The position numbers were made by a program, and so were the translations under genes. From NCBI GenBank assembly GCA_017640665.1, contig JAEPQE010000002.1:930001-994000 (forward strand): a DNA stretch of 64,000 nucleotides, in the 5' to 3' direction. Below are positions 1 to 64,000 of the stretch, in pieces. Within the stretch, counting starts at the first letter, position 1. Every line of letters begins with the position of its first letter. Source of the DNA: Balneolaceae bacterium (GTDB lineage: Bacteria > Bacteroidota > Rhodothermia > Balneolales > Balneolaceae). The notes below the pieces were generated by a model, which was not told the DNA's origin, made no database searches, and saw nothing but the letters and a program-made list of their open reading frames with translations.

Positions 1-1
1 A

Positions 2-2170
2 GACGATTTTGCCCTTACTTCTGCTTCTCTGAACTATGAGCTCAGAAAGGCATTTGTTGAAGAACCCCTAACTGGTACGATCAAATTAAAACGACCGGGG
101 AACGGGGTACTTCAATCATTCCCGTGGGACGTATCCGATCTGGAACTAAAACCAAAAGATGAGCTTTTGTTTTGGATTGAAGTTTCTGACAACGATGGAT
201 ATCAGGGTTACAAAACTTCCCGGTCAGAACTAATCAGCCTTACTGTTCCTTCTTTGATCGATTATTTCGATGATTTAGGCGATCAGGAAGATGAAGTGGA
301 AACCGACCTTGAAGGTATTTCAGAGGCTTTTGATGAGATGTCTGAACAATACGATACGTTTAAAGAGCAGCTAAAAGAAAATCCTGAGACTAACTTCGAA
401 CAACAGCGCCAGCTTCAGGAAGTTCAGCGCCAACAAGAAGAAATTGAAGAACGAATCGAAGAATTAAATGAAAAGTTCGAGGAAATTAAAGAAGAACTGA
501 GTGAGAACAATATGCTTTCAGAAGAAACGATGGAAGCGTATCAGGAGCTTCAGGAATTAATGGAAGAGATTGATGATCCGGCTTTCAGAGAAGCCCTTCA
601 AAAGCTGCAGGAGCAAATGAGTGAAATGAGCCCTGAGCAGCTCCGTGATGCACTACAGGATGCTGAGTTTAATGAAGAATTGTACAAACAGCGTCTGGAG
701 AGAACACTTGAGTTATTCAAACAGCTAAAGCTGAATTCTGATCTCGAAAAGCTTGCTGAAGCTTATGATGATTTAGCCCGGCAGGAAGAAGAGATGGAAA
801 GTAGAACTGGTGATACTCAAGCGCAGGAAGAACAACGGAAATCTACCCTTGAACAAACTGAGCAACTGAAAAACCAGATTGAAGAACTCTCTGAAAATAC
901 TACCAGCAAGACAGAAGAGCCTGTTAACGCTTATCAGGAAATGTCCCAAAAAGAGTTAGAAAGCATTCAACAGGAGTTGAAAAAAATGCTTGAAGAACTT
1001 CAAAAAGAAGGAGCTCAGCAAAACTCAGATTCCGATGAAAATAGTGATCAGAATAATTCTGAGAGTCAATCCGGAGATCAGTCACAGCAACAGAATCAGC
1101 AAAATCAACAGCAGCAAAAAAACCTGAAAGAGAGTTTCCAAAAATTAGCTGAGATGACCCGAAATACGATGGAGCAGATGCAACAACAGCAGATGAATGT
1201 GAATATAGCCGGTCTTCAATATATTTTGTATTCGTTGTTAAACCTTTCTGTTGAGCAGGAGGATCTGGTTGAATATGCGAGTTCTACAGAGAACCGAAGT
1301 CAGGCCTATATCGAGTATGCCAGAGAACAAAAGAATGTAGAAGACATATTTATATCGTTATCTGATTCACTTTTTGCTTTGTCAAAAGACATTCCACAAT
1401 TCTCAAATCAGATCAACGAAAAAAAAGAAGAAGTTGAACGTTTGTTGACTAATTCGCTGGAGCAGATGGCCGAGCGGAACCAAAACCGGGCTTCTGTTGC
1501 TACACGTCAGGCAATGGGTGGAATCAATGAAATTGCATTTATGATTGCTAATCTATTGGAGCAACTCCAGAATTCTTCCAGCGGTGGTGGGGGGAGCGGT
1601 GGAATGAGTATGCAGCAGATGATGGAGCAAATGCAACAAATGGGCGAGAATCAACAGCAGTTGAATCAGCAGATGCAGGATTTGATTAACGACATGCAGG
1701 GTGAACGACTCACTCAGGATCAAATGGATCGCCTCAATCAACTTTCAAGACAACAGAATGCGATCAGGCAGCAACTCCAGGAGCTTCAAAGAAACGGAGA
1801 ACTGGAAGGCGGAGACAAACTTGGTAGTGAGATTGAGCGCATGATTGAAGAAATGGAAGACACCATCAACGATCTTCGTGGCGGAGCAGTAGATCCAACT
1901 TTGATAGAACGCCAGCAAAATATTCTTTCACGAATGCTTGAAGCTGAACAAGCATTACAAGAGCGAGATGAGGAAGAGAAGCGTGAAGGAACTACCGGTC
2001 AGGATATAAGACAATCTACTCCCCCTGAATTAACACTGGAAGAACTGGAAAAACAAATTCGCAATCGTTTAAACGACCCTAATTTCACTAAGTACTCAGC
2101 AGATTACCAGCGATTGATTGAGCGCTATTTTGAATTACTTAAACTCATCCAGGAACGGGAGGTTCAGTAA
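2..2170 (+). CDS. DUF4175-like coiled-coil protein, 3' part
   Basis: The reading frame is open from base 2, so this is the C-terminal part (about 722 residues) of a larger protein that starts upstream of the window. After about 85 residues resembling a folded periplasmic domain, the protein is dominated by Glu/Gln-rich heptads with long coiled-coil character, poly-Gln patches and a Gly/Ser linker near base 1580. This composition matches DUF4175-type proteins of Bacteroidota/Balneolota, which carry N-terminal membrane segments and a long coiled-coil tail. The function of the family is not known to me. The TAA stop abuts the stop of the convergent HAD gene. The family name rests on composition and context (VWA/Bat protein nearby), not on a catalytic motif. 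Confidence 0.6.
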   Translation, partial: DDFALTSASLNYELRKAFVEEPLTGTIKLKRPGNGVLQSFPWDVSDLELKPKDELLFWIEVSDNDGYQGYKTSRSELISLTVPSLIDYFDDLGDQEDEVETDLEGISEAFDEMSEQYDTFKEQLKENPETNFEQQRQLQEVQRQQEEIEERIEELNEKFEEIKEELSENNMLSEETMEAYQELQELMEEIDDPAFREALQKLQEQMSEMSPEQLRDALQDAEFNEELYKQRLERTLELFKQLKLNSDLEKLAEAYDDLARQEEEMESRTGDTQAQEEQRKSTLEQTEQLKNQIEELSENTTSKTEEPVNAYQEMSQKELESIQQELKKMLEELQKEGAQQNSDSDENSDQNNSESQSGDQSQQQNQQNQQQQKNLKESFQKLAEMTRNTMEQMQQQQMNVNIAGLQYILYSLLNLSVEQEDLVEYASSTENRSQAYIEYAREQKNVEDIFISLSDSLFALSKDIPQFSNQINEKKEEVERLLTNSLEQMAERNQNRASVATRQAMGGINEIAFMIANLLEQLQNSSSGGGGSGGMSMQQMMEQMQQMGENQQQLNQQMQDLINDMQGERLTQDQMDRLNQLSRQQNAIRQQLQELQRNGELEGGDKLGSEIERMIEEMEDTINDLRGGAVDPTLIERQQNILSRMLEAEQALQERDEEEKREGTTGQDIRQSTPPELTLEELEKQIRNRLNDPNFTKYSADYQRLIERYFELLKLIQEREVQ

Positions 2171-2914
2171 TTAAGCCCTGTTACGCTCAATGATTTTCTG
2201 ATAGGCTTCAACTACTCCCTTAGTTGAGCTACCAGATGTAACTTCTGCAACATCTTTTGCCACTTGAGCTGCATTAGAGGGAGCAAAAGGCATCCCAACG
2301 ATTTTTAATCCTGGCACGTCTCCACTTGAGTCACCAATGTAGGCAAGCTCTTCTGGTTCTAACCCAAAATGATTCGCCAGCATCTTTATACCTTCCCCTT
2401 TGTTAGCCTTTCTGAGGATAATGTTAACTGAAACTATGGTCTTATGAACTTCAAATCGTTCATAACTAGCTGAAATATACTCCTCACACTTTTCAGCCAT
2501 CTCATTAATAGTTGGGGTATCCTGATGAATGATCCCTATATCAGTAAACTTTGTGAATTCGGATATAGCTGAATCGTATTTCTCAATGATATTCTTTTGC
2601 GACCACGCTTTTATCTCCTGAACCTGAACTTTGGCTTCTTCATCAAGGTAGGGAGTCCAGGTGATTTTATTCTTTACCACATCGTACATCCCTCCTCCAC
2701 TTTCGAAAACAAAAGGGATCCGAATCCCTAAAATCTGAGCCTGGGCTTCTGCATAGGGCATAGGACGTCCTGTACAAATACTTAGTGGTGGAATAGCTTC
2801 ATCATTTTTACTTGCCAGGTTTAATGCTCTGAGCTTGGTGTAAGCTTCCCAATCGGGACTTATAAAAGGATCCGTTACACATCCATCCAGATCTGTAACA
2901 AATAATTTAATCAT
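2171..2914 (-). CDS. HAD-family phosphatase (Cof/phosphoglycolate-phosphatase type)
   Basis: A 247-residue HAD hydrolase. Motif I is VTDLDG with the nucleophile and acid Asp at residues 8 and 10. Motif II is SICTGRP (45-51), a Lys sits at 172 (NKGEG) and motif IV is GDSSGD (194-199). The stretch between motifs II and III is long enough for a C2-type cap, as in HAD-IIB sugar-phosphate and phosphoglycolate phosphatases. The substrate cannot be read from the sequence. It starts 6 bp after the stop of the upstream VWA gene, so the two are probably co-transcribed. The closing GDSSGD and GMPFAPSNA segments also resemble KdsC/NeuA-type phosphatases, so a sugar-acid phosphate is possible. Confidence 0.8.
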   Translation of the reverse strand: MIKLFVTDLDGCVTDPFISPDWEAYTKLRALNLASKNDEAIPPLSICTGRPMPYAEAQAQILGIRIPFVFESGGGMYDVVKNKITWTPYLDEEAKVQVQEIKAWSQKNIIEKYDSAISEFTKFTDIGIIHQDTPTINEMAEKCEEYISASYERFEVHKTIVSVNIILRKANKGEGIKMLANHFGLEPEELAYIGDSSGDVPGLKIVGMPFAPSNAAQVAKDVAEVTSGSSTKGVVEAYQKIIERNRA

Positions 2915-2920
2915 GGGTAA

Positions 2921-3940
2921 TTAGTCTTTCTTTTTATAGCCGGGGATCATCACTGAACAAACAAAACAAAGAAGCCCCAGTGCTGCCATCCATTGGTACT
3001 GATTTTTGAAATCAGCATACTCCTGACTCGAAAATTCTCCTTTTTCCAGCTCATCTACTCTTGCAAGAAAAGCATCTATTCCATCATTCCCACGTTCTAT
3101 TTCATAGTAATTTCCATTCGCTTTTGAAGCTATCTGACGTAACGCATCTCTTTGTAAACTTGTAGTTACAACTTTGCCTTCCCTGTCTCTTTTGTACCCA
3201 ATTAACTGTCCACTTTGCTGTTCATATAAAGAAATCGTTGTTCCTTCGGTAGTACCAATACCCAATGTATATACAGCAATTGAATTTTGAGTTAAATCTG
3301 CCAGGGCTTCATCATAAGATTGCCCATGATCTTCTCCGTCTGATATTATGAGTAACACTTTTGCCGCTTCCGTTGCATTTTCTTCCAAGGATTGAAAGGC
3401 TGCCAAAGCAGTTTCCATAGCCGCTTTAAAATCGGTTGCAGAACTTGGCATCTGCTCAGTATCAACGATCTCTAAAAATAGGCGAAGAGCCGAATAGTCC
3501 AGAGTCATTGGGCTTTGGAGGTAAGCCTCTCCTGTAAAAACAACCAACCCAACCCTGTCACCTTTTAATCGTTCTATAAGTCGGTTAATTTCGAACTTAG
3601 ATTTTTCTAGTCGGCTTGGGCGAACATCTTCAGCATTCATACTTGCAGAAAGATCTAAGGCGATCAACATATCGATTCCTCGTCTCTTCACTTCCCGAAC
3701 TTCGGTTCCTATTTTTGGTCCTGCCAATGCAACTAATACAAACACCAATCCTGAAATGAATAATACTGTTTTTAGTACTGCCCCGGTTGACCAATATCCT
3801 TTTCTTAATCCTTCAAAAACAGATTTATCAAAATATTTTTCCTGTACTTTCTTAATAGACTTATTCTTTAGCCATAATCCAATGATCAAAGCGGGGAGTA
3901 ATAGTAAAAGCCAAAGATATAACGGTTCTTCCCAGATCAT
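2921..3940 (-). CDS. BatA/BatB-like VWA-domain membrane protein
   Basis: A 339-residue inner-membrane protein. TM segments lie at about 5-24 and 55-75, a von Willebrand A domain follows at about 88-285, and a last TM segment is at about 313-333. The metal-site signature DLSAS is at 96-100, a further Thr lies in VVFTGEAY, and an Asp-rich loop ISDGEDHG is near 199. This is the BatA/BatB (aerotolerance) architecture, with the VWA domain facing the periplasm. The usual partners (MoxR ATPase, DUF58, BatD, TPR BatC) are not in the window, although the DUF4175 gene nearby is a common companion. BatA and BatB cannot be told apart here. Confidence 0.8.
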   Translation of the reverse strand: MIWEEPLYLWLLLLLPALIIGLWLKNKSIKKVQEKYFDKSVFEGLRKGYWSTGAVLKTVLFISGLVFVLVALAGPKIGTEVREVKRRGIDMLIALDLSASMNAEDVRPSRLEKSKFEINRLIERLKGDRVGLVVFTGEAYLQSPMTLDYSALRLFLEIVDTEQMPSSATDFKAAMETALAAFQSLEENATEAAKVLLIISDGEDHGQSYDEALADLTQNSIAVYTLGIGTTEGTTISLYEQQSGQLIGYKRDREGKVVTTSLQRDALRQIASKANGNYYEIERGNDGIDAFLARVDELEKGEFSSQEYADFKNQYQWMAALGLLCFVCSVMIPGYKKKD

Positions 3941-4009
3941 TTGGAGCTGGTTTCAAGTTTCCGGTTTTTTGTTGATTCTAAAGATAAGTCCATAAAGCCC
4001 TTTGCTCAA

Positions 4010-5290
4010 CTACTCAATGATTACAACTTGTAAATCCATGAGATTCTTTCCTGTTGATCCGGTTTTGATCAACGTATCCATTTGCTCGTGAAAATGATAG
4101 GAATTATTATTCTGAAGATATTCTTCAGGGCTGATTCTCTTTTTTCTCGCCATTAATGTGGTTTTCGAATCAATAATAGCTCCAGCTGCATCTGTAGGAC
4201 CATCAATACCGTCAGTACCTATACTAAGCATGGAAATAGAGTGTTGCCCTTCAATAGAAATTGCAGAAATCAGGGCTAATTCCTGATTACGTCCTCCCTT
4301 TCCCCCACCTTTTACATTCACCGTACTTTCTCCATAGAAAACGAGTGCAGCTGGTTTTTCAATCGGCTCACTCTTGCTTAATACTGAAATAGCTTTACTA
4401 CATATCATCTTTGACACCTTACGGACGTCTACATTATAAGCTGATTCAGCAACCCATGTATTAAACCCCTCTCCCTTTAATTTTTCTGCAACAGTGTTTG
4501 CAAACGATGAAGCTTTCGAAATGACTCTAACCGTATGATTTGGGTGATCATTTATTCCGGGTTTTGGAGTATCCGGAATATCACCCATCATCCCCTTCAT
4601 AATATGACTCTGAATCGAATATGAAACCGATTTCCAAATCTGATACTGTTTCAGCACTTGATAAGCATTTTCAAAGGTAGATGAGTCACAAATAGTTGGA
4701 GCACTGCCAATAGTTTCGGGATCATCACCTGGAACATCAGATTCTATTAGTGTAATAAGATTCGTATGATGAAGTGCTTGAGCCAATTGTCCACCTTTAA
4801 GCATACACAAATGCTTTCTTACAATATTTATTTCTCTAATAGACGCTCCACAATTTAATAATAGCTTATAAGCTTCAGCCAATTCATCAATTTCAATCCC
4901 AGTTGGAGGAATACAAAGCATTGAAGAGGCGCCACCCGATAAATAAAAGATTACTGTTTCTCCCGCAGGAATCTTTTTAGCAAGGTTGAGTAATTCATAG
5001 GAAGCAGAAACTGAGTTTTCGTCCGGATATGGATGAGCACCTTTGAATATTTGTACCTCATTATGAGTTAAGTCGGTGTTAATTGAAATAATGATACCAT
5101 CTGCAATCTTCTCTTTTTTTGCACTAATCAAACTTTGGGCGATAGCGACAGAAGCTTTGCCGGCACCTAAAAGCCAAATTCGGCTGGTTTTTATTAACTT
5201 TGATAGATCGTCATGATAATCTGAAGATAATTGCACCTGCTCAATAACTTTTTCGAAAAGCTGATGATGCTTGTTTAACTCTTCTTTCAT
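4010..5290 (-). CDS. glycerate 2-kinase, MOFRL family (GckA/TtuD type)
   Basis: A 426-residue protein when begun at the ATG at 5290. That start overlaps the stop of the upstream gene as ATGA, which is why I prefer it to an in-frame start 57 bp further up. The N-terminal DUF4147 half carries LSGGASSML and KHLCMLKGGQLA, the latter holding the conserved Lys. The C-terminal MOFRL half has the characteristic SIGTDGIDGPTDAAG. The family phosphorylates D-glycerate at the 2 position in glycerate, tartrate or serine-cycle metabolism. Translational coupling to an exosortase-linked membrane protein is an odd partnership and may be only positional. Confidence 0.88.
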   Translation of the reverse strand: MKEELNKHHQLFEKVIEQVQLSSDYHDDLSKLIKTSRIWLLGAGKASVAIAQSLISAKKEKIADGIIISINTDLTHNEVQIFKGAHPYPDENSVSASYELLNLAKKIPAGETVIFYLSGGASSMLCIPPTGIEIDELAEAYKLLLNCGASIREINIVRKHLCMLKGGQLAQALHHTNLITLIESDVPGDDPETIGSAPTICDSSTFENAYQVLKQYQIWKSVSYSIQSHIMKGMMGDIPDTPKPGINDHPNHTVRVISKASSFANTVAEKLKGEGFNTWVAESAYNVDVRKVSKMICSKAISVLSKSEPIEKPAALVFYGESTVNVKGGGKGGRNQELALISAISIEGQHSISMLSIGTDGIDGPTDAAGAIIDSKTTLMARKKRISPEEYLQNNNSYHFHEQMDTLIKTGSTGKNLMDLQVVIIE

Positions 5291-5769
5291 GCCTCTGGCG
5301 CTTCCTTTTGTTGAATATAAGTCAAAGCTACTAAGCCTAACGAACAAAGTGGGGTTAAATATCTTGAAATAAGATCAGGAACAACTATAAAATGATCAGA
5401 AATGCTTATCGTTAGAAGTAAGAATAAAAAAGAAATCGCTCCTCCTATTATCTGGATTCCAATCAAATAGTAATAGAATTTACTATTCGCATATAAAATA
5501 ATTAAACCAATACACGCTAAAAGAAAGAATAGCCCAAAAGGAATTTTATATACCCAAAATTTATGGATAACTCTAGTTTTATTATAAAAAGAAAAAGAAA
5601 CTGAGGATAATTCTGTAAAAAACAAACCATTCTGGATCTCACCATAATCTTGTGGAAGAATTGTTCCAAGATGAGTATCAAGAATTACCCCTCTAATTTC
5701 CCGGATTCCAAAAAAGTAAATAAATACTAGAGTAATTATTAATGCTCCTTTTTTAAACCAATCAAGCAT
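5287..5769 (-). CDS. small multi-pass membrane protein next to exosortase
   Basis: A 160-residue protein with about four hydrophobic segments (about 8-24, 74-93, 99-118 and 130-150) and a 45-residue extracytoplasmic-looking loop after the first. I recognise no domain. It overlaps the exosortase stop by 8 bp and the glycerate kinase start by 4 bp, so the three genes are translationally coupled. Exosortase genes in Bacteroidota are often followed by a small membrane protein of unknown role, and position is the only ground for linking it to the exosortase. Confidence 0.65.
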   Translation of the reverse strand: MLDWFKKGALIITLVFIYFFGIREIRGVILDTHLGTILPQDYGEIQNGLFFTELSSVSFSFYNKTRVIHKFWVYKIPFGLFFLLACIGLIILYANSKFYYYLIGIQIIGGAISFLFLLLTISISDHFIVVPDLISRYLTPLCSLGLVALTYIQQKEAPEA

Positions 5770-6283
5770 TCTTTATGCTTTTAGATGTTGAGAAGTTTTC
5801 ATCATTAAATTTAACCCAAGTCATCCACATAATAAAAATTACTATATAAAAAATAGTTGTTGTTGAATAGTCATGAGTAAAATCAAAAAACTCAATCCAC
5901 TCCTCTTGTGTAATTACCAACACTACAATTCTCAGAATATTTACAATATAAATCACCCCAATTCCAAGCAAAGAAAAGCTTATTCTACTTTTCCATTCTC
6001 CCGGATATGCCAGAATAAATCCCAGGAATAAACCAATTGCAGAAATACCTGTACAGCCATCAACTAATTCAATTCCCGCATTCTCACCTATTCCAATAAT
6101 ACGGTGTACCGACCAAACCTCGTACCCAAAAAAATCAATTATCCCTGTACTTACTGCTACAATATTTAAAGCAAGCCACTCATCTAAATTTCCATCAGGT
6201 AATAACCATAATTCATAAACAATGTACCAAAGAATAAAAACAGCAAAAGCTTTCGCAATAAATTTAGTAATTACAAAGTTCAT
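5762..6283 (-). CDS. exosortase/archaeosortase family transpeptidase
   Basis: A 173-residue polytopic membrane protein with the family's catalytic triad in order: Cys77 in VDGCTGIS, Arg118 in NILRIVVL and His137 in FTHDYS. Exosortases cleave C-terminal sorting signals (Cys/His/Arg chemistry) and release or anchor proteins at the cell surface, usually in exopolysaccharide producers. The gene is divergent from a large SLBB exporter, which fits that coupling. I could not assign a subfamily (XrtF, XrtN, XrtX and so on). No protein fully inside the window ends with an obvious short motif, TM helix and basic tail that would be its substrate. Confidence 0.88.
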   Translation of the reverse strand: MNFVITKFIAKAFAVFILWYIVYELWLLPDGNLDEWLALNIVAVSTGIIDFFGYEVWSVHRIIGIGENAGIELVDGCTGISAIGLFLGFILAYPGEWKSRISFSLLGIGVIYIVNILRIVVLVITQEEWIEFFDFTHDYSTTTIFYIVIFIMWMTWVKFNDENFSTSKSIKNA

Positions 6284-6346
6284 TTAGTGCATTAAATAAT
6301 AGTTTCTTAACTTACAAGTCTTATAAAATTCAATCTAGAGCAATTT

Positions 6347-8815
6347 ATGACATCTATCTTTTCAAGAGAACAATCCAGTATTATCAGGATACTTTTACTT
6401 TTTATTATTGTTCTTTTTCCAATTCTTATTGTAGCTCAGGATGTTGGTGGAATTGATTTTTATAATCTGAAATCAGATGATTTATCTGATCAACAAATTA
6501 CTCAACTTTTACAACGAATGGAAGCCCAGGGGCTAACCGTCTCTGAAGTAGAAGTTTTTGCTCGTGCCAGAGGTATGAGCCCTTCAGAAATAAACAAACT
6601 CAAGTCCAGACTTTCACAAATTGAATCTTTAAGAGCAGGTGCTCAAAACAATACATCAGATAAAACCCGGTTAAGGTCACTGTCAACGCAAATAGAAAAT
6701 AGTCAAAATGAACCGGTAGATACATTAGCGCTTTTTCTGGAACCAACAAAGTCTCAGGTTTTCGGGTCTGATATTTTTGCAAATAATCGAATAACCTTTG
6801 AACCATCATTAAATGTACCAACCCCAAAAAACTATGCATTAGGCCCTGGAGATGAATTAATTATTGATATTTGGGGAGCTGCAGAAAACACATATCAACT
6901 TACAATCTCTCCTGAAGGATCTGTCACTATTCCGAATCTTGGCCCCATATTTATTAATGGCTTAACCATCGAGGAAGCCTCTAATCGTTTAATCGATAAG
7001 TTAGGTACCATATACTCCGGTTTAAGAGGTAATAACAAAAATACGTATGCCCAAATTACATTAGGAAATGTGAGATCAATTCAGGTGAACATTGTTGGTG
7101 AAGTTAATACACCTGGCACATTTACCTTAACCTCTTTTTCTTCTGTATTTAATGCACTTTATGCTGCCGGAGGACCAAATGAAGGTGGAACCTACCGTTC
7201 CATTAAACTTATTAGAGATGGTCGGGAAATAAGAAATATTGATTTGTATGATTTTCTTGTTTCAGGAAGTTCAAAAGATAACATTACGTTACAGGATCAG
7301 GATATTATAAAAGTCGACCCCTATATAAATAGAGTTACTATTGTTGGTGAAGCAAGAAGAACAGGTTTCTTTGAAACTAAAGAAGGAGAAACTTTTCAGG
7401 ATCTTTTAAATTTCTCAGGAGGATTTAGTGAAAATGCTTACACCAAAAGACTAACTGTTGAACGTAATACTGCAACAGAAAAAAGCATTATTGATATATA
7501 CTACCCTGAAAATAAAGGCGAGGTACTGAAAAACGGCGATTATATTACCGTAGGTAAAATATTAGATCGCTATGCAAACAGAGTTCAAATTGAAGGCGCT
7601 ATATTCCGCCCCGGTGATTATCAGTTAGACACTAACCCAACCCTACTCACGCTAATAAATAATGCAGAAGGCCCAAAAGGTGATGCCTACTTAGATCGAG
7701 CAATCATTTATCGAACCAGACCTGATTATTCTACTGAAGCAATTGCAGTAAACCTCAATGAAGTATTAAATAATCCCACTGACAAAGATGTTAAGTTAGT
7801 TAAGGATGATAGAATTAAGATTTCATCTATTTTTGATTTAAGGGAAGAGCGGACAATAAGTATAAGTGGATCTGTGATCTCTCCAGATACTTATGAATAT
7901 GTTGAAAACATTACCTTAAAAGATTTGATTTTTGAAGCGAATGGATTCACAGAAGATGCCGCTCCATATAATATCGAGATAGCCCGAAGAATAACAGATG
8001 ATCAGTCCGGATCAATAAAAAATGTAATATCTGAGATTATACCTGTGAATATTGAGGATGGTCTAAATTACAATTCTCAACTAGATAAAATTATTTTGAT
8101 GCCATTTGATCAGGTGTTTGTGCGTAAGTCCCCTACTTATGAAGCTCAAAAAGTAGTTACCATTAAGGGAGAAGTTCTTTATCCGGGCACATATACTTTG
8201 CATACCAGGGATTTCAGGTTAGCTGATTTAATTGATAAAAGTGGTGGAGTCAATGACTATGCTTTTGTTGAAGGAGCTTCTCTAGAAAGAGAGTTTGAAA
8301 TTAATCAGAAAGAGCTTGAACTCAACCTTGCTGATTCTTTAACTGAAGAGGCAGAACAGATTGAATCACTATCCAAAGTTGGTATTAATCTTAAAGAAGC
8401 ACTCCAAAACCCTAACTCAAGTTCAAATATTCTATTGCTTGAGGGAGATGTAATCACCATCCCAAAAAAGTTAGAAACTGTCCAGGTAAGAGGAGAAGTT
8501 CTATATCCTATAAATGTTCGGTATAATGATGGAAATAAATTTAAGCATTATGTGAATTCAGCAGGAGGATATACTGATCAGGCTAATAAGAAAAAAGCTT
8601 ATGTTGTATATGCTAACGGTGATGTTGACCGTACAAAGAAATTTCTATTTATAAAGTCGTATCCTAAAGTAAGACCCGGTTCTGTTTTGATAATCCCGCC
8701 AAAAGAAGAAAAGATTCAATTAACTACTGCTGAAAGAATCACCCTTTATTCTACCATTGTTTCTCTAGCTGCGATTGTAACAAATACGATTTTCCAGATA
8801 AGAAATAGTAAATAA
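6347..8815 (+). CDS. large SLBB-domain polysaccharide export protein (Wza-like)
   Basis: An 822-residue protein with a signal peptide (about 1-30, cleavage after IVAQ). It has a poly-export domain at about 160-250 (YALGPGDELIIDIWGAAE) and six SLBB-type repeats recognisable by cores such as VNIVGEVNTPGTF, VTIKGEVLYPGTY and VQVRGEVLYP. It ends in a C-terminal hydrophobic helix (about 797-817) and a basic tail. Classical Wza is about 380 residues, so this is the giant form found in Bacteroidota-type envelopes. It should form or line the periplasmic/outer-membrane channel for the polymer. It converges on the polysaccharide operon with only 4 bp between stops, and has a paralogue at 41215-43941. 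Confidence 0.88.
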   Translation: MTSIFSREQSSIIRILLLFIIVLFPILIVAQDVGGIDFYNLKSDDLSDQQITQLLQRMEAQGLTVSEVEVFARARGMSPSEINKLKSRLSQIESLRAGAQNNTSDKTRLRSLSTQIENSQNEPVDTLALFLEPTKSQVFGSDIFANNRITFEPSLNVPTPKNYALGPGDELIIDIWGAAENTYQLTISPEGSVTIPNLGPIFINGLTIEEASNRLIDKLGTIYSGLRGNNKNTYAQITLGNVRSIQVNIVGEVNTPGTFTLTSFSSVFNALYAAGGPNEGGTYRSIKLIRDGREIRNIDLYDFLVSGSSKDNITLQDQDIIKVDPYINRVTIVGEARRTGFFETKEGETFQDLLNFSGGFSENAYTKRLTVERNTATEKSIIDIYYPENKGEVLKNGDYITVGKILDRYANRVQIEGAIFRPGDYQLDTNPTLLTLINNAEGPKGDAYLDRAIIYRTRPDYSTEAIAVNLNEVLNNPTDKDVKLVKDDRIKISSIFDLREERTISISGSVISPDTYEYVENITLKDLIFEANGFTEDAAPYNIEIARRITDDQSGSIKNVISEIIPVNIEDGLNYNSQLDKIILMPFDQVFVRKSPTYEAQKVVTIKGEVLYPGTYTLHTRDFRLADLIDKSGGVNDYAFVEGASLEREFEINQKELELNLADSLTEEAEQIESLSKVGINLKEALQNPNSSSNILLLEGDVITIPKKLETVQVRGEVLYPINVRYNDGNKFKHYVNSAGGYTDQANKKKAYVVYANGDVDRTKKFLFIKSYPKVRPGSVLIIPPKEEKIQLTTAERITLYSTIVSLAAIVTNTIFQIRNSK

Positions 8816-8819
8816 AAAT

Positions 8820-10010
8820 CTAAGTGTTATAAAAATCGCAAATTGAGCTTACAACATACTCAATCTGATCTTGATTTAATTCAGGATAAATTGGTAGTGA
8901 TAATGCCTGTTGAGACACTTTCAGGGAAACTGGACAATCTTCAGGTGAATAGTTCAGTTCAGAAAAACACTCCTGAATATGAAGTGGAACAGGGTAATAA
9001 ATCGAAGTCCCTATTCCCCTTTCTTTAAGCCATTTTTGTAGTCCGTCTCTGTCTTTAACACAAATTGTGTACTGGTGGTAAATGTGTCTTCCGCCATTCT
9101 TTTCAGTTCCAGTTGTTTCATTCGGAAGAAGTATCGCATTTGTATCTGATAAATCTTTAGATGCAATTCCAGATTTCAAAAAGAGGTGATTATAGTCATC
9201 TGCAATGCTCTTTCTTGATGAAGACCAGCCGTCCAAATATTTCAATTTTACTGATAAAATTGCCGCCTGAATAGCATCTAACCGGCTGTTGATACCAACA
9301 TATTTATGGTGGTATTTTGGTTTTGCTCCATGTAAACGGAGAATATTCACCTTGTCTGCAAGTTCTTTATCTTTAACAGTGATTAAACCAGCATCGCCGT
9401 AAGCTCCTAGGTTTTTACTTGGAAAGAAACTGAAACATCCAAAATCACTTAAATTTCCAGCCTGGATCCCCTTATATTTTGATCCTATAGATTGTGCAGC
9501 ATCTTCAATCACCTTAAGATTAAACTCATCTGCCAATTCCAAGATGGGGTCCATATCTGCCATTTGTCCATAAAGATGAACTGGTATTATTGCTTTAATC
9601 TTTTGTGGATCAGGATTAATTCTTTTCGATAGTTTAGCCTTACCTTCAAGAAACGCTTTGACTTTTATGGGATCTAAATTGAAACTGTCTGCTTCTATAT
9701 CAATAAAAATTGGAATTGCCCCTAACCTTGCTATTGCCCCAGCTGTAGCAAAAAAAGTAAACGGAGATGTGATTACATAATCACCAGGTTTTAAATCGAT
9801 TGCCATTAGAGCCAAAAGCAGCGCATCCGAACCCGAAGCACAGCCAAATGCAAAATCAGAACCGCAGTACTCCCCTACTTCCTTTTCAAACTCCTTAACA
9901 TAACTACCCATTATGAAGTGCTGGGATTCCATAACAGAATCAACAGCTATCTTAACTTCTGTTTTAATTGAATCGTATTGAGCCTGCAAATCAATTAAAG
10001 GTATATTCAT
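8820..10010 (-). CDS. wlbE: PLP aminotransferase, DegT/DnrJ/EryC1 family (WlbE/WbpE-like)
   Basis: A 396-residue sugar aminotransferase. The PLP Lys is K199 in FFPSKNLGAYGD, and the PLP-ring Asp lies in VIEDAAQS (169-170). With its neighbours WlbA and WlbB it fits conversion of UDP-3-keto-GlcNAcA to the 3-amino sugar, using glutamate, on the way to UDP-2,3-diacetamido-2,3-dideoxyglucuronate. It is the last gene of the minus-strand run and follows wlbB by 1 bp. The family match is certain; the substrate is inferred from the four-gene context. Confidence 0.85.
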   Translation of the reverse strand: MNIPLIDLQAQYDSIKTEVKIAVDSVMESQHFIMGSYVKEFEKEVGEYCGSDFAFGCASGSDALLLALMAIDLKPGDYVITSPFTFFATAGAIARLGAIPIFIDIEADSFNLDPIKVKAFLEGKAKLSKRINPDPQKIKAIIPVHLYGQMADMDPILELADEFNLKVIEDAAQSIGSKYKGIQAGNLSDFGCFSFFPSKNLGAYGDAGLITVKDKELADKVNILRLHGAKPKYHHKYVGINSRLDAIQAAILSVKLKYLDGWSSSRKSIADDYNHLFLKSGIASKDLSDTNAILLPNETTGTEKNGGRHIYHQYTICVKDRDGLQKWLKERGIGTSIYYPVPLHIQECFSELNYSPEDCPVSLKVSQQALSLPIYPELNQDQIEYVVSSICDFYNT

Positions 10011-10011
10011 A

Positions 10012-10581
10012 TCAAATACGGTGAACTGAATTATCTATCATTTTATACTTCTCTTTAGATTCGGGACAATTTGCAATTCCCGTTTTATCAAAATCCAATC
10101 GGTGTCCCGCTCTCGAAACCCAACCGATTTGTTTACCAGGGTTTCCAACAACTAATGCAAAAGATTTGACCGGTTTAGTGATTACTGCTCCAGCCCCAAT
10201 AAACGCGTAACTTCCAATCTCATTTCCACAAACAATCGTGGCGTTAGCTCCAATAGAGGCTCCTTTTCTTACAATCGTTTTGAGGTACTCATCTTTTCGA
10301 TTTACATGACTTCTTGGATTAACAACATTTGTAAAAACCATACTTGGCCCACAAAACACATCATCTTCTAACATCACCTCATCATAGATGGAAACATTAT
10401 TTTGAATACGAACATTATTTCCCAGTTTTGCTTTTCCAACAAAAACGTTTTGCCCTAAAACACAATTTTCACCTATCTCTGCATTTCCCATAATATGAAC
10501 CCAATGCCATACTTTTGTTCCTTTACCAATGTAAGCTCCTTCTTCGATAATAGCTGTAGTATGGATAAATGCGTCTGTCAT
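10012..10581 (-). CDS. wlbB: UDP-3-aminosugar N-acetyltransferase (WlbB/WbpD-like)
   Basis: A 189-residue left-handed beta-helix acyltransferase with repeated hexapeptides ([44 protein letters not shown]). Its close follows the WlbB pattern, [19 protein letters not shown]. WlbB/WbpD transfers acetyl from acetyl-CoA to the 3-amino group of UDP-GlcNAc(3N)A. Its length is normal for the family. It overlaps the stop of the upstream dehydrogenase gene by 4 bp, which signals coupling. Confidence 0.88.
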
Positions 10582-11609
10582 TTTATAAATTTGGCTGCCT
10601 TGTAAATACGCTCAATAATACTAACAACTTTCATGCCTTCAAATGAAGACGCCGTTGGCTTGGAACGACCAGCAAAAGTTTCAACAATATTCTCAAATAC
10701 ATAGTGGTGATTTGCTGCACTTCCCTTATAAGGACCATAATTATTTGGAGGATTAGTCTCAGGAAGCTCTGGCATTTCATAATCCTCTACGTGACAATAT
10801 TCAACCTTATTCATATACTGTCCGCCAACCTTGAAACTCCCCTTTTTACCAATTACGGTTATACTACTCTCCATATTTTTATCCCAACACGAGGTAGAAT
10901 AATTAACAGACCCAATTCCACCGCTTTCAAATTCAAATTGTGCAAAACCCGAATCATCAAAATCAATAAGATCAGGGTGAGTAAAATTCTTAACTATTGC
11001 TTTCGGATTCCTAATATCTCCAAATACCCAATACATTAAATCTATAAAATGACTAAACTGAGTAAACAATGCTCCTCCATCCAAATCACGGGTTCCTTTC
11101 CAATTACTTGAACTATAATACCTTCCATCACGATTCCAATAGCAATTTACCTGGACCATTAGAACATCACCAATGACCTTCTTCTCTATCATTTCCTTCA
11201 TCCAGACTGAAGGGGGGCTATACCTATTTTGTTTTACTACAAAGACTCTTTTATTAGATGTTTCCTGAGCTCCAATAACTCGAAGACATTCCTCCTGAGA
11301 AAGACCCATCGGCTTCTCAATCAACACATGATAACCTGCGTTCAATAAACGAACAGCATAATCAGTATGAGTACCGTTAGGAGTAGCAATACAAACAATA
11401 TCTGATTTATTGTTATCCTTTTCGAGGAACTCTTCTATTGAAGTAAATTTATCAACTTCTAAATCTAAATTGTTACTCTCTTCAAACTGAGAATAGGCAA
11501 CATCCGTTATTGAAATTAAATCTGTGAATTCATACTCATAAATTATCTTCGAATGGCGTTTTCCGATTCGCCCAAAACCTATAACTGAGAATTTTATTTT
11601 ATTTTTCAT
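10578..11609 (-). CDS. wlbA: Gfo/Idh/MocA dehydrogenase (WlbA/WbpB-like)
   Basis: A 343-residue NAD(P)-dependent oxidoreductase with Rossmann motif GFGRIG (11-16), the catalytic EKP (98-100), and a C-terminal sheet domain beginning near 125. In this context it should oxidise C3 of UDP-GlcNAcA, giving the keto substrate of the WlbE aminotransferase. Its start codon shares a base with the stop of the UDP-sugar dehydrogenase gene upstream. It is distinct from the second Gfo/Idh protein at 20832-21827, which belongs to another module. Confidence 0.85.
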
Positions 11610-12781
11610 TAGTCCTTACCAAATAAATCTCTTGTATAGACTTTATCTTTGACATCCTTTATTTCGTCAACCATTCGATTCGCAATTATAACATCAGAAA
11701 TCTGCTTAAAGGTTGCTAAATCTTTAATAACTCTCGAATGATAAAAATCTTCTTCTTCTAGGTAAGGTTCATAAACTACAACCTCAATACCTTTCGCTTT
11801 TATCCGCTTCATTATTCCCTGGATCGCACTTGCCCTGAAATTATCTGAACCTTGCTTCATTACTAACCGATAAACTCCAACTACTTCTGGCTTCATTTTT
11901 AAAATCTGCTCAGCAACAAAGTCTTTGCGGGTTCTGTTTGCATCAACAATGGCACGAATGAGATTGTTAGGAACGTCCTGAAAATTTGCTAAAAGCTGTT
12001 TGGTATCTTTAGGTAAACAGTACCCCCCATATCCAAAAGAAGGATTATTGTAATGATCTCCAATTCTTGGGTCTAATCCAACACCTTCAATCACCTGTTC
12101 TGAACTTAAACCATGTGTCTCACAATACGAATCAAGTTCGTTGAAATATGCTACTCGCATGGCCAAGTATGTATTAGAAAAAAGTTTAATAGCCTCAGCC
12201 TCAGTAGAATCAGTATACAATACTGGGATTTCCTCTTTAGGTTTTTCTGCTCCTTCTATTAAAAGATTCGCAAAGGTTTCAGCTCTTTTAGATTGCTCAC
12301 CAACTACAATCCTTGACGGATATAGGTTATCATATAGTGCTTTACCCTCTCTAAGAAATTCGGGTGAAAAAATTAAATTGGTAGTTTGAAATTTTTCTTT
12401 AGCCTTTTGTGTATACCCAACTGGTATAGTAGATTTTATCACCATGACTGCTCTTGGATTAACCTTGAGCACGTCTTTAATAACTCCCTCAACTGAACTT
12501 GTATCAAATTTATTTGATTCAGGGTCGTAGTTAGTGGGAGTTGCAATTATAACAAAATCGGCATGTTCGAATGCTTTATTTTTGTCTTGAGTTGCCTTAA
12601 GATTGAGTAGTTTTTCGCTCATGAAGTTTTCAATCTCCGGGTCTGAAATTGGAGATTTCCGAACATTGATCATGTCTATTTTTTCTTGGACAATATCAAC
12701 TGCAATAATCTCATTTTTTTGAGCCAATAAAACTGCAAGTGATAGCCCAACGTACCCAGTTCCTGCAACTGCTATTTTCAT
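11609..12781 (-). CDS. ugd: UDP-glucose 6-dehydrogenase
   Basis: A 390-residue nucleotide-sugar dehydrogenase of the short E. coli Ugd type. The N-terminal motif is AGTGYVGLS (6-14), with KSTIPVGYT near 116 and the catalytic Cys255 in [12 protein letters not shown]. It oxidises UDP-glucose to UDP-glucuronate with two NAD+. Two UDP-sugar dehydrogenases in tandem (this and 12814-14145) suggest that the polymer needs both glucuronate and an N-acetylated uronate, or that this one serves other precursors. A gap of 32 bp separates it from the upstream gene. Confidence 0.9.
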
Positions 12782-12813
12782 TCACACCACCTTTCTATAT
12801 AAAACTTAAATAA

Positions 12814-14145
12814 CTAAGCTTTAAAAACTTTTTTCTTTTCCTCATCCCTTAAGTATGAGTATACATTTCTAGAGTCGACGATACAATTACTCCATATTAA
12901 AAGTTCATTATAATTAATTTCTGTATGGTCAGTAATAATTAGAATTGAATCGTAAGATTCTATATTCTCCTTTTCCCACTCGATACTTTTGACCCCTTTC
13001 CAGTTCATATGCTCTCTTGTTGCTGGTATCTCAGGTATCCAAGGATCATAATAATCTATAATTGCTCCTAGCTTTACTAATTTATCCATTATTACAAATG
13101 ATGGAGACTCCCGCATATCATCAACATCCTTTTTATATGCAACTCCGAGAACTAGAATCTTACTCCCTTTGACAGACTTTGAATATCCATTTAGTGCTAA
13201 GATTAGTTTATCAATAACAAATTGAGGCATAGCGTTGTTAACTTCACCGGCTAACTCAATAAATCTAGTATTTAATCCAAATTCCTTTGCCTTCCAGGTT
13301 AAATAATAAGGATCGATAGGAATACAATGTCCTCCGAGTCCAGGACCTGGAGTAAATTTCATGAAACCAAAAGGCTTAGTAGCTGCAGCATCTACTACTT
13401 CATGTATGTCAATTCCCATTGCATCCATCACCTGTTTCATTTCATTGACCAGCGCGATATTTACTGATCGAAATATATTTTCCAACAACTTGGCTGATTC
13501 AGCTACCTTTGAAGAAGAAACCGGGATTACAGTATCAATTGATGAACTATACAATGCAACCGCAATCTCTCTTGCTTCATAGACAGATGCTCCAACCAAC
13601 TTAGGAATACTTTTTGTATCAAATTCAGAGTTACCAGGGTCTTCTCTCTCTGGACTATAAGCTATGTAAAAATCACTCCCAGCTTTCAATCCCGAACCAT
13701 CTTCTAGAATCTGAGTCAATAGTTCATCTGAGGTTCCAGGCCATGTTGTTGACTCTAATACTACTAATTGTCCTTTTTTAAGATACAAAGAAATAGTTTT
13801 AGCCGTTTCTTCAACATAGGTCATATCGGGTTCACGGTGATGATCCAATGGAGTAGGTACGCATATTAAAACAGCATCGACTTCTTCTAGTAGTTTAAAG
13901 TCTTTAGTCACCTTACACTGATCAGAATCTGAAAGTTTCTCAATGTCTTCATCACTAAAATGCTTAATGTAACTCTTTCCTTTATGTATTGACTTGATTT
14001 TTTCTTCATCTGTATCAAAACCTATAACTGGAAACCCAGCTTTATGAAAAGTATTCAATAAAGGTAGTCCAACATAACCCAAACCAATGATTCCAACTGT
14101 GAAGGTTTTATTTGCGATTCGAGATTCTACTTTCATCATCATCAT
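12814..14145 (-). CDS. wbpA: UDP-N-acetylglucosamine 6-dehydrogenase (WbpA/WecC class)
   Basis: A 443-residue protein with GLGYVGLPL (21-29), LESTTWPGT (130-138) and catalytic Cys274 in GPGLGGHCIPIDP. The GGHCIPIDPYY form is typical of WbpA/WbpO/WecC dehydrogenases acting on UDP-HexNAc, not of Ugd. It should give UDP-GlcNAcA for WlbA, WlbE and WlbB. The gene begins with four consecutive ATG codons (14136-14145), so the true start is ambiguous by up to three residues. A terminator-like hairpin lies just upstream (14150-14181). Confidence 0.88.
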   Translation of the reverse strand: MMMMKVESRIANKTFTVGIIGLGYVGLPLLNTFHKAGFPVIGFDTDEEKIKSIHKGKSYIKHFSDEDIEKLSDSDQCKVTKDFKLLEEVDAVLICVPTPLDHHREPDMTYVEETAKTISLYLKKGQLVVLESTTWPGTSDELLTQILEDGSGLKAGSDFYIAYSPEREDPGNSEFDTKSIPKLVGASVYEAREIAVALYSSSIDTVIPVSSSKVAESAKLLENIFRSVNIALVNEMKQVMDAMGIDIHEVVDAAATKPFGFMKFTPGPGLGGHCIPIDPYYLTWKAKEFGLNTRFIELAGEVNNAMPQFVIDKLILALNGYSKSVKGSKILVLGVAYKKDVDDMRESPSFVIMDKLVKLGAIIDYYDPWIPEIPATREHMNWKGVKSIEWEKENIESYDSILIITDHTEINYNELLIWSNCIVDSRNVYSYLRDEEKKKVFKA

Positions 14146-14149
14146 AAAT

Positions 14150-14181
14150 TAAAAAAGCACGAATTTATAAGATATCGTGCT
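14150..14181 (-). terminator. Rho-independent terminator between wecA and wbpA
   Basis: Read on the minus strand, AGCACGA (14181-14175) can pair with TCGTGCT (14162-14156) over a 12-base loop, and is followed at once by a run of T (14156-14151). The 7-bp stem is modest. It lies 33 bp beyond the wecA stop and just before the wbpA start, so it may end or attenuate the long upstream transcript and make wbpA-ugd-wlbABE a separate unit. Confidence 0.55.
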
Positions 14182-14213
14182 ATTTCAAAACTCCTTAAAT
14201 AAAAAGTGAAGTT

Positions 14214-15407
14214 TTATTCCGTAAGAGATTCTTGTGGAGTCTCTACTGATTTTCCATGTTTTTTGTTCTCAATCTCCAAGTGATGATAAAGATCTACATT
14301 TTTATTTGGCAAAAGAATTCTTTCTAAATCTATCCCAATTATACTTGCCAATTTTCTTTTTATACCCATTGTAGGAAGCATTAATACCATTGAAAAAATT
14401 ACACTAAATAAACCAAAGTTGACATTGCTTAGTGCTGTCAAAATTGCAATCAGAGTAATAACCACAGTCACACAATAAAGATAAATAACCGTTCTTTTTT
14501 GTCCCCACCCCATTTTTAAAAGTGTATGGTGAATATGATCTGAATCTGCTTTAAATGGTGATTCTCCCCTGGCAATTCTCCTAGTGAAAACTCTTAGCGT
14601 GTCATATAATGGGATTGATAGAACAGCAATTGGCACAATTACTGAAGAGTTGCCAAAATTTTGATAGAATTCAGAAAACTGATTTAGAGAAATAAATTTA
14701 ATTGCTAAAACAGAAAGAATAAATCCTATGACCAAAGATCCTGTATCACCCATAAATATAGAAGCTGGATGAAAATTATGGAGTAAATAGCCAACACAAG
14801 TAACAGCCAGTACTAAAGCCATATAGGCAAATACTGTATCACCAACATAGAAAAAACCAATACTAAACGTAATAGACGCTATTGTAGCTACACCAGCAGC
14901 CAACCCATCAATCCCATCAATTAAATTGTATGCATTTATAACAACAATCATGGTAAATAAAGTTATTGGAGAACTGATCCAAATTGGAATATCCGTGATT
15001 CCAAATAATCCACCGAATTGTGAGATACTAACGTGCATCCCATATATTGCAGATATTGCGGCTATAAATTCAATAATAAGTTTAGTTTTAGGAGCAAGCC
15101 CAATTAAATCGTCTTTTAATCCACAGAAAAAAAGTGCTAATGAAGAACCAAAAAAATAAGGTAATCCTATCATTAAGTGTGCCTTACCACTAAACATAAA
15201 ACCAGCCATGAAAGCCATAAATATAGCAATTCCACCCAAGTTTGAAATAAATTTCGTGTGCACTTTTCTAGTGCCATCAGGCTTATCATATAAATCTTTA
15301 TGATAGGCTAACTCTATAAGAATTGGGATAGCTTTTTTTACGACATAAAAGGAAATGGTGCAGGCTAAAAAAAACTGCACCCATTTAAATAACGCCACTT
15401 CAATCAT
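14214..15407 (-). CDS. wecA: undecaprenyl-phosphate GlcNAc-1-phosphate transferase (WecA/MraY family)
   Basis: A 397-residue polytopic protein with about eleven TM segments. Family motifs are GLKDDL (Asp99-Asp100), NAYNLIDGIDGL (158-169), GDTGSL (220-225) and the cytoplasmic HIHH at 291-294 after RRIARGESPFKADSD. Together they define the polyprenyl-phosphate HexNAc-1-P transferases that start lipid-linked polymer synthesis on the inner membrane. It is therefore the likely initiating transferase of this locus; no PglC/WbaP-type initiator was seen. The HIHH motif favours a UDP-GlcNAc-type donor. Confidence 0.9.
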   Translation of the reverse strand: MIEVALFKWVQFFLACTISFYVVKKAIPILIELAYHKDLYDKPDGTRKVHTKFISNLGGIAIFMAFMAGFMFSGKAHLMIGLPYFFGSSLALFFCGLKDDLIGLAPKTKLIIEFIAAISAIYGMHVSISQFGGLFGITDIPIWISSPITLFTMIVVINAYNLIDGIDGLAAGVATIASITFSIGFFYVGDTVFAYMALVLAVTCVGYLLHNFHPASIFMGDTGSLVIGFILSVLAIKFISLNQFSEFYQNFGNSSVIVPIAVLSIPLYDTLRVFTRRIARGESPFKADSDHIHHTLLKMGWGQKRTVIYLYCVTVVITLIAILTALSNVNFGLFSVIFSMVLMLPTMGIKRKLASIIGIDLERILLPNKNVDLYHHLEIENKKHGKSVETPQESLTE

Positions 15408-15472
15408 ATTGGATTTAAATTAGATTACCAATATATGCAGAATCCATTAACTATAACAGTATTTATATCTTT

Positions 15473-16582
15473 CTAAGATTTTTCTAATTCAATAATTATT
15501 TTATTCACATTTTCACCATAGTCTTTAGTATAATTGAAATAGTAAGATACTTCTTCTTTTATATCAGAATATTTTGATTCTTTATATGGTTTAGAATCAA
15601 TCTCATCTAAATGATTAATCACTTGTGTAGTCTTAACAATGCTCTCTTGTATGTTATGCCCTTCCAATTTCAAACTGTAAACTTTACAGCCAAAATAAGC
15701 CCAAGCGGGTAATAAAGAAGAATAATGTCCAATAACGATTGGAGCTATCGGTATAGAATCTCTAAATATCTTAACATTGTGGTCTTTAAAAAAGGCTATT
15801 GCTTCGTGCCCCATTCTCGGATGCCCCTTTACTACCAACTCTTTCTTTTTCAATACTGACCAAGTTATTAAGTTTTCTAAAATTTCATACATTTTCTCTT
15901 TAGATAGCCGGCCATCCTCAACAAGCGTCTGATAACAGTATACTATTGAGTCGTCGCCCAATTCAGAATTCTGATACCTTATTAGTTCTGGATTACCACA
16001 AATAGTAAATCTCGAAAAATCTTCGTTAAAATAATATGTTTTGTGCCATTCCTCCCAATATTTCGAGATGACAATTGCTCTATTTGGAAAACCTATTGTC
16101 TTTTTAAAATTATATTCTCGTTTTTCTATCAAAGTATGGGTTAAGAAAAATCTAAAGAAGAGTAGTATGTTACTATCAAGTATTGATGACCTAATTGCAT
16201 AGTTCAAGTATCGAAGAGTCTTCTTTAGCTTTGAAATAAAAAAAAAAGCATTTCTTTTCATGAGAGGGATATATAAACCATGTTGTATATATACTGTATG
16301 GATACCATAGCTGTTTGAAATTTGGGTAAGGTAAATATCAGGTATCCGTTGACCATTAATGATAAAGACATCATGGTTTTTAATTAAAGTGTCTATATCA
16401 TTTCCCTTTAATTTTTCCAGACATTCAATCCGAAACTCATACCCGAATGCTTTTAACTTTCTCTCTTCTTCTTCATTTTCAATTAAAATACTTATTTCAT
16501 TTGAATTAATAACCTCTTTCAGCACATCCAAATAGTATCTTTTGACATTAATAGCGTCTATTTCAAAAAAAATAATCTTCAT
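15473..16582 (-). CDS. putative GT-B glycosyltransferase, possible acidic-sugar transferase
   Basis: A 369-residue soluble protein that I do not recognise as a named family. Visible motifs are YIQHGLY (98-104), VVKGHPRMGHEA (250-261) and IGHYSSLLPAWAYFG (284-298). A His-Gly before mid-protein, a Lys-Gly-His-Pro and a late His-Tyr-Ser-Ser resemble the HP and S/T motifs of bacterial CMP-sugar-using transferases (polysialyl-, sialyl- and KDO-transferase-like GT-B enzymes). It sits directly downstream of a CMP-sugar synthetase module. I infer that it transfers the CMP-activated sugar made there; this is not proven by the sequence. Confidence 0.5.
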   Translation of the reverse strand: MKIIFFEIDAINVKRYYLDVLKEVINSNEISILIENEEEERKLKAFGYEFRIECLEKLKGNDIDTLIKNHDVFIINGQRIPDIYLTQISNSYGIHTVYIQHGLYIPLMKRNAFFFISKLKKTLRYLNYAIRSSILDSNILLFFRFFLTHTLIEKREYNFKKTIGFPNRAIVISKYWEEWHKTYYFNEDFSRFTICGNPELIRYQNSELGDDSIVYCYQTLVEDGRLSKEKMYEILENLITWSVLKKKELVVKGHPRMGHEAIAFFKDHNVKIFRDSIPIAPIVIGHYSSLLPAWAYFGCKVYSLKLEGHNIQESIVKTTQVINHLDEIDSKPYKESKYSDIKEEVSYYFNYTKDYGENVNKIIIELEKS

Positions 16583-16585
16583 AAA

Positions 16586-17251
16586 TTAATAACTTACTGC
16601 TAAAATTGTCACTGGGCCACCATTACCATTTTCAACCAAAAGAGGAGCGATAATTACACTTTTAGGATTTCTTTTTAATTCTGAAAGCTTCATATCCTCA
16701 ATTATAAAAATTGGCCGATTATCTTCTTCATTTAAAAAAGATAAATGTGCTTTTTTACCTTCCTCTTTGAATAACGGAGAAGTAAGTGAAATAAAATCAA
16801 AACCAACAGTTCGGAGATTTTTAAAATTTTCTCTTAGATATTCACAAGCTTCTTCGGAAATCCCTGGATAAGCGTTCCAATATTTATTCTCTGTCCGGAA
16901 TTTTTCGAATCCCGTTTTTATAATTAGAAAATCAACACTTTCTTTTATAGGAGTAGTTATTAAATCTTCTTTTTCAATAAGGCGACCATTTTCACAAGGA
17001 ATATCTATAATATTTACGGAAGTGAAAATCCATTTCTCAGGAGAGACATCAGTTAAAGTACTTCCTGAATCGTAAAAGTGTTTTGGAACATCAATATGGG
17101 TACCTATATGATTGTTGGTAAGCCTAAAATCTGTCGTATTCGAAGTATCCCCCATTAAAATTGAGCTTTTAGGATCCAGGATGACACTATCTCTATCACC
17201 ATAACTAGGTGTATCTTTTGCTAAGGGGTGTGACAAGTAGATAACCTTCAC
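16586..17251 (-). CDS. cyclase/kynurenine-formamidase-like metal hydrolase
   Basis: A 221-residue protein with the family's metal-binding signature HIGTHIDVPKHF (His48, His52, Asp54, His58). The cyclase family (KynB, isatin hydrolase) hydrolyses amide or lactam bonds with Mn or Zn. There is no tryptophan pathway gene nearby. It overlaps the CMP-sugar synthetase gene by one base, so it probably acts on an intermediate of that pathway, for example removing an N-acyl group or opening a lactone or lactam. That role is inference from position. Confidence 0.75.
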   Translation of the reverse strand: MKVIYLSHPLAKDTPSYGDRDSVILDPKSSILMGDTSNTTDFRLTNNHIGTHIDVPKHFYDSGSTLTDVSPEKWIFTSVNIIDIPCENGRLIEKEDLITTPIKESVDFLIIKTGFEKFRTENKYWNAYPGISEEACEYLRENFKNLRTVGFDFISLTSPLFKEEGKKAHLSFLNEEDNRPIFIIEDMKLSELKRNPKSVIIAPLLVENGNGGPVTILAVSY

Positions 17252-17931
17252 TAAATCTCCCTTTCCGATAAATATCTCTTAATAGATTCAGCAATTTGAA
17301 AATCACTTTCTTCATCTATGTCTACTGCTTCTACACGATTGATTGGGAATAAAAGTGGATTATCACCTATCCTATTTTTCTTTTCCATAAACATAGATCT
17401 TGAGAACATATAAATACAGGAATTCTCTTCATAAACTGGTGAAAGATCCTGTGTTTTTATCAATTTTTTTGGGTTATGGTTTATCCCTTTCCCATCTGGC
17501 CAATAAAATCTACTCTGCATTGAAGTTACAGACATTAAACTATCGTGAATATCTTGATTTAAAAATCTATCTATCGACTTATCTATCGTCTTCGCTGTTA
17601 ATAATGGATTTGTACTGTGGGTCTGCAGATAAAAATCAGCGTCTGTCTTGTTTATATCATATTCAATAATCTGATTCGCCTCATTACTTGTAATTGTAAG
17701 TAAATAATCAGGTCTCATATGAATTTTAACATCAAAATATTTGAGTGCTGTTTCTGCAATTTCTTCAGAATCTGTGTTAATGAGTATTGAAGAAATACTA
17801 TTGGATTGTTTAAGGCTTTCAAGAATCCAGTAAAGCAAAGGCTTTCCATGAAACTCTCTGAGATTTTTTCCGGGCACTCTTTCAGAGTACCCTTTCATAA
17901 ATAAAAGAGCAGTAATTTTTGGTTTACTCAT
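17251..17931 (-). CDS. acylneuraminate-type cytidylyltransferase (CMP-sugar synthetase)
   Basis: A 226-residue protein when begun at the ATG at 17931, which overlaps the upstream stop by 8 bp; a TTG 18 bp earlier is the alternative. The N-terminal nucleotide loop is MKGYSERVPGKNL, the variant KGxSERVPGKN form of the NeuA/KdsB fold. QTHSTNPLL and VEAVDIDEESDF match the CMP-NeuAc synthetase region that binds the sugar and metal. It couples CTP to an acidic keto-sugar. No NeuB, NeuC or KdsA homologue is in the window, so the sugar is not an obvious sialic acid or KDO. Confidence 0.82.
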   Translation of the reverse strand: MSKPKITALLFMKGYSERVPGKNLREFHGKPLLYWILESLKQSNSISSILINTDSEEIAETALKYFDVKIHMRPDYLLTITSNEANQIIEYDINKTDADFYLQTHSTNPLLTAKTIDKSIDRFLNQDIHDSLMSVTSMQSRFYWPDGKGINHNPKKLIKTQDLSPVYEENSCIYMFSRSMFMEKKNRIGDNPLLFPINRVEAVDIDEESDFQIAESIKRYLSEREI

Positions 17932-18391
17932 TGGTAAATTTAATAGCAATCTTCATCGTGAGCTTTTTTATTAGCAAAGGTTCATTTACAAAATGTTGTG
18001 GTCCGTGCCCATCTTCAGGAAACATAATGGCAAAAATTCCACTTCCTATATCAACATAAGTAGCTTGCGGATGAGGTTTTTTATAAAATGTTCGGTCTTT
18101 GTTTTCATCGTATGGAATATTCACTTCCATATCCTGAATAGGAGACCATTTCACCCTTTCAAGCCCCTTCAAAGGATACTGAATATCGATAACATGCTTA
18201 TGTGCCTCGTATCCTCTTTCGAAATTCTCAATAGTTTCGTATTCGCTTACTATTGCCTTTACATTTTCACTAACCTGATATTCACCCAATGCAATATCAG
18301 GGTTAACATCTCTTATGTATTCTAATCCAGTATAAACATCTTCACTAAGACCTTTATATAGATCAATGTTCTTAATTGTATCTACGATCAT
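17924..18391 (-). CDS. YhcH/YjgK/YiaL (NanQ/EbgC) family cupin
   Basis: A 155-residue cupin-like protein. Conserved metal ligands appear in EAHKHVIDIQY (62-72) and MFPEDGHGPQ (123-132). YhcH/NanQ is a sialic-acid anomerase, and the family is repeatedly found beside acidic-sugar genes. Its overlap with the CMP-synthetase gene suggests that it supplies the anomer required for activation. It lies 11 bp after the sugar-phosphate cyclase-like gene. Confidence 0.82.
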   Translation of the reverse strand: MIVDTIKNIDLYKGLSEDVYTGLEYIRDVNPDIALGEYQVSENVKAIVSEYETIENFERGYEAHKHVIDIQYPLKGLERVKWSPIQDMEVNIPYDENKDRTFYKKPHPQATYVDIGSGIFAIMFPEDGHGPQHFVNEPLLIKKLTMKIAIKFTNE

Positions 18392-18402
18392 TTCAGAACA
18401 GT

Positions 18403-19473
18403 TTAATTTCTGTGGTATGCGTTCATGTATTCTTCCATCCAGCCTTTGAAAAGTTTATCAGGCTCGGTGAGATCCTTAAACATCTTTCCCCAGCCTTTAG
18501 TAAGGATGAGTCCGAACTCGCCATTTTCATTTTTTTTATCCTTTTCCATGGCCTTAAACAATTCATCTAAGTTCAGGTTTGAGATCGAATACCCTTCCCA
18601 AATTACTTTAAAGACATTATGTGCTCGTTTTACTTCCTCATTAGATATATATCCTTTTTTCATTGATATATAATTAGCCATATCCATCCCAAACGATACT
18701 GCAACACCATGGGGAATCCCATAGTTAGTTATACTTTCAATTGCATGTCCGAATGTGTGTCCGTAATTAAATACGATTCTTTCCTTTTTATCAAACTCAT
18801 CAATTTCTATATAGCCTTTTTTAATGGAAAGACTTTTCCGGATTAGTTCACCTAGATTTTCCTGAGTTGCCAGAGCTTCTTTGAATTCAGTTTCAAAATA
18901 AAATACATCCTCTTCACCTGAAACAAAGTAGTAATGTGCCATTTCTCCTATTCCAGAACGTATATCTCGCTCAGTGAGTGTCTTCAGGTAATTAGGATCA
19001 ATATAAATTGATATTGGCGGGTAAAAACCTCCAACTTGATTCTTGAATTCTCTAAAGTTAATTGAGGTTTTACTTCCAATACAACTATCACACTGAGCAA
19101 GTAATGTGGTAGGAAAAAATACCCACCCGACTCCTCTGTAGAGCATTGAAGCAATATAAGCAGTTACGTCTTGTGTTATTCCTCCACCTATTGAAATGAG
19201 TCTGTTGTTTCTTTTAAAACCAGTTTTAATCAGCTCATCAATAAATGGGATAACCCCTTCATAGCTTTTTGTGCTTTCCAACGAATCAATAGCTATTGTT
19301 TTCATTCCTGAATTCAATATCAAATCAAGATCAGGATGAAGCTTGATTACTTTTTTGTCAACAATAACGCAATCACCAGGTCTATAAGAGTCTTTAAGGT
19401 GCTTTTCCAGAGAGGATATAATGTTCACTTCATAATTTTTGATAGATGATTTCACTATAAATGAATCAGACAT
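18403..19473 (-). CDS. 3-dehydroquinate-synthase-like sugar-phosphate cyclase
   Basis: A 356-residue protein from the ATG at 19473 (8-bp overlap with the upstream stop). It keeps the fold motifs of the DHQS superfamily: GGGITQDV (96-103), PTTLLAQCDS, GSKTSIN with Lys135, and metal ligands Glu177, His239 and His255 around NYGHTFGHAIE. Lys218/219 and Arg232 are also present. Where DHQ synthases usually have ExxK after the metal Glu, this protein has EMAH (His180), which may mean a different substrate. Candidates are sedoheptulose-7-phosphate or a related ulosonate giving a carbocycle. A role in shikimate synthesis is unlikely in this context. Confidence 0.75.
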   Translation of the reverse strand: MSDSFIVKSSIKNYEVNIISSLEKHLKDSYRPGDCVIVDKKVIKLHPDLDLILNSGMKTIAIDSLESTKSYEGVIPFIDELIKTGFKRNNRLISIGGGITQDVTAYIASMLYRGVGWVFFPTTLLAQCDSCIGSKTSINFREFKNQVGGFYPPISIYIDPNYLKTLTERDIRSGIGEMAHYYFVSGEEDVFYFETEFKEALATQENLGELIRKSLSIKKGYIEIDEFDKKERIVFNYGHTFGHAIESITNYGIPHGVAVSFGMDMANYISMKKGYISNEEVKRAHNVFKVIWEGYSISNLNLDELFKAMEKDKKNENGEFGLILTKGWGKMFKDLTEPDKLFKGWMEEYMNAYHRN

Positions 19474-20209
19474 TGGTAAAACCTCCATCTACAACTATAT
19501 TTTGACCTGTCATATAAGAATTTTCTTTAGAACTTAAAAATAAGATTACCATTCCTATTTCAGAAGGATCGGCTAATCGGTTGATTGGAATAGTAATTCC
19601 AATTTTTTTTAGCTCTTCTTTGGTATTAGTAGTTTCTGTCAATTCGGTTAAAGTGAATCCCGGGGAGATTGAATTAACTAATACTCCATATTTTGCTAGT
19701 TCAACCCCCATTGTCTGAGTTAAACCGTTAATGGCATTCTTAGACATTGAATAGATAGCTCTTCTAGCACGAGTAATCACACTCCAAATAGAAGCAACAT
19801 TAACAATTCTTCCATAGCCTTGTTTTTTCATCAAGCCTGCTAAAAATCTTGAGATTTTTAAGGGTGCATTCATATTGACTGAAATCAAGGCTGAGTAATC
19901 TTTATCTGAAATTTGTTCAACCTCATTTAAAAGATTAATCCCAGCATTATTTATAAACACATCAATTCGAGGAAGTAAATTAAGAAGCTCAATAAAAGAA
20001 ATTATACCTTCATCGGAACTGAAGTTACCCTGAAGGTATTCAAATTCTCCTATAGCTTTTAACTCCTCTTCTAAGGTTTTGGAAGGTTTAGGTCCTGTAC
20101 CAGTAATGTAAACTGTGCCACCTCTTTCTAAAAAAAGTTTCGCTGCTTCTTTCCCAATACCCCGGGTTGATCCTGTTATTACAATGGTCTGTCCGGTAAA
20201 ATCAAGCAT
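19466..20209 (-). CDS. SDR-family oxidoreductase
   Basis: A 247-residue classical short-chain dehydrogenase with cofactor motif TGSTRGIG (12-19), NNAG (87-90), catalytic Ser140, Tyr153 and Lys157 (YSMSK), and GQNIVVDGG near the end. FabG-like in outline, but its position between a SIS isomerase and a cyclase points to a keto/hydroxyl step in sugar or cyclitol synthesis. It lies 4 bp from the SIS gene. The cofactor and substrate cannot be fixed from the sequence. Confidence 0.85.
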   Translation of the reverse strand: MLDFTGQTIVITGSTRGIGKEAAKLFLERGGTVYITGTGPKPSKTLEEELKAIGEFEYLQGNFSSDEGIISFIELLNLLPRIDVFINNAGINLLNEVEQISDKDYSALISVNMNAPLKISRFLAGLMKKQGYGRIVNVASIWSVITRARRAIYSMSKNAINGLTQTMGVELAKYGVLVNSISPGFTLTELTETTNTKEELKKIGITIPINRLADPSEIGMVILFLSSKENSYMTGQNIVVDGGFTNV

Positions 20210-20213
20210 TTCT

Positions 20214-20813
20214 TTATTCGTAAAGGCTCATAAATTCTTCGTCTTGTCTCAGATAAGAAACTAACATATGGCAAATAATCATATGTAGATCCTCAATTGG
20301 ACCGTAGTCACCTTTCGGATTAGGTGTGAACAAACAGATTTTGCAGGCATCTTTGAGTTTACCTCCTTCAAATCCTACTAATCCAATTGATGTACCTCCA
20401 AGTTCATTGGCGTATTCAGCAGCTTTCACAACGTTCATTGAATTCCCACTCGCCGAAATAGCAATCAGAACATCACCTTTGCTAAAATAATCCTGCATCT
20501 GCTGAGTAAACACTTCATCGTAAGAATTATCATTCCCAATAGCCGTCATTAAAGGACTGTGATCTGTAAGACTAACTACTTTAATTCTTTTTTTCTTAAA
20601 ATATCTTACAAAAAATCCAAAATCTACTTTATAGTGAGAAGCGGTAGCGGCACTACCACCATTTCCAGCAACATAAATTGTTTTTTCATTTTTGTAGACA
20701 TCAATAATAGTAGATGTTATTTGTTCAAGTACATCAAAATCTATTTGATCAAATAGATCATTTAGTTTTTTTTGGTAGTCTGCAGAATGTTGTATGAGTT
20801 TCTCTTTTCTCAT
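20214..20813 (-). CDS. SIS-domain sugar isomerase (GmhA/DiaA-like)
   Basis: A 199-residue protein resembling sedoheptulose-7-phosphate isomerase. The phosphate-binding GNGGSA is at 50-55, with ISASGNS near 115-121 and IEDLHMIICHML near the end. GmhA converts sedoheptulose-7-P to manno-heptose-7-P. None of the other ADP- or GDP-heptose genes (HldE, GmhB, HddA, HddC) are here, so a heptose-7-phosphate intermediate may instead feed the adjacent cyclase-like enzyme. DiaA-type regulators share the fold, but the operon favours an enzyme. Confidence 0.78.
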   Translation of the reverse strand: MRKEKLIQHSADYQKKLNDLFDQIDFDVLEQITSTIIDVYKNEKTIYVAGNGGSAATASHYKVDFGFFVRYFKKKRIKVVSLTDHSPLMTAIGNDNSYDEVFTQQMQDYFSKGDVLIAISASGNSMNVVKAAEYANELGGTSIGLVGFEGGKLKDACKICLFTPNPKGDYGPIEDLHMIICHMLVSYLRQDEEFMSLYE

Positions 20814-20831
20814 TATTGTAGTTTTTTCAGT

Positions 20832-21827
20832 TTAAAAGTTTTTTTCAGCGTAAATCTTATCGATGATTGTCATTAACTTGAATGCATCTGATGAATTTCC
20901 AATCTCGATATTTGAATCATTTTCAATAGCGTCAAGGAAATGTTCGATCTCATATCTCCAACTATGGTCTTCTACATATTGTGTTTTTACTTCATCCTTC
21001 CAGGTTGCGGCTGGAGCCGTAGATCTATTTTTTGCAATAGATAGAACTTCTTCTCCATAACTCATCGTAGAAGTGATCAGTCCATTAAGCACCATGTAGC
21101 CTTTTTCCATAAATACCTCTAAAGAAAATAGGTGCCTCCATTGGCTCATTGTTGAGTGGAGTGATGCATCAATTCCAGTTTCAGAGTTTCTTAAAATAAC
21201 AAATGCATTATCTTCAACTTCCAGATTCCAGTAAAGATTCGAAACCTCAGCTTTAACTGAATCAAAATCCCCAGCTAAATGCAAGAACAAGTCAAGCATA
21301 TGAATCCCCTGATCAATTAAAATACCACCACCTGCGAGCTCTTTCTTTGCCCTCCAATTATCAAAATAATCTTCGGTAACACTTTTTCCATATCTCCCTC
21401 TCATCCAAATTATTTTCCCAAACTCGCCACTATCAACCAATTCTTTCATTCGAATTACACTACCATGATGTCTATGGTTAAATCCGTACATAAGCTTTCG
21501 ACCATTGCTGTTCTTTTCTACTTCAATAATCTCTTGAACATCTGCACCTGTAAAAGCAGGCGGCTTTTCACAAAAGACATGCTTTCCCGCCTCTAGAGCT
21601 TTTATTGTCAATTCCTTATTTAAAAAATTTGGAGTTGAAACAATGATCACATTAATCTCAGGTTTGTTAATTATCTCATCATGAGATAGATTGGGTATAT
21701 TATCCAGAGGTACCTGAAGATTTGGTTCCGATACCGCAATTACTTTTCCTCTTCCATCTTCTTCAATTGCTTCTAATCGGGTTTGCCCCATCTTTCCATA
21801 CCCAATAATACCTACATTAAAATCCAT
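20832..21827 (-). CDS. Gfo/Idh/MocA family oxidoreductase
   Basis: A 331-residue protein with GYGKMG (9-14), STPNFLN and the catalytic EKP at 87-89, followed by a typical C-terminal Gfo/Idh domain with GGGILIDQGIHMLDL. It belongs to the CMP-sugar module by spacing: 18 bp to the SIS gene and 43 bp from the 2-hydroxyacid dehydrogenase. Family members oxidise a ring hydroxyl of a sugar, inositol or nucleotide sugar. It is too different from WlbA at 10578 to be a duplicate made for the same step. Confidence 0.82.
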   Translation of the reverse strand: MDFNVGIIGYGKMGQTRLEAIEEDGRGKVIAVSEPNLQVPLDNIPNLSHDEIINKPEINVIIVSTPNFLNKELTIKALEAGKHVFCEKPPAFTGADVQEIIEVEKNSNGRKLMYGFNHRHHGSVIRMKELVDSGEFGKIIWMRGRYGKSVTEDYFDNWRAKKELAGGGILIDQGIHMLDLFLHLAGDFDSVKAEVSNLYWNLEVEDNAFVILRNSETGIDASLHSTMSQWRHLFSLEVFMEKGYMVLNGLITSTMSYGEEVLSIAKNRSTAPAATWKDEVKTQYVEDHSWRYEIEHFLDAIENDSNIEIGNSSDAFKLMTIIDKIYAEKNF

Positions 21828-21870
21828 AACTGTAGTTAGTTAATTAGTTTAATTTTTTATAATTCCGAAA

Positions 21871-22803
21871 CTAAATACTTTTTAGTGCTTCGATAAGATT
21901 ATTGACCGCATCAATTTCCATCTGAAGTTTCCCTTCTTTTGCATAGGACCCTAAATGAGGTGTAAGAACAATATTCTCTAAATCGCAAAGACTTCCAGAG
22001 TATGGTTCTTCTGAAAATACATCAACGGCAGCACCTGTTAGTTTACCATTTATTAATGCTTGATAGAGTGCCTCTTCGTCAACAACTCCACCTCTGGACA
22101 CATTGATAAGGAAAGCACCATCCTTCATTTGGTTAATTTGTTCAGTTCCGATTACATGACTTTTATCGCTACTTCTCGGCACGTGTAGAGTAACAATATC
22201 TGATTCAGACAATACTTCTTCCATTGTCTTATAAACTACTCCGGAATCTTTTGCCCAGTCTGTATCAGGATATAAATCAAACCCAATAACAGGATTTCCA
22301 ATACCTCTGAATAACTCAGCAGTGAGCTTTCCTATTCTTCCTACTCCAATTATTCCAATTGTTTTATTTAGAATAAGATTGCCAATTTGCTTTTCCCATT
22401 TACGATTTTTTAAAGCACAATGAGCTTGTGGAACTTTTCTAAGAAGGGATAAAGTAAGAGAAAGCGTTAGTTCTGCCACTCCTCTTGTTGGGCCATTCGG
22501 AGTGTTCACTACCGCTATCCCTTTTTTCTTAGCATAATCCAAATCTACACTATCCATACCCACTCCAACTCTGCTAATACATTTAAGCAGTGGGCATGCA
22601 TCCATAACTCGAGCAGTTAATGGTTCAACTCCAGCAACAATACCTACACAATCTTTTGCTAAGTCAATCGCTTCATCTTCAGTTAATCTTCGTCCATAAG
22701 GGTTATTGATAATTTTAAAACCTTCATCCTTCAATAAATCAAAAGGGTCAGAAGCAATCTGTCCAAATGAAGATGGTGATGTTAATATTGTAGGTTCATT
22801 CAT
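21871..22803 (-). CDS. D-2-hydroxyacid dehydrogenase
   Basis: A 310-residue NAD-dependent dehydrogenase of the phosphoglycerate-dehydrogenase type with GVGRIG (153-158) and the Arg237, Glu266, His283 catalytic set in NVSRGG, VFSEEP and LTPHLGS. It lacks the C-terminal ACT domain of serine-pathway SerA. It overlaps the pyruvate-aldolase-type gene by 4 bp. It may reduce a 2-keto acid released or formed by that aldolase, or oxidise a 2-hydroxy acid to feed it. Confidence 0.87.
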   Translation of the reverse strand: MNEPTILTSPSSFGQIASDPFDLLKDEGFKIINNPYGRRLTEDEAIDLAKDCVGIVAGVEPLTARVMDACPLLKCISRVGVGMDSVDLDYAKKKGIAVVNTPNGPTRGVAELTLSLTLSLLRKVPQAHCALKNRKWEKQIGNLILNKTIGIIGVGRIGKLTAELFRGIGNPVIGFDLYPDTDWAKDSGVVYKTMEEVLSESDIVTLHVPRSSDKSHVIGTEQINQMKDGAFLINVSRGGVVDEEALYQALINGKLTGAAVDVFSEEPYSGSLCDLENIVLTPHLGSYAKEGKLQMEIDAVNNLIEALKSI

Positions 22804-23555
22804 TGAGATCTTAATTCCTCCAAAGCTTTTTGCGATCCAGACGATACTAATGTTATATCTACCGAATAAGCAATAAACTTATAACCTTCTTTTATTCTTT
22901 TTTTAACTAAATCTGGATTAGGAGCAACTTGATGAATTCCAGGTAACACCTTATTTCGCTTACAAATTATTAGAAAATCTTCTATAGCTTTAGTCATCTT
23001 TGGATGACTAAAGTCACCAGTAATCCCCATAGAAGTACTCAAATCATACGGACCGATCAATGCCGCATCAATACCTTTTACAGACAAAATCTCGTCTAAA
23101 TTATAAATCGCATTAATATCCTCTATTTGAACACAAACAAAAGTTGATTTATTTGACTCATTAAAGGAAGCATGCAAATTTAGCCCGTAATCATTTGACC
23201 TACTGAAACCTACTCCTCTTCTGCCTTGTGGGGGGTATTTTACAGAGTCAACAAGCAATTGAGCCTCTTCTTTCGAATTAATCATAGGACAAATGATACC
23301 ATCCGCACCTGCATCAAGGTACCGTTTATTCTCTGAATAAGAATTTCCTGAAACTCTTACTAAGGCTCTACACTTACGGTTGCCAGATTTAATTGCCTGA
23401 AGTAAGCCAAAAGATTTTTCCAAATCTACTGGTGAGTGCTCAACATCTATTGCCAAAAAATCATATCCCGATATTGCCATTAACTCAGCAATTACTGAAC
23501 TACCACTACACAACCAACTTCCAATTATCGGGTTTGATGTTTCTTGATTATTCAT
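22800..23555 (-). CDS. HpcH/HpaI-type class II pyruvate aldolase
   Basis: A 251-residue protein with the HpaI active site: His40 in DVEHSP, Arg67 in LVRV, Glu145 in VQIEDINAI and Asp171 in IGPYDLSTSMG as metal ligand. The family joins pyruvate to an aldehyde to make 4-hydroxy-2-oxo acids, or cleaves them. In a locus with a CMP-ulosonate-type synthetase but no PEP-dependent NeuB or KdsA, it could build the 2-keto-acid sugar from pyruvate. It is the first gene of the module in transcription order after a glycosyltransferase. Confidence 0.85.
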   Translation of the reverse strand: MNNQETSNPIIGSWLCSGSSVIAELMAISGYDFLAIDVEHSPVDLEKSFGLLQAIKSGNRKCRALVRVSGNSYSENKRYLDAGADGIICPMINSKEEAQLLVDSVKYPPQGRRGVGFSRSNDYGLNLHASFNESNKSTFVCVQIEDINAIYNLDEILSVKGIDAALIGPYDLSTSMGITGDFSHPKMTKAIEDFLIICKRNKVLPGIHQVAPNPDLVKKRIKEGYKFIAYSVDITLVSSGSQKALEELRSQ

Positions 23556-24733
23556 TAATTGAGCATTCGATTATATTGATCTTTCATATTTTTACCAATT
23601 TTAGACCAATCATAGTGTTGTTCTAATACATTGAATTGATTTTTAATATAACCTTGTTTCAAAAATAATTCAGATTTAAAGAATTTTTTAATGGTAGAGT
23701 AAAGTTCATGGTCATTAGTATATAGTAGACCAGTCTTCCCATCAATTATATCTTCGGCTAACCCACCAGTGTTTTTTGCTATCACTGGCAATTTAAAACG
23801 CATAGCAAGAAAAGTTACTCCACTTTGAAATATGAATCGATAAGGAAGTAGAAGTACATCGGAAGCTTTGAAATAGATTTCAATTTCAGAATTTTCAATA
23901 AATTCAATTTTTGGCAAAACTAAGTTTCTATTTCTTCTAATAAGATCATTAATATTTTGGGCATATTCTTGCTGCCCTGACCTATATTTACCTGCTATTA
24001 CGAGGCGTAATGATCCAATATCATCTTCTAATTTTTTTAAAATTTCGAGTATGCTCTCAAGATTTTTGTAGGGTGCAATATTCCCAAAAAACAACATGAC
24101 TTTTTTGTCCATATCAAGCCCTAAAATATCTCTACATTCTTGCCTCGTTTTATCTGAAATAGAGACTGAATTATTTATTCCATGCTTGATAACTGTGATT
24201 TTTTTTTTATCGATACCATATTCAATTAAAATATGCTTTGTAAATTCATTATGTACTAAGAACGCGTTTACTTTGCTAAAAAAAAACTTCTTAGTAAGTG
24301 GTAAATCGATTTTGAAATTAGCCCCTGCTTTACTTAGTAGTGTGTCCGTACTAATATCATGTACTTTATAAATTAAAGGTTTACGGCGTAACTTTATGAG
24401 TAAGGGTAAAAAAAGCTCCTCGAATCTAGCTGTTTTATAATTAAGCCATTCGATATGGTATAGATCAACATCTGAGAATAGTATATACCAAAATAATTTA
24501 AAGTAATAAGCAAATGCTGAACCTATTAAACCTAATTTGGTAGAAGTTGCTTTAGAAATGAATTTATGAATCTTCACCCCTTTCCGAGTGTAAGGGTATA
24601 TTTCAAATTCAGTTCGTTTCGCATCTATTATATCAAAATCAATATCCTTTATGGAATTTAAAGCCGTAATAATTCCATATAAGTAATCAAATTGATGTCC
24701 TGAATATAAGATAGCCACTTTTTTGGGCTTCAT
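23555..24733 (-). CDS. glycosyltransferase, GT4-like
   Basis: A 392-residue GT-B enzyme. The C-terminal half carries LFFGNIAPYKNLE and a nucleotide-binding segment with LLLPYRFIFQSGVT and AKNTGGLAEDIIDGKTG, typical of GT4 retaining transferases. The N-terminal half holds an acceptor-side domain with a short membrane-associating hydrophobic stretch (about 72-88). It shares one base with the aldolase start and follows Wzy by 3 bp. Donor and acceptor are unknown. Confidence 0.85.
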   Translation of the reverse strand: MKPKKVAILYSGHQFDYLYGIITALNSIKDIDFDIIDAKRTEFEIYPYTRKGVKIHKFISKATSTKLGLIGSAFAYYFKLFWYILFSDVDLYHIEWLNYKTARFEELFLPLLIKLRRKPLIYKVHDISTDTLLSKAGANFKIDLPLTKKFFFSKVNAFLVHNEFTKHILIEYGIDKKKITVIKHGINNSVSISDKTRQECRDILGLDMDKKVMLFFGNIAPYKNLESILEILKKLEDDIGSLRLVIAGKYRSGQQEYAQNINDLIRRNRNLVLPKIEFIENSEIEIYFKASDVLLLPYRFIFQSGVTFLAMRFKLPVIAKNTGGLAEDIIDGKTGLLYTNDHELYSTIKKFFKSELFLKQGYIKNQFNVLEQHYDWSKIGKNMKDQYNRMLN

Positions 24734-24736
24734 TTC

Positions 24737-25918
24737 TTAAGGCGTTTTTGGAATTAAAAATTTATCATTAAAACGACTCTCTAACATAAAAATTAAGATA
24801 ATACCCCAAAACATATACCCAACGATAAAAGCATAACTAAACTGTACGAAGAAATGTATAATTAGAGACTTTTTTGTCAATAATTTGGATGTTGCCAAAT
24901 ATACAAAGATCATCAAATAGAAAAAAAGTCCAATTAGGCCATTAGAAATTCCTATCACTGCCACAGCATTATTGATATGGCCCCGTGCAAAAGAAACCAT
25001 TGCAGGATTATACATACCAAAGTTCTTAATTAACCAAGTATCGTATCTACCATACCCTTCTCCAAAAAAAAACTGCACCGAATTAGCCTCATCTAAATAC
25101 TTGAGTAAAACAAGAATCGAATTACCCCTACTACCCTCGCTACCACTGTAATTTGAGTTCGCAATACTTTTTACAGTTGTAGTTATCCTATTAATTAAAA
25201 AATCTCCAACTATTGGAACAGAAAATAAAAGAATAGCTACTGCCGAATAGGTAAGAATCAAGCGCTTGATACTCCTAATATTGTTTAGTGAAATAACAAT
25301 AAATGCAAGTATATAAGCAGTTAAACTAAGTGTAAAAACTATACAAATAAAGATAATGAGAAAGGCTTTTTTGCGATAGTATGACTTTGTATTAAGGAAA
25401 AAATAAAGTATAACTACTAAATAAATTCCCAAATAAGAGGGTTCATCAAATGATGATTTAACCCTATAAAAACCAAGTACTTCTGTAGATTTCGAACTTG
25501 AGAACAGACCCAAGATTTGTTCTAAGGGAGGAAGATTTAAGAAAGTAACTCCTATATCATAGAAAAAAAATGGAAGCATTACATATAATCCGTAGTAAAT
25601 ATATTTATCAATATTCTCTAATTCACTCGGTTTAAAACGAATTGTAATTGGGAAAGCCATTAAGAAAAGTGTGCCTAAGGAAAGTAAATATGGTCCAAAA
25701 CCAAATCTATATAGGGAAGTTAAAAAAGCTATAAAAATAAAAAGTGAGATTAGAAGTAATAGATTCATGTATACTTTTCGAAAGAAAAAGATAGCATATA
25801 TAGATAACACTATTGCAACAATCGCTGGTAGTGTAAAGGTATATCCACTTACTTCAATTCCAATTACATGAAGAGGAAAGGTAAAAAAATAAATCCTTAA
25901 CAGATTTCTTCCGATCAC
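24737..25918 (-). CDS. wzy: O-antigen polymerase-like membrane protein (Wzy)
   Basis: A 393-residue hydrophobic protein with about 11-12 TM segments and one large periplasmic loop (about 255-310) containing EGSRGNS and FFGEGYGRYDTW, the pattern of Wzy/O-antigen ligase-fold polymerases. It lies beside Wzx (27101) and Wzz (34420). Its sequence is poorly conserved, as usual for Wzy, so the call rests on topology and neighbours. No other polymerase or ligase candidate is in the locus. Confidence 0.78.
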   Translation of the reverse strand: MIGRNLLRIYFFTFPLHVIGIEVSGYTFTLPAIVAIVLSIYAIFFFRKVYMNLLLLISLFIFIAFLTSLYRFGFGPYLLSLGTLFLMAFPITIRFKPSELENIDKYIYYGLYVMLPFFFYDIGVTFLNLPPLEQILGLFSSSKSTEVLGFYRVKSSFDEPSYLGIYLVVILYFFLNTKSYYRKKAFLIIFICIVFTLSLTAYILAFIVISLNNIRSIKRLILTYSAVAILLFSVPIVGDFLINRITTTVKSIANSNYSGSEGSRGNSILVLLKYLDEANSVQFFFGEGYGRYDTWLIKNFGMYNPAMVSFARGHINNAVAVIGISNGLIGLFFYLMIFVYLATSKLLTKKSLIIHFFVQFSYAFIVGYMFWGIILIFMLESRFNDKFLIPKTP

Positions 25919-27096
25919 GAATTAAGTGGACTAAAAGTTTTTCGTTTCAAAAATAGCAGGTTAGAAAATGAATAGTAGTGTTTCCTTAAGTCTCCAAGCT
26001 GTATTTTTGATTCTAAAATATTCTGATGTAAAGAATCAAAAATTACATCTGATTCATAGTTTTTTAAAGTTTCAAATGTTTTCTCTGAGATTATTTTATA
26101 GTCATTCAAAAGTTCCCTCATTATCCCTTGAAGCGAATATTTTTTACTATAATCATCTAATCTTTCATAACTAAGTATGAATTGATCGACTGTAATATTA
26201 TTTAATATCGTAAGTGGAGTTACGATAGAAGGAATACCAGCCGAGGCAAAATCTAATATAATTGTACCCCTTCCAATACCTATGTCAATATTTTTGTTCA
26301 AATAATCGTATAAGTCATCACCAAATAAGGCTCCAGTAAAAACTATCTTAACATTTCGTACCTCTCTCTCTTTTAAGTGTTTCAAATACTTACCATCCCC
26401 AATAATATGCAAATAACACTTTTTTCCTTTGGTGTTAGCCTTATTTAATAGTGAGATTATCGTCATTAATGACGGGAAAAGATCTTTATCTAGTCTGCTT
26501 ACCCAACCGAAGTTTATGGTATCTCCTATTTCTTTGAAAACTGGTTTAGATTTATTTCTAGATTTATAAGGTAAATTAACAAATAATGCTTCTTTATTAA
26601 TTTCATACAAATATTGGTGCAATTTTCTTGTGTTTTTATTGAAATAAACTACTCCATTATTATCCACCAAATCAAAAAATATCTTTTTATTAACTTTAAA
26701 GTTTACACGTTCAATTCTCATGAACTTTTTTAATATTTTTTTTGACTGAACTTTCTTAAGAAACTTTGAAGAAACATAGAAATTCAAAGCGTGGAATTCA
26801 TGCAACAACAATAGTGATATTATTGAGGAATCAGCTAACGGAGACTCACATAGCTTATCAATATGTGAAATAGCTGATATGACATAATATTCTTTCTCTT
26901 TCAGCCTCTCATCAGAAATATTAATTTTTAAACTATTATCCTCATAATCAAGTTTTTCAAAAAGCACCCCATCTTTATAGTCTGTAATATTGACATTCAC
27001 TTTTTTATTTTTAAAATAGGCTAGCATCTCTAAAAATAAGAGTTCACTACCTCCATATCGCCTAGATGGAAAATAAATAAGCAAATCTTTTTCCAT
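25915..27096 (-). CDS. glycosyltransferase, GT-B fold
   Basis: A 393-residue protein with an N-terminal YGGSELLFLEML segment, as in GT4 acceptor domains. In the C-terminal half NFGWVSRLDKDLFPSLM and LHIIGDG resemble the nucleotide-sugar-binding half of GT4 enzymes. The usual ExxxxGxxxxE pattern near the end is weak (RGTIILDFASAGIPSIVT), so the donor site may be divergent. It overlaps the Wzy start by 4 bp. Only two or three glycosyltransferases are visible in the locus, implying a short repeat unit or further transferases elsewhere. Confidence 0.75.
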   Translation of the reverse strand: MEKDLLIYFPSRRYGGSELLFLEMLAYFKNKKVNVNITDYKDGVLFEKLDYEDNSLKINISDERLKEKEYYVISAISHIDKLCESPLADSSIISLLLLHEFHALNFYVSSKFLKKVQSKKILKKFMRIERVNFKVNKKIFFDLVDNNGVVYFNKNTRKLHQYLYEINKEALFVNLPYKSRNKSKPVFKEIGDTINFGWVSRLDKDLFPSLMTIISLLNKANTKGKKCYLHIIGDGKYLKHLKEREVRNVKIVFTGALFGDDLYDYLNKNIDIGIGRGTIILDFASAGIPSIVTPLTILNNITVDQFILSYERLDDYSKKYSLQGIMRELLNDYKIISEKTFETLKNYESDVIFDSLHQNILESKIQLGDLRKHYYSFSNLLFLKRKTFSPLNS

Positions 27097-27100
27097 AGTC

Positions 27101-28558
27101 TTACGAAGCTTTACTTTTTCTATTCATTAACCCCTTTACCATTTCTATTGACCTCTTTTCCATAAAAAACAAGTATACAAAATAAACAATGAAAAACATG
27201 AAGACAATAATAAATCCTCTAATCAATGTTCCTACTGACAAAAATTCAATAATAGAAAAGGAGATGCACATTAAAATAAAATTTAGAATCAACCTATTAC
27301 CAAAAATCGACCATAATTTTTTATATGATACTTCAAGATTCAAGTTTGCAATATTCTGAATAATGATTGAAGTAACAGCTATAAAAGAGAACCTTATTAA
27401 TAATACATATTCCAACCCGAGTTTAGATAAAAAAAGTAATGCCCCTAAAAAAAATATATTTGACAAGATATCTATATAGAATAAAAGCTTTACTTTACCT
27501 CTAGCATATAATAAAGAAGTTGAGATATTATTGGTAAGTAAACTAAAGATCATAGACCCAGCTAGTACCTGAAATACTATTATACTATCAATCCACTCTT
27601 CTCCAAACAGAATTGCCACGAAAGAATCTGCAGTTGAAATAATCAAAAAGCTAACAAAGAATGATATTAAGGACATTAAATCAATTGTCTTTAAATATGT
27701 ATTCCGAATTCGATCAAAATCATTTTTGATTTCTGCAAAAAAAGGAAATAGAAAACTAGTAAGAGAATTTGTTAGCAACATTCTAAATTTGTCAATTAAA
27801 TTCTTTGCGAAATAATATATCCCAAGAATATATTCAGGAAGGAAAATACCAACGATCAAAGCATCTAAATTTTGAGTTAAATAACTTGAGGTAAGCTTTC
27901 CTGAATAATATTTTAAAAAATGGATGGATGATCTTATTGAGCTAAAGCGAAAAATAAATTTAAAAGGTATGATTCTCGCTCTAACACCGAAATAAATTTG
28001 TAGTAATGAGCCAAGAATTGCAGTAATTAAATTTGCATAAATAATCGCGTAAAGCTTAAACTCTAAAAATAATAATATTATAGTAACTAGAAACAGTACT
28101 AATGCTTTAACAATGTCAATGATTGACAATAGTTTAAAATTAATTTCTCTTTGAAATAACCCTTTATACGGATTCCCTATCCCGACAAGTACATATTGAA
28201 ATGAAGCAATAATTAACAAAGTTTTTAATTCCTCCATTTCGAATATGAATGCTATTAAATCTTTACCTGCTATTACAGCGATTGTACACATTACACTTAG
28301 AAACAGGTTCACTAAGTAAAGCGAAGAAAAAGATTCGGAATCTAGCTTATCCCTTTCAACAATTGCCTGGTTAAATCCTGCTGATAATAGTTGAACAACA
28401 AGCCCGTTAACTAATAATATGATTGCAAGAATACCAATTTCTCCTGGAGACAAAAATCTCGCTTTAAAAATATATGAAATTGGCCCAAGAACTCCTCCAG
28501 CAATTGCTGAAGTGGTTGACCATGCTACACTTTTTACAGCTTTCTCTTTTCTTGTCAC
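27101..28558 (-). CDS. wzx: polysaccharide flippase (Wzx, MOP superfamily)
   Basis: A 485-residue protein with about 12-14 hydrophobic helices and an N-terminal VAWSTTSAIAGGVLGPISYI segment like that of the polysaccharide-transport (MOP) flippases. It should move the undecaprenyl-linked repeat unit across the inner membrane for Wzy. It lies between a glycosyltransferase (4 bp) and the aminotransferase gene (3 bp). Size and topology are standard. Confidence 0.85.
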   Translation of the reverse strand: MTRKEKAVKSVAWSTTSAIAGGVLGPISYIFKARFLSPGEIGILAIILLVNGLVVQLLSAGFNQAIVERDKLDSESFSSLYLVNLFLSVMCTIAVIAGKDLIAFIFEMEELKTLLIIASFQYVLVGIGNPYKGLFQREINFKLLSIIDIVKALVLFLVTIILLFLEFKLYAIIYANLITAILGSLLQIYFGVRARIIPFKFIFRFSSIRSSIHFLKYYSGKLTSSYLTQNLDALIVGIFLPEYILGIYYFAKNLIDKFRMLLTNSLTSFLFPFFAEIKNDFDRIRNTYLKTIDLMSLISFFVSFLIISTADSFVAILFGEEWIDSIIVFQVLAGSMIFSLLTNNISTSLLYARGKVKLLFYIDILSNIFFLGALLFLSKLGLEYVLLIRFSFIAVTSIIIQNIANLNLEVSYKKLWSIFGNRLILNFILMCISFSIIEFLSVGTLIRGFIIVFMFFIVYFVYLFFMEKRSIEMVKGLMNRKSKAS

Positions 28559-28561
28559 GCT

Positions 28562-29686
28562 TTATTTATAAAACTCTAAAACACTTTCGGCAACATAATT
28601 GATTTCATCATCAGTTAACCCAATATAAAACGGTAGTCTAACAAGACAATCTGAGTAACGATCCGACAATGGCATTAATTTTTTATGATTATTATTGCGG
28701 AAAAATTCACTTTTATGAAGAGATTGATAATGAAAAACTGCATATATATTTTTTTCTTTCAAATGAGAGAGCAGTGCTGTTCGCTCTTCAATTGAGGAAC
28801 ACACAAAATAAAACATATGCGCATTATTAGTAGCGTATTCAGGAATATTTGGCAATTGAACCTTATTTTTTAAAGTTTTCAAAAATTCAAAATATTGAGT
28901 CCATATTTTTTTTCTTTGAGATTGAATTACTACTAGCTGTTCAAGCTGTGCATATAAGAAAGAAGCAATTAGTTCGGAAGGCAAAAAAGAAGAACCAATA
29001 TCTACCCAACCATATTTATCTACTTCGCCTCTGAAAAATGCAGAACGATTAGTTCCTTTTTCCCAAATTATCTCAGATCGCTGTGTGAACTCTCCATCAT
29101 TTATTGCAAGTAAACCACCTTCACCTGAAATAATATTCTTCGTTTCATGAAAGGAAAATGAAGATAAATGTCCAATACTACCTAATGGTGTATCTTTATA
29201 ATAAGAATCAATTGCTTGGGCAGCGTCTTCAATAACAAGTAAGTCGTACTTATTGGCAAGACTCATAACTTTATCCATATCTACTGCTACACCAGCATAA
29301 TGCACTACAACTATTGCCTTTGTCTTATCGGTAATATTTGCTTCAATAGTATCTTCATTCATTCCTGGATGATCTTCTCTGCTATCTACGAATTTAATTT
29401 TTGCTCCTCTGAGCAAAAAAGCATTCGCAGTAGAAACAAAGGTATAAGATGGCATGATGACTTCATCACCAGAACTAATATTCGCCAATATTGCACACAT
29501 TTCAAGTGCATCGGTACACGAAGTAGTAAGCAATGCCTTTTTAAAGCCATACTTATTAACAAAGTAAGATTGACATTTCTTTGTGTATTTTCCGTTTCCA
29601 GCAATCTTTGTTGACCCTAAAACTTTATTTAAGTACTGAATTTCATTCCCAGTTATATATGGTCTATTGAAAGTTATTTTTTTCAA
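28562..29686 (-). CDS. wecE: dTDP-4-keto-6-deoxyhexose aminotransferase (WecE/RffA-like)
   Basis: A 374-residue DegT/DnrJ-family PLP enzyme. It shows NRPYITGNE at the start, TTSCTDALEMC near 54, VIEDAAQAID at about 151, and the PLP Lys in FSFHETKNIISGEGG (about 184). These features are those of RffA/WecE, which makes dTDP-4-amino-4,6-dideoxygalactose (dTDP-Fuc4N). The adjacent rmlA and rmlB supply its substrate dTDP-4-keto-6-deoxyglucose. A Qui4N-forming relative is possible, but the RffA-like pattern makes Fuc4N the first choice. Confidence 0.87.
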   Translation of the reverse strand: MKKITFNRPYITGNEIQYLNKVLGSTKIAGNGKYTKKCQSYFVNKYGFKKALLTTSCTDALEMCAILANISSGDEVIMPSYTFVSTANAFLLRGAKIKFVDSREDHPGMNEDTIEANITDKTKAIVVVHYAGVAVDMDKVMSLANKYDLLVIEDAAQAIDSYYKDTPLGSIGHLSSFSFHETKNIISGEGGLLAINDGEFTQRSEIIWEKGTNRSAFFRGEVDKYGWVDIGSSFLPSELIASFLYAQLEQLVVIQSQRKKIWTQYFEFLKTLKNKVQLPNIPEYATNNAHMFYFVCSSIEERTALLSHLKEKNIYAVFHYQSLHKSEFFRNNNHKKLMPLSDRYSDCLVRLPFYIGLTDDEINYVAESVLEFYK

Positions 29687-29693
29687 TTTTTTA

Positions 29694-30362
29694 TTACTCT
29701 AGGTTTTTTATAAATCTAGCCGGGTTTCCTGCAACAACAGTTTTCTTTTCGACATTTTTGACTACTACTGAACCCATACCAATTATCGAGTATTCCCCAA
29801 TTTCAATATCTTCACGAAGAGTAGAATTTAGCCCTACATGCGCACCATCTAAAACCTTAACTCGTCCACCAATAATAGAATGTGCTGCTATGGTCGTAAA
29901 ATCGCCAATCTTGCAATCATGCCCTAAAAAGGCTGAGGTATATATATGACAGTGGTTTCCAAGAACAGAACCAACTGAAGTGGCACTAAATGGTAAAAGT
30001 AATGTGTTTATTCCTAACACAGAATCTTGATTAATATATGACAGTGGGTGAGCTGCCGAGGCAAAAGCTTCTTTAGGAATTTTTAAATCCTCAAAGAGTT
30101 TAACTCTTTCTTCCTTTTTTTTTGCATTGTAATGTAGAGTGTAATGTATATAATAGCCTTTATCTATCCAGTCAATAATACTTTCAGTACCTCCCAGTAC
30201 TTTTTCACCACAAAACTCCTCTCCTGGATTTACTACGTCATTGATATATCCACAAATATCCCATTCTAATTTTTTTTCATTAGAAGCCTTAAATGTAGAC
30301 ATTGCAATTTCTCCACTGCCTTGACCGCCAACTATCAATAACTTCTTCTTTTTCATTTTCAA
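29694..30362 (-). CDS. NeuD/PglD-like sugar N-acyltransferase
   Basis: A 222-residue protein with an N-terminal nucleotide-sugar-binding Rossmann-like part (LIVGGQGSGEIAMS) and a C-terminal left-handed beta helix of hexapeptide repeats (IYTSAFLGHDCKIGDFT, IGGRVKVLDGAHVG), ending VVVKNVEKKTVVAGNPAR. The PglD catalytic His is plausibly the one in LGHDC. Such enzymes acylate the 4-amino group of UDP- or dTDP-linked sugars. Since it sits between the WecE aminotransferase and CoA-ester genes, the acyl donor may be something other than acetyl-CoA. Confidence 0.82.
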   Translation of the reverse strand: MKMKKKKLLIVGGQGSGEIAMSTFKASNEKKLEWDICGYINDVVNPGEEFCGEKVLGGTESIIDWIDKGYYIHYTLHYNAKKKEERVKLFEDLKIPKEAFASAAHPLSYINQDSVLGINTLLLPFSATSVGSVLGNHCHIYTSAFLGHDCKIGDFTTIAAHSIIGGRVKVLDGAHVGLNSTLREDIEIGEYSIIGMGSVVVKNVEKKTVVAGNPARFIKNLE

Positions 30363-31250
30363 TTATTCTTTTTTCGCAACAATTAAGCTATGTTTTTTTA
30401 ATATAGATTTGGCTTTAAGCACCATTGGTGGACCTATAAATTTACCATTCATAATAGCAACACCTTTTCCGCTTTTTTTTGCTTCTTCAGAAAGTTTCAG
30501 CATTTCTTTAGCATCTTCAACTTCTCGATTATTAGGAGTATAATAATCATGAATAATAGGTAATTCTTTTGGATTCAATACTAGCATTCCCTCAAATCCC
30601 AAATTTTTTGCTACTATAATATTCTTCTCAAGATCTTCTAAATCATGTACACGAACATGTACCGTATCTATTGGGATCACATTACAAGCTCGTGCTCCCA
30701 TAGAGATAAGTGATCTAGCAGTGAATAAACTTTGATCATCATGGTCATGAATACCTTGTAAATCCGAAATAAAATCTTCCGATCCAAAAGACACTGCCAC
30801 AACTCTATCAGACGCTGTACAAATTTCTTGAATATTTAGAACTGCAGCCGCTGTTTCTATTAAAGGAATAATTTTGAATGTGCCTATAGGTATATTTTTT
30901 TGATATTCAATGGTCTCAAGTAGCTTGGAAAAAAAATAAACATCTTTACCTGTTTTAGACTTAGGGTACATGAAACCTGCTACACCTTCTATTGTAAGTT
31001 CTAGTACATCGCTTAATAATTCTCCACTTTCTCGGTCATTAACTCTTGGGAATAGTACTTTACCCTCAAATTTCCCATCCATTACATACTCTTTAATATT
31101 CTTTCTTGCAACTTCTTTATTGGAACTCGGTTGAACTGAATCTTCAATATCAAGAAGTAAAATATCTGCATAAGACTTTACAGCACTATTTAAAAGCCTT
31201 TCATTATGTGCTGGAACAAACATTAAGCTTCGAAAAAGATAATTAATCAT
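30363..31250 (-). CDS. CitE-like CoA-ester lyase (HpcH/HpaI superfamily)
   Basis: A 295-residue protein with FVPAHNERLL (about 11-20), LDIEDSV (34-40), LIETAAAVLNI with its metal Glu, and VSFGSEDFISDL. These are the marks of CitE, malyl-CoA and citramalyl-CoA lyases, which make or break 3-hydroxy-dicarboxyl-CoA esters from a 2-oxo acid and an acyl-CoA. It overlaps the MaoC gene by 8 bp. A second, shorter homologue lies at 31697-32509. No citrate-lyase alpha or gamma subunits are present. Confidence 0.82.
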   Translation of the reverse strand: MINYLFRSLMFVPAHNERLLNSAVKSYADILLLDIEDSVQPSSNKEVARKNIKEYVMDGKFEGKVLFPRVNDRESGELLSDVLELTIEGVAGFMYPKSKTGKDVYFFSKLLETIEYQKNIPIGTFKIIPLIETAAAVLNIQEICTASDRVVAVSFGSEDFISDLQGIHDHDDQSLFTARSLISMGARACNVIPIDTVHVRVHDLEDLEKNIIVAKNLGFEGMLVLNPKELPIIHDYYTPNNREVEDAKEMLKLSEEAKKSGKGVAIMNGKFIGPPMVLKAKSILKKHSLIVAKKE

Positions 31251-31707
31251 TTTGCATCCTTCTTTTCACTAATACTTTTCTTCTGAAAGATAAAACATCT
31301 ATATGATTTTGATTATTAACTATAGTTTCGACATACACAATGCCTCGGTCTTTCTTCGATTTTGATTGTACTTTTTCTAATATTCTAGTACGAGCATAAA
31401 CTGTGTCGTTTAAATAAACAGGTGCTAAATGCTTTACACTTTCATACTCTAAATTTGCAATCGCCTTACCACTAATTTCTGGTACTGTTAACCCAACGCC
31501 TATACTAAACACTAGGGTACCTACCACTAGAATTTTACCATGCTGTTGCTTGGAAGCATAATCTAGATTCGTATGAACAGGATGATGATTCATTGTTAAT
31601 AGCGAAAACATATTATTGTCACTTTCAAAAATAGTTTTTGAAATAGCATGATTTATGGTTTCCCCTATTTTGAAATCTTCGAAATAAAAACCAAATTCAA
31701 TTCTCAT
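31243..31707 (-). CDS. MaoC-family hydratase/dehydratase (itaconyl/mesaconyl-CoA hydratase-like)
   Basis: A 154-residue hot-dog-fold protein. The hydratase-2 motif region reads LTMNHHPVHTNLDYA (37-51), where canonical R-hydratases have GDxNPxH. The Met-Asn form is the one I associate with itaconyl- and mesaconyl-CoA hydratases that act with citramalyl- or malyl-CoA lyases. It sits between two CitE-like genes, overlapping both. It probably hydrates or dehydrates a branched C4-C5 dicarboxyl-CoA used as an acyl donor. Confidence 0.8.
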   Translation of the reverse strand: MRIEFGFYFEDFKIGETINHAISKTIFESDNNMFSLLTMNHHPVHTNLDYASKQQHGKILVVGTLVFSIGVGLTVPEISGKAIANLEYESVKHLAPVYLNDTVYARTRILEKVQSKSKKDRGIVYVETIVNNQNHIDVLSFRRKVLVKRRMQND

Positions 31708-32509
31708 TTCTTTTACTCCACTTTATTATTCTTTTAAATCTAGATACATGAGGTTTTTCTATTATTCTTCCATGCACCTTAAATGGCTTAAAATCAGTTT
31801 CTTTACCTATAATTGAAATTACTTGCTGGGCTAATTCTAATTCTTCAGCACTAAAAAAATTTACAGTTTCTAGTTGTTTAAGTTGGAATGGGTGTATAAA
31901 AAATTTTCCATCATGTCCAGAACTATATGCTTCATAAATTTCTTGTTTGATATTTTTCACATTATACAGTTCCATTGAAGCTATATCAATAACTTCTTTA
32001 CCGTAGGCCTTACCGTAAACTAAGAGCATATTACGAGCAAACTGTAAATTTAAATAAGTATGGTCCATTCCCATTTGATTTGCAAAATCGTGACTACCTA
32101 ATCCTAATCCAGTTATTTGATCACCTAGCTTATTAAGAATTTCCGGAAGCTGAATAAGGAGTTTTGGATTCTCAATCAAAAGAATAAATTTTAAGTATTT
32201 ATCTTTGACAGATCTTTGATTAATAATTTCCAATTCCTCTATTGAGCCTACTTTTGGTAAAATGAAATTTGAAAAACCTCTCTTAACGAATTGATTAAAA
32301 AATGATTGCTCAATATCAAAAATTGAGTTAAGACGAATTAAGTAATTCGATTTAGCTTTAATCTTTTTAATATTGTCTATTGCCTCTTCTAAATCCGTAC
32401 GTGCAACAGAATCTTCTAGATCAAAAACAAAAAAATCAGCCCTTAATTCTTCAACTTTTTCTATGAATTTTCTTTTATCAGCTGGTATAAAAAAATATGA
32501 TCTAAGCAT
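31697..32509 (-). CDS. CitE-like CoA-ester lyase, short paralogue
   Basis: A 270-residue protein with [10 protein letters not shown] (5-14), VFDLEDSVA (28-36), LIENPKLL and [13 protein letters not shown]. It aligns in order with the 30363-31250 protein but is only distantly related. Having two CitE-like lyases around one MaoC hydratase is a compact acyl-CoA module. The N-terminal region is complete. It overlaps rmlA by 8 bp, placing it inside the dTDP-sugar operon. Confidence 0.8.
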
Positions 32510-33371
32510 AGTTGATCAAAGCTCTGAGATACTCTCCATATTTGCTTTTACCCAATTGCTCTGCTTTATCTAATAGATCTTTATCTGTAATCCACTTCTT
32601 CCTCCAGGAAATTTCTTCTAGGCATGAAATCTTGAACCCCTGACGCTTTTCAATTATTTCAACGAACATAGAAGCTTCAAGCATAGATTCTGGAGTACCT
32701 GTATCTAACCAAGCATAACCCCTTCCCATAATTTCTACGTCCAGCTTACCTTCTTCCAGATATACTTGATTGATTGATGTGATTTCTAATTCACCTCTTT
32801 CAGAAGGCTTGATAGACTTAGCTATTTCAACTACATTATGGTCATAAAAATATAAACCTGTTACAGCTAGATTACTTTTCGGTTGTAGCGGTTTTTCAGC
32901 AATCGAAATAGCTTTTCTATTCTCATCTATTTCGACTACACCAAACCGCTTTGGATCACTTACTCGGTAACCAAAAATCGTAGCACCTTCTTTTTTCTGA
33001 CTCACCAATTCTAGCTTTGGTCTTAATCCTTGTCCATAGAAAATATTATCCCCTAAAATCAAACAGCTAGAATCATCTCCAATAAAATCTTCCCCAATTA
33101 TAAAGGCTTGTGCGAGTCCCTCAGGTTTAGGTTGAACTGTATAACTTAGATTAATTCCAAGATCGCTTCCGTCTCCTAACAAATCTTTAAAACCTTGAAT
33201 ATCTCTTGGAGTAGAAATTATCAGTATATCTTTAATGTTTGCCAACATTAACGTGGAAAGTGGATAATAAATCATCGGTTTGTCATAAACTGGAATAATT
33301 TGCTTGGATATTGCTTTCGTCATTGGGTAAAGTCGAGTACCTGTACCACCCGCCAATATTATACCTTTCAT
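32502..33371 (-). CDS. rmlA: glucose-1-phosphate thymidylyltransferase
   Basis: A 289-residue nucleotidyltransferase with the N-terminal [17 protein letters not shown] loop, [20 protein letters not shown] and [20 protein letters not shown], which together are diagnostic of RmlA. It makes dTDP-glucose from dTTP and glucose-1-P, feeding RmlB. It overlaps rmlB by 4 bp. RmlC and RmlD are absent from this cluster, so the product is not dTDP-rhamnose here. Confidence 0.94.
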
Positions 33372-34423
33372 AATTCTGTTTTTACTCCAAGTCGTTCCAG
33401 ATTGTAATTATCGTGGGTAACTGCCTCACACCAATCTAAATTTGAGAGATACCAGTTTATAGTTTTTTCAATACCAGTATCAAATGTCTCATCGGGAGTC
33501 CACCCTAATTCCTTTTTAATCTTCGAAGCATCAATTGCATATCTATAATCATGTCCCGGTCTGTCTTTTACGAATGTAATTTGCTCCATATAAGAAGACT
33601 CTTTCGGAATTAAAATATCAAGAGTACTACAAATTGTGTTTACTACGTCAATATTAGTTTTTTCGTTATGTCCCCCAATATTATAGGTTTCTCCTGGGTT
33701 CCCGCTTTTAAAAACTGTCAGCAATGCTTTAATATGGTCATAAACATATAACCAATCTCTGATATTTTTACCGTCTCCATAAACGGGAATATCTTTTCCC
33801 ATCATAGCTTTTAATATGACTACTGGTATGAGTTTTTCTGGAAACTGATATGGTCCATAGTTATTAGAGCAATTAGTGATTAGTGTAGGTAGCCCGTAAG
33901 TATGGAACCATGCTCGCACTAGATGATCTGAAGAGGCTTTGCTTGATGAGTAAGGAGACCTAGGGTCATACGGAGTATCTTCTGTAAAATATCCGCTCTT
34001 CCCTAACGAACCATATACTTCATCAGTTGATACATGAAGAAATCGAAAATTATTTTTTCTGTTACTATCAAGTGAATTCCAATAGCTAGTGGCCTGTTCC
34101 AAAAGATTATGAGTACCAACAATATTTGTACGTATAAATTCTGCCGACCCATCGATTGAGCGATCTACATGAGATTCAGCAGCTAAATGAATAACTCCAT
34201 CTGGTTGAAAACCATAAAACAAATCTTCCATGGATTTAGATTCACAAATATCAGACCTATTAAATTCATATCTCTTTTCATTTTCTACCAAAGCCAAAGA
34301 TTCTGTATGACCAGCGTAAGTAAGTTTGTCAACATTCAGAACAGAAAATGATGTGTTTTTTAGTAAATATCTGACAAGTGCCGATCCTATAAACCCTGCA
34401 CCTCCGGTAATGAGTATTTTCAT
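33368..34423 (-). CDS. rmlB: dTDP-glucose 4,6-dehydratase
   Basis: A 351-residue extended SDR with [12 protein letters not shown] (7-18), [12 protein letters not shown], active-site YSSSKASSD with Tyr and Lys, and [17 protein letters not shown]. All are characteristic of RmlB. It gives dTDP-4-keto-6-deoxyglucose, the substrate for the WecE-like aminotransferase at 28562. The start overlaps the Wzz stop by 4 bp, so dTDP-sugar synthesis is coupled to the chain-length regulator. Confidence 0.94.
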
Positions 34424-35613
34424 TTTGTAAGACTAAAAAAGTTTTTCAAATATACAAAAACAATAGCAACTGCTAACATAAGTAAGGTTGTAGAAAATAA
34501 AACCATAACACCACTCCTATTGTCGTTAACAGGAACCTGAACAGGTTGTAAAACTTTAAAAACCGGTGTTTCTTCCTGTACTTTTAATTTTGCTTCCTCA
34601 TACTGCTGCGTTAATGTATTATAAACATTAAAAGCGACATCATATTCTGAGTTCAAGCGTTGTTCTTCGGTTCGAGCACGGGCTGTAAGCGTTCCTTGAT
34701 TACTATCTCTAAATTCTGCGAGGGTAAATTGAGTGACCTCAAACCTTTCTTCAGCAGTTTGAAGTTGTTCTTCAATATAGTCAAGGTCTCTTTGAACTTT
34801 TTCTGTTCTATAATCAGTCAAATAGGATGTAAGTTCTTCAACAGTAAATTTAGCTACCTCAGCTGCGAGTTCTGGATCACTCATCTTAGCTGATACAGAA
34901 ATGATCCCAGATTCTTCATTCAAGTTGACTGTTACTCTTTCTCTAAGAATATTAATAATATCCATCTGTCTTTTTGAAAGACGGACAATTTCATCATTTT
35001 TTACTGACCCAATACTAGATTTATCTTCCTCACCTTTTATTGATTTTTTAATTACGCCAGGTAAACCAATGGTATATTTCGATAATGTACCAAAAAATCC
35101 TGCAGATTTGATATCTAGATAGTATTTATAGATAGAAACAGTAGTATCATATTCAGAAAAATAGAACTCCTGCCTTGCTAACTTATCTTGAAAACTCAAG
35201 CTTGCAACTATCTCAGGGTAAAGATCAACCCGAATAGCGTTACTTGCTGAATTATAAGTTCCTCCACTCAAGCCAATTAGTCCTCCATACTGTTGTAAAA
35301 GCCTTGAAGCCCCTCCTGAAGCACTTTCTGTGTTGTATTCCGGCATCAGAGTCGCAAAACTCACATATTCTTTAGGGATGAATAAAGCCAAGCTTATCCC
35401 TAAGAGAACTCCAACTATGCCAAACCTAAATATTATTTTTCGGCTTCCCCACAGTACTCTTACCAACTCCAATATATCTATCTCATCTTTATTGTTGTCA
35501 GTACTATCAAATTTATTGTCTGGAATTAATCGATATTCCTGAATTGGAAAATCCTCTTTTGAGCTCTTCTTTTTTTCACCCTTTTTGTCGTTATTTTTTT
35601 TGTCTATACTCAC
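34420..35613 (-). CDS. wzz: polysaccharide chain-length determinant (Wzz family)
   Basis: A 397-residue inner-membrane protein. An N-terminal cytosolic Lys/Asp-rich tail (1-55) is followed by a TM helix at about 58-77, a large periplasmic region with coiled-coil helices (about 245-345), and a second TM helix near 368-390. The Pro-rich approach [15 protein letters not shown] just before TM2 is typical of Wzz. There is no BY-kinase (Wzc) domain, so length control lacks a fused tyrosine kinase. It is the first gene of the polysaccharide operon after a 73-bp gap. Confidence 0.87.
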
Positions 35614-35686
35614 GGACAGCTCTTAAAAGTTAAGTTTTAATTATAAGGAATTACTAAGCGTAAGGAAACTTTCTTTATTTAGGATT

Positions 35687-37588
35687 TCATAACTCAAAAC
35701 TATCTATAATACTTTCAACTGCATCTTTAACAGTTATTTCATCTGTATTAATTCTTAAAGATGGTTTTTCTGGAGCTTCGTGTTCGGAATCATAACCAGT
35801 AAGATTAGTAATCTCACCTTTTTTTGCCTTTTCATACAAACCTTTCGGGTCTCTCTGTTTTGCAGTTTCAGATCTACATGTTACATGAATTTCAATAAAG
35901 TCAGAATCATTTGGCAGCATTGCTTTTGCTGCTTGACGATCTTTGATATATGGTGAAACAAAGGTGCATAAAACGATATTCCCATGTTCGAAGAATAACC
36001 TTGCAACCTGCCCAACTCTACGAATATTTTCTGTTCTATCTTTCAGGCTGAAACCTAAGTCGCCATTCAGTCCATGCCTTACTTGATCGCCATCTAATAA
36101 AACTGTCTGTTTTCCTTTTTCCCAAAGCCTTCGTTCCAACTCTTTAGCAATGGTACTTTTACCTGCTCCGGAAATACCAGTAAACCATAGTACTTTTGCC
36201 TTATGCCCGTTTCTTTTCTCACGTTCTTCTCTTGGAATATTCCATGGCTCCCAGACTACGTTTGGAGAAATTTCTTTTCCAGAACTTACGTTAACGTGTT
36301 TTTTAGATACAGTAGAACCTGCACGAATCATCCCAGCACCAACTGTAACATTAGATGCAAGATCGATAATGATGAAACTACCTGTTCGTTGGTTTATTTG
36401 GTAAGGGTCGAAAAATAAAGACTGACTTGTTTTCAGTTTGACTCGACCTATCTCATTCAGTTCTAAATTATCTGCATCTTCTCTACTTAACGTATCTACA
36501 TTAATTCGATAGAGTAAATCTTCAACATAAACCTGAACTGTACGACTTGTATGTTGTAAAATATACTGCTTGTTAAGGCTCATAGCTTTTTCATTCAACC
36601 AGCATAGATATGCCTCAAACTCATTCCTTATTGTAGGGACATTATTCTTACGAACGATCATATCACCGCGGCTGATATCAATTTCGTCTTCCATAGTTAG
36701 CGTTATGGAATCCCCAGTAAATGCTGCTTCCAGATTACCATCCCGTGTAACAATCTCTTTCACTTTAGTAGTTAATCCGGATGGAAGAACTTTTACCTCA
36801 TCACCAGGGCGGATATGTCCGGATGCAATTTGTCCGGCAAAACCACGAAATGTTCTGCCCGGACGTATTACATACTGAACCGGAAGTCTGAAATCACGAA
36901 CATTTTCTCCAGCATCCACTTTTACATTCTCAAGATGGTGCAGAAGAGTGGTCCCGTTATACCAATCCATATTCTCACCTTTATCCACAACGTTGTCGCC
37001 TTGAAGTGCAGAAATTGGAATAAAAGTGATATCCGATATATCTAATTTGTGTGAGAACTCTTTGAAATCAGCTACAATTTCATCAAACACTTTTTCATTA
37101 TAATTCACTAGGTCCATTTTGTTGACTGCAACCACTAAATGTGGAATCCTGAGCAATGAAGAAATAAATGCATGTCGCCGCGATTGTGTAAGTAAACCTT
37201 TTGAGGCATCTACTAAAATAATTGCCAGATCAGCAGTAGAAGCTCCTGTAACCATATTTCTGGTATATTGCGTATGACCTGGGGTATCTGCAATGATAAA
37301 CTTTCGCTTAGGAGTTGCGAAGTATCTGTAGGCTACATCAATTGTAATCTTCTGCTCTCTTTCTGCTTGCAAACCATCTGTGAGCAAAGCCAAATTAACC
37401 TCTTCCTCACCACTGCTTTTACTACTTTTCTCGATAGCCTCCATCTGGTCCTCAAAAATGGATTTTGAGTCATAGAGCAGACGTCCTATCAACGTACTTT
37501 TTCCGTCATCCACACTTCCAGCTGTAGTGAACCTAAGAAGGTCCATGTTTAAATATGTATTCTCAACTTGTAATTTTGTATCCGTCAT
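35687..37588 (-). CDS. cysNC: bifunctional sulfate adenylyltransferase subunit 1 / APS kinase
   Basis: A 633-residue fusion when begun at the ATG at 37588; an upstream in-frame start would translate an intergenic hairpin. The CysN half is a translation-factor-like GTPase with AGSVDDGKSTLIG, DTPGHTQY and NKMD. The last 175 residues are an APS kinase with P-loop FTGISGAGKST. Together with CysD it makes APS and then PAPS from sulfate and ATP. PAPS synthesis without a visible APS/PAPS reductase suggests sulfation of the polymer. It is 74 bp from cysD. Confidence 0.93.
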   Translation of the reverse strand: MTDTKLQVENTYLNMDLLRFTTAGSVDDGKSTLIGRLLYDSKSIFEDQMEAIEKSSKSSGEEEVNLALLTDGLQAEREQKITIDVAYRYFATPKRKFIIADTPGHTQYTRNMVTGASTADLAIILVDASKGLLTQSRRHAFISSLLRIPHLVVAVNKMDLVNYNEKVFDEIVADFKEFSHKLDISDITFIPISALQGDNVVDKGENMDWYNGTTLLHHLENVKVDAGENVRDFRLPVQYVIRPGRTFRGFAGQIASGHIRPGDEVKVLPSGLTTKVKEIVTRDGNLEAAFTGDSITLTMEDEIDISRGDMIVRKNNVPTIRNEFEAYLCWLNEKAMSLNKQYILQHTSRTVQVYVEDLLYRINVDTLSREDADNLELNEIGRVKLKTSQSLFFDPYQINQRTGSFIIIDLASNVTVGAGMIRAGSTVSKKHVNVSSGKEISPNVVWEPWNIPREEREKRNGHKAKVLWFTGISGAGKSTIAKELERRLWEKGKQTVLLDGDQVRHGLNGDLGFSLKDRTENIRRVGQVARLFFEHGNIVLCTFVSPYIKDRQAAKAMLPNDSDFIEIHVTCRSETAKQRDPKGLYEKAKKGEITNLTGYDSEHEAPEKPSLRINTDEITVKDAVESIIDSFEL

Positions 37589-37601
37589 CAATTTAATTTT
37601 G

Positions 37602-37643
37602 AATTTTGAATTTTGAATTGGTCCTAATTCAAAATTCAAAATT
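37602..37643. repeat. 18-bp perfect inverted repeat between cysD and cysNC
   Basis: AATTTTGAATTTTGAATT (37602-37619) is repeated in inverse orientation at 37626-37643 around the 6-base loop ggtcct. The left arm is itself made of tandem TTTTGAA units. It lies in the 74-bp spacer of the cysD-cysNC transcript and would form a long AU-rich RNA hairpin. There is no T-run to make it a standard terminator. It could be an mRNA-stability element or an intergenic repeat. Confidence 0.85.
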
Positions 37644-37662
37644 GATAATTCATAATTATAAA

Positions 37663-38571
37663 CTAAAAGTACCCTTGTTTTTTGCGGTCTTCCATAGCGG
37701 TTTCGCTTCTCTTATCATCATGACGGGTGCCACGCTCTGTTTCTCTCGCTGAAGCAACTTCTTGAATAATATCTTCCAGATTAGAAGCATGAGATTCAAC
37801 CGCACCAGTACAGGTAGCATCTCCAATTGTTCTAAAACGAACCGTTCTGACTTCTATCTCTTCTGTATCCATTTTATTCACAAATTCTGTATCTGCTAAC
37901 CAAACCCCGCGTCTGTTAAACACTTTACGTTCATGTGCGAAATAAATTGATGGAATTTCAATCTCCTCCTGTGCAATATACTGCCAAACATCCATTTCCG
38001 TCCAATTACTGATTGGAAACACCCTGAAATTCTCTCCAGGTTTTTTTCTCCCATTAAATAAATTCCAAAGTTCAGGACGTTGATTTTTTGGATCCCATTG
38101 ACCAAATACATCACGATGTGAAAAGAAACGTTCTTTAGCACGAGCTTTTTCTTCGTCTCTTCTCCCTCCTCCTAGCGCAGCATCTACCTGATGCCTTTCT
38201 AAAGTATCAAGTAAGGTCACTGTTTGAAGAGCGTTTCTTGAAGCATCAGGGCCTGTCTCTTCTTCAACTCTGCCTTCATCAATTGAATCCTGTACTGAAC
38301 CTATGATTAACTCTACTCCATATTTTTCGACAAGACGGTCTCTGAATTCGATTGTCTCTGGAAAATTATGTCCGGTGTCAACGTGCATCAAAGGAAAAGG
38401 AACCTTCCCCGGATAAAATGCCTTTAACGCAAGATGAAACATCACAATAGAATCTTTTCCGCCTGAGAAAAGTAGAACCGGACGATCAAACTGCGCCGCT
38501 ACTTCCCTCATTATATAGATTCCTTCATCTTCAAGTTGTTTTAAATGAGAATGAGATTTTAGTACTGTCAT
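37663..38571 (-). CDS. cysD: sulfate adenylyltransferase subunit 2
   Basis: A 302-residue protein from the ATG at 38571, one base after the cysQ stop. It shows the PP-loop ATP-pyrophosphatase signature LFSGGKDSIVM (about 36-46), LGGGRRDEEKARAKER and the C-terminal MEDRKKQGYF, all typical of CysD. It pairs with CysN to adenylate sulfate. Length is standard. Confidence 0.95.
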   Translation of the reverse strand: MTVLKSHSHLKQLEDEGIYIMREVAAQFDRPVLLFSGGKDSIVMFHLALKAFYPGKVPFPLMHVDTGHNFPETIEFRDRLVEKYGVELIIGSVQDSIDEGRVEEETGPDASRNALQTVTLLDTLERHQVDAALGGGRRDEEKARAKERFFSHRDVFGQWDPKNQRPELWNLFNGRKKPGENFRVFPISNWTEMDVWQYIAQEEIEIPSIYFAHERKVFNRRGVWLADTEFVNKMDTEEIEVRTVRFRTIGDATCTGAVESHASNLEDIIQEVASARETERGTRHDDKRSETAMEDRKKQGYF

Positions 38572-38572
38572 T

Positions 38573-39346
38573 TTATAAAGCTTCTGCATCTATAAATTCG
38601 TTACTACCTATCACAAAATAAGGATTTAAAAGGTTTTCTTTGTTGTAAGTTAAGGGAGAATATTTTTCAACCGAAGCGGTAGAGTATCGATATACAGCAT
38701 CAGCTGCTGCGGTATCCCATTCCATAGTTGGGCCAAATCTTGGATAAAGCTCAGCTTTCCCTTCAGCTACCAAGCAAAACTTAATTGAACTCCCGGAAGG
38801 CACTTCTTTACTTACAATTATACCGATCTTTTTTAGTTTTTCTACAGTTGCACCATCTCCATGAGATCTACTTACTACAATACGAGCACTACGATACTTT
38901 TTAAATTCAGATGTTTCGAGTTTTGAAAAACTACTATCCTTAAGTTGTTTAAAAGAACCTTTTTCTTTTTCTCCATAGTAAGTAATTCCTTTTGCAGGGA
39001 CATATACCACACCAAGTATTGGTTTCCCATTTTCAATTAAAGCTATATTAACAGTGAACTCTCCATTTTTTTTTATGAATTCTTTTGTGCCGTCCAATGG
39101 ATCTACCAACCACAATTTATCCCAGCTCTTTCTTACACTATAATCTGGAATTCCTGATTCTTCTGAAATAATCGGGATCTTAGGAGTTAATTCTCTTAGA
39201 CCATCAACAATAATATAGTGAGCTGCCAAATCTGCTTGTGTTAGTGGAGAGTCATCTTCCTTTTGACTTACTTCTATTTCTTCATCATAATACCTAAGAA
39301 TCTCCTCCCCAGCCCTTTTTGCTAACTCAATGATCTTATTAAGCAT
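38573..39346 (-). CDS. cysQ: 3'(2'),5'-bisphosphate nucleotidase
   Basis: A 257-residue inositol-monophosphatase-fold enzyme with metal motifs EESG (about 63-66), LVDPLDGTKEF (79-89) and MEWDTAAADAV near 209. CysQ hydrolyses 3'-phosphoadenosine-5'-phosphate, the by-product of PAPS-dependent sulfotransfer. Its place in the cysDNC cluster supports active PAPS consumption. It lies 12 bp after the SLC13 permease gene. Confidence 0.92.
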   Translation of the reverse strand: MLNKIIELAKRAGEEILRYYDEEIEVSQKEDDSPLTQADLAAHYIIVDGLRELTPKIPIISEESGIPDYSVRKSWDKLWLVDPLDGTKEFIKKNGEFTVNIALIENGKPILGVVYVPAKGITYYGEKEKGSFKQLKDSSFSKLETSEFKKYRSARIVVSRSHGDGATVEKLKKIGIIVSKEVPSGSSIKFCLVAEGKAELYPRFGPTMEWDTAAADAVYRYSTASVEKYSPLTYNKENLLNPYFVIGSNEFIDAEAL

Positions 39347-39358
39347 GTAAAATATTTA

Positions 39359-41128
39359 TCAAAAACTCCAAATTTTAGGAACTAAAAATACGGTTAATGC
39401 GGCTATGATCAAATTAAGTGGCAGTCCTATTTTAATATAGTCCGTATACCTGTAACTACCCGGGCCATAAATCATGAGATTAGTTTGATAACCGACTGGA
39501 GTAGAAAAACTTGCAGATGCGGCCATAATGATGACGATTGCAAATGGAATAAAATCTACACCTATTGATTGAGCTATTGAAAGTGCTATTGGGAAAACCA
39601 AAACAGCTGCTGCATTATTAGTAATCAGTTCAGTTAGAATCCAAGTTATAAAATAAGTAATAATTAGGGCTGTTATTGGATTCAAATTAGCAAAAGAAAG
39701 CATATTTATTGCAAAGTGTTCGGCTACTCCTGTTGAAGATAAAGCATTCCCGATTCCCAATGAAGATGCGATAGCAATAAGTACTCGCCAATCGATTGTT
39801 TCAATACCCACCGAATAACGTATTGCTTTAGTTAGAATCATAATGGCCCCTGCAAGAAAAGCTGCCTGAAGCATAGAAAGAATTCCAAACCCTGCTAATA
39901 AAACCATCCCAAAAAGTATTGATAAAGCCAATCCGGATTTATCATAATTAGTTGATTGAACATCTTTAATTGGGCTGATTAAATAGAAATCGTTTGAGTT
40001 TCTATATCTTCTCTGAAATGACTTCTTAGCTTCCAATAAAAGAGTATCTCCCGTCTTAAGGGTAATATCTCCAATTTTTTCTTTTAACCGCTCTCCACTT
40101 CTTGATACTGCCAAAACTACTGCATTATACCGATCCCTGAATTTCCCCTCTTTTATTCTTCTTCCTTTAATTGGATTGGAGTTAGATACTACAGCTTCAA
40201 ATAGTACCCGGTCGTCCTTAGGAGCATCTAGTTTAAACACCTGATTAGTTGCAGGTACCAACCCTTGCATATTCTGTAAATCAACGATAGAATCAACTAT
40301 ACCTGCAAAAATCAATCGGTCACCTTCTCGCAACCTTTGATCTGGCCCAACAGCTGGTAATACGCCATTATCTCTATAAATTTCTACTAAAAACAAACCG
40401 GGTAATTGTCTTAATTCTGCTTCCTGAATAGTTTTTCTGGCTAACGGACTCCCTTCAGGAACCATCATCTCTATGGTATATTCTCTTGGGTCTTTAAAAC
40501 TTTCAAATGCTTCTCCTCTTGATGGCAGGAGCTTATCACCAAATAGAAATAGATAGATAAACCCAGCGATTGCACAAGGAACACCAATCCAAGCAGGCTC
40601 AAATAATCCCAGGGCACGTACACTCCCTTCTTCGATCAAGAGTCCATTCAGAATAAGGTTTGTACTTGTACCTATAAGTGTGCAGGTACCTCCCAATATT
40701 GCAGCGTAACTAAGTGGTATAAGTATCTTTGAAACCGGAATACGGGTACTTTTACTCCAATGTTCAAGCGCCGGAATAAAGGATGCAACTATAGGAGTAT
40801 TATTAAGAAATGCACTCATAACCATCACAGGCATCATAATTCGAGTTTGAGCTGCCCGAACTGTTTTTACATCTCCCATTACTTTTTGTGTGATATATCG
40901 AATAGCACCTGTTTCTTTTAATCCCGCAGCGACCACGTACAATGCGGCAACAGTTAACATCCCTTCATTTGAAAATCCAGAAAGAGCGGCTTCAGGAGCT
41001 ATTATGCCAGAAATAAGCAGTATGGCTAATCCAGCTAGTAAAACCATGTCTACGGAAAGATTTGTAGTAATTAGCAGGATCAAGCATCCAACAATTACAC
41101 CAATAACAGACCAGCCTTCTAACGTCAT
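39359..41128 (-). CDS. SLC13-family permease with TrkA-C domains (probable sulfate transporter)
   Basis: A 589-residue membrane protein. N-terminal TM segments (about 8-200) are followed by two cytosolic TrkA-C regions (about 215-300 and 305-385, with LFLVEIYRDNGVLPAVGP and VLAVSRSGERL), then a second TM half ending in VFLVPKIW. Na-coupling family motifs are visible as NNTPIVASF and TNNAAAVLVFP. This architecture is that of DASS/SLC13 permeases, which in bacteria often carry sulfate. Position at the head of cysQ-cysD-cysNC makes sulfate the likely substrate. Confidence 0.87.
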   Translation of the reverse strand: MTLEGWSVIGVIVGCLILLITTNLSVDMVLLAGLAILLISGIIAPEAALSGFSNEGMLTVAALYVVAAGLKETGAIRYITQKVMGDVKTVRAAQTRIMMPVMVMSAFLNNTPIVASFIPALEHWSKSTRIPVSKILIPLSYAAILGGTCTLIGTSTNLILNGLLIEEGSVRALGLFEPAWIGVPCAIAGFIYLFLFGDKLLPSRGEAFESFKDPREYTIEMMVPEGSPLARKTIQEAELRQLPGLFLVEIYRDNGVLPAVGPDQRLREGDRLIFAGIVDSIVDLQNMQGLVPATNQVFKLDAPKDDRVLFEAVVSNSNPIKGRRIKEGKFRDRYNAVVLAVSRSGERLKEKIGDITLKTGDTLLLEAKKSFQRRYRNSNDFYLISPIKDVQSTNYDKSGLALSILFGMVLLAGFGILSMLQAAFLAGAIMILTKAIRYSVGIETIDWRVLIAIASSLGIGNALSSTGVAEHFAINMLSFANLNPITALIITYFITWILTELITNNAAAVLVFPIALSIAQSIGVDFIPFAIVIIMAASASFSTPVGYQTNLMIYGPGSYRYTDYIKIGLPLNLIIAALTVFLVPKIWSF

Positions 41129-41214
41129 ATAGAATGGTTTTTAAATTAGGCTGAATATAGTGATTAGTTTATAGTTTCCCTTGGATCAACCTGGCAACTA
41201 TTAGCTGGAGCAGT

Positions 41215-43941
41215 TTAAAGCCGATCAATAAGTACAATAATGGTCAAGGAAGCTGTTATTATGCTTATTGTATCCCCAAATACTTCTCTAAAACTTGGCT
41301 TATCTGATTGAGGCCTAGGCTCCTCATAAATCACTCGTATTACTGCTCCGTCCTCTACTTCAGGATTTTGCTTAAATAGTCCTTTTCGTTTTACCCGATA
41401 AGTTGCTCCATTAGCCTGAGTAAGTTGGACATACTTATAACTATTAGCCTGAAGGCCACCAGCTCTATCCAAATAGTATGTAACTTTTGCCCCCGGTTCA
41501 TGCTTAATAAAACCATCCAAACCTACATTCCCTGTAACTAAAACCACATTTGGATCTTTCGGTATATCAATTGTGTCTCCACCCTTGATAAAGATATCAG
41601 ACCTTCTATTTCCGCTAATGATTTTCTCTAACTCAATTACTACGTTTTGCCCATCCCTTTGCAGTCGCGCTCCATTTGCATATCCTTCATCAGTCACTCC
41701 TCCAGCCCTTTCTATAAAGCTGGATAATTTTTCATTTTCACTTAATAAGGTATAATTACCCGGAAATCTCACCTCTCCCGAAATTGTAACCGTTTCTTGG
41801 TTTTTGAAAAGTGGATTCGATCTTATATAAATACGATCTCTATGTTGAAGTTTAAACTCTTCTGCTCTATCTAGTAAATTCCAAAATATATCATTCGAGT
41901 AGAAAGCATATTTATCAGACTCATCCTGAATTAATTCAAAATCAAACTTTGTTGCTTTTTCAGATTCAAGTTCTGGCCTTTCGGTTCTTGTTATCTCGAC
42001 TTCACCCAGGTATGCATCTTCACTGAAACCCATAGCATTCATAATTAAATCTTCAAGAGTCATATTCTCATTGAAGTTGTAACGGCCAGGTGATTTTACT
42101 GCTCCGGATATAACTACATATTTTTCTGTTATAAGCTGAACTGTATTCTCATAAACCTTAATCTGGTCAAACGGTTGCATGATTTCTAATCCAAAACCTT
42201 CTTCATTTAATGCTTCTTCCAGATCAAAGCTTATGATATTAGTTGTTCTGCCATCTTCGTTTCTTCGAATCAAATCGGCGCGTGTTAGTAGAATCCCCTC
42301 CCTGTACTCAGGATCAAATAACCCACCTGATTTAAATAAGACATCGAACACTCTCAAGCTATCACGCCACCTGTATTCAGATGGATTACGAACCGCGCCA
42401 CTAATCGAAACTGTTGAGTTTTGCTCAATTTCTAATCGTGAATAAATTTTAAAGCGGTCACGTTTTCGAAGTATAAGATTTTGAGACGGATCATCATTCA
42501 TTACAGATCGGAGATCCAGTGATATAAACGTCTGGGTTGAGTCTTCGTTAGTTCTTATGATCTCTGCTTTTTGCAGAAAGGCATCTCCTGTTAGACTATC
42601 TGCTGCTAAAACTAAATCTCTTACTGTCCTTATTGTATCAGAAAGTTGGTACACTCCGGGCTGGTCTACGGCACCTTCAATTCTTACAACATTATCTAAT
42701 ACGTCTGTAATGCTAAAGATTCTAACTTTATCACCATCCTGAAGATCAAACTTCGTGCTTCCTGAAATAATTTCTCTTAAGGAATTATCCAGAACCGCTC
42801 TCGCCTCACTCGGATCAGTCCTCTCTTCAAAAGGAAGTATTCTTCTTATTTGAAACCGATCCGTATAAGCCTCTGGCTTCAGACCTCCAGAGAATTCAAT
42901 TATTTCTTTTACTCCCTCGCCTTGCTTCAATTCAAAAATGGCTGGTCTACGAACCGGACCTGTAATAGAAACCTCGCTCTTTCTTGGAGGTATAAATATG
43001 CGATCATTATTTAGTAAAGGAACTGTTGAAGGGTCAATGCCTCTGAGTAGCAAATCATATAAATCTACAGAAGCAATTTCTTTTCCATCTCTGATAATCC
43101 TGACATCTCTTAATGATCCATCAACAGTTGGTCCACCAACACCGTAAAGCACATTAAAAATAGAGGCATTACTTGTGAATGTGTATCCACCAGGGTTTTT
43201 AACTTCACCCAGTACAAATACCCGAATCGGTTTAAATCTTGTTACTGTCAGATCCATAAAAATTGTGGGTGGGTCTTTGACCAGACCAGAATAACTTTTT
43301 GAGAGTGTGACTTTCAACGACTCTCTAAGATTTTTCAAACTCTGACCAGCAACGGTTACCAATCCGATATTTGGAATGAACGATCTCCCTTCGACATCTA
43401 CTGACATGTCATACTGAAATTCAGTTGCTCCCCAGATAGTTAGTCTCAACTCATCATCCGGTCCTATCACATAACCTTCATCAACAGGTCCGTCAGTACC
43501 CGGCTTAAAAGCATCAGGAGTATCAGCAAAAATTTGGTACCCAAAGTAAGGTAATCCACTTTTTTCAGGAGTACTCGGTCTTGGACCATCCTGAGGAATA
43601 TTCATTGGCTCTTCGGATTCCTGAATTTGATCAGAAGTAACCGACTGATCTGTTAAATCTGTAACATTTGCTTCTGATGAAACAGTATCTGAACCCTGCC
43701 TTTGCCTTAATTGAATAAGATACTGTTGAATCTGAGCTTCCGGCACCCCATTGTTTCTGGCAAACCGAGCTAGTTCATCCGGATTATTAGGATCAACTCC
43801 TGACTGCCTCGCCAGCCTTTGTGCCTGTTCAAAGGTTAAACCCCTTCGTGCAAGTTCCTGATCAATAGTCTGACTGTTCACCTGAGGAGATGCAAAACAA
43901 CCCAGAACTAATACAAATAATAACACCCAACTGATTTTCAA
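41215..43941 (-). CDS. giant SLBB-domain polysaccharide export protein (Wza-like)
   Basis: A 908-residue protein with a signal peptide (about 1-23) and an N-terminal Gln/Arg-rich helical segment. A poly-export domain follows at about 150-240 (VIGPDDELRLTIWGATE). About seven SLBB-like repeats have cores such as VFVLGEVKNPGGY, VRIEGAVDQPGVY, VVISGAVKSPGRY and VTISGEVRFPGNY. A C-terminal hydrophobic helix (about 888-905) closes it. It is a paralogue of the 6347-8815 protein in domain order. It lies at the upstream end of the sulfate/polysaccharide genes, 86 bp before the permease. Confidence 0.88.
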   Translation of the reverse strand: MKISWVLLFVLVLGCFASPQVNSQTIDQELARRGLTFEQAQRLARQSGVDPNNPDELARFARNNGVPEAQIQQYLIQLRQRQGSDTVSSEANVTDLTDQSVTSDQIQESEEPMNIPQDGPRPSTPEKSGLPYFGYQIFADTPDAFKPGTDGPVDEGYVIGPDDELRLTIWGATEFQYDMSVDVEGRSFIPNIGLVTVAGQSLKNLRESLKVTLSKSYSGLVKDPPTIFMDLTVTRFKPIRVFVLGEVKNPGGYTFTSNASIFNVLYGVGGPTVDGSLRDVRIIRDGKEIASVDLYDLLLRGIDPSTVPLLNNDRIFIPPRKSEVSITGPVRRPAIFELKQGEGVKEIIEFSGGLKPEAYTDRFQIRRILPFEERTDPSEARAVLDNSLREIISGSTKFDLQDGDKVRIFSITDVLDNVVRIEGAVDQPGVYQLSDTIRTVRDLVLAADSLTGDAFLQKAEIIRTNEDSTQTFISLDLRSVMNDDPSQNLILRKRDRFKIYSRLEIEQNSTVSISGAVRNPSEYRWRDSLRVFDVLFKSGGLFDPEYREGILLTRADLIRRNEDGRTTNIISFDLEEALNEEGFGLEIMQPFDQIKVYENTVQLITEKYVVISGAVKSPGRYNFNENMTLEDLIMNAMGFSEDAYLGEVEITRTERPELESEKATKFDFELIQDESDKYAFYSNDIFWNLLDRAEEFKLQHRDRIYIRSNPLFKNQETVTISGEVRFPGNYTLLSENEKLSSFIERAGGVTDEGYANGARLQRDGQNVVIELEKIISGNRRSDIFIKGGDTIDIPKDPNVVLVTGNVGLDGFIKHEPGAKVTYYLDRAGGLQANSYKYVQLTQANGATYRVKRKGLFKQNPEVEDGAVIRVIYEEPRPQSDKPSFREVFGDTISIITASLTIIVLIDRL

Positions 43942-44094
43942 ACTTCTATTAATTTTTTAAAATGTAAGTCTATAATTATACCCTATTATGAAAATAAAAT
44001 ATGGTAATTAACCAAACCTTCAAATTCACATAAAGAAAATTATACAAAATTAATGCTGCGTTTTCCCATCACTACTGATAAATCAGAAATTTAT

Positions 44095-46146
44095 TCAAAA
44101 TCTCACTCTTCCCTGTACCCCTAAAAAACTACGTTGGTTTCCTTCTATTTCTCCGAGACCACTGCTTAGCGATTGTACATCTTCTATCGTTGTAATTGAA
44201 TATTTAAGCCAGAATTCCAGCCATTCTGAAGCTTCGTATTTTAGCACTCCATACACTCTCTCTCCCCTGCCACTCAGAGCAACATTCGAAAGCACATACA
44301 GCAGATCGTTCTCAAATTGGTACACTCTGGTATCGAAGCTATCGGTATCGAAGAACGTAACCCGGGCATCTACCTGGAGTTTTCGTGAGAGCTGAAGTCG
44401 CACATCCTGATAAATCAAAAAACCGGTTTCCCAACTTTCACCCGGACTTTGATACCGAACCAATTCTCCTCTCGAGCGAAGCCGAACTTTTCTGTTTAGC
44501 TGATATTCAGTTTGTAACCGAACACTGGCTCTCTTTTCTTTTCCAAGGATTCTTTGCTCTCTCCCTGACTCTGTTTCTATAACATATTCATCATCTTTGA
44601 TCTCATTCCTGATTAAAATATAAGCATCCAGATTGTTCGTAATATTTCCTTCTATCAAGCCTAGCACATCGTACCCTTCTGTAGATTGTGTAGTTCCTGA
44701 TCTTGGTGCTTCAAACTGGTACTGATCTACATACCCACTTATTGAATATCCGTTTGGAAGACGGTGTGAAATTCCAACATATAGTCCTGATTCATTATTT
44801 GGATCTCCGGATGTTTCTCCAAAACCCGTCCCCATAAAAGATTGAAAGTCTTTTTGATAGTTCCGATAGAGCAACGCCAGATCCGTACTAAACCCTACCG
44901 GAGCTTCTACTCCAGCTACGCCGCCAATGCCTCCGTTATCACTTCGAGCGATTTCTCCAAAAACTAACGAACTTCCTACCAATCCACGATAATCAATCCC
45001 ATATACAGAGTTATTTCTTCCTTCAAACCCATATAAGTCACTCAATGAGTTTCCTTTTCCAATATAAGAACTGAATTCTGTGGAATATCCTGTTATCCCA
45101 ATCAAGCCAAGAGGAGTGTCAGCTTTGATTCTCCCCCCAAATGTTTGTTGTTCGATATTATTCCTTCGGTCAAGTTCAGATTGTGTTCGGTGGAATCCGC
45201 TTGAAGATGGAAACCGTGTAGTGTCTCCTTCAATTATTGATGCTGTTCTGGGTCGATCGGAGTAGAAAGCCGTGAATTCAACCTGATCACCATAAGTTGC
45301 AGCAACTCCTCTGAAGAAATCTGTTTCCTGAGCTGATCCATACGGACGTAAGCCCCTCTCATTTTTACTAATGGTTCCGGTTACTTCTCTACCTTTTCCG
45401 AACGCTCCACCTGTCCAGATTACTAAACCTTGCCCAAAGCTGAGGCTGTAATCTCCTACCACCAGGCTTTTCAAATCTCCATTTTCTGTGAGTGCTAAAT
45501 GCCATGAAGTATAATCAAAATCTGAAATTCCATTGAGTTGCTCACCGGCATCTTTTTCCTGGGTCATATTGATAGATAGGTGTTCGCTTTGCATCCTCAA
45601 ACGCTGATAATATTTTACGGGATTTCCAATGTATCCTCCCAAAGAATCCGGTCTGCTAAAGCCTTCCTGTTCTTCCAGATTTTGTTGATAGCGTGAAATC
45701 ACCTCAAACTTATTCCCCGAAAGCCAATAACCCGGACTGGTATAAAAATCCCGAATCCGTTCGTTTAAACCTCCAATGGTGATGTAAGGACGCATTCGCT
45801 GATAAGTAGCCAAACCTACTCCTCGTACTTCCTGAATTTCACTGATTGATTCGAAGGGTTTTGTTTTCCGGTAATCGATTACGGCACGGGCTATCAACAA
45901 ATTAAACCCCGGAACCTGTAGCAACTCACTTACCCCCGCTGAATTAATATTGATCGGATTAGCAGCCAGGTCTTCCAGAAATTGTGTAAGCTGCTCTCCT
46001 GTTAAGCCCGATTCTTCTGTATCAAGTTCCTCAAATGCTTTTTCCAATTGTCGTTCAACTTCAACTTTTGATGAATCCTGGGCATACATGGAGACTGGCA
46101 ACATCCCAATCAAGAGTAATAAAGATATTACCTTAAACCCTTTCAT
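44095..46146 (-). CDS. helix-hairpin-helix plus beta-barrel outer-membrane protein
   Basis: A 683-residue secreted protein (signal peptide about 1-22, cleavage after MYAQ). At about 60-120 it has tandem helix-hairpin-helix modules (NINSAGVSELLQVPGF and ISEIQEVRGVGLATYQ), as in ComEA. The rest (about 130-683) alternates short hydrophobic strands and turns and ends VQGRVRF with a terminal Phe, as outer-membrane barrels do. The function is unknown. It follows the PorV-like gene by 2 bp. A DNA-binding-type HhH on the inner side of a barrel is an unusual combination that could relate to DNA uptake. Confidence 0.72.
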   Translation of the reverse strand: MKGFKVISLLLLIGMLPVSMYAQDSSKVEVERQLEKAFEELDTEESGLTGEQLTQFLEDLAANPININSAGVSELLQVPGFNLLIARAVIDYRKTKPFESISEIQEVRGVGLATYQRMRPYITIGGLNERIRDFYTSPGYWLSGNKFEVISRYQQNLEEQEGFSRPDSLGGYIGNPVKYYQRLRMQSEHLSINMTQEKDAGEQLNGISDFDYTSWHLALTENGDLKSLVVGDYSLSFGQGLVIWTGGAFGKGREVTGTISKNERGLRPYGSAQETDFFRGVAATYGDQVEFTAFYSDRPRTASIIEGDTTRFPSSSGFHRTQSELDRRNNIEQQTFGGRIKADTPLGLIGITGYSTEFSSYIGKGNSLSDLYGFEGRNNSVYGIDYRGLVGSSLVFGEIARSDNGGIGGVAGVEAPVGFSTDLALLYRNYQKDFQSFMGTGFGETSGDPNNESGLYVGISHRLPNGYSISGYVDQYQFEAPRSGTTQSTEGYDVLGLIEGNITNNLDAYILIRNEIKDDEYVIETESGREQRILGKEKRASVRLQTEYQLNRKVRLRSRGELVRYQSPGESWETGFLIYQDVRLQLSRKLQVDARVTFFDTDSFDTRVYQFENDLLYVLSNVALSGRGERVYGVLKYEASEWLEFWLKYSITTIEDVQSLSSGLGEIEGNQRSFLGVQGRVRF

Positions 46147-46148
46147 AC

Positions 46149-46973
46149 TTAGAATTTGAATAACAAATCGAACCCAGGACTCAGCCCCAGCAAGTGATGT
46201 TGTTGAACCGCGAGATTAATCGCCCAAAGCTCTTTCCCATATCCGAGTCCAAAAGAATAGGTGAGCGGTTCAGTTGTAACTCCTATCCTTCCTTTCAATT
46301 CGTCGATGATATTAACTTCCAATCCTCCCCGATAAGAAACCGGAAACCGAACATCTTTAACCACATCCATCACAAATAGCGCGGTTTCTTCCAGTGAATA
46401 GCTGAACCCAACACTCAATTCCCGTTGCAGGTCTTCATCTGTTCCGGAAAATTGATACGAAGGCTGGTTCAAATTGGTGGCTTTTGCTCCAAGCCAGAGC
46501 TGATCTATGACCTGTGCCGCAATGCCCACATCCAATCCAAATGCTCCACCCGAGCCATAAGGTCCCCCAAAGGAAATGTGATTGTAATTCAGTGCCACAC
46601 CGAAATGAAGTTGTTCCCATTCATTCTTATATCCTAGCCGAACTCGTGTTTCGCTGAATAAATTATCCCCATATCTATGAAAACCTACTGCTCCAATTCC
46701 AAAGGGAGTTGAAGCGCTTCCAAAAGCGGCCATATCTGTGATTTCTGCAAAACCATAGTTTCGCAATCCATAGAAGCCTAAAGAATTAGCTTCTGAGTTC
46801 AATAGAGCCGGATTTGAAAACAACGACCATTCATCTTCTATGAGTGCAGAGGTAGCTTTTCCTAAGCTTAAAGCCCGTGCCCCCATCGAGTTTTGACTAT
46901 ACGTAGTGGTCGATATCCCCAAAAATAGGAAGAGAAAAGAAATTTTATATCGAATGAAACGTATTCGTATCAT
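46149..46973 (-). CDS. PorV/PorQ-like outer-membrane beta-barrel protein
   Basis: A 274-residue protein with a signal peptide (about 1-26, cleavage after TYSQ). It begins NSMGARALSLGKATSAL and SLFSNPALLN, the early motif shared by PorV/PorQ and UPF0164 proteins, and ends LSPGFDLLFKF with a C-terminal Phe. Repeated amphipathic strands predict a 14-stranded FadL-like barrel. PorV and PorQ are part of type IX secretion, and a PorD homologue is divergent 24 bp away. Whether this is a T9SS part or a paralogue cannot be decided here. Confidence 0.7.
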   Translation of the reverse strand: MIRIRFIRYKISFLFLFLGISTTTYSQNSMGARALSLGKATSALIEDEWSLFSNPALLNSEANSLGFYGLRNYGFAEITDMAAFGSASTPFGIGAVGFHRYGDNLFSETRVRLGYKNEWEQLHFGVALNYNHISFGGPYGSGGAFGLDVGIAAQVIDQLWLGAKATNLNQPSYQFSGTDEDLQRELSVGFSYSLEETALFVMDVVKDVRFPVSYRGGLEVNIIDELKGRIGVTTEPLTYSFGLGYGKELWAINLAVQQHHLLGLSPGFDLLFKF

Positions 46974-46997
46974 TGGCTTAAGTTTGTTCCCTATAAT

Positions 46998-47927
46998 ATG
47001 ATATATCTGGCACCAATAAAGAAAGTCTTATCATTGAAATTTCATGGTTTATTAATATTACTAATGCTACCGGTAATTTCCATTGCCCAGGAGTTTAACT
47101 GTGAAGTTGTAATAGATGATACCAATCTGGAAGGCACCTCCTTTGAATATGTAAAAGAAAGCCTGGGACCGGAACTGGAAAATTATATTAACGAGTACCG
47201 CTGGACCGAAATTGAGTTTACAGAGCAAGAACAAATTAATTGCCAGATCAATATTGTGCTTACGAGTGGTGATCAGAATTTCAACTTTTCGGCTGAGACT
47301 GTTCTTTCTGCCCGGCGACCAATTTATAATACCATGACGGAAACCACCACTATGGTACTTGGAGATCAGGCCTGGCAGTTTTCCTATCCTGAAGGGAAAA
47401 GCCTCATACATGATGAGCTTCAATTTGAAAGCCTGACAGGCTTTATAGACTACTATATGTATCTGCTACTTGGTTATGATTTCGACAGCTTTTCTGCCTT
47501 GGGTGGAACGGAATATTTTGATAAAGCCCAGAATGTAGTCGACCTCGCACAAAATGAAGAAAGTATTGGCTGGACGCGAAATAGCAATAACCAGCGTAAC
47601 CGCTTTGTGCTGGTTTCCGATTTATTGAGTAATAATTACGAACAGCTGAGAAATGCATTTTATACCTATCACAGGCTTGGGCTGGATACATTCACCCAAA
47701 ACCCACAGCAGGCTCGTGAACAAGTGATTAATGCACTCACCGAGATTCAAGCTGCGAAGCGACGATCTACCAGTAATTTCCTGTATGACCTCTTCTTCGA
47801 TACAAAGTCCCGGGAGATCACATCTATTTTCTTAGATGCAGACAGCCGTGTACAACTTCAGGCGTACAATATCCTCCGCGAAACTGATCAGGGGCATCTG
47901 ACTGAATACGATCAGTTGCAGAATTAA
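46998..47927 (+). CDS. porD: PorD-like protein (DUF4835)
   Basis: A 309-residue protein with a signal peptide (about 1-31, cleavage after SIAQ) followed directly by EFNCEVVI. Family features are the N-terminal beta strands with VNxxxLxGT-like spacing (IDDTNLEGTSFEYV), the central SLTGFIDYYMYLLLGYDFDSFS, and the C-terminal SREITSIFLDADSR. DUF4835 includes PorD, needed for type IX secretion and gliding in Bacteroidota. It is divergent from the PorV-like barrel gene. Confidence 0.8.
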   Translation: MIYLAPIKKVLSLKFHGLLILLMLPVISIAQEFNCEVVIDDTNLEGTSFEYVKESLGPELENYINEYRWTEIEFTEQEQINCQINIVLTSGDQNFNFSAETVLSARRPIYNTMTETTTMVLGDQAWQFSYPEGKSLIHDELQFESLTGFIDYYMYLLLGYDFDSFSALGGTEYFDKAQNVVDLAQNEESIGWTRNSNNQRNRFVLVSDLLSNNYEQLRNAFYTYHRLGLDTFTQNPQQAREQVINALTEIQAAKRRSTSNFLYDLFFDTKSREITSIFLDADSRVQLQAYNILRETDQGHLTEYDQLQN

Positions 47928-48035
47928 AAGAAAATTATCTCTATAATTCTGATAATTTCGGAACCATTTTTGTATATTATTTGCTTCAGAAAAGCGGTTC
48001 CACGAGAACAAACATCAAGACGAAAAACCCAACAA

Positions 48036-48806
48036 ATGAAATTTTATGTATGTATTAAAATGGTGCCGGATGTAGCCGCACCATTTCAAATTAAGGACGG
48101 GGAATTAATAATGGATGCAGACCGGATGGTGCTCAATGCCTACGACGCCTCCGCTGTTGAAGAAGCTTTAGTACTTAAAGAACAACATGGCGGTGAAGTT
48201 GAAGTAGTTTGTATTGGTGCGGCCAAAGCTTCAGAAACGATTAGAAAAGCATTGGCGATGGGTGCCGACAAAGGGACTCACATCACTACAAGCGGTGATG
48301 AAGGTTTTGATTCAGGTAGTTATGCAGCAATTCTTTCTGCTTTCTTCAAAGACAAAGAATACGATATCCTCTCTCTCGGAAAACAATCGCAAGACACCGA
48401 CTCAGGATTAACGGGTAGTATGGTTGCACAGATGCTAGACCTTCCTTACGCTACAAATGCGGTTGGCTTAGAAATTGAAGATGGGAAACTGATTGTGAAG
48501 CGTCAGGGCGATTCCGGACAAGAAATGATTGGGCTCCCTACTCCATGTGCAGTAACTTGCTCAAATGATATGAACGAACCACGTATTCCTAATTTGAAAG
48601 GAATTATGGCTTCAAAGCGAAAGCCAATTGATACGGTGGAGCTTTCTTCGCTCGAACTTTCTGAGGACGAATTGTCACCTGCATCAAAAGTTACTTCTTA
48701 TGAGCACAAACCAGCACGACAGGCTGGAAAGAAATTTGAAGGCGAAGCGGATGAAGTCGCACGCGAAGTAGCTCAATTATTAGACACCGAAGCAAACGTA
48801 CTATAA
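48036..48806 (+). CDS. etfB: electron transfer flavoprotein beta subunit
   Basis: A 256-residue protein when begun at the ATG at 48036 (MKFYVCIKMVPD, the standard EtfB opening). An in-frame start 66 bp upstream would add a basic, non-homologous tail. It has NAYDASAVEEALVLKE and LGKQSQDTDSGLTGSM, the AMP-binding region. The latter is closer to the conventional ETF form (DDxxxxTG) than to the bifurcating form (DGDTAQVGP). The protein carries electrons from acyl-CoA dehydrogenases. EtfA follows 13 bp later. Confidence 0.92.
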   Translation: MKFYVCIKMVPDVAAPFQIKDGELIMDADRMVLNAYDASAVEEALVLKEQHGGEVEVVCIGAAKASETIRKALAMGADKGTHITTSGDEGFDSGSYAAILSAFFKDKEYDILSLGKQSQDTDSGLTGSMVAQMLDLPYATNAVGLEIEDGKLIVKRQGDSGQEMIGLPTPCAVTCSNDMNEPRIPNLKGIMASKRKPIDTVELSSLELSEDELSPASKVTSYEHKPARQAGKKFEGEADEVAREVAQLLDTEANVL

Positions 48807-48819
48807 TTTAACATTCCCA

Positions 48820-49794
48820 ATGAGTTCAATACTAACTTATATCGCCATATCGGATGGCAAAATTAAACGATCATCACTTGAAGTTTTGTCAAGAAGTAAA
48901 GCGATTGCAGATGCAAACGGATTAGATTGTGATGCTGTAATCATCGATGCTAATGCTTCTACATTTACTGATTCAGTACAACAATACGGCGCTTCAAAAA
49001 TTTATGTAGTCGAAGACCCTATCTTTATTCAGCATAGAAACACTCCTCTTCTTTCGGCTTTGTCAAAAGTTATGGAGCAGTCTAAGCCTAATGTAGTTGC
49101 TTTCGCTTCAACAGAAGGAACCAAAGATATTCTAGGAGCCCTCGCTGCCAACCAGAATGCCGGAGTGGTTGCCGATGTATCTTCTTTTGATGTGACTGGA
49201 AATGGAGTTTTAGCTAAGCGCCCGGTTATGGCTGCCAAGATAATGGGAAATGTGGAAGTTTCAGGCGATACTGTATTAGTTTCTGTTCGTTCCGGTTCTT
49301 ATGACCTGGTTGAATCTCCCGCTTCGGCAGAAATCATTAACATTGACTTTTCGATTGAAGAAAGCGACTTAAAAGCTAAACTAAGAGAGATTATTTCTGC
49401 TACCGGAGACACTATCGATTTAAATGAAGCAGAATCGATTGTTGCTGCAGGACGTGGTGTGAAGGATGAAGAAGCTAAAAACCTGATTTCTGAATTAGCT
49501 TCGGTGTTGAATGCCGGAATCGGTGCTTCAAGAGCCCTTACAGAAGCCGGAGTGTATGATCCAAGCCTTCAAATTGGCCAAACCGGGAAAGTGGTTTCAC
49601 CACAATTATATATTGCCGTTGGGATTTCGGGAGCCATTCAGCACGTTGCAGGCATGGCGAATAGTAAAGTGATTGTAGCCATAAACAAAGATGGTGATGC
49701 TCCGATTTTTGAAGTAGCAGATTATGGAATTGTCGGAGACCTATATAAAGTACTCCCTCCTTTTATTGAGGAATTGAAGAAGATTAAAGGATAA
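48820..49794 (+). CDS. etfA: electron transfer flavoprotein alpha subunit
   Basis: A 324-residue protein with the C-terminal FAD domain signature: SRALTEAGVYDPSLQIGQTG, VSPQLYIAVGISGAIQH and INKDGDAPIFEVADYGIVGD. It binds the FAD that accepts electrons from dehydrogenases and passes them to the membrane quinone reductase encoded next. It is part of the EtfB-EtfA-FixC-FixX run. Confidence 0.95.
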   Translation: MSSILTYIAISDGKIKRSSLEVLSRSKAIADANGLDCDAVIIDANASTFTDSVQQYGASKIYVVEDPIFIQHRNTPLLSALSKVMEQSKPNVVAFASTEGTKDILGALAANQNAGVVADVSSFDVTGNGVLAKRPVMAAKIMGNVEVSGDTVLVSVRSGSYDLVESPASAEIINIDFSIEESDLKAKLREIISATGDTIDLNEAESIVAAGRGVKDEEAKNLISELASVLNAGIGASRALTEAGVYDPSLQIGQTGKVVSPQLYIAVGISGAIQHVAGMANSKVIVAINKDGDAPIFEVADYGIVGDLYKVLPPFIEELKKIKG

Positions 49795-49810
49795 TAGTTT
49801 TGAGCTATGA

Positions 49811-49865
49811 GGTTTGAGTTTTGAGTATCTCCTCATCTCACCCATCATAACTCACAACTCAAAGC
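49811..49865. repeat. intergenic imperfect inverted repeat, etfA-fixC spacer
   Basis: GGTTTGAGTTTTGAGTAT (49811-49828) pairs, with about two mismatches and one bulge, with ATAACTCACAACTCAAAGC (49847-49865). Both arms are built from reiterated TTTGAG/CTCAAA words. It fills most of the 77-bp spacer between etfA and fixC. There is no T-run, so it is not a classical terminator. Confidence 0.75.
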
Positions 49866-49871
49866 TAGAAA

Positions 49872-51197
49872 ATGGAAGATAAATTTGATTGTATAGTTAT
49901 TGGAGGTGGTGTTGCCGGACTTGCGGCAGCAATGACTCTGGCCCAAAACAACATGAAGTTCCTCCTCATCGAACGTGGAGAGTTTGCGGGAGCAAAGAAT
50001 GTCTCTGGTGGAGTGCTTTGGGGTAGTGATCTTGCCAAACTGGTTCCAAATTATTGGGAGGAAAAAGATGGGGGGTGGGAGCGATTCATCAATCATCGTC
50101 GTCTTACCTTTATGGACGAACAATCCTCCTTTTCTCTGGATTTCAAATCTAAGCACTTCAATGAGGCTCCTTATTCCGGTGTAGTGGTACTCCGTTCTAA
50201 ATTTGATAACTGGCTTTCGGGTAAAGTTCAGGAAGCAATCGATGCCAGCGATTATGCAATGGATTCCTTCATCGCCACGAACATTAAAGTGGACGAAGTG
50301 TTGATGGAGAACGATAAGGCTGTTGGAATCAAAACCGGGGAAGATGAATTTCATGCCGATTCTGTAATTATTGCAGAAGGAGTAAACAACCTACTTACCC
50401 GCCAAGTTGGGCTTCAGGATAATTATGTACCGGCTGATCATATGCTTACCGGCATAAAAGAAATTATTCGTTTTGATCAGGACGTTCTTGAAGACCGCTT
50501 TCAGCTGAATGGATTGAGCGGAATGAGTAATGAGTTTGTAGGATGGGCTACCGATGGCGTTGAAGGTGGCGGCTTTCTCTACACAAATCGGGATACTATT
50601 TCTCTTGGGTTGGTTGTTGGAATTAAAGACATGCGGGAGAAGAAACGAAGTCCCCACGATTTACTGAACCACTTCAAAACTCACCCTACTATTGCTGATG
50701 CCATAAAAGGTGGAGAAATCGTAGAATATTCTGCACACGTTGTCTCTTCCGGTGATTCCAGAGCAATGCCAAAAGAATTGTATAAAGATGGAATACTGAT
50801 TGTCGGTGAAGCAGCAAATTTATTAATGAACGCCGGGAAAGCTATTCAGGGAATGGATTATGCCATGCGATCGGGTATTCTAGCCGCAGAAACCATTGTA
50901 AAAGCGAAAAAAAAGGATGATTTCACTTCAGCTGTCTTGAAAGAATACCGGGCTGCTTTGGATGCCAGTTATGTGATGAAAGACATCAACAATTTCCAGG
51001 ATGCAGTTCACTTATTACATACCGAAACCATGCAAAACAAAGTACCGAATCTGGTATGTGATTTTGGTCGACAGTTTTTCACCATTAAAAATGAACCAAC
51101 TCCGAAATCTGAGAAGATGTTATTAGGAGCTATCAAACGGCATGCTTCTCTTTGGGAATTACTGAAACTAGGATTTAAAGCGAGGAAGTCTTTATAA
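49872..51197 (+). CDS. fixC: ETF-quinone oxidoreductase / FixC-type flavoprotein
   Basis: A 441-residue FAD protein with dinucleotide fold IVIGGGVAGLAAA (about 8-20), KNVSGGVLWGSDL, and the FixC-type GEAANLLMNAGKAIQGMDYAM. Mitochondrial ETF-QO carries its 4Fe-4S domain on the same chain; here it is split, with the ferredoxin part encoded next as a FixX-like protein. It passes electrons from ETF to the quinone pool at the membrane. The operon with two acyl-CoA dehydrogenases points to fatty-acid or lysine/glutarate oxidation. Confidence 0.9.
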   Translation: MEDKFDCIVIGGGVAGLAAAMTLAQNNMKFLLIERGEFAGAKNVSGGVLWGSDLAKLVPNYWEEKDGGWERFINHRRLTFMDEQSSFSLDFKSKHFNEAPYSGVVVLRSKFDNWLSGKVQEAIDASDYAMDSFIATNIKVDEVLMENDKAVGIKTGEDEFHADSVIIAEGVNNLLTRQVGLQDNYVPADHMLTGIKEIIRFDQDVLEDRFQLNGLSGMSNEFVGWATDGVEGGGFLYTNRDTISLGLVVGIKDMREKKRSPHDLLNHFKTHPTIADAIKGGEIVEYSAHVVSSGDSRAMPKELYKDGILIVGEAANLLMNAGKAIQGMDYAMRSGILAAETIVKAKKKDDFTSAVLKEYRAALDASYVMKDINNFQDAVHLLHTETMQNKVPNLVCDFGRQFFTIKNEPTPKSEKMLLGAIKRHASLWELLKLGFKARKSL

Positions 51198-51201
51198 GTT
51201 T

Positions 51202-51264
51202 TCAGCTATCAGCAGTCAGCTTTTAGTTGGATATATAACTAAAAGCTGATCGCTAACAGCTGAG
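51202..51264. repeat. intergenic hairpin, fixC-fixX spacer
   Basis: A perfect 13-bp stem, TCAGCTTTTAGTT (51216-51228) and AACTAAAAGCTGA (51237-51249) around 8 bases, extends outward imperfectly through CAGCTATCAGC on the left and GCTAACAGCTG on the right to about 28 bp in all. The arms repeat the word CAGCT. No T-run follows. Confidence 0.85.
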
Positions 51265-51290
51265 TGCTCTAATATTTTAAAATCGATACT

Positions 51291-51593
51291 ATGAATATTT
51301 TGAAATTAAGTGAACGCCTTGGATTAGTTAGCTATCGAAACCAAGCTAAATCAGAAATTAAACCTCACATCATCGTTGATACCGACATCTGCAACTCGGG
51401 ATGTCCTCACAAATGCACGACATGGGTTTGCCCTGCAAACTGTTATACCATGGATGAAAACAATCAAGTTCACTTTCAGGTTGAAGACTGCATTGAGTGC
51501 GGAACCTGTATGTACGCCTGTGACCAGGGAGCCGTGGACTGGAATTACCCTGACCCGGAAATTGGTCGTGGAGTAAACTGGAACTTTGGATAA
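51291..51593 (+). CDS. fixX: FixX-like 4Fe-4S ferredoxin
   Basis: A 100-residue ferredoxin with a Cys-rich segment CNSGCPHKCTTWVCPANCY (about 31-49) and CIECGTCMYACDQGA (about 68-82), as in FixX and the C-terminal domain of ETF-QO. It should hold one 4Fe-4S cluster (the second set of Cys is partly degenerate) and pair with FixC. A 93-bp spacer with a long hairpin separates the two genes. Confidence 0.92.
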   Translation: MNILKLSERLGLVSYRNQAKSEIKPHIIVDTDICNSGCPHKCTTWVCPANCYTMDENNQVHFQVEDCIECGTCMYACDQGAVDWNYPDPEIGRGVNWNFG

Positions 51594-51594
51594 G

Positions 51595-51666
51595 AAAGGT
51601 ATAAAGGAGCAAAGGCGCAAAGTGTCGACCTCTGTGCCTTTGCCTCTCATTGCCTTTTAAACCTTT
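51595..51666. repeat. intergenic hairpin, fixX-acyl-CoA dehydrogenase spacer
   Basis: GCAAAGGCGC (51609-51618) faces GTGCCTTTGC (51634-51643) with one G-T pair. An outer AAAGGT (51595-51600) faces ACCTTT (51661-51666), with further interrupted pairing between. The arms are made of repeated CAAAGG/CCTTTG words. It is the third spacer of this operon with the same architecture but unrelated sequence. Confidence 0.7.
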
Positions 51667-51686
51667 AATGACTTTGAAATAAAAAA

Positions 51687-52856
51687 ATGGCCGTAATTAC
51701 TCAAAAAAGTATCTCCTTTGAACTGAATGAAGATCAAAAAATGATCCGTGACAGTGTGAAAGATTTTGTAGAACGCCATGTGGCAACAACCGTGATGGAA
51801 CGGGACAACAGTAAAGAATTCCCAATGGATATTGTTAAGCAGCTTGGAGAAATGGGCATGCTGGGAATTTATCATCCTGAACAATATGGAGGAGGCGGTT
51901 TTGATACGCTCAGTTTCTGTCTGGCGATTGAAGAAATCGCCCGATGGGACGCCTCTCTTGCATTAACCGTTGCCTCACATACTTCCCTTGGAACCGGACA
52001 TATCGCCATTGCAGGAAATCACGATCAGAAATTAAAATACATGCCCGAACTTTGTTCCGGCGAAAAACTAGGGGCCTGGTGCCTGACCGAACCTGGTTCA
52101 GGAAGTGATGCCTCTGGTATGAAAACTACCGCTGTAAAAGAGGACGGTTACTGGATTTTAAATGGCTCAAAGATTTTCATCACCCAGGGTTCTGTTGGAG
52201 ATACCTATGTTGTTTTAGCTAAAACTGATCCCGAGAAAGGTACAAAAGGAATTAGTGCGTTTATCGTAGAAGGCGAATGGGAAGGAGTAAAATCAGGTCC
52301 CGGGATGCACAAATTGGGAATGAATTCTTCTGATACCACAGAAGTAATCTTCGAAAATGTGAAAGTACCAGTTGAAAATCTTCTTGGCGAAGAAGGAATG
52401 GGCTTTATTGACACTATGAAAGTTTTGGATGGTGGACGAGTCGGAATTGCCGCCCTATCAGTAGGCATAGCCCGTGGTGCATTTGAAGAATCACTCAAAT
52501 ATGCAATGGAACGCAAACAGTTTGGAACAGCTATCGGCAACTTTCAATATATGGAAGGGAAATTAGTGGATATGGCTACCGAAATTGATGCTGCTCGTTT
52601 GTTAGTATGGAGAGCTGCAACATTGAAAGATCAAGGTAAACCGTACACAACCGAAGCTTCTATGGCAAAGCTTTTTTCTTCAGAACTATCTGTAAGAGCT
52701 GCGCTTGAAGCTGTCCAAATTCATGGTGGATATGGTTACACTAAAGAATATCATGTAGAACGATTCCTACGCGACTCTAAACTAATGACCATTGGAGAAG
52801 GAACTTCTGAAGTTCAAAGACTGGTAATTGCGAGGGAGCTAAAGAAACTATTATAA
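51687..52856 (+). CDS. acyl-CoA dehydrogenase (short/medium-chain type)
   Basis: A 389-residue flavoprotein. It has [19 protein letters not shown] (the first family signature), [10 protein letters not shown] for FAD contact, and [20 protein letters not shown]. The catalytic Glu is likely the one in [11 protein letters not shown] near the end, where short-chain (butyryl) enzymes have theirs. It oxidises an acyl-CoA to a 2-enoyl-CoA and hands electrons to the ETF encoded upstream. Chain length cannot be settled from motifs alone. Confidence 0.92.
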
Positions 52857-53190
52857 GTTTAAGCGAGAAGCAATAAACCTGAAATGATAAACTCCCTGAT
52901 TCTTAACTTGGTTTCCATATCAATGAATAAAAGTTCTTTGTGATGTTTTCTTTTCCTCGAAAGTGCAAAGATTTCACAGTTGGAACATTTAATTTGTGTG
53001 TAAATCGTTTGCCCCATCAAAAGATTTAACTCGTTATTGCTATGGTGTGGATAGGTAAACAAAATCTCAGTTCAGGTTCATTACCAGTTATCTTACTTAC
53101 ACCAGATATTCCAAAAACCCCTAATTAATCAGGAACTTTTTTTGAGTTATTTGTACCATTCAAAAAAATCAATTCAAGCACATACATTTC
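52857..53190. other. 334-bp gene-free spacer before glutaryl-CoA dehydrogenase
   Basis: The only spacer above 300 bp. A 67-codon minus-strand frame (52859-53062) lacks recognisable similarity, and I do not count it as a gene. Near 53119-53132 lies the near-palindrome CCTAATTAATCAGG (one mismatched pair), followed by TTTTTTT (53138-53144). It could be an operator or a weak terminator before the next gene. I see no RNA gene. Confidence 0.5.
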
Positions 53191-54399
53191 ATGGCTAAAA
53201 ATTTATTCAACATCGACGATGCCCTTCTCTTTGAATCTGAACTGAATGAAGAAGATCGTTTGATCATGGAAACAGCACGCGATTATGCTCAGGCTAACCT
53301 GGAACCCCGCGCGCTTAAAGGAAATACTGAAGAATATTTTGATCAGGACATCGCCAAAGAAATGGGCGAAATGGGCTTACTCGGAATTAATATTCCTGAA
53401 GAATACGGAGGAGCCGGTGCCAGTTATACTGCTTATGGATTGGTTGCCCGTGAAGTGGAAAGAGTGGATTCAGGATACCGCTCGTTTATGAGCGTGCAGT
53501 CTTCTTTAGTGATGTATCCGATTTCCATTTTCGGGACTGAAGAACAAAAGCATCGATTTATTCCAAAACTCGCATCCGGAGAAATAATTGGCTGTTTTGG
53601 GTTAACCGAGCCAGATCATGGCTCCGATCCAGGTTCGATGGTCACCACTGCTTTAAAAGTTGATGGCGGCTGGAAAATGAACGGAGCTAAAATGTGGATT
53701 ACTAACTCGCCTATTTCCGATGTTGCTGTGGTTTGGGCAAAGGCGAAAGAGAACAAAGATGACGAAGGTGTTATCCGTGGGTTCCTGGTTGAGAAAGGAA
53801 TGAAGGGTTTTTCTGCTCCTCATACTAAATATAAAATGAGTCTTCGCGCTTCAGAAACCGGCGAACTTGTTTTTGATGATGTATTCATCCCCGATGAAAA
53901 TGTGTTCCCTGATATAAAAGGATTGAAAGGACCTTTTATGTGTTTGAATAGTGCTCGTTATGGTATCGCATGGGGAACTATCGGTGCTGCGGAATTCTGT
54001 TACCAAAAAGCACGGCAATATACGCTTGACCGTAAACAGTTTGGAAAACCACTAGCAGCCAACCAGTTGATTCAGACGAAACTAGCCAACATGCTCACTG
54101 ATATTACAGCGATGCAGATGCTGGCTCTTCGGTTAGGAAAACTCAAAGACGAAGGCCGGGATCATCCTTCCATGACATCCCTTGCAAAACGGAACAATTG
54201 TGGCAGGGCTTTAGAAATCTCCCGTATTGCCCGCGACATGCATGGCGGTAATGGAATTACCGGAGATTATCGAATCATCCATCACATGATGAACTTGGAA
54301 TCAGTAAATACCTATGAAGGCACCTACGATATTCACGGATTGATTTTAGGCAGAGAAATAACCGGGATTCAGTCTTTTACGCCATTGGGTAACGGATAA
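53191..54399 (+). CDS. gcdH: glutaryl-CoA dehydrogenase-like acyl-CoA dehydrogenase
   Basis: A 402-residue flavoprotein with GCFGLTEPDHGSDPGSM and MWITNSPISDVAVVWA. ESVNTYEGTYDIHGLILGR carries the catalytic Glu in the GCDH arrangement (YEGTxDIHxLIxGRxITG). It would oxidise and decarboxylate glutaryl-CoA to crotonyl-CoA in lysine/tryptophan degradation, giving electrons to ETF. Its own 334-bp leader suggests separate control from the upstream genes. The stop overlaps the next start (TAATG). Confidence 0.9.
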   Translation: MAKNLFNIDDALLFESELNEEDRLIMETARDYAQANLEPRALKGNTEEYFDQDIAKEMGEMGLLGINIPEEYGGAGASYTAYGLVAREVERVDSGYRSFMSVQSSLVMYPISIFGTEEQKHRFIPKLASGEIIGCFGLTEPDHGSDPGSMVTTALKVDGGWKMNGAKMWITNSPISDVAVVWAKAKENKDDEGVIRGFLVEKGMKGFSAPHTKYKMSLRASETGELVFDDVFIPDENVFPDIKGLKGPFMCLNSARYGIAWGTIGAAEFCYQKARQYTLDRKQFGKPLAANQLIQTKLANMLTDITAMQMLALRLGKLKDEGRDHPSMTSLAKRNNCGRALEISRIARDMHGGNGITGDYRIIHHMMNLESVNTYEGTYDIHGLILGREITGIQSFTPLGNG

Positions 54400-54716
54400 T
54401 GATCGCCCGAATCTGGCATGGCTGGACAACCTTTAGAAATGCTTCTGAATATTATGAAGTTTTAATAGATAGCGTCATCCCGGGTATAGAACAGATGGAT
54501 ATCCCTGGTTTTCAAAAAATTGACGTGCTCCGCCGGGATTTAGATACCGAAGTAGAATTCACAACGATCATGTATTTCGATTCTCTGGAAAACATAAAAG
54601 TTTTCGCCGGTGAAGATTTCGAAACAGCTCATGTGCCCAAAGAAGCAAGAGATATACTAAAAAGATGGGATTCCAGATCAACTCATCACCAACTGTTAAA
54701 AAGTATTTCTCAATAG
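54399..54716 (+). CDS. small ABM-like (dimeric alpha-beta barrel) protein
   Basis: A 105-residue protein of ferredoxin-like alpha-beta barrel type, beginning MIARIWHGWT and ending with a short helix. It resembles antibiotic-biosynthesis-monooxygenase (ABM) proteins; no catalytic residue can be named. It overlaps the glutaryl-CoA dehydrogenase stop by one base, so the two are made together. The role is unknown. Confidence 0.75.
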   Translation: MIARIWHGWTTFRNASEYYEVLIDSVIPGIEQMDIPGFQKIDVLRRDLDTEVEFTTIMYFDSLENIKVFAGEDFETAHVPKEARDILKRWDSRSTHHQLLKSISQ

Positions 54717-54723
54717 TTTTAGA

Positions 54724-54754
54724 TTTAATTTCTGATAACAATCGGATATATTTG
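54724..54754 (+). promoter_or_regulatory. Bacteroidota-type promoter candidate
   Basis: TTTA (54724-54727), 19 bases, then TATATTTG (54747-54754) fits the TTTG / TAnnTTTG pattern of Bacteroidota housekeeping promoters with one mismatch. It lies 28 bp upstream of the haem-binding protein start. Confidence 0.4.
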
Positions 54755-54782
54755 ATCTAAACTCTTTAAGTCTTCATATCCA

Positions 54783-55259
54783 ATGCTTAAAAAAATTCTT
54801 CTCGGACTTGCAGCTGTACTTCTCATCCTACAATTCTTCCAGATTGATAAAACAAATCCGGACTATGATGCTTCTAAGGATTTCATGAATATGTATCCGC
54901 CTACTGAAGAAGTAGCTGAGATTCTTAAAACCGCCTGTTATGATTGTCATTCTAACGAGACGAATTATCCATGGTACACCTACACCCAGCCTTTAGCCTG
55001 GTGGATTGGTGATCATATTGATCATGGTCGTGACGAACTAAACTTCTCTGAATTCGGAAATTATAGTCCGAGAAGAGCTGATCACAAACTGGAAGAAGGT
55101 GTCGAATACGTTGAAACAGAGGAAATGCCTCTTCCCTCCTATACCTGGGCGCATGGGGATGCCCGCCTAACCTGGGAACAGCGAGAGTTACTCATAGATT
55201 GGTTTGCTGAACTTCGCCCGATCATTTATTCTGATAGCTTGCGAAACGCTGATTCCTAA
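54783..55259 (+). CDS. haem-binding domain (mono-haem c-type) protein
   Basis: A 158-residue protein with an N-terminal membrane anchor or signal (about 1-20) and one haem c site, CYDCHSNE (Cys52, Cys55, His56), followed by NYPWY and EEMPLPSY, where the Met may be the sixth ligand. This is the Haem_bd (PF14376-type) pattern seen in Bacteroidota. It should sit on the periplasmic side as an electron carrier or sensor. It is 4 bp upstream of the uracil-DNA glycosylase gene. Confidence 0.85.
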   Translation: MLKKILLGLAAVLLILQFFQIDKTNPDYDASKDFMNMYPPTEEVAEILKTACYDCHSNETNYPWYTYTQPLAWWIGDHIDHGRDELNFSEFGNYSPRRADHKLEEGVEYVETEEMPLPSYTWAHGDARLTWEQRELLIDWFAELRPIIYSDSLRNADS

Positions 55260-55263
55260 TTTT

Positions 55264-55833
55264 ATGAAAGAGCTGCTTCTGGAAATAAAAGATTGCAGCG
55301 TTTGTGAAGAATTCCTTCCTCTTGGCACAAGACCGGTAGTAGCCGCTTCTGAAACTTCAAAAATATTGATCATTGGCCAGGCTCCGGGTTCAAAAGTGCA
55401 CGAAACGGAAATTCCATGGGACGATCCCAGTGGAGGTCGCTTAAGAGAATGGATGGGAATTGATAAAAATACGTTTTACGATGAGTCTTTAATTGCTTTG
55501 ATTCCCATGGGTTTTTGTTATCCCGGAAGGGGAAAATCCGGTGACCTTCCTCCCCGACCTGAATGTGCTCCTCTTTGGCATAAATCACTTCTGGATTTTA
55601 TGCCCGAAATTCAATTAACCTTACTTTTTGGGACTTACGCTCAATCTTACTACCTGAATGATCGCAAAAAGAAAACGCTCACCGAAACGGTAAGAAATTA
55701 TGAGGAATACCTTCCTGACTATTTACCTATGCCCCATCCTTCTCCGCGAAATAATATCTGGCTAAAAAAGAATCCCTGGTTCGAAAACGAACTCCTCCCC
55801 ATTCTAAAGTCACAAATTTCTGCCCTTCTTTAA
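55264..55833 (+). CDS. uracil-DNA glycosylase family protein
   Basis: A 189-residue protein from the ATG at 55264; an earlier in-frame start lies inside the haem-protein gene. It has IIGQAPGSKVHE (the GxAPG water-activating motif of UDG-superfamily enzymes), DDPSGGRLREWMG, and the later HPSPRNN. It lacks the four-Cys iron-sulfur pattern of family 4 enzymes except for the CSVC near the start. It should remove uracil or other damaged bases from DNA. Substrate range is unknown. Confidence 0.85.
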   Translation: MKELLLEIKDCSVCEEFLPLGTRPVVAASETSKILIIGQAPGSKVHETEIPWDDPSGGRLREWMGIDKNTFYDESLIALIPMGFCYPGRGKSGDLPPRPECAPLWHKSLLDFMPEIQLTLLFGTYAQSYYLNDRKKKTLTETVRNYEEYLPDYLPMPHPSPRNNIWLKKNPWFENELLPILKSQISALL

Positions 55834-55871
55834 TTTTTTTGATAGGTGATTAGGGGTACTCCGATTTCCGG

Positions 55872-56204
55872 GTGTACTTAACTAAAGACACTAATAATCG
55901 GCCCTCTAATGAACAAATTATTTGGCTTTATTTTAATCATCGCTTTTTCTCCTCGTCGTGTGAGGAATTTCCGGGTACAGACCCTGAAGAATTAGAGGAA
56001 ATTGAAGAAGCAGCAGTTCTGGGTCAATTTTTAACTATACCCGACCAAGCAGATAACTACGCCGATCCGGAACTGCCTGCTTTCTTCAACCTGGATACTA
56101 ACACAGACCCGGAAAAAGCAGGACTTGTCGCGTTTATGAAAACACTCACTGATTATGAACTTATTGAAGATGAGAAATTTTCAAACCCTTTTATTGAGCA
56201 ATGA
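55872..56204 (+). CDS. short protein resembling the C-terminal tail of a di-haem peroxidase
   Basis: A 110-codon frame with a GTG start and a TAG 18 bp before it. The second half (LPAFFNLDTNTDPEKAGLVAFMKTLTD) resembles the closing segment of cytochrome c peroxidase/MauG-like proteins, but no CxxCH is present and no upstream domain follows in any nearby frame. It could be a decayed remnant or a small protein in its own right. A strong terminator follows 26 bp after its stop. Confidence 0.45.
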   Translation: MYLTKDTNNRPSNEQIIWLYFNHRFFSSSCEEFPGTDPEELEEIEEAAVLGQFLTIPDQADNYADPELPAFFNLDTNTDPEKAGLVAFMKTLTDYELIEDEKFSNPFIEQ

Positions 56205-56229
56205 CCACATAATAGTACAAGTACCCTAC

Positions 56230-56260
56230 AGGTGTGAGTGTAATAGCTCACACCTTTTTT
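56230..56260 (+). terminator. Rho-independent terminator
   Basis: AGGTGTGAG (56230-56238) pairs perfectly with CTCACACCT (56247-56255) over an 8-base loop and runs into a T-tract ending at 56260. It ends the plus-strand unit containing the haem-binding and uracil-DNA glycosylase genes. Confidence 0.9.
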
Positions 56261-56412
56261 AATGGTTTTCAGATTTTTTTCGATAACTTGACTCAATTGT
56301 TTTTAAGTTCGTTCATCGTTTACTAATATTGAAAAAAATATACGTTAAAGGCTCAAACTACTTTAGGGGATCAACCGTACTAACATTCGGTTGAATTTGA
56401 AATTATCAGCAC

Positions 56413-57381
56413 ATGAATACACATAAGAATCTTTTTCTAAGTTTTTCTGCATTCTTACTGTTCTTTTTTTCTATTTCGATGGGAAGCGCTTTTGCGCAGG
56501 ATGTAACCCGTACTAACATCACCTTTGATAATGGCCGATTTACTCTTCATGGTGAACTTGTAATTCCTGATACTTCTGACCATGCCCCGGTTCTTGTCTT
56601 CTTGGTTGGATCGGGAGCGAATTCCTCTCACCGGACTTTATACCAGGATTTTGTACAGGAAAATATCGAGAACCAGTTCCTACAGGAAGGAATAGCTATT
56701 CTGTATTTTGACAAGCGAGGCGTAGGGAAGTCAGACGGAAAATGGCAGCGAACAAATTTATATGAACGTGCTGCAGATGCCAAAGCTGCCATCGACTTTC
56801 TGAAAACACAAGGTCGTATAGACTCGAATCGAATTGGTGTAATTGGGCACAGTCAGGGAGGTTGGGTTGCTCAAATTATGGGAGATCGATACAGAAACGA
56901 TGTAAAGCTGATTGCTTCGCTTGCTGCTCCAACTTTTACTACTAAACTTCAGTTAACTAACGATTATTACAGCCGTTATTTATGTGAAGGAGATCCCGAT
57001 AATGAAGCCTTCGATAAAGCAAGCAAAAAGGCACTTTCTGATATCAACTGGGTAACGTGGTTCCCTGTAACTAAAGCATGGAGACAACTCAGGGAAATCA
57101 GTGACTTTGATCCCGCTCCTCATCTTTTAGAATTGGACATCCCTTCTCTATTTGTATTTGCTGAAAACGATTATTACGTATATCCGGGTTGGGCTATTGG
57201 TGCTCTAAATGATACCTTTGACCATTCAATTCCTGAGAATTTCAATCTTCAAATCATCCCGGGAGCTAATCACGATTTCAGACTTACAACTAAATGTGTT
57301 AGTGATTCTGAGGCTGCCAATGAGCCTTACTCCGGTTATTTCCAGCAGATATTTAAAGACTGGGTTTTGAACAACCTCTAA
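56413..57381 (+). CDS. secreted alpha/beta hydrolase
   Basis: A 322-residue protein with a signal peptide (about 1-28, cleavage after AFAQ). It has the nucleophile elbow GHSQGGW, YFDKRGVGKSDG before it, and later Asp (FVFAENDYYV) and His (IPGANHDF) to complete a Ser-Asp-His triad. It matches periplasmic dienelactone/peptidase-like hydrolases of unknown substrate. Its stop overlaps the stop of the convergent DUF1080 gene (CTAA shared). Confidence 0.87.
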   Translation: MNTHKNLFLSFSAFLLFFFSISMGSAFAQDVTRTNITFDNGRFTLHGELVIPDTSDHAPVLVFLVGSGANSSHRTLYQDFVQENIENQFLQEGIAILYFDKRGVGKSDGKWQRTNLYERAADAKAAIDFLKTQGRIDSNRIGVIGHSQGGWVAQIMGDRYRNDVKLIASLAAPTFTTKLQLTNDYYSRYLCEGDPDNEAFDKASKKALSDINWVTWFPVTKAWRQLREISDFDPAPHLLELDIPSLFVFAENDYYVYPGWAIGALNDTFDHSIPENFNLQIIPGANHDFRLTTKCVSDSEAANEPYSGYFQQIFKDWVLNNL

Positions 57382-58175
57382 AGCTCCCGGATCCAAATAT
57401 TCCGAAATCGCATCGGGTCGCCATGATCCTGTAGTGCTAAGGGAAGTTTTGATTCATGTGCCACATAATAAGGCGTGCCGATATAACAGGTTGGTCCTAA
57501 TAGTTCCACATTATTCTGCACCAATACTCCATTATGAAAAACGGTCACCTTAGCAGGAGAAACAAGAGTCCCTTTATCAGAAAATTTAGGAGCCATAAAA
57601 ACAATATCGTACTCCTGCCACTCCCCTACTGGCTTTGATGCATTCACCAAGGGAATGTGCTGTTTGTAAACCGAACTTGCCTGACCATTATTATAGGTTG
57701 GATTTTCATACGAATTCAATATCTGAACTTCGTACATCCCCATAAAAAAGACCCCGCTATTACTATACAACTGCCCGCTTTTACCTTCTGCTGCAGGTGC
57801 CAGCCATTCAATGTGGAGCTGAACATCAGCAAACCCTTGCCTGGTTTCGATAAAGCCTGTACCAGGTTCCACAACCAATTCATTGTCATCAACTTTCCAG
57901 GGTGCCGGGCTCCCTTTCCCTTCTGCACTTAATGAGGGAATGATAGTCTTCAAATCGAGCATACTTCCTGCTCCAACTCCACGTTGTGCACTTTGCCACT
58001 TTTCGAGGTCTGATCCGTCAAATAAAACAATAGCATCCGATGGAGCATTAGTTCCTTCACCAGGGGTAATTTTTTCCAGATCTACATAAAGTTCTGTGGC
58101 TTCCGGAACTTGTTTTTGGGCGTGTAGAGAAGTGGCTAGAAATATAGAAAAGGCTGCTAATATAAGTTTCTTCAT
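57378..58175 (-). CDS. secreted DUF1080 (3-keto-disaccharide hydrolase-like) protein
   Basis: A 265-residue protein with a signal peptide (about 1-19, ending LHAQ). It begins its fold with IVLFDGSDLEKWQSA and includes YSNSGVFFMGMYEVQILNS and WNDYDIVF-like strands, the concanavalin-like sandwich of DUF1080. This domain is found in hydrolases of 3-keto-glycosides and other cell-surface carbohydrate-binding proteins. No catalytic residue can be named with certainty. Confidence 0.86.
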   Translation of the reverse strand: MKKLILAAFSIFLATSLHAQKQVPEATELYVDLEKITPGEGTNAPSDAIVLFDGSDLEKWQSAQRGVGAGSMLDLKTIIPSLSAEGKGSPAPWKVDDNELVVEPGTGFIETRQGFADVQLHIEWLAPAAEGKSGQLYSNSGVFFMGMYEVQILNSYENPTYNNGQASSVYKQHIPLVNASKPVGEWQEYDIVFMAPKFSDKGTLVSPAKVTVFHNGVLVQNNVELLGPTCYIGTPYYVAHESKLPLALQDHGDPMRFRNIWIREL

Positions 58176-58220
58176 GAACTAAAAGATTGGTTAGTTTTAG
58201 CGAAATATAAAATTTTAGAG

Positions 58221-60266
58221 TTAGTTTAGTGGTGGAATAGAAAAATCCCAATATATTTTTTCTATATAGTCTCCCCGTATAATCCGGTCTACCACTTCCA
58301 TTCCTTCAATCACTTCTCCAATTACAGTGTAACGCCCGTTTAAATGTGGGTGCCAGTGGTTCATCACAAAAAACTGACTGCCTTCAGTGTCTGTTCCAGC
58401 GCTGGCGATACCAACTACAGCTCGTTGATAATGTTTCGGACTTGCTTCGGTAGGAAGTACATAATCAGGGCCACCAAAGCCATCCTGTGTCTCAATATCC
58501 CCACCTTGGATTACAAAATTTGGGACAACCCGATGAAAAGGTATTCGCTCATACGCTTTTTTGCTTATCTGACTTTGCATCCCTGATATGGTTGCTGGTG
58601 CATTCATTACATCTAACTGGATACTGAAATCTCCTTTATTGGTCTCAAGTACCAGAATAGGATATGCACCAAGTCGGGTGAGTTTTTTCCAGTCAGGGGT
58701 TCTGAATTCAGTTTGTGGTGCTTCTTGCTCCGGGATATCCCAACCCTGATTTAATAAAGTTTGATTAAGTGCTCCATTTCCTATCGCAGCAAGAGAGTCA
58801 ATAAGAGGTTTAGCCTCTTCCTCAAAACGCTCTTTTAGCACTGATGAGATTGCCTGATACACTTCAACATCGGCGGGAAGCGTAAATCTGGACAACATAT
58901 TTTCGAATAAATAATATTCATCATTCGAGAAAAGTGCTAAATCTCCGAACAACGGTCTCATTACAAAAATCATTGACCGGTCTGCCGTTTCCATATTCCT
59001 AACAGCAATTTCTTTTACCTCAGCAATTAACTCTTCTGTTGGCTTTTGCTCCAAATTATTCCACCAACTTGCGAGTTCCTGAAGGGCAAAAAACCGATCT
59101 AATCTTTTTTCTGATTCCGTATCTGATTTCAGCTGATCAAGAAACTCATCGTCAGAAAGAATTTTTTGAAGCACATCATACCGGATTGGGTTGGTATAAG
59201 CATTTTCTTTTCCAAGTTCATATACCAGATCTTTGTATTTTGCCGGATTTGTAATTGAATTTAGTGCTTCTAACCGTAACGAAGTCTGTATTCCTCTTAT
59301 CAATCCTATCTTATTAAGTACCGCGCGGTCGAGTTCAGGACCCAGGTCATCCAATCGACTTCCAATTGCTCTCAGAGCTTCTAACGTCACGTTGTGGTTG
59401 ACATGATCGAGCATTGCATTTAAGACTACCACCGAATGTCTGGTCATTTCATACTGTGAAATTCCTTGTGCAAGCTCTATGGCTAACTGAACATCCATAG
59501 TTTCAAATTCATCCAGTTCAAACCGAAAAAGAGCCGCATCTACATTATCATTCACCATCAAGATTCTGCTAATTACTTGCTCACCTGCAGGTGTATCTGG
59601 GTAAAAGTTTTCCAGGCTATCTTTGAGAGCTTCCACTGTACCAGTATCCAGTTCTTTTCGGGAGCGATAAAAACCATATAAATAGGCCTGAATCAGTTCA
59701 CTGTTGGTGCTCTCCAAAGATTCATTAAGAATTATCAGTTCCTCATCAGGTGTAAGTTCGGCGGCCATGGAAAGCCGGCCTATAGCTAGCGCTGTTTCTA
59801 ACCTTTCGTCATAATCTAACGCTTCTGGAGTATTCAACAGCATATCTAAAGTCTCGTCATCTCCATGAAACCCAAGAACCGTTGCTATACCTTCTCTTAA
59901 TTCCGGTGTGGTTTCCCAAAGTTGTTCTAAACGAGCTGTCTGCTCTTCGCTAAGATCTTTGTACCAAAGTGAAGCCCATGCTTCCTTGGTATTTGCTTCA
60001 ATAACCAAATCAATAAGCTGATCTATATCTTCCATATCGGTACTGATCAGGGATTTCCAAGCCTGTGCTCTTAATCCTTCGGAATCTGACTTGGTGAATT
60101 CAAGAATTGCCTGCCCGTCTCTTTCAAAAACGGCTTGATATAACTCCGGATATTCTTCTACCAGTAGTTGTGTTTGTTCGGGTGATGTTCTGGTACATCC
60201 CGACATCATAAAACCAAAGAACAAAAACATATACATGTATTGCACACATTTTTTATTGACCTTCAT
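58221..60266 (-). CDS. lipoprotein with HEAT-like repeats and C-terminal cyclophilin domain
   Basis: A 681-residue protein. A lipobox MMSGC (Cys24) makes it a probable lipoprotein. Residues about 40-500 are helical and repeat-like, similar to HEAT/PBS-type arrays. Residues about 525-675 are a cyclophilin-type peptidyl-prolyl isomerase: IPFHRVVPNFVIQGGD, GTDTEGSQFFVMNHWHPHLN and GRYTVIGEVIEGMEVVDRI, with the catalytic Arg and His present. Fusion to a long helical array is uncommon and suggests a scaffolded chaperone of the periplasm or outer membrane. It is divergent from lexA. Confidence 0.85.
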   Translation of the reverse strand: MKVNKKCVQYMYMFLFFGFMMSGCTRTSPEQTQLLVEEYPELYQAVFERDGQAILEFTKSDSEGLRAQAWKSLISTDMEDIDQLIDLVIEANTKEAWASLWYKDLSEEQTARLEQLWETTPELREGIATVLGFHGDDETLDMLLNTPEALDYDERLETALAIGRLSMAAELTPDEELIILNESLESTNSELIQAYLYGFYRSRKELDTGTVEALKDSLENFYPDTPAGEQVISRILMVNDNVDAALFRFELDEFETMDVQLAIELAQGISQYEMTRHSVVVLNAMLDHVNHNVTLEALRAIGSRLDDLGPELDRAVLNKIGLIRGIQTSLRLEALNSITNPAKYKDLVYELGKENAYTNPIRYDVLQKILSDDEFLDQLKSDTESEKRLDRFFALQELASWWNNLEQKPTEELIAEVKEIAVRNMETADRSMIFVMRPLFGDLALFSNDEYYLFENMLSRFTLPADVEVYQAISSVLKERFEEEAKPLIDSLAAIGNGALNQTLLNQGWDIPEQEAPQTEFRTPDWKKLTRLGAYPILVLETNKGDFSIQLDVMNAPATISGMQSQISKKAYERIPFHRVVPNFVIQGGDIETQDGFGGPDYVLPTEASPKHYQRAVVGIASAGTDTEGSQFFVMNHWHPHLNGRYTVIGEVIEGMEVVDRIIRGDYIEKIYWDFSIPPLN

Positions 60267-60316
60267 TCAAAAACTCCTTTTATTACACATGTTTCACACA
60301 TTAAGTAAATATCACT

Positions 60317-60973
60317 ATGGATAATGCACATTTAACCCGAAAACAACAGGAATTTTTTTCCTTCATTGTAGACTATAAAAAAGAATATGATGTATGGCCT
60401 ACCTACCGCGAAATAGCCGATCATTTTGGGTATCGTTCACCAAATAGTGTAACACAAAATATACAGGCCTTACTTAAAAAGGGATATCTCGTCAAAAAAA
60501 ATGATGAAGAATATGACCTGCCATCCGATAAGAAAAGTATGCTGGGCGATGATTCTGAGGAAGAAGGCATCCCAATCCGTGGTCTTATTGCCGCCGGATA
60601 TTTACAGGAAGCAGTTGAAGCTGATTTGGGAAGCATCACCATGTCTACCCTCTTTCCCAATCTTGATAAGCTATTCGCACTGCGTGTTTCCGGATTCAGC
60701 ATGAAAGATGCTAACATTTATGACGGTGATTTTGTGCTTCTGATGGATACAAAACTTCAGAATGGCGAAATCGGAGCTGTACTATATAATGGCGAAACTA
60801 CTCTCAAAAAAGTGTTTTGGGATGATAATGGTCTGCGCTTAGAAGCCGCAAATGAAGATTATGACGATATCACCGTCTCCCCGGATGTGTTTGAAGAGGT
60901 TAAAATCATCGGTAAATACATTGGCCATGTAAACCGGCAAGGGTTTCAAAGAGCAGCTTCTAAAGTAGCCTGA
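60317..60973 (+). CDS. lexA: LexA-family SOS repressor
   Basis: A 218-residue protein with an N-terminal winged helix (TYREIADHFGYRSPNSVTQ at about 29-47). Its S24 peptidase domain contains the self-cleavage Ala93-Gly94 (IAAGYL), catalytic Ser128 (SGFSM) and Lys164 (TLKKVF). It should repress SOS genes until RecA-triggered cleavage. No canonical LexA box is recognisable in the 50 bp to the divergent lipoprotein gene, but ACACATGTTTCACACAT there carries a direct repeat of ACACAT that may be the operator. Confidence 0.9.
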   Translation: MDNAHLTRKQQEFFSFIVDYKKEYDVWPTYREIADHFGYRSPNSVTQNIQALLKKGYLVKKNDEEYDLPSDKKSMLGDDSEEEGIPIRGLIAAGYLQEAVEADLGSITMSTLFPNLDKLFALRVSGFSMKDANIYDGDFVLLMDTKLQNGEIGAVLYNGETTLKKVFWDDNGLRLEAANEDYDDITVSPDVFEEVKIIGKYIGHVNRQGFQRAASKVA

Positions 60974-61489
60974 CTATTTACGCCGATAATGCCCGTCGAA
61001 TATCGTGGCCCAGGTTTCCCCACCATCGGATGATTGTTCCCAGTGTTGGCGAATATGGTCATCGGTTAAGTGATAGAAAGTGAGTTTATAATCTAACTCA
61101 ACACCTCCTTGTCCAATTCCCTGTCCGGTGTATTTCAGTGCTTTGAGTTCTTCATCGTAGTAACCTGAAAACTCGATGGGAATTCCTCCGCTCCCAATCC
61201 ATTTTTGATGCCACTTCTGGTCCAGTACACTATAGTAATTAAAACTCTTTCCGGTATAACCGGATCCACCCGTCCAGTTTTCGAGAATTACACAATCCCC
61301 GACTGTTAATTCAATTTTGCTATTTCCAACAACTACATCATTTGGGTTCTTGACTTCCCATTCACCTATCCAAAAATCAAACTGCCGATATTCGGGCTGT
61401 GTTTTACAGCGGCTTTGTTGGGTTTGTTGAGCGTAACATGCAGTAGTTAAAAAAAGGACTAGTATAATTGTTAACAGCTGAAACTTCAT
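60974..61489 (-). CDS. secreted DUF1579-like protein
   Basis: A 171-residue protein with a signal peptide or lipobox-like start (TTACYAQ). The motif YRQFDFWIGEWEVKNP and the closing SDGGETWATIFDGHYRRK belong to DUF1579/lipocalin-like proteins. Function is unknown. Its stop abuts that of lexA. The 73-bp upstream spacer contains the inverted repeat ATTTGT-ttc-ACAAAT (61505-61519), perhaps an operator. Confidence 0.72.
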   Translation of the reverse strand: MKFQLLTIILVLFLTTACYAQQTQQSRCKTQPEYRQFDFWIGEWEVKNPNDVVVGNSKIELTVGDCVILENWTGGSGYTGKSFNYYSVLDQKWHQKWIGSGGIPIEFSGYYDEELKALKYTGQGIGQGGVELDYKLTFYHLTDDHIRQHWEQSSDGGETWATIFDGHYRRK

Positions 61490-61562
61490 TTTCTAGTTTT
61501 AATTATTTGTTTCACAAATATTATCCAAAACCAATGAAACCGGGAAAAAGAAGGTGAAAAGA

Positions 61563-62660
61563 TTAATCGGATTTGACGGATTTCTTTGTACTCTCCTTAA
61601 ACCGGGTGGGGGTAACTCCGGTAAATTTTTTAAAAGCAGTATTAAAAGAAGTCTTATTATTGAAGCCGGCCTCACGGGCAATTCCACTTATACTTAACTC
61701 TTCACTTTTATCTAAAATTAAGTTCTTGGCTTCTTCTATCCGAAACTCGTTAATGAAGTCAGAGAACTTTTTACCTATTTCTTTATTCAGAACCTGTGAG
61801 AGATTATGCTTAGATGTGTTAACAGACTCAGCCAGTTTTTCTAAGTTTAAATCTCTATTCAGGTAAAGCTTTTCAATATTCATTTTTTTAAGAAGATCAC
61901 TGGAAATGCTTTTCATTTCCCCGGAACTCAAAGTCGAGTTCTGGTACTTTTGGGAAGCTAGTTTCTTTTCTTTCTCTAATTCATTCCTATATCCCAAATA
62001 GCCTATTGTATAAATAAACACCGTCATAGCTATTGAAATAGCATAATCATATTCCCTCAGATATCCTGCAGTAAATATCATTATATAATAGGAAGTGTAG
62101 GCGATAACAAAGCCAGCAAATAAATAGAGTACAAATCGAAGTGCCCTCTTCTCCATCAACTTATTCTCAGAAATCAATCTCCAGCTCATTACCAAGTAAC
62201 AGATCATTGATAAAGCCTGCAGCCATGGCTTTGCAATAAAGAAATATCGAAGTCCGCCTGTTCTAGTAAAGCCCGTTATTGATAATTGAATTTTTTCTTC
62301 ACTACCAAGAACGTAATAAGGCAGTACGATCATCAATAACAGAATAAAAGGAAGTAGGTGAACCCAGTTCCGGAATGATTTAATGCTAATTGATTCAATC
62401 TGGGAACGTGAATAGTAATAAATCAAAGGACCGAACAAGAAAAAATATGGATCGCTAATTCTGTTGAGATGAGGGAACACATATCTGTAACCCGTCCAGA
62501 AAAAAACATACTCTATCAGAGTTATCGAAAAAAGAAGACTAATTATCCCTAGAATTATTTTCGCCTGATTCTTACTGGCCAGCAGCACTACTGCCAGAAA
62601 TACCCCTTGTGCAGAAGCTAATAAAAAAAGTGACGTCCATGTATCAAAAGAGTATCCCAT
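61563..62660 (-). CDS. AraC-family regulator with membrane-sensor N terminus
   Basis: A 365-residue protein with six or seven TM segments in residues about 5-220 (sensor half). A C-terminal AraC DNA-binding domain occupies about 260-362: LNLEKLAESVNTSKHNLSQVLNKE and ISGIAREAGFNNKTSFNTAFKKFTGVTPTRF are the two helix-turn-helix units. The membrane sensor plus cytosolic HTH suggests direct transmembrane control of transcription. The adjacent DUF1579-like gene, 73 bp away and on the same strand, could be its target. Confidence 0.9.
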   Translation of the reverse strand: MGYSFDTWTSLFLLASAQGVFLAVVLLASKNQAKIILGIISLLFSITLIEYVFFWTGYRYVFPHLNRISDPYFFLFGPLIYYYSRSQIESISIKSFRNWVHLLPFILLLMIVLPYYVLGSEEKIQLSITGFTRTGGLRYFFIAKPWLQALSMICYLVMSWRLISENKLMEKRALRFVLYLFAGFVIAYTSYYIMIFTAGYLREYDYAISIAMTVFIYTIGYLGYRNELEKEKKLASQKYQNSTLSSGEMKSISSDLLKKMNIEKLYLNRDLNLEKLAESVNTSKHNLSQVLNKEIGKKFSDFINEFRIEEAKNLILDKSEELSISGIAREAGFNNKTSFNTAFKKFTGVTPTRFKESTKKSVKSD

Positions 62661-62718
62661 GAATTGATATTCCGAAAAGATTATTACTGTGTTAATCTAA
62701 AGTTTTATTTGAAATCTC

Positions 62719-62749
62719 TTTTATTTAAATAGGTATTCCCTTATCTTTG
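62719..62749 (+). promoter_or_regulatory. promoter candidate for rplU-rpmA
   Basis: TTTT (62719-62722), 19 bases, then TATCTTTG (62742-62749) matches the TAnnTTTG box of Bacteroidota promoters, with a weak upstream element. It lies 44 bp upstream of the L21 start. Confidence 0.4.
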
Positions 62750-62793
62750 AAAGCTCTGATAAAATCGCAAAAAGAAAGAAATTTAAAAATATT

Positions 62794-63285
62794 ATGTACG
62801 CGATCGTAGAAATTGGCGGACATCAATACAAAGTAGCAGAAAAAGATGTTTTGTTTGTAGATAAGCAAAACATTGAGGGCGACAGCCTGTCTTTTGATAG
62901 AGTGCTTCTTGTAAAAGATGAAAGTGGCGTAAAAGTAGGAACTCCTGTTGTTGAAGGTGCTGAAGTATCAGCTACCCTTCTGGACACTGTTAAATCTGAT
63001 AAAGTTCTTGTATTCAAAAAGAAGCGCCGAAAAGGATATCAAAAATTAAATGGCCACAGACAAGTAATGTCTCAGATTCAAATTGAGGGAATTACACTAG
63101 GTGGCAAAAAGAAAAAAGCAGCTCCTAAAAAAGCTGAAGCCAAAACTGAAGAAGCGGCTCCTAAAGCAGCAACTTCCGATTTAAGTTCTCATACTGTTGC
63201 TGAACTTAAAGAAATGGCTAAAGAACAAGGAATTACCGGCTATTCAAGTATGAAGAAAGCCGAATTAATAGAAGCGCTAAGCTAA
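62794..63285 (+). CDS. rplU: 50S ribosomal protein L21 with SAP/Rho-N-like C-terminal extension
   Basis: A 163-residue protein. Residues 1-103 are standard L21 (MYAIVEIGGHQYKVAEKD; KKRRKGYQKLNGHRQ). After a Lys/Ala linker (about 104-127), residues about 128-163 read SHTVAELKEMAKEQGITGYS and end with KKAELIEAL. This is the helix-extended-loop-helix of SAP/Rho-N nucleic-acid-binding domains. Typical L21 is about 100-105 residues. It would place an extra RNA-binding element on the large subunit. Confidence 0.95.
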   Translation: MYAIVEIGGHQYKVAEKDVLFVDKQNIEGDSLSFDRVLLVKDESGVKVGTPVVEGAEVSATLLDTVKSDKVLVFKKKRRKGYQKLNGHRQVMSQIQIEGITLGGKKKKAAPKKAEAKTEEAAPKAATSDLSSHTVAELKEMAKEQGITGYSSMKKAELIEALS

Positions 63286-63301
63286 AATTAAGGTATAATC
63301 A

Positions 63302-63559
63302 ATGGCACATAAGAAAGGTCAGGGTTCAACAAGAAACGGTCGTGATTCAGAAAGTAAACGACTCGGTGTAAAAAGATTTGGCGGTGAATTTGTTCGCGCT
63401 GGCGGGATTATTGTCCGCCAGAGAGGAACTAAGTTTCACCCGGGTAACAACGTGAAAAGAGGTGGAGATGATACCCTGTTCTCTACTGCTGAAGGCCACG
63501 TTTCATTCACTACTACTACTGGTGGTAGAAAGTTTGTTAATGTAGACCCTGCAAACTAA
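63302..63559 (+). CDS. rpmA: 50S ribosomal protein L27
   Basis: An 85-residue protein beginning [19 protein letters not shown] and containing [15 protein letters not shown], standard for L27. The N-terminal tail reaches the peptidyl-transferase centre. It has the short MAHKKG start without the cleaved leader seen in Firmicutes. It follows L21 by 16 bp, in the usual rplU-rpmA order. Confidence 0.96.
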
Positions 63560-63576
63560 GATTTTATCATCTTTCT

Positions 63577-63614
63577 AAAAGCCCTGTACATCTATGTTGT
63601 GCAGGGCTTTTTTT
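63577..63614 (+). terminator. Rho-independent terminator after rpmA
   Basis: AAAGCCCTG(TACA) at 63578-63590 pairs with (TGTG)CAGGGCTTT at 63597-63610 and is followed by a run of T to about 63614. It closes the rplU-rpmA unit. Confidence 0.92.
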
Positions 63615-63627
63615 ATATCTTCGAGCT

Positions 63628-64000
63628 ATGAAGAACCCTACTATCCCCGGACTTAATATTCCAGTACATACCATATTCTGTATTGGTAAAAACTACGAAA
63701 AGCATGCAAGAGAATTAGGAAGTGAACCTCCCTCTTCCCCTCTCGTTTTTCTTAAACCAACAACTACAATTTGTTTTAATGGAGATGTGATCGACCTTCC
63801 TGAACATAGCCGGGATGTGCACCACGAAGTTGAATTGGTACTCGCAATAGGAAAAACCGGAAAGAATATCCCGTTGGAAAGAGCATTGGAATATGTATCA
63901 GGATATGGAATAGGAATAGATTTCACAGCCCGTGATTTACAACAAAAAGCTAAAGAAAAAGGTCATCCATGGACTATTTCTAAAGGGTTCGACAAATTCG
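63628..64000 (+). CDS. fumarylacetoacetate hydrolase family protein, 5' part
   Basis: The frame opens with ATG at 63628 and runs off the window (124 residues visible). It shows IGKNYEKHARELG, PLVFLKPTTTI and HHEVELVLAIG with the metal-binding Glu pair, then GYGIGIDFTARDLQ. These match FAHD1/YcgM-like fumarylpyruvate hydrolases and oxaloacetate decarboxylases. Only the N-terminal half is present. Confidence 0.88.
   Translation, partial: MKNPTIPGLNIPVHTIFCIGKNYEKHARELGSEPPSSPLVFLKPTTTICFNGDVIDLPEHSRDVHHEVELVLAIGKTGKNIPLERALEYVSGYGIGIDFTARDLQQKAKEKGHPWTISKGFDKF

Follow-up and report, generated by a model that had tools for sequence, protein, structure and literature searches.

A gene module that very probably directs synthesis of an acidic CMP-activated surface sugar without known sialic-acid or Kdo synthases in a Balneolaceae bacterium

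Main finding

Ten tightly packed genes of a Balneolaceae bacterium very probably direct the synthesis of an acidic, CMP-activated surface sugar without the known sialic-acid or Kdo synthases, by way of a relative of dehydroquinate synthase put to a new use. The core of this module recurs in many bacterial phyla and in phages, and so looks like part of a widespread, unstudied pathway. Bacterial surfaces carry CMP-activated ulosonic acids, by which host sugars may be mimicked, and all routes to these compounds that we know of are built on NeuB or KdsA. If the assignment is correct, a NeuB- and KdsA-free route would mean that whole classes of acidic surface sugars have been overlooked or misannotated as aroB. 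Such a route would be spread over many phyla and phages, in the latter beside sialyltransferase-like genes. It would also offer concrete, testable chemistry for TIGR04425, a family of no assigned function, and suggest enzymes for the biosynthesis of caryophyllose.

Organization of the gene cluster

The genes form a minus-strand run (positions 15473-23555) of the window, i.e., the whole analyzed stretch of 64,000 nucleotides. Inspection of its open reading frames revealed ten intact ORFs, all located where the initial annotation had placed them and packed as one block (intergenic distances of -26 to +43 bases), and profile searches provided the family matches (Table 1). The annotation had also described the pathway as unrecognized, and the gene set is indeed uncharacterized: no matching pathway was found for the gene set, for a phospholyase combined with a cytidylyltransferase, or for deoxy-heptulosonic acids, in a literature search outside which most subscription journals lay.

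Table 1. Predicted products of the ten-gene run and of the flanking gene.
Predicted product	Coordinates	Strand	Profile match
HpaI-type metal-dependent pyruvate aldolase	22800..23555	-	PF03328 HpcH_HpaI 122.8 bits
D-2-hydroxyacid dehydrogenase, PGDH/GhrB-like	21871..22803	-	PF02826 179 bits
Gfo/Idh/MocA oxidoreductase	20832..21827	-	PF01408/PF22725, Gfo/Idh 95 bits
SIS, GmhA-like sugar-phosphate isomerase	20214..20813	-	PF13580 (SIS_2) 70 bits
SDR reductase	19466..20209	-	PF13561 164 bits
TIGR04425 AroB-related putative sugar-phosphate phospholyase	18403..19488	-	TIGR04425 424 bits; DHQ_synthase/DHQS_C 113/109
YhcH/NanQ-type cupin	17924..18391	-	PF04074 (DUF386) 107 bits
CMP-ulosonate synthetase, KdsB/NeuA/PseF superfamily (predicted)	17251..17949	-	PF02348 (CTP_transf_3) 87 bits
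KynB-like metal hydrolase/cyclase	16586..17251	-	PF04199 74 bits
Candidate CMP-ulosonate transferase, polysialyltransferase-like	15473..16582	-	PF07388 26.8 bits, cut-off 23.3
WecA-like undecaprenyl-phosphate sugar transferase, flanking	14214..15407	-	TIGR02380 152.5 bits, under cut-off 326

CMP activation and transfer

The predicted CMP synthetase passes the CTP_transf_3 cut-off (22.6 bits) and reaches no PseF or KdsB equivalog cut-off (PseF, 85 bits; cut-off 205.7). It is encoded by the only KdsB/NeuA/PseF-type gene of the genome, the other PF02348 matches resembling IspD and RmlA, so that KdsB is absent genome-wide. Profile searches of the whole genome detected neither NeuB (PF03102), for which the same search gives matches in control genomes, nor KdsA (TIGR01362/PF00793); the lack of both, pointed out in the initial annotation, thus holds beyond the cluster. 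Since NeuB, KdsA and KdsB are all missing from the genome, the CMP synthetase cannot serve Kdo or a NeuB-made sugar. The same genome contains a type II DAHP synthase and an aroB-like gene (G000:C3:445941).

The gene at 15473..16582 is a candidate for the CMP-ulosonate transferase, as its weak PF07388 match suggests. Its product carries an E-D-G motif at residue 222 and, at residue 254, the H-P motif already noticed in the annotation; the motif spacing is presumably shorter than that of known polysialyltransferases. The single-sequence AlphaFold model of this protein, examined with regard to a GT-B fold, had a pLDDT of 36, and no homologue was detected in 394 genomes of the phylum. An ORF at the equivalent place in locus L035 was considered as a relative and rejected as unrelated.

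The TIGR04425 enzyme and its SDR partner

The product initially termed dehydroquinate-synthase-like retains this family likeness and is now refined to TIGR04425 (424.3 bits, curated cut-off of 400 passed). Its identification as AroB was rejected, because it misses the aroB cut-off (261 bits, cut-off 305), passes that of TIGR04425, and coexists with the separate aroB-like gene. Across the 394 genomes, a gap of approximately 100 bits separates TIGR04425 from true aroB. The family belongs to the fold family of 3-dehydroquinate synthase and other sugar phosphate cyclases (EEVS, DOIS) and has catalytic positions in common with them, and the protein matches the DHQS profile (244 bits) more closely than those of DOIS (173) and EEVS (137). 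All recognizable DHQS catalytic positions are invariant in TIGR04425, with the single exception of His185, which aligns with an invariant Lys of aroB; their retention suggests a DAHP-like substrate. Besides this Lys-to-His replacement, TIGR04425 differs from 3-dehydroquinate synthase by the family-specific residues Q106, W122, C136 and N272. The named phage and plasmid collections contain distant matches only, mostly annotated as aroB.

In nearly all loci of the set, which comprises 79 from hosts and 77 viral contigs, TIGR04425 adjoins the same type of SDR gene. This SDR, with S140, Y153 and K157 conserved, is an inseparable partner of TIGR04425 and would reduce its ketone product.

Distribution of the module in hosts and phages

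In the TIGR04425 gene tree two classes were distinguished, and the gene of the window belongs to class A (clade SH-aLRT 96). Class A genes are accompanied by SIS and CMP synthetase genes, and often by those for Gfo/Idh, 2-hydroxyacid dehydrogenase, HpaI, KynB and YhcH; the companions of class B are a ThDP enzyme, a distant HpcH/HpaI protein and CDP-3,6-dideoxyhexose genes. In host loci of class A and class B, respectively, we found CMP synthetase in 31/41 and 1/38, SIS in 30/41 and 0/38, Gfo/Idh in 30/41 and 0/38, 2-hydroxyacid dehydrogenase in 27/41 and 0/38, and HpaI in 14/41 and 1/38. Fisher p-values of the gene associations reach 1e-13 in hosts and 1e-17 in phages, and the grouping is therefore not due to chance. 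One common type of class A host synthetase passes the NCBIfam Kdo cytidylyltransferase model (297 bits, cut-off 255). Six class A host loci contain MptE/PF01973 genes, members of the family of Maf-type transferases.

For the phages, classes were assigned by the TIGR04425 tree alone, classes based on gene content being partly circular. SIS genes are present in 33 of the 37 class A phage loci (class B, 0/40), CMP synthetase genes in 30 (1/40) and GT29 sialyltransferase-like genes in 26 (0/40); four of five tested GT29-like proteins pass the PF00777 cut-off. In phages, the class A cassettes retain SIS, TIGR04425, SDR and the synthetase but have largely lost Gfo/Idh (found in 2/34) and the 2-hydroxyacid dehydrogenase (1/34). 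In phage operon L140, a KdsA-like gene adjoins SIS, TIGR04425 and two CMP synthetase genes.

The search for conserved co-occurrence, proposed with the initial annotation, was thus strongly positive in hosts and phages. The conserved core comprises TIGR04425, SDR, SIS and CMP synthetase only, which does not support the view of all ten genes as one pathway; Gfo/Idh, hydroxyacid dehydrogenase, HpaI, KynB and YhcH vary across class A loci.

Other enzymes of the run

The HpaI-like protein misses the equivalog cut-off of TIGR02311 (4-hydroxy-2-oxoheptanedioate aldolase; 167 bits, cut-off 368.8), and H40, R67, E145 and D171 are invariant among 14 homologues from class A loci. Given these retained catalytic residues, it is predicted to be an HpaI-type aldolase with a specificity other than that of TIGR02311, and it would provide the C3 donor step for the ulosonate. 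The SIS protein, below the gmhA cut-off (105 bits, cut-off 209), has a conserved SxSGxS loop, D64 and H182, and probably catalyzes a ketose-phosphate to aldose-phosphate isomerization.

The D-2-hydroxyacid dehydrogenase remains under the cut-offs of PGDH (255 bits) and GhrB (167 bits), with catalytic R237, E266 and H283 conserved; it may act in 2-ulosonate redox reactions or in tailoring. Conserved motifs were also found in Gfo/Idh (EKP and D-x-x-x-H; 32 class A copies) and in the KynB-like protein (H-x-G-T-H-x-D-x-P-x-H-F, invariant in 12 class A copies), for which lactone or amide hydrolysis are candidate roles. The cupin misses the equivalog cut-off of NF040884 (N-acetylneuraminate anomerase, acetylneur_anom; 69 bits, cut-off 160) and belongs to the wider YhcH family. 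Its gene adjoins the CMP synthetase gene in several class A loci, and the protein may be a ulosonate anomerase; E. coli YhcH is a Neu5Ac anomerase (PMC8141875).

Proposed pathway and alternative readings

The class A product is likely a CMP 2-ulosonate. The initial interpretation stands as regards a CMP-linked acidic keto-sugar and the absence of a NeuB or KdsA route from the genome; one fixed ten-gene pathway is not upheld, and a carbocyclic product has become the weaker reading. In the proposed pathway, (i) SIS would isomerize a ketose phosphate to the aldose form, like KdsD in the Kdo pathway; (ii) HpaI would add pyruvate, in place of the PEP-dependent KdsA or NeuB; (iii) TIGR04425 would catalyze oxidation, beta-elimination of phosphate and reduction in the manner of dehydroquinate synthase, replacing a KdsC-type phosphatase; (iv) the SDR would reduce the resulting ketone; and (v) YhcH would set the anomer and the synthetase couple it to CMP. 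The HpaI and TIGR04425 steps could be interchanged with the product unchanged, and Gfo/Idh, 2-hydroxyacid dehydrogenase and KynB would serve tailoring or provide the 2-keto acid by another route. The scheme as a whole, including addition of the CMP-activated 2-ulosonic acid to a polysaccharide by the 15473..16582 transferase, is in our judgment evenly poised between right and wrong. It assigns no firm step to Gfo/Idh or to the hydroxyacid dehydrogenase.

Without ring closure in step (iii), the product would be a 3,n-dideoxy-2-ulosonate with a terminal methyl group, probably C7 or C8, a C8 rather than a C7 compound being unlikely. That TIGR04425 closes no ring we hold with slightly less than even confidence, by analogy with class B, the product of which is itself inferred.

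HpaI had no match in one class A genome (G099, 100% complete) or in phages, and there the ulosonate would thus come from host KdsA or NeuB or by another route; host KdsA is common. HpaI as a strict KdsA/NeuB substitute fits the genome of the window but is not borne out statistically, genomes with and without HpaI both often having KdsA and NeuB.

Alternatively, TIGR04425 might close a ring, as DHQS, EEVS and DOIS do, with Gfo/Idh and SDR adjusting the cyclitol and CMP being attached to a cyclitol acid or to an HpaI-made carbocyclic ulosonate. The intact DHQS catalytic set, the word 'cyclizing' in the NCBIfam name of this family (annotated as a putative sugar-phosphate phospholyase) and the inositol dehydrogenase relatives of the window's Gfo/Idh would agree with this. 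We nevertheless regard it as unlikely, because ring closure would use up the C2 keto group needed by a KdsB/NeuA-type synthetase; moreover, no enzyme that would form a carbocyclic aldehyde is apparent, the CMP synthetase is often retained without HpaI, and an open-chain product fits the class B context.

Somewhat less likely again is an oxidative route, in which SIS would yield aldoheptose-7-P from sedoheptulose-7-P, Gfo/Idh would oxidize C1, KynB would open the lactone and the dehydrogenase would form a 3-hydroxy-2-ulosonate-7-P for TIGR04425/SDR and the CMP synthetase, HpaI doing something else. This gives every core gene a step; 2-ketoaldonates are substrates of GhrB-type 2-hydroxyacid dehydrogenases, and Gfo/Idh and the dehydrogenase are more frequent than HpaI in class A host loci. 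However, both are lost in phage class A cassettes, and HpaI in the window would be unexplained. Least likely of these, the run might combine two unrelated modules: one for a CMP-ulosonate (HpaI, YhcH, synthetase, transferase) and one for a cyclitol or deoxy-sugar (SIS, SDR, TIGR04425, Gfo/Idh, dehydrogenase) that would supply a different nucleotide sugar. Polysaccharide loci are mosaics, and HpaI and synthetase genes often adjoin each other, but the synthetase-SIS-TIGR04425 association extends across phyla, three synthetase subtypes and phages, and class B of TIGR04425 almost never occurs with a CMP synthetase.

Returning to the 2-ulosonate pathway, a broader generalization is conceivable, if rather doubtful: TIGR04425, a relative of dehydroquinate synthase, would have become a deoxygenating phospholyase and, together with a single SDR, turn ulosonate phosphates into terminal-methyl ulosonates. 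This would be a third general route to CMP-ulosonates, with a CMP branch serving sialyltransferase-like enzymes and a second branch in which ThDP enzymes would link the product to CDP-sugars, yielding caryophyllose-like C12 sugars, both found in phages.

Comparison with known systems

The logical order proposed here, from isomerization through C3 condensation and removal of phosphate to CMP activation, is that of the Kdo pathway (KdsD-KdsA-KdsC-KdsB), and one common type of class A synthetase resembles KdsB. In contrast, the genome of the window lacks KdsA and KdsB, a pyruvate aldolase would replace the PEP synthase, and a DHQS-type lyase with an SDR would replace the phosphatase. NeuB-type nonulosonate pathways (sialic, legionaminic and pseudaminic acid) share a synthetase nearest to PseF, a YhcH relative and sialyltransferase-like transferases, but NeuB is absent from the genome and the ten genes include no aminotransferase or dehydratase.

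The TIGR04425-SDR pair, plausibly with the same phosphate-elimination chemistry, is common to class A and class B, and connects the module to CDP-branched sugars of the caryophyllose and yersiniose type (structures in PMC5706390 and PMC7821131). The end points differ: CMP activation in class A, a ThDP enzyme and CDP-3,6-dideoxyhexose in class B. No pathway for caryophyllose biosynthesis was found in the literature searched, most subscription journals being outside it; the class B gene set fits this C12 sugar. Its branch is 1,3,4,5-tetrahydroxyhexyl (PMC5706390), which decarboxylative ThDP transfer of 3,7-dideoxyheptulosonate would give.

Gene content of the module

All ten genes of the CMP-sugar module described in the initial annotation were found on the minus strand, with intergenic gaps of -26 to +43 bases, and the family of each was confirmed by Pfam and NCBIfam, the last gene, a transferase, giving a weak family match (Pfam). 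The motifs of HpaI (H40/R67/E145/D171), the SDR (S140/Y153/K157), the hydroxyacid dehydrogenase (R237/E266/H283) and the KynB-like protein (HxGTHxDxPxHF) are intact, as is the SIS phosphosugar loop. The surroundings form a polysaccharide locus (Wzx-like, Wzy-like, glycosyltransferases and a WecA-like gene), in which a set of CitE/RipC-like and RipB-like genes may place an unusual acyl group on a dTDP-4-amino sugar; the genes beside this set encode a NeuD-like acetyltransferase and a transaminase of the WecE type.

Coordinates of the features discussed
Feature	Position	Strand	Content
Ten-gene module	window 15473-23555	minus	in transcription order: HpaI, 2-hydroxyacid dehydrogenase, Gfo/Idh, SIS, SDR, DHQS-like, YhcH, CMP synthetase, KynB-like, transferase
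Lyase set	window 30363-32509		two CitE/RipC-like lyases on either side of a RipB-like (R)-enoyl-CoA hydratase
aroB-like gene	C3:445941
Phage operon	L140:4226-9806		two different CMP synthetases, DegT aminotransferase, TIGR04425, SIS, KdsA-like synthase

The DHQS-like protein scores 424 bits (cut-off 400) against TIGR04425, an NCBIfam "hypothetical equivalog" for an AroB-related putative sugar phosphate phospholyase (cyclizing). AroB identity was rejected (261 bits, below the cut-off of 305); the genome has a separate true aroB-like gene and a type II DAHP synthase. Among 394 genomes of the phylum, TIGR04425 and aroB scores are divided by a clear gap, and nine genomes, scattered across families, exceed the TIGR04425 cut-off.

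The absence of NeuB and KdsA noted initially extends to the whole genome (98.8% complete), in which no NeuB, PF00793 enzyme or KdsA (TIGR01362) was detected and in which all other CTP_transf_3 matches resemble IspD and RmlA. The CMP synthetase of the module therefore cannot serve Kdo or a NeuB product; its substrate must come via another route, for which the neighbouring genes are the obvious source. Canonical Kdo appears to be absent from this bacterium, whose near-complete genome lacks KdsA, KdsB and NeuB. Three close relatives share the synthetase subtype of the window (L043, L045 and L046); their genomes lack NeuB but contain KdsA.

Two classes of TIGR04425 loci

Eighty TIGR04425 loci, spread over many phyla, emerged from 84,980 scanned species genomes, and a search of the phylum added nine more with flanks. 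The SDR adjoins TIGR04425 in almost all of them, its counts being slightly low due to the filtering of overlapping ORFs. In a maximum-likelihood tree the window protein falls inside a supported clade (96), whose 41 loci were taken as class A and the remaining 38 as class B. Eight loci were excluded as distant, duplicate or oddly placed; among them is that of Alteromonas arenosi, which the tree groups with class B despite its class A genes.

Genes accompanying TIGR04425 (hosts: within 9.5 kb, many loci being MAGs and contig ends; phages: some contigs may be fragments, some near-copies)
Gene	Host A (of 41)	Host B (of 38)	Phage A (of 37)	Phage B (of 40)
SIS	30	0	33	0
CMP synthetase	31	1	30	1
Gfo/Idh	30	0
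Hydroxyacid dehydrogenase	27	0
HpaI	14	1
KynB	12	0
YhcH	8	0
ThDP enzyme	0	31	3	39
Distant HpcH/HpaI	0	25
GT29-like			26	0

Other class A genomes can do without HpaI, which is missing even from a complete one (G099). Three synthetase subtypes were distinguished: PseF-like (that of the window), PseF-like fused to a cupin, and KdsB-like, the last scoring 297 bits against an NCBIfam Kdo cytidylyltransferase model (cut-off 255). Neither class shows variation at the recognizable catalytic positions of DHQS, with one exception: the position that aligns with the invariant Lys of aroB is His in 57% of class A. This retention favours a DAHP-like phosphate bearing a carboxylate as the predicted TIGR04425 substrate.

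The split is repeated in phages: 77 viral contigs carried TIGR04425 (37 A and 40 B by the tree alone; 30 and 33 distinct proteins when classed by gene content). The commonest unassigned gene of phage class A loci encodes a GT29 sialyltransferase-like protein (24.9-29.0 bits against PF00777 in four of five tested; cut-off 23). In 31 class A contigs searched whole, there was no HpaI over cut-off, a single NeuB, and a PF00793 (KdsA-like) enzyme in three, in L140 within the same operon. In phages L132-L161, L165-L167 and L203 the cassette is accompanied by GT29-like genes and a class III aminotransferase (the latter in 27/37), a combination that suggests phage-driven change of surface sugars. Three further viral loci (L162-L164) pair the ThDP enzyme and distant HpcH/HpaI of class B with an A-side TIGR04425 protein.

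Proposed pathways

Class B representatives encode, over cut-off, glucose-1-phosphate cytidylyltransferase, CDP-glucose 4,6-dehydratase and RfbH, besides an acetolactate-synthase-like ThDP enzyme and the distant HpcH/HpaI. YerE adds an acyl unit from pyruvate to C4 of CDP-4-keto-3,6-dideoxyhexose. In class B, an aldolase would join pyruvate and erythrose-4-P, TIGR04425 would eliminate phosphate, leaving the ring open, and the SDR would reduce the ketone to 3,7-dideoxyhept-2-ulosonate; YerE-like transfer of its acyl unit to the same C4 would yield the exact skeleton of caryophyllose, 3,6-dideoxy-4-C-[1,3,4,5-tetrahydroxyhexyl]-hexopyranose (PMC5706390). We infer that class B is a candidate caryophyllose-type pathway, which supplies a specific chemistry for the TIGR04425-SDR pair. 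One class B locus lies in Mycobacterium ahvazicum, a congener of M. marinum, in which caryophyllose is part of the lipooligosaccharide. TIGR04425, SDR, ThDP enzyme and distant HpcH/HpaI occur together in hosts (L034, L037, L074-L115) and phages (L168-L208), often with CDP-3,6-dideoxyhexose genes; FGGY-type sugar kinases lie beside some loci (L096, L103, L105, L107, L109, L113-L115), mostly of Lachnospiraceae and relatives.

HpaI, Gfo/Idh and the hydroxyacid dehydrogenase are mostly missing from phage cassettes, so the class A core consists of TIGR04425, SDR, SIS and CMP synthetase, and it is accompanied by transferases of kinds using CMP-ulosonates. A rival, oxidative supply of the 2-keto acid would employ Gfo/Idh, the hydroxyacid dehydrogenase and KynB, which in hosts accompany class A. 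By analogy with class B chemistry, the class A product would be a terminally deoxygenated 2-ulosonic acid, either C7 or C8, activated with CMP. Whereas class B, starting from erythrose-4-P, needs no SIS, in class A the SIS would provide the aldose phosphate; HpaI would supply pyruvate in the window genome, itself without KdsA. TIGR04425 and the SDR would remove the phosphate, making a phosphatase unneeded, and YhcH may handle the anomer, its Escherichia coli namesake being a sialic acid anomerase (PMC8141875).
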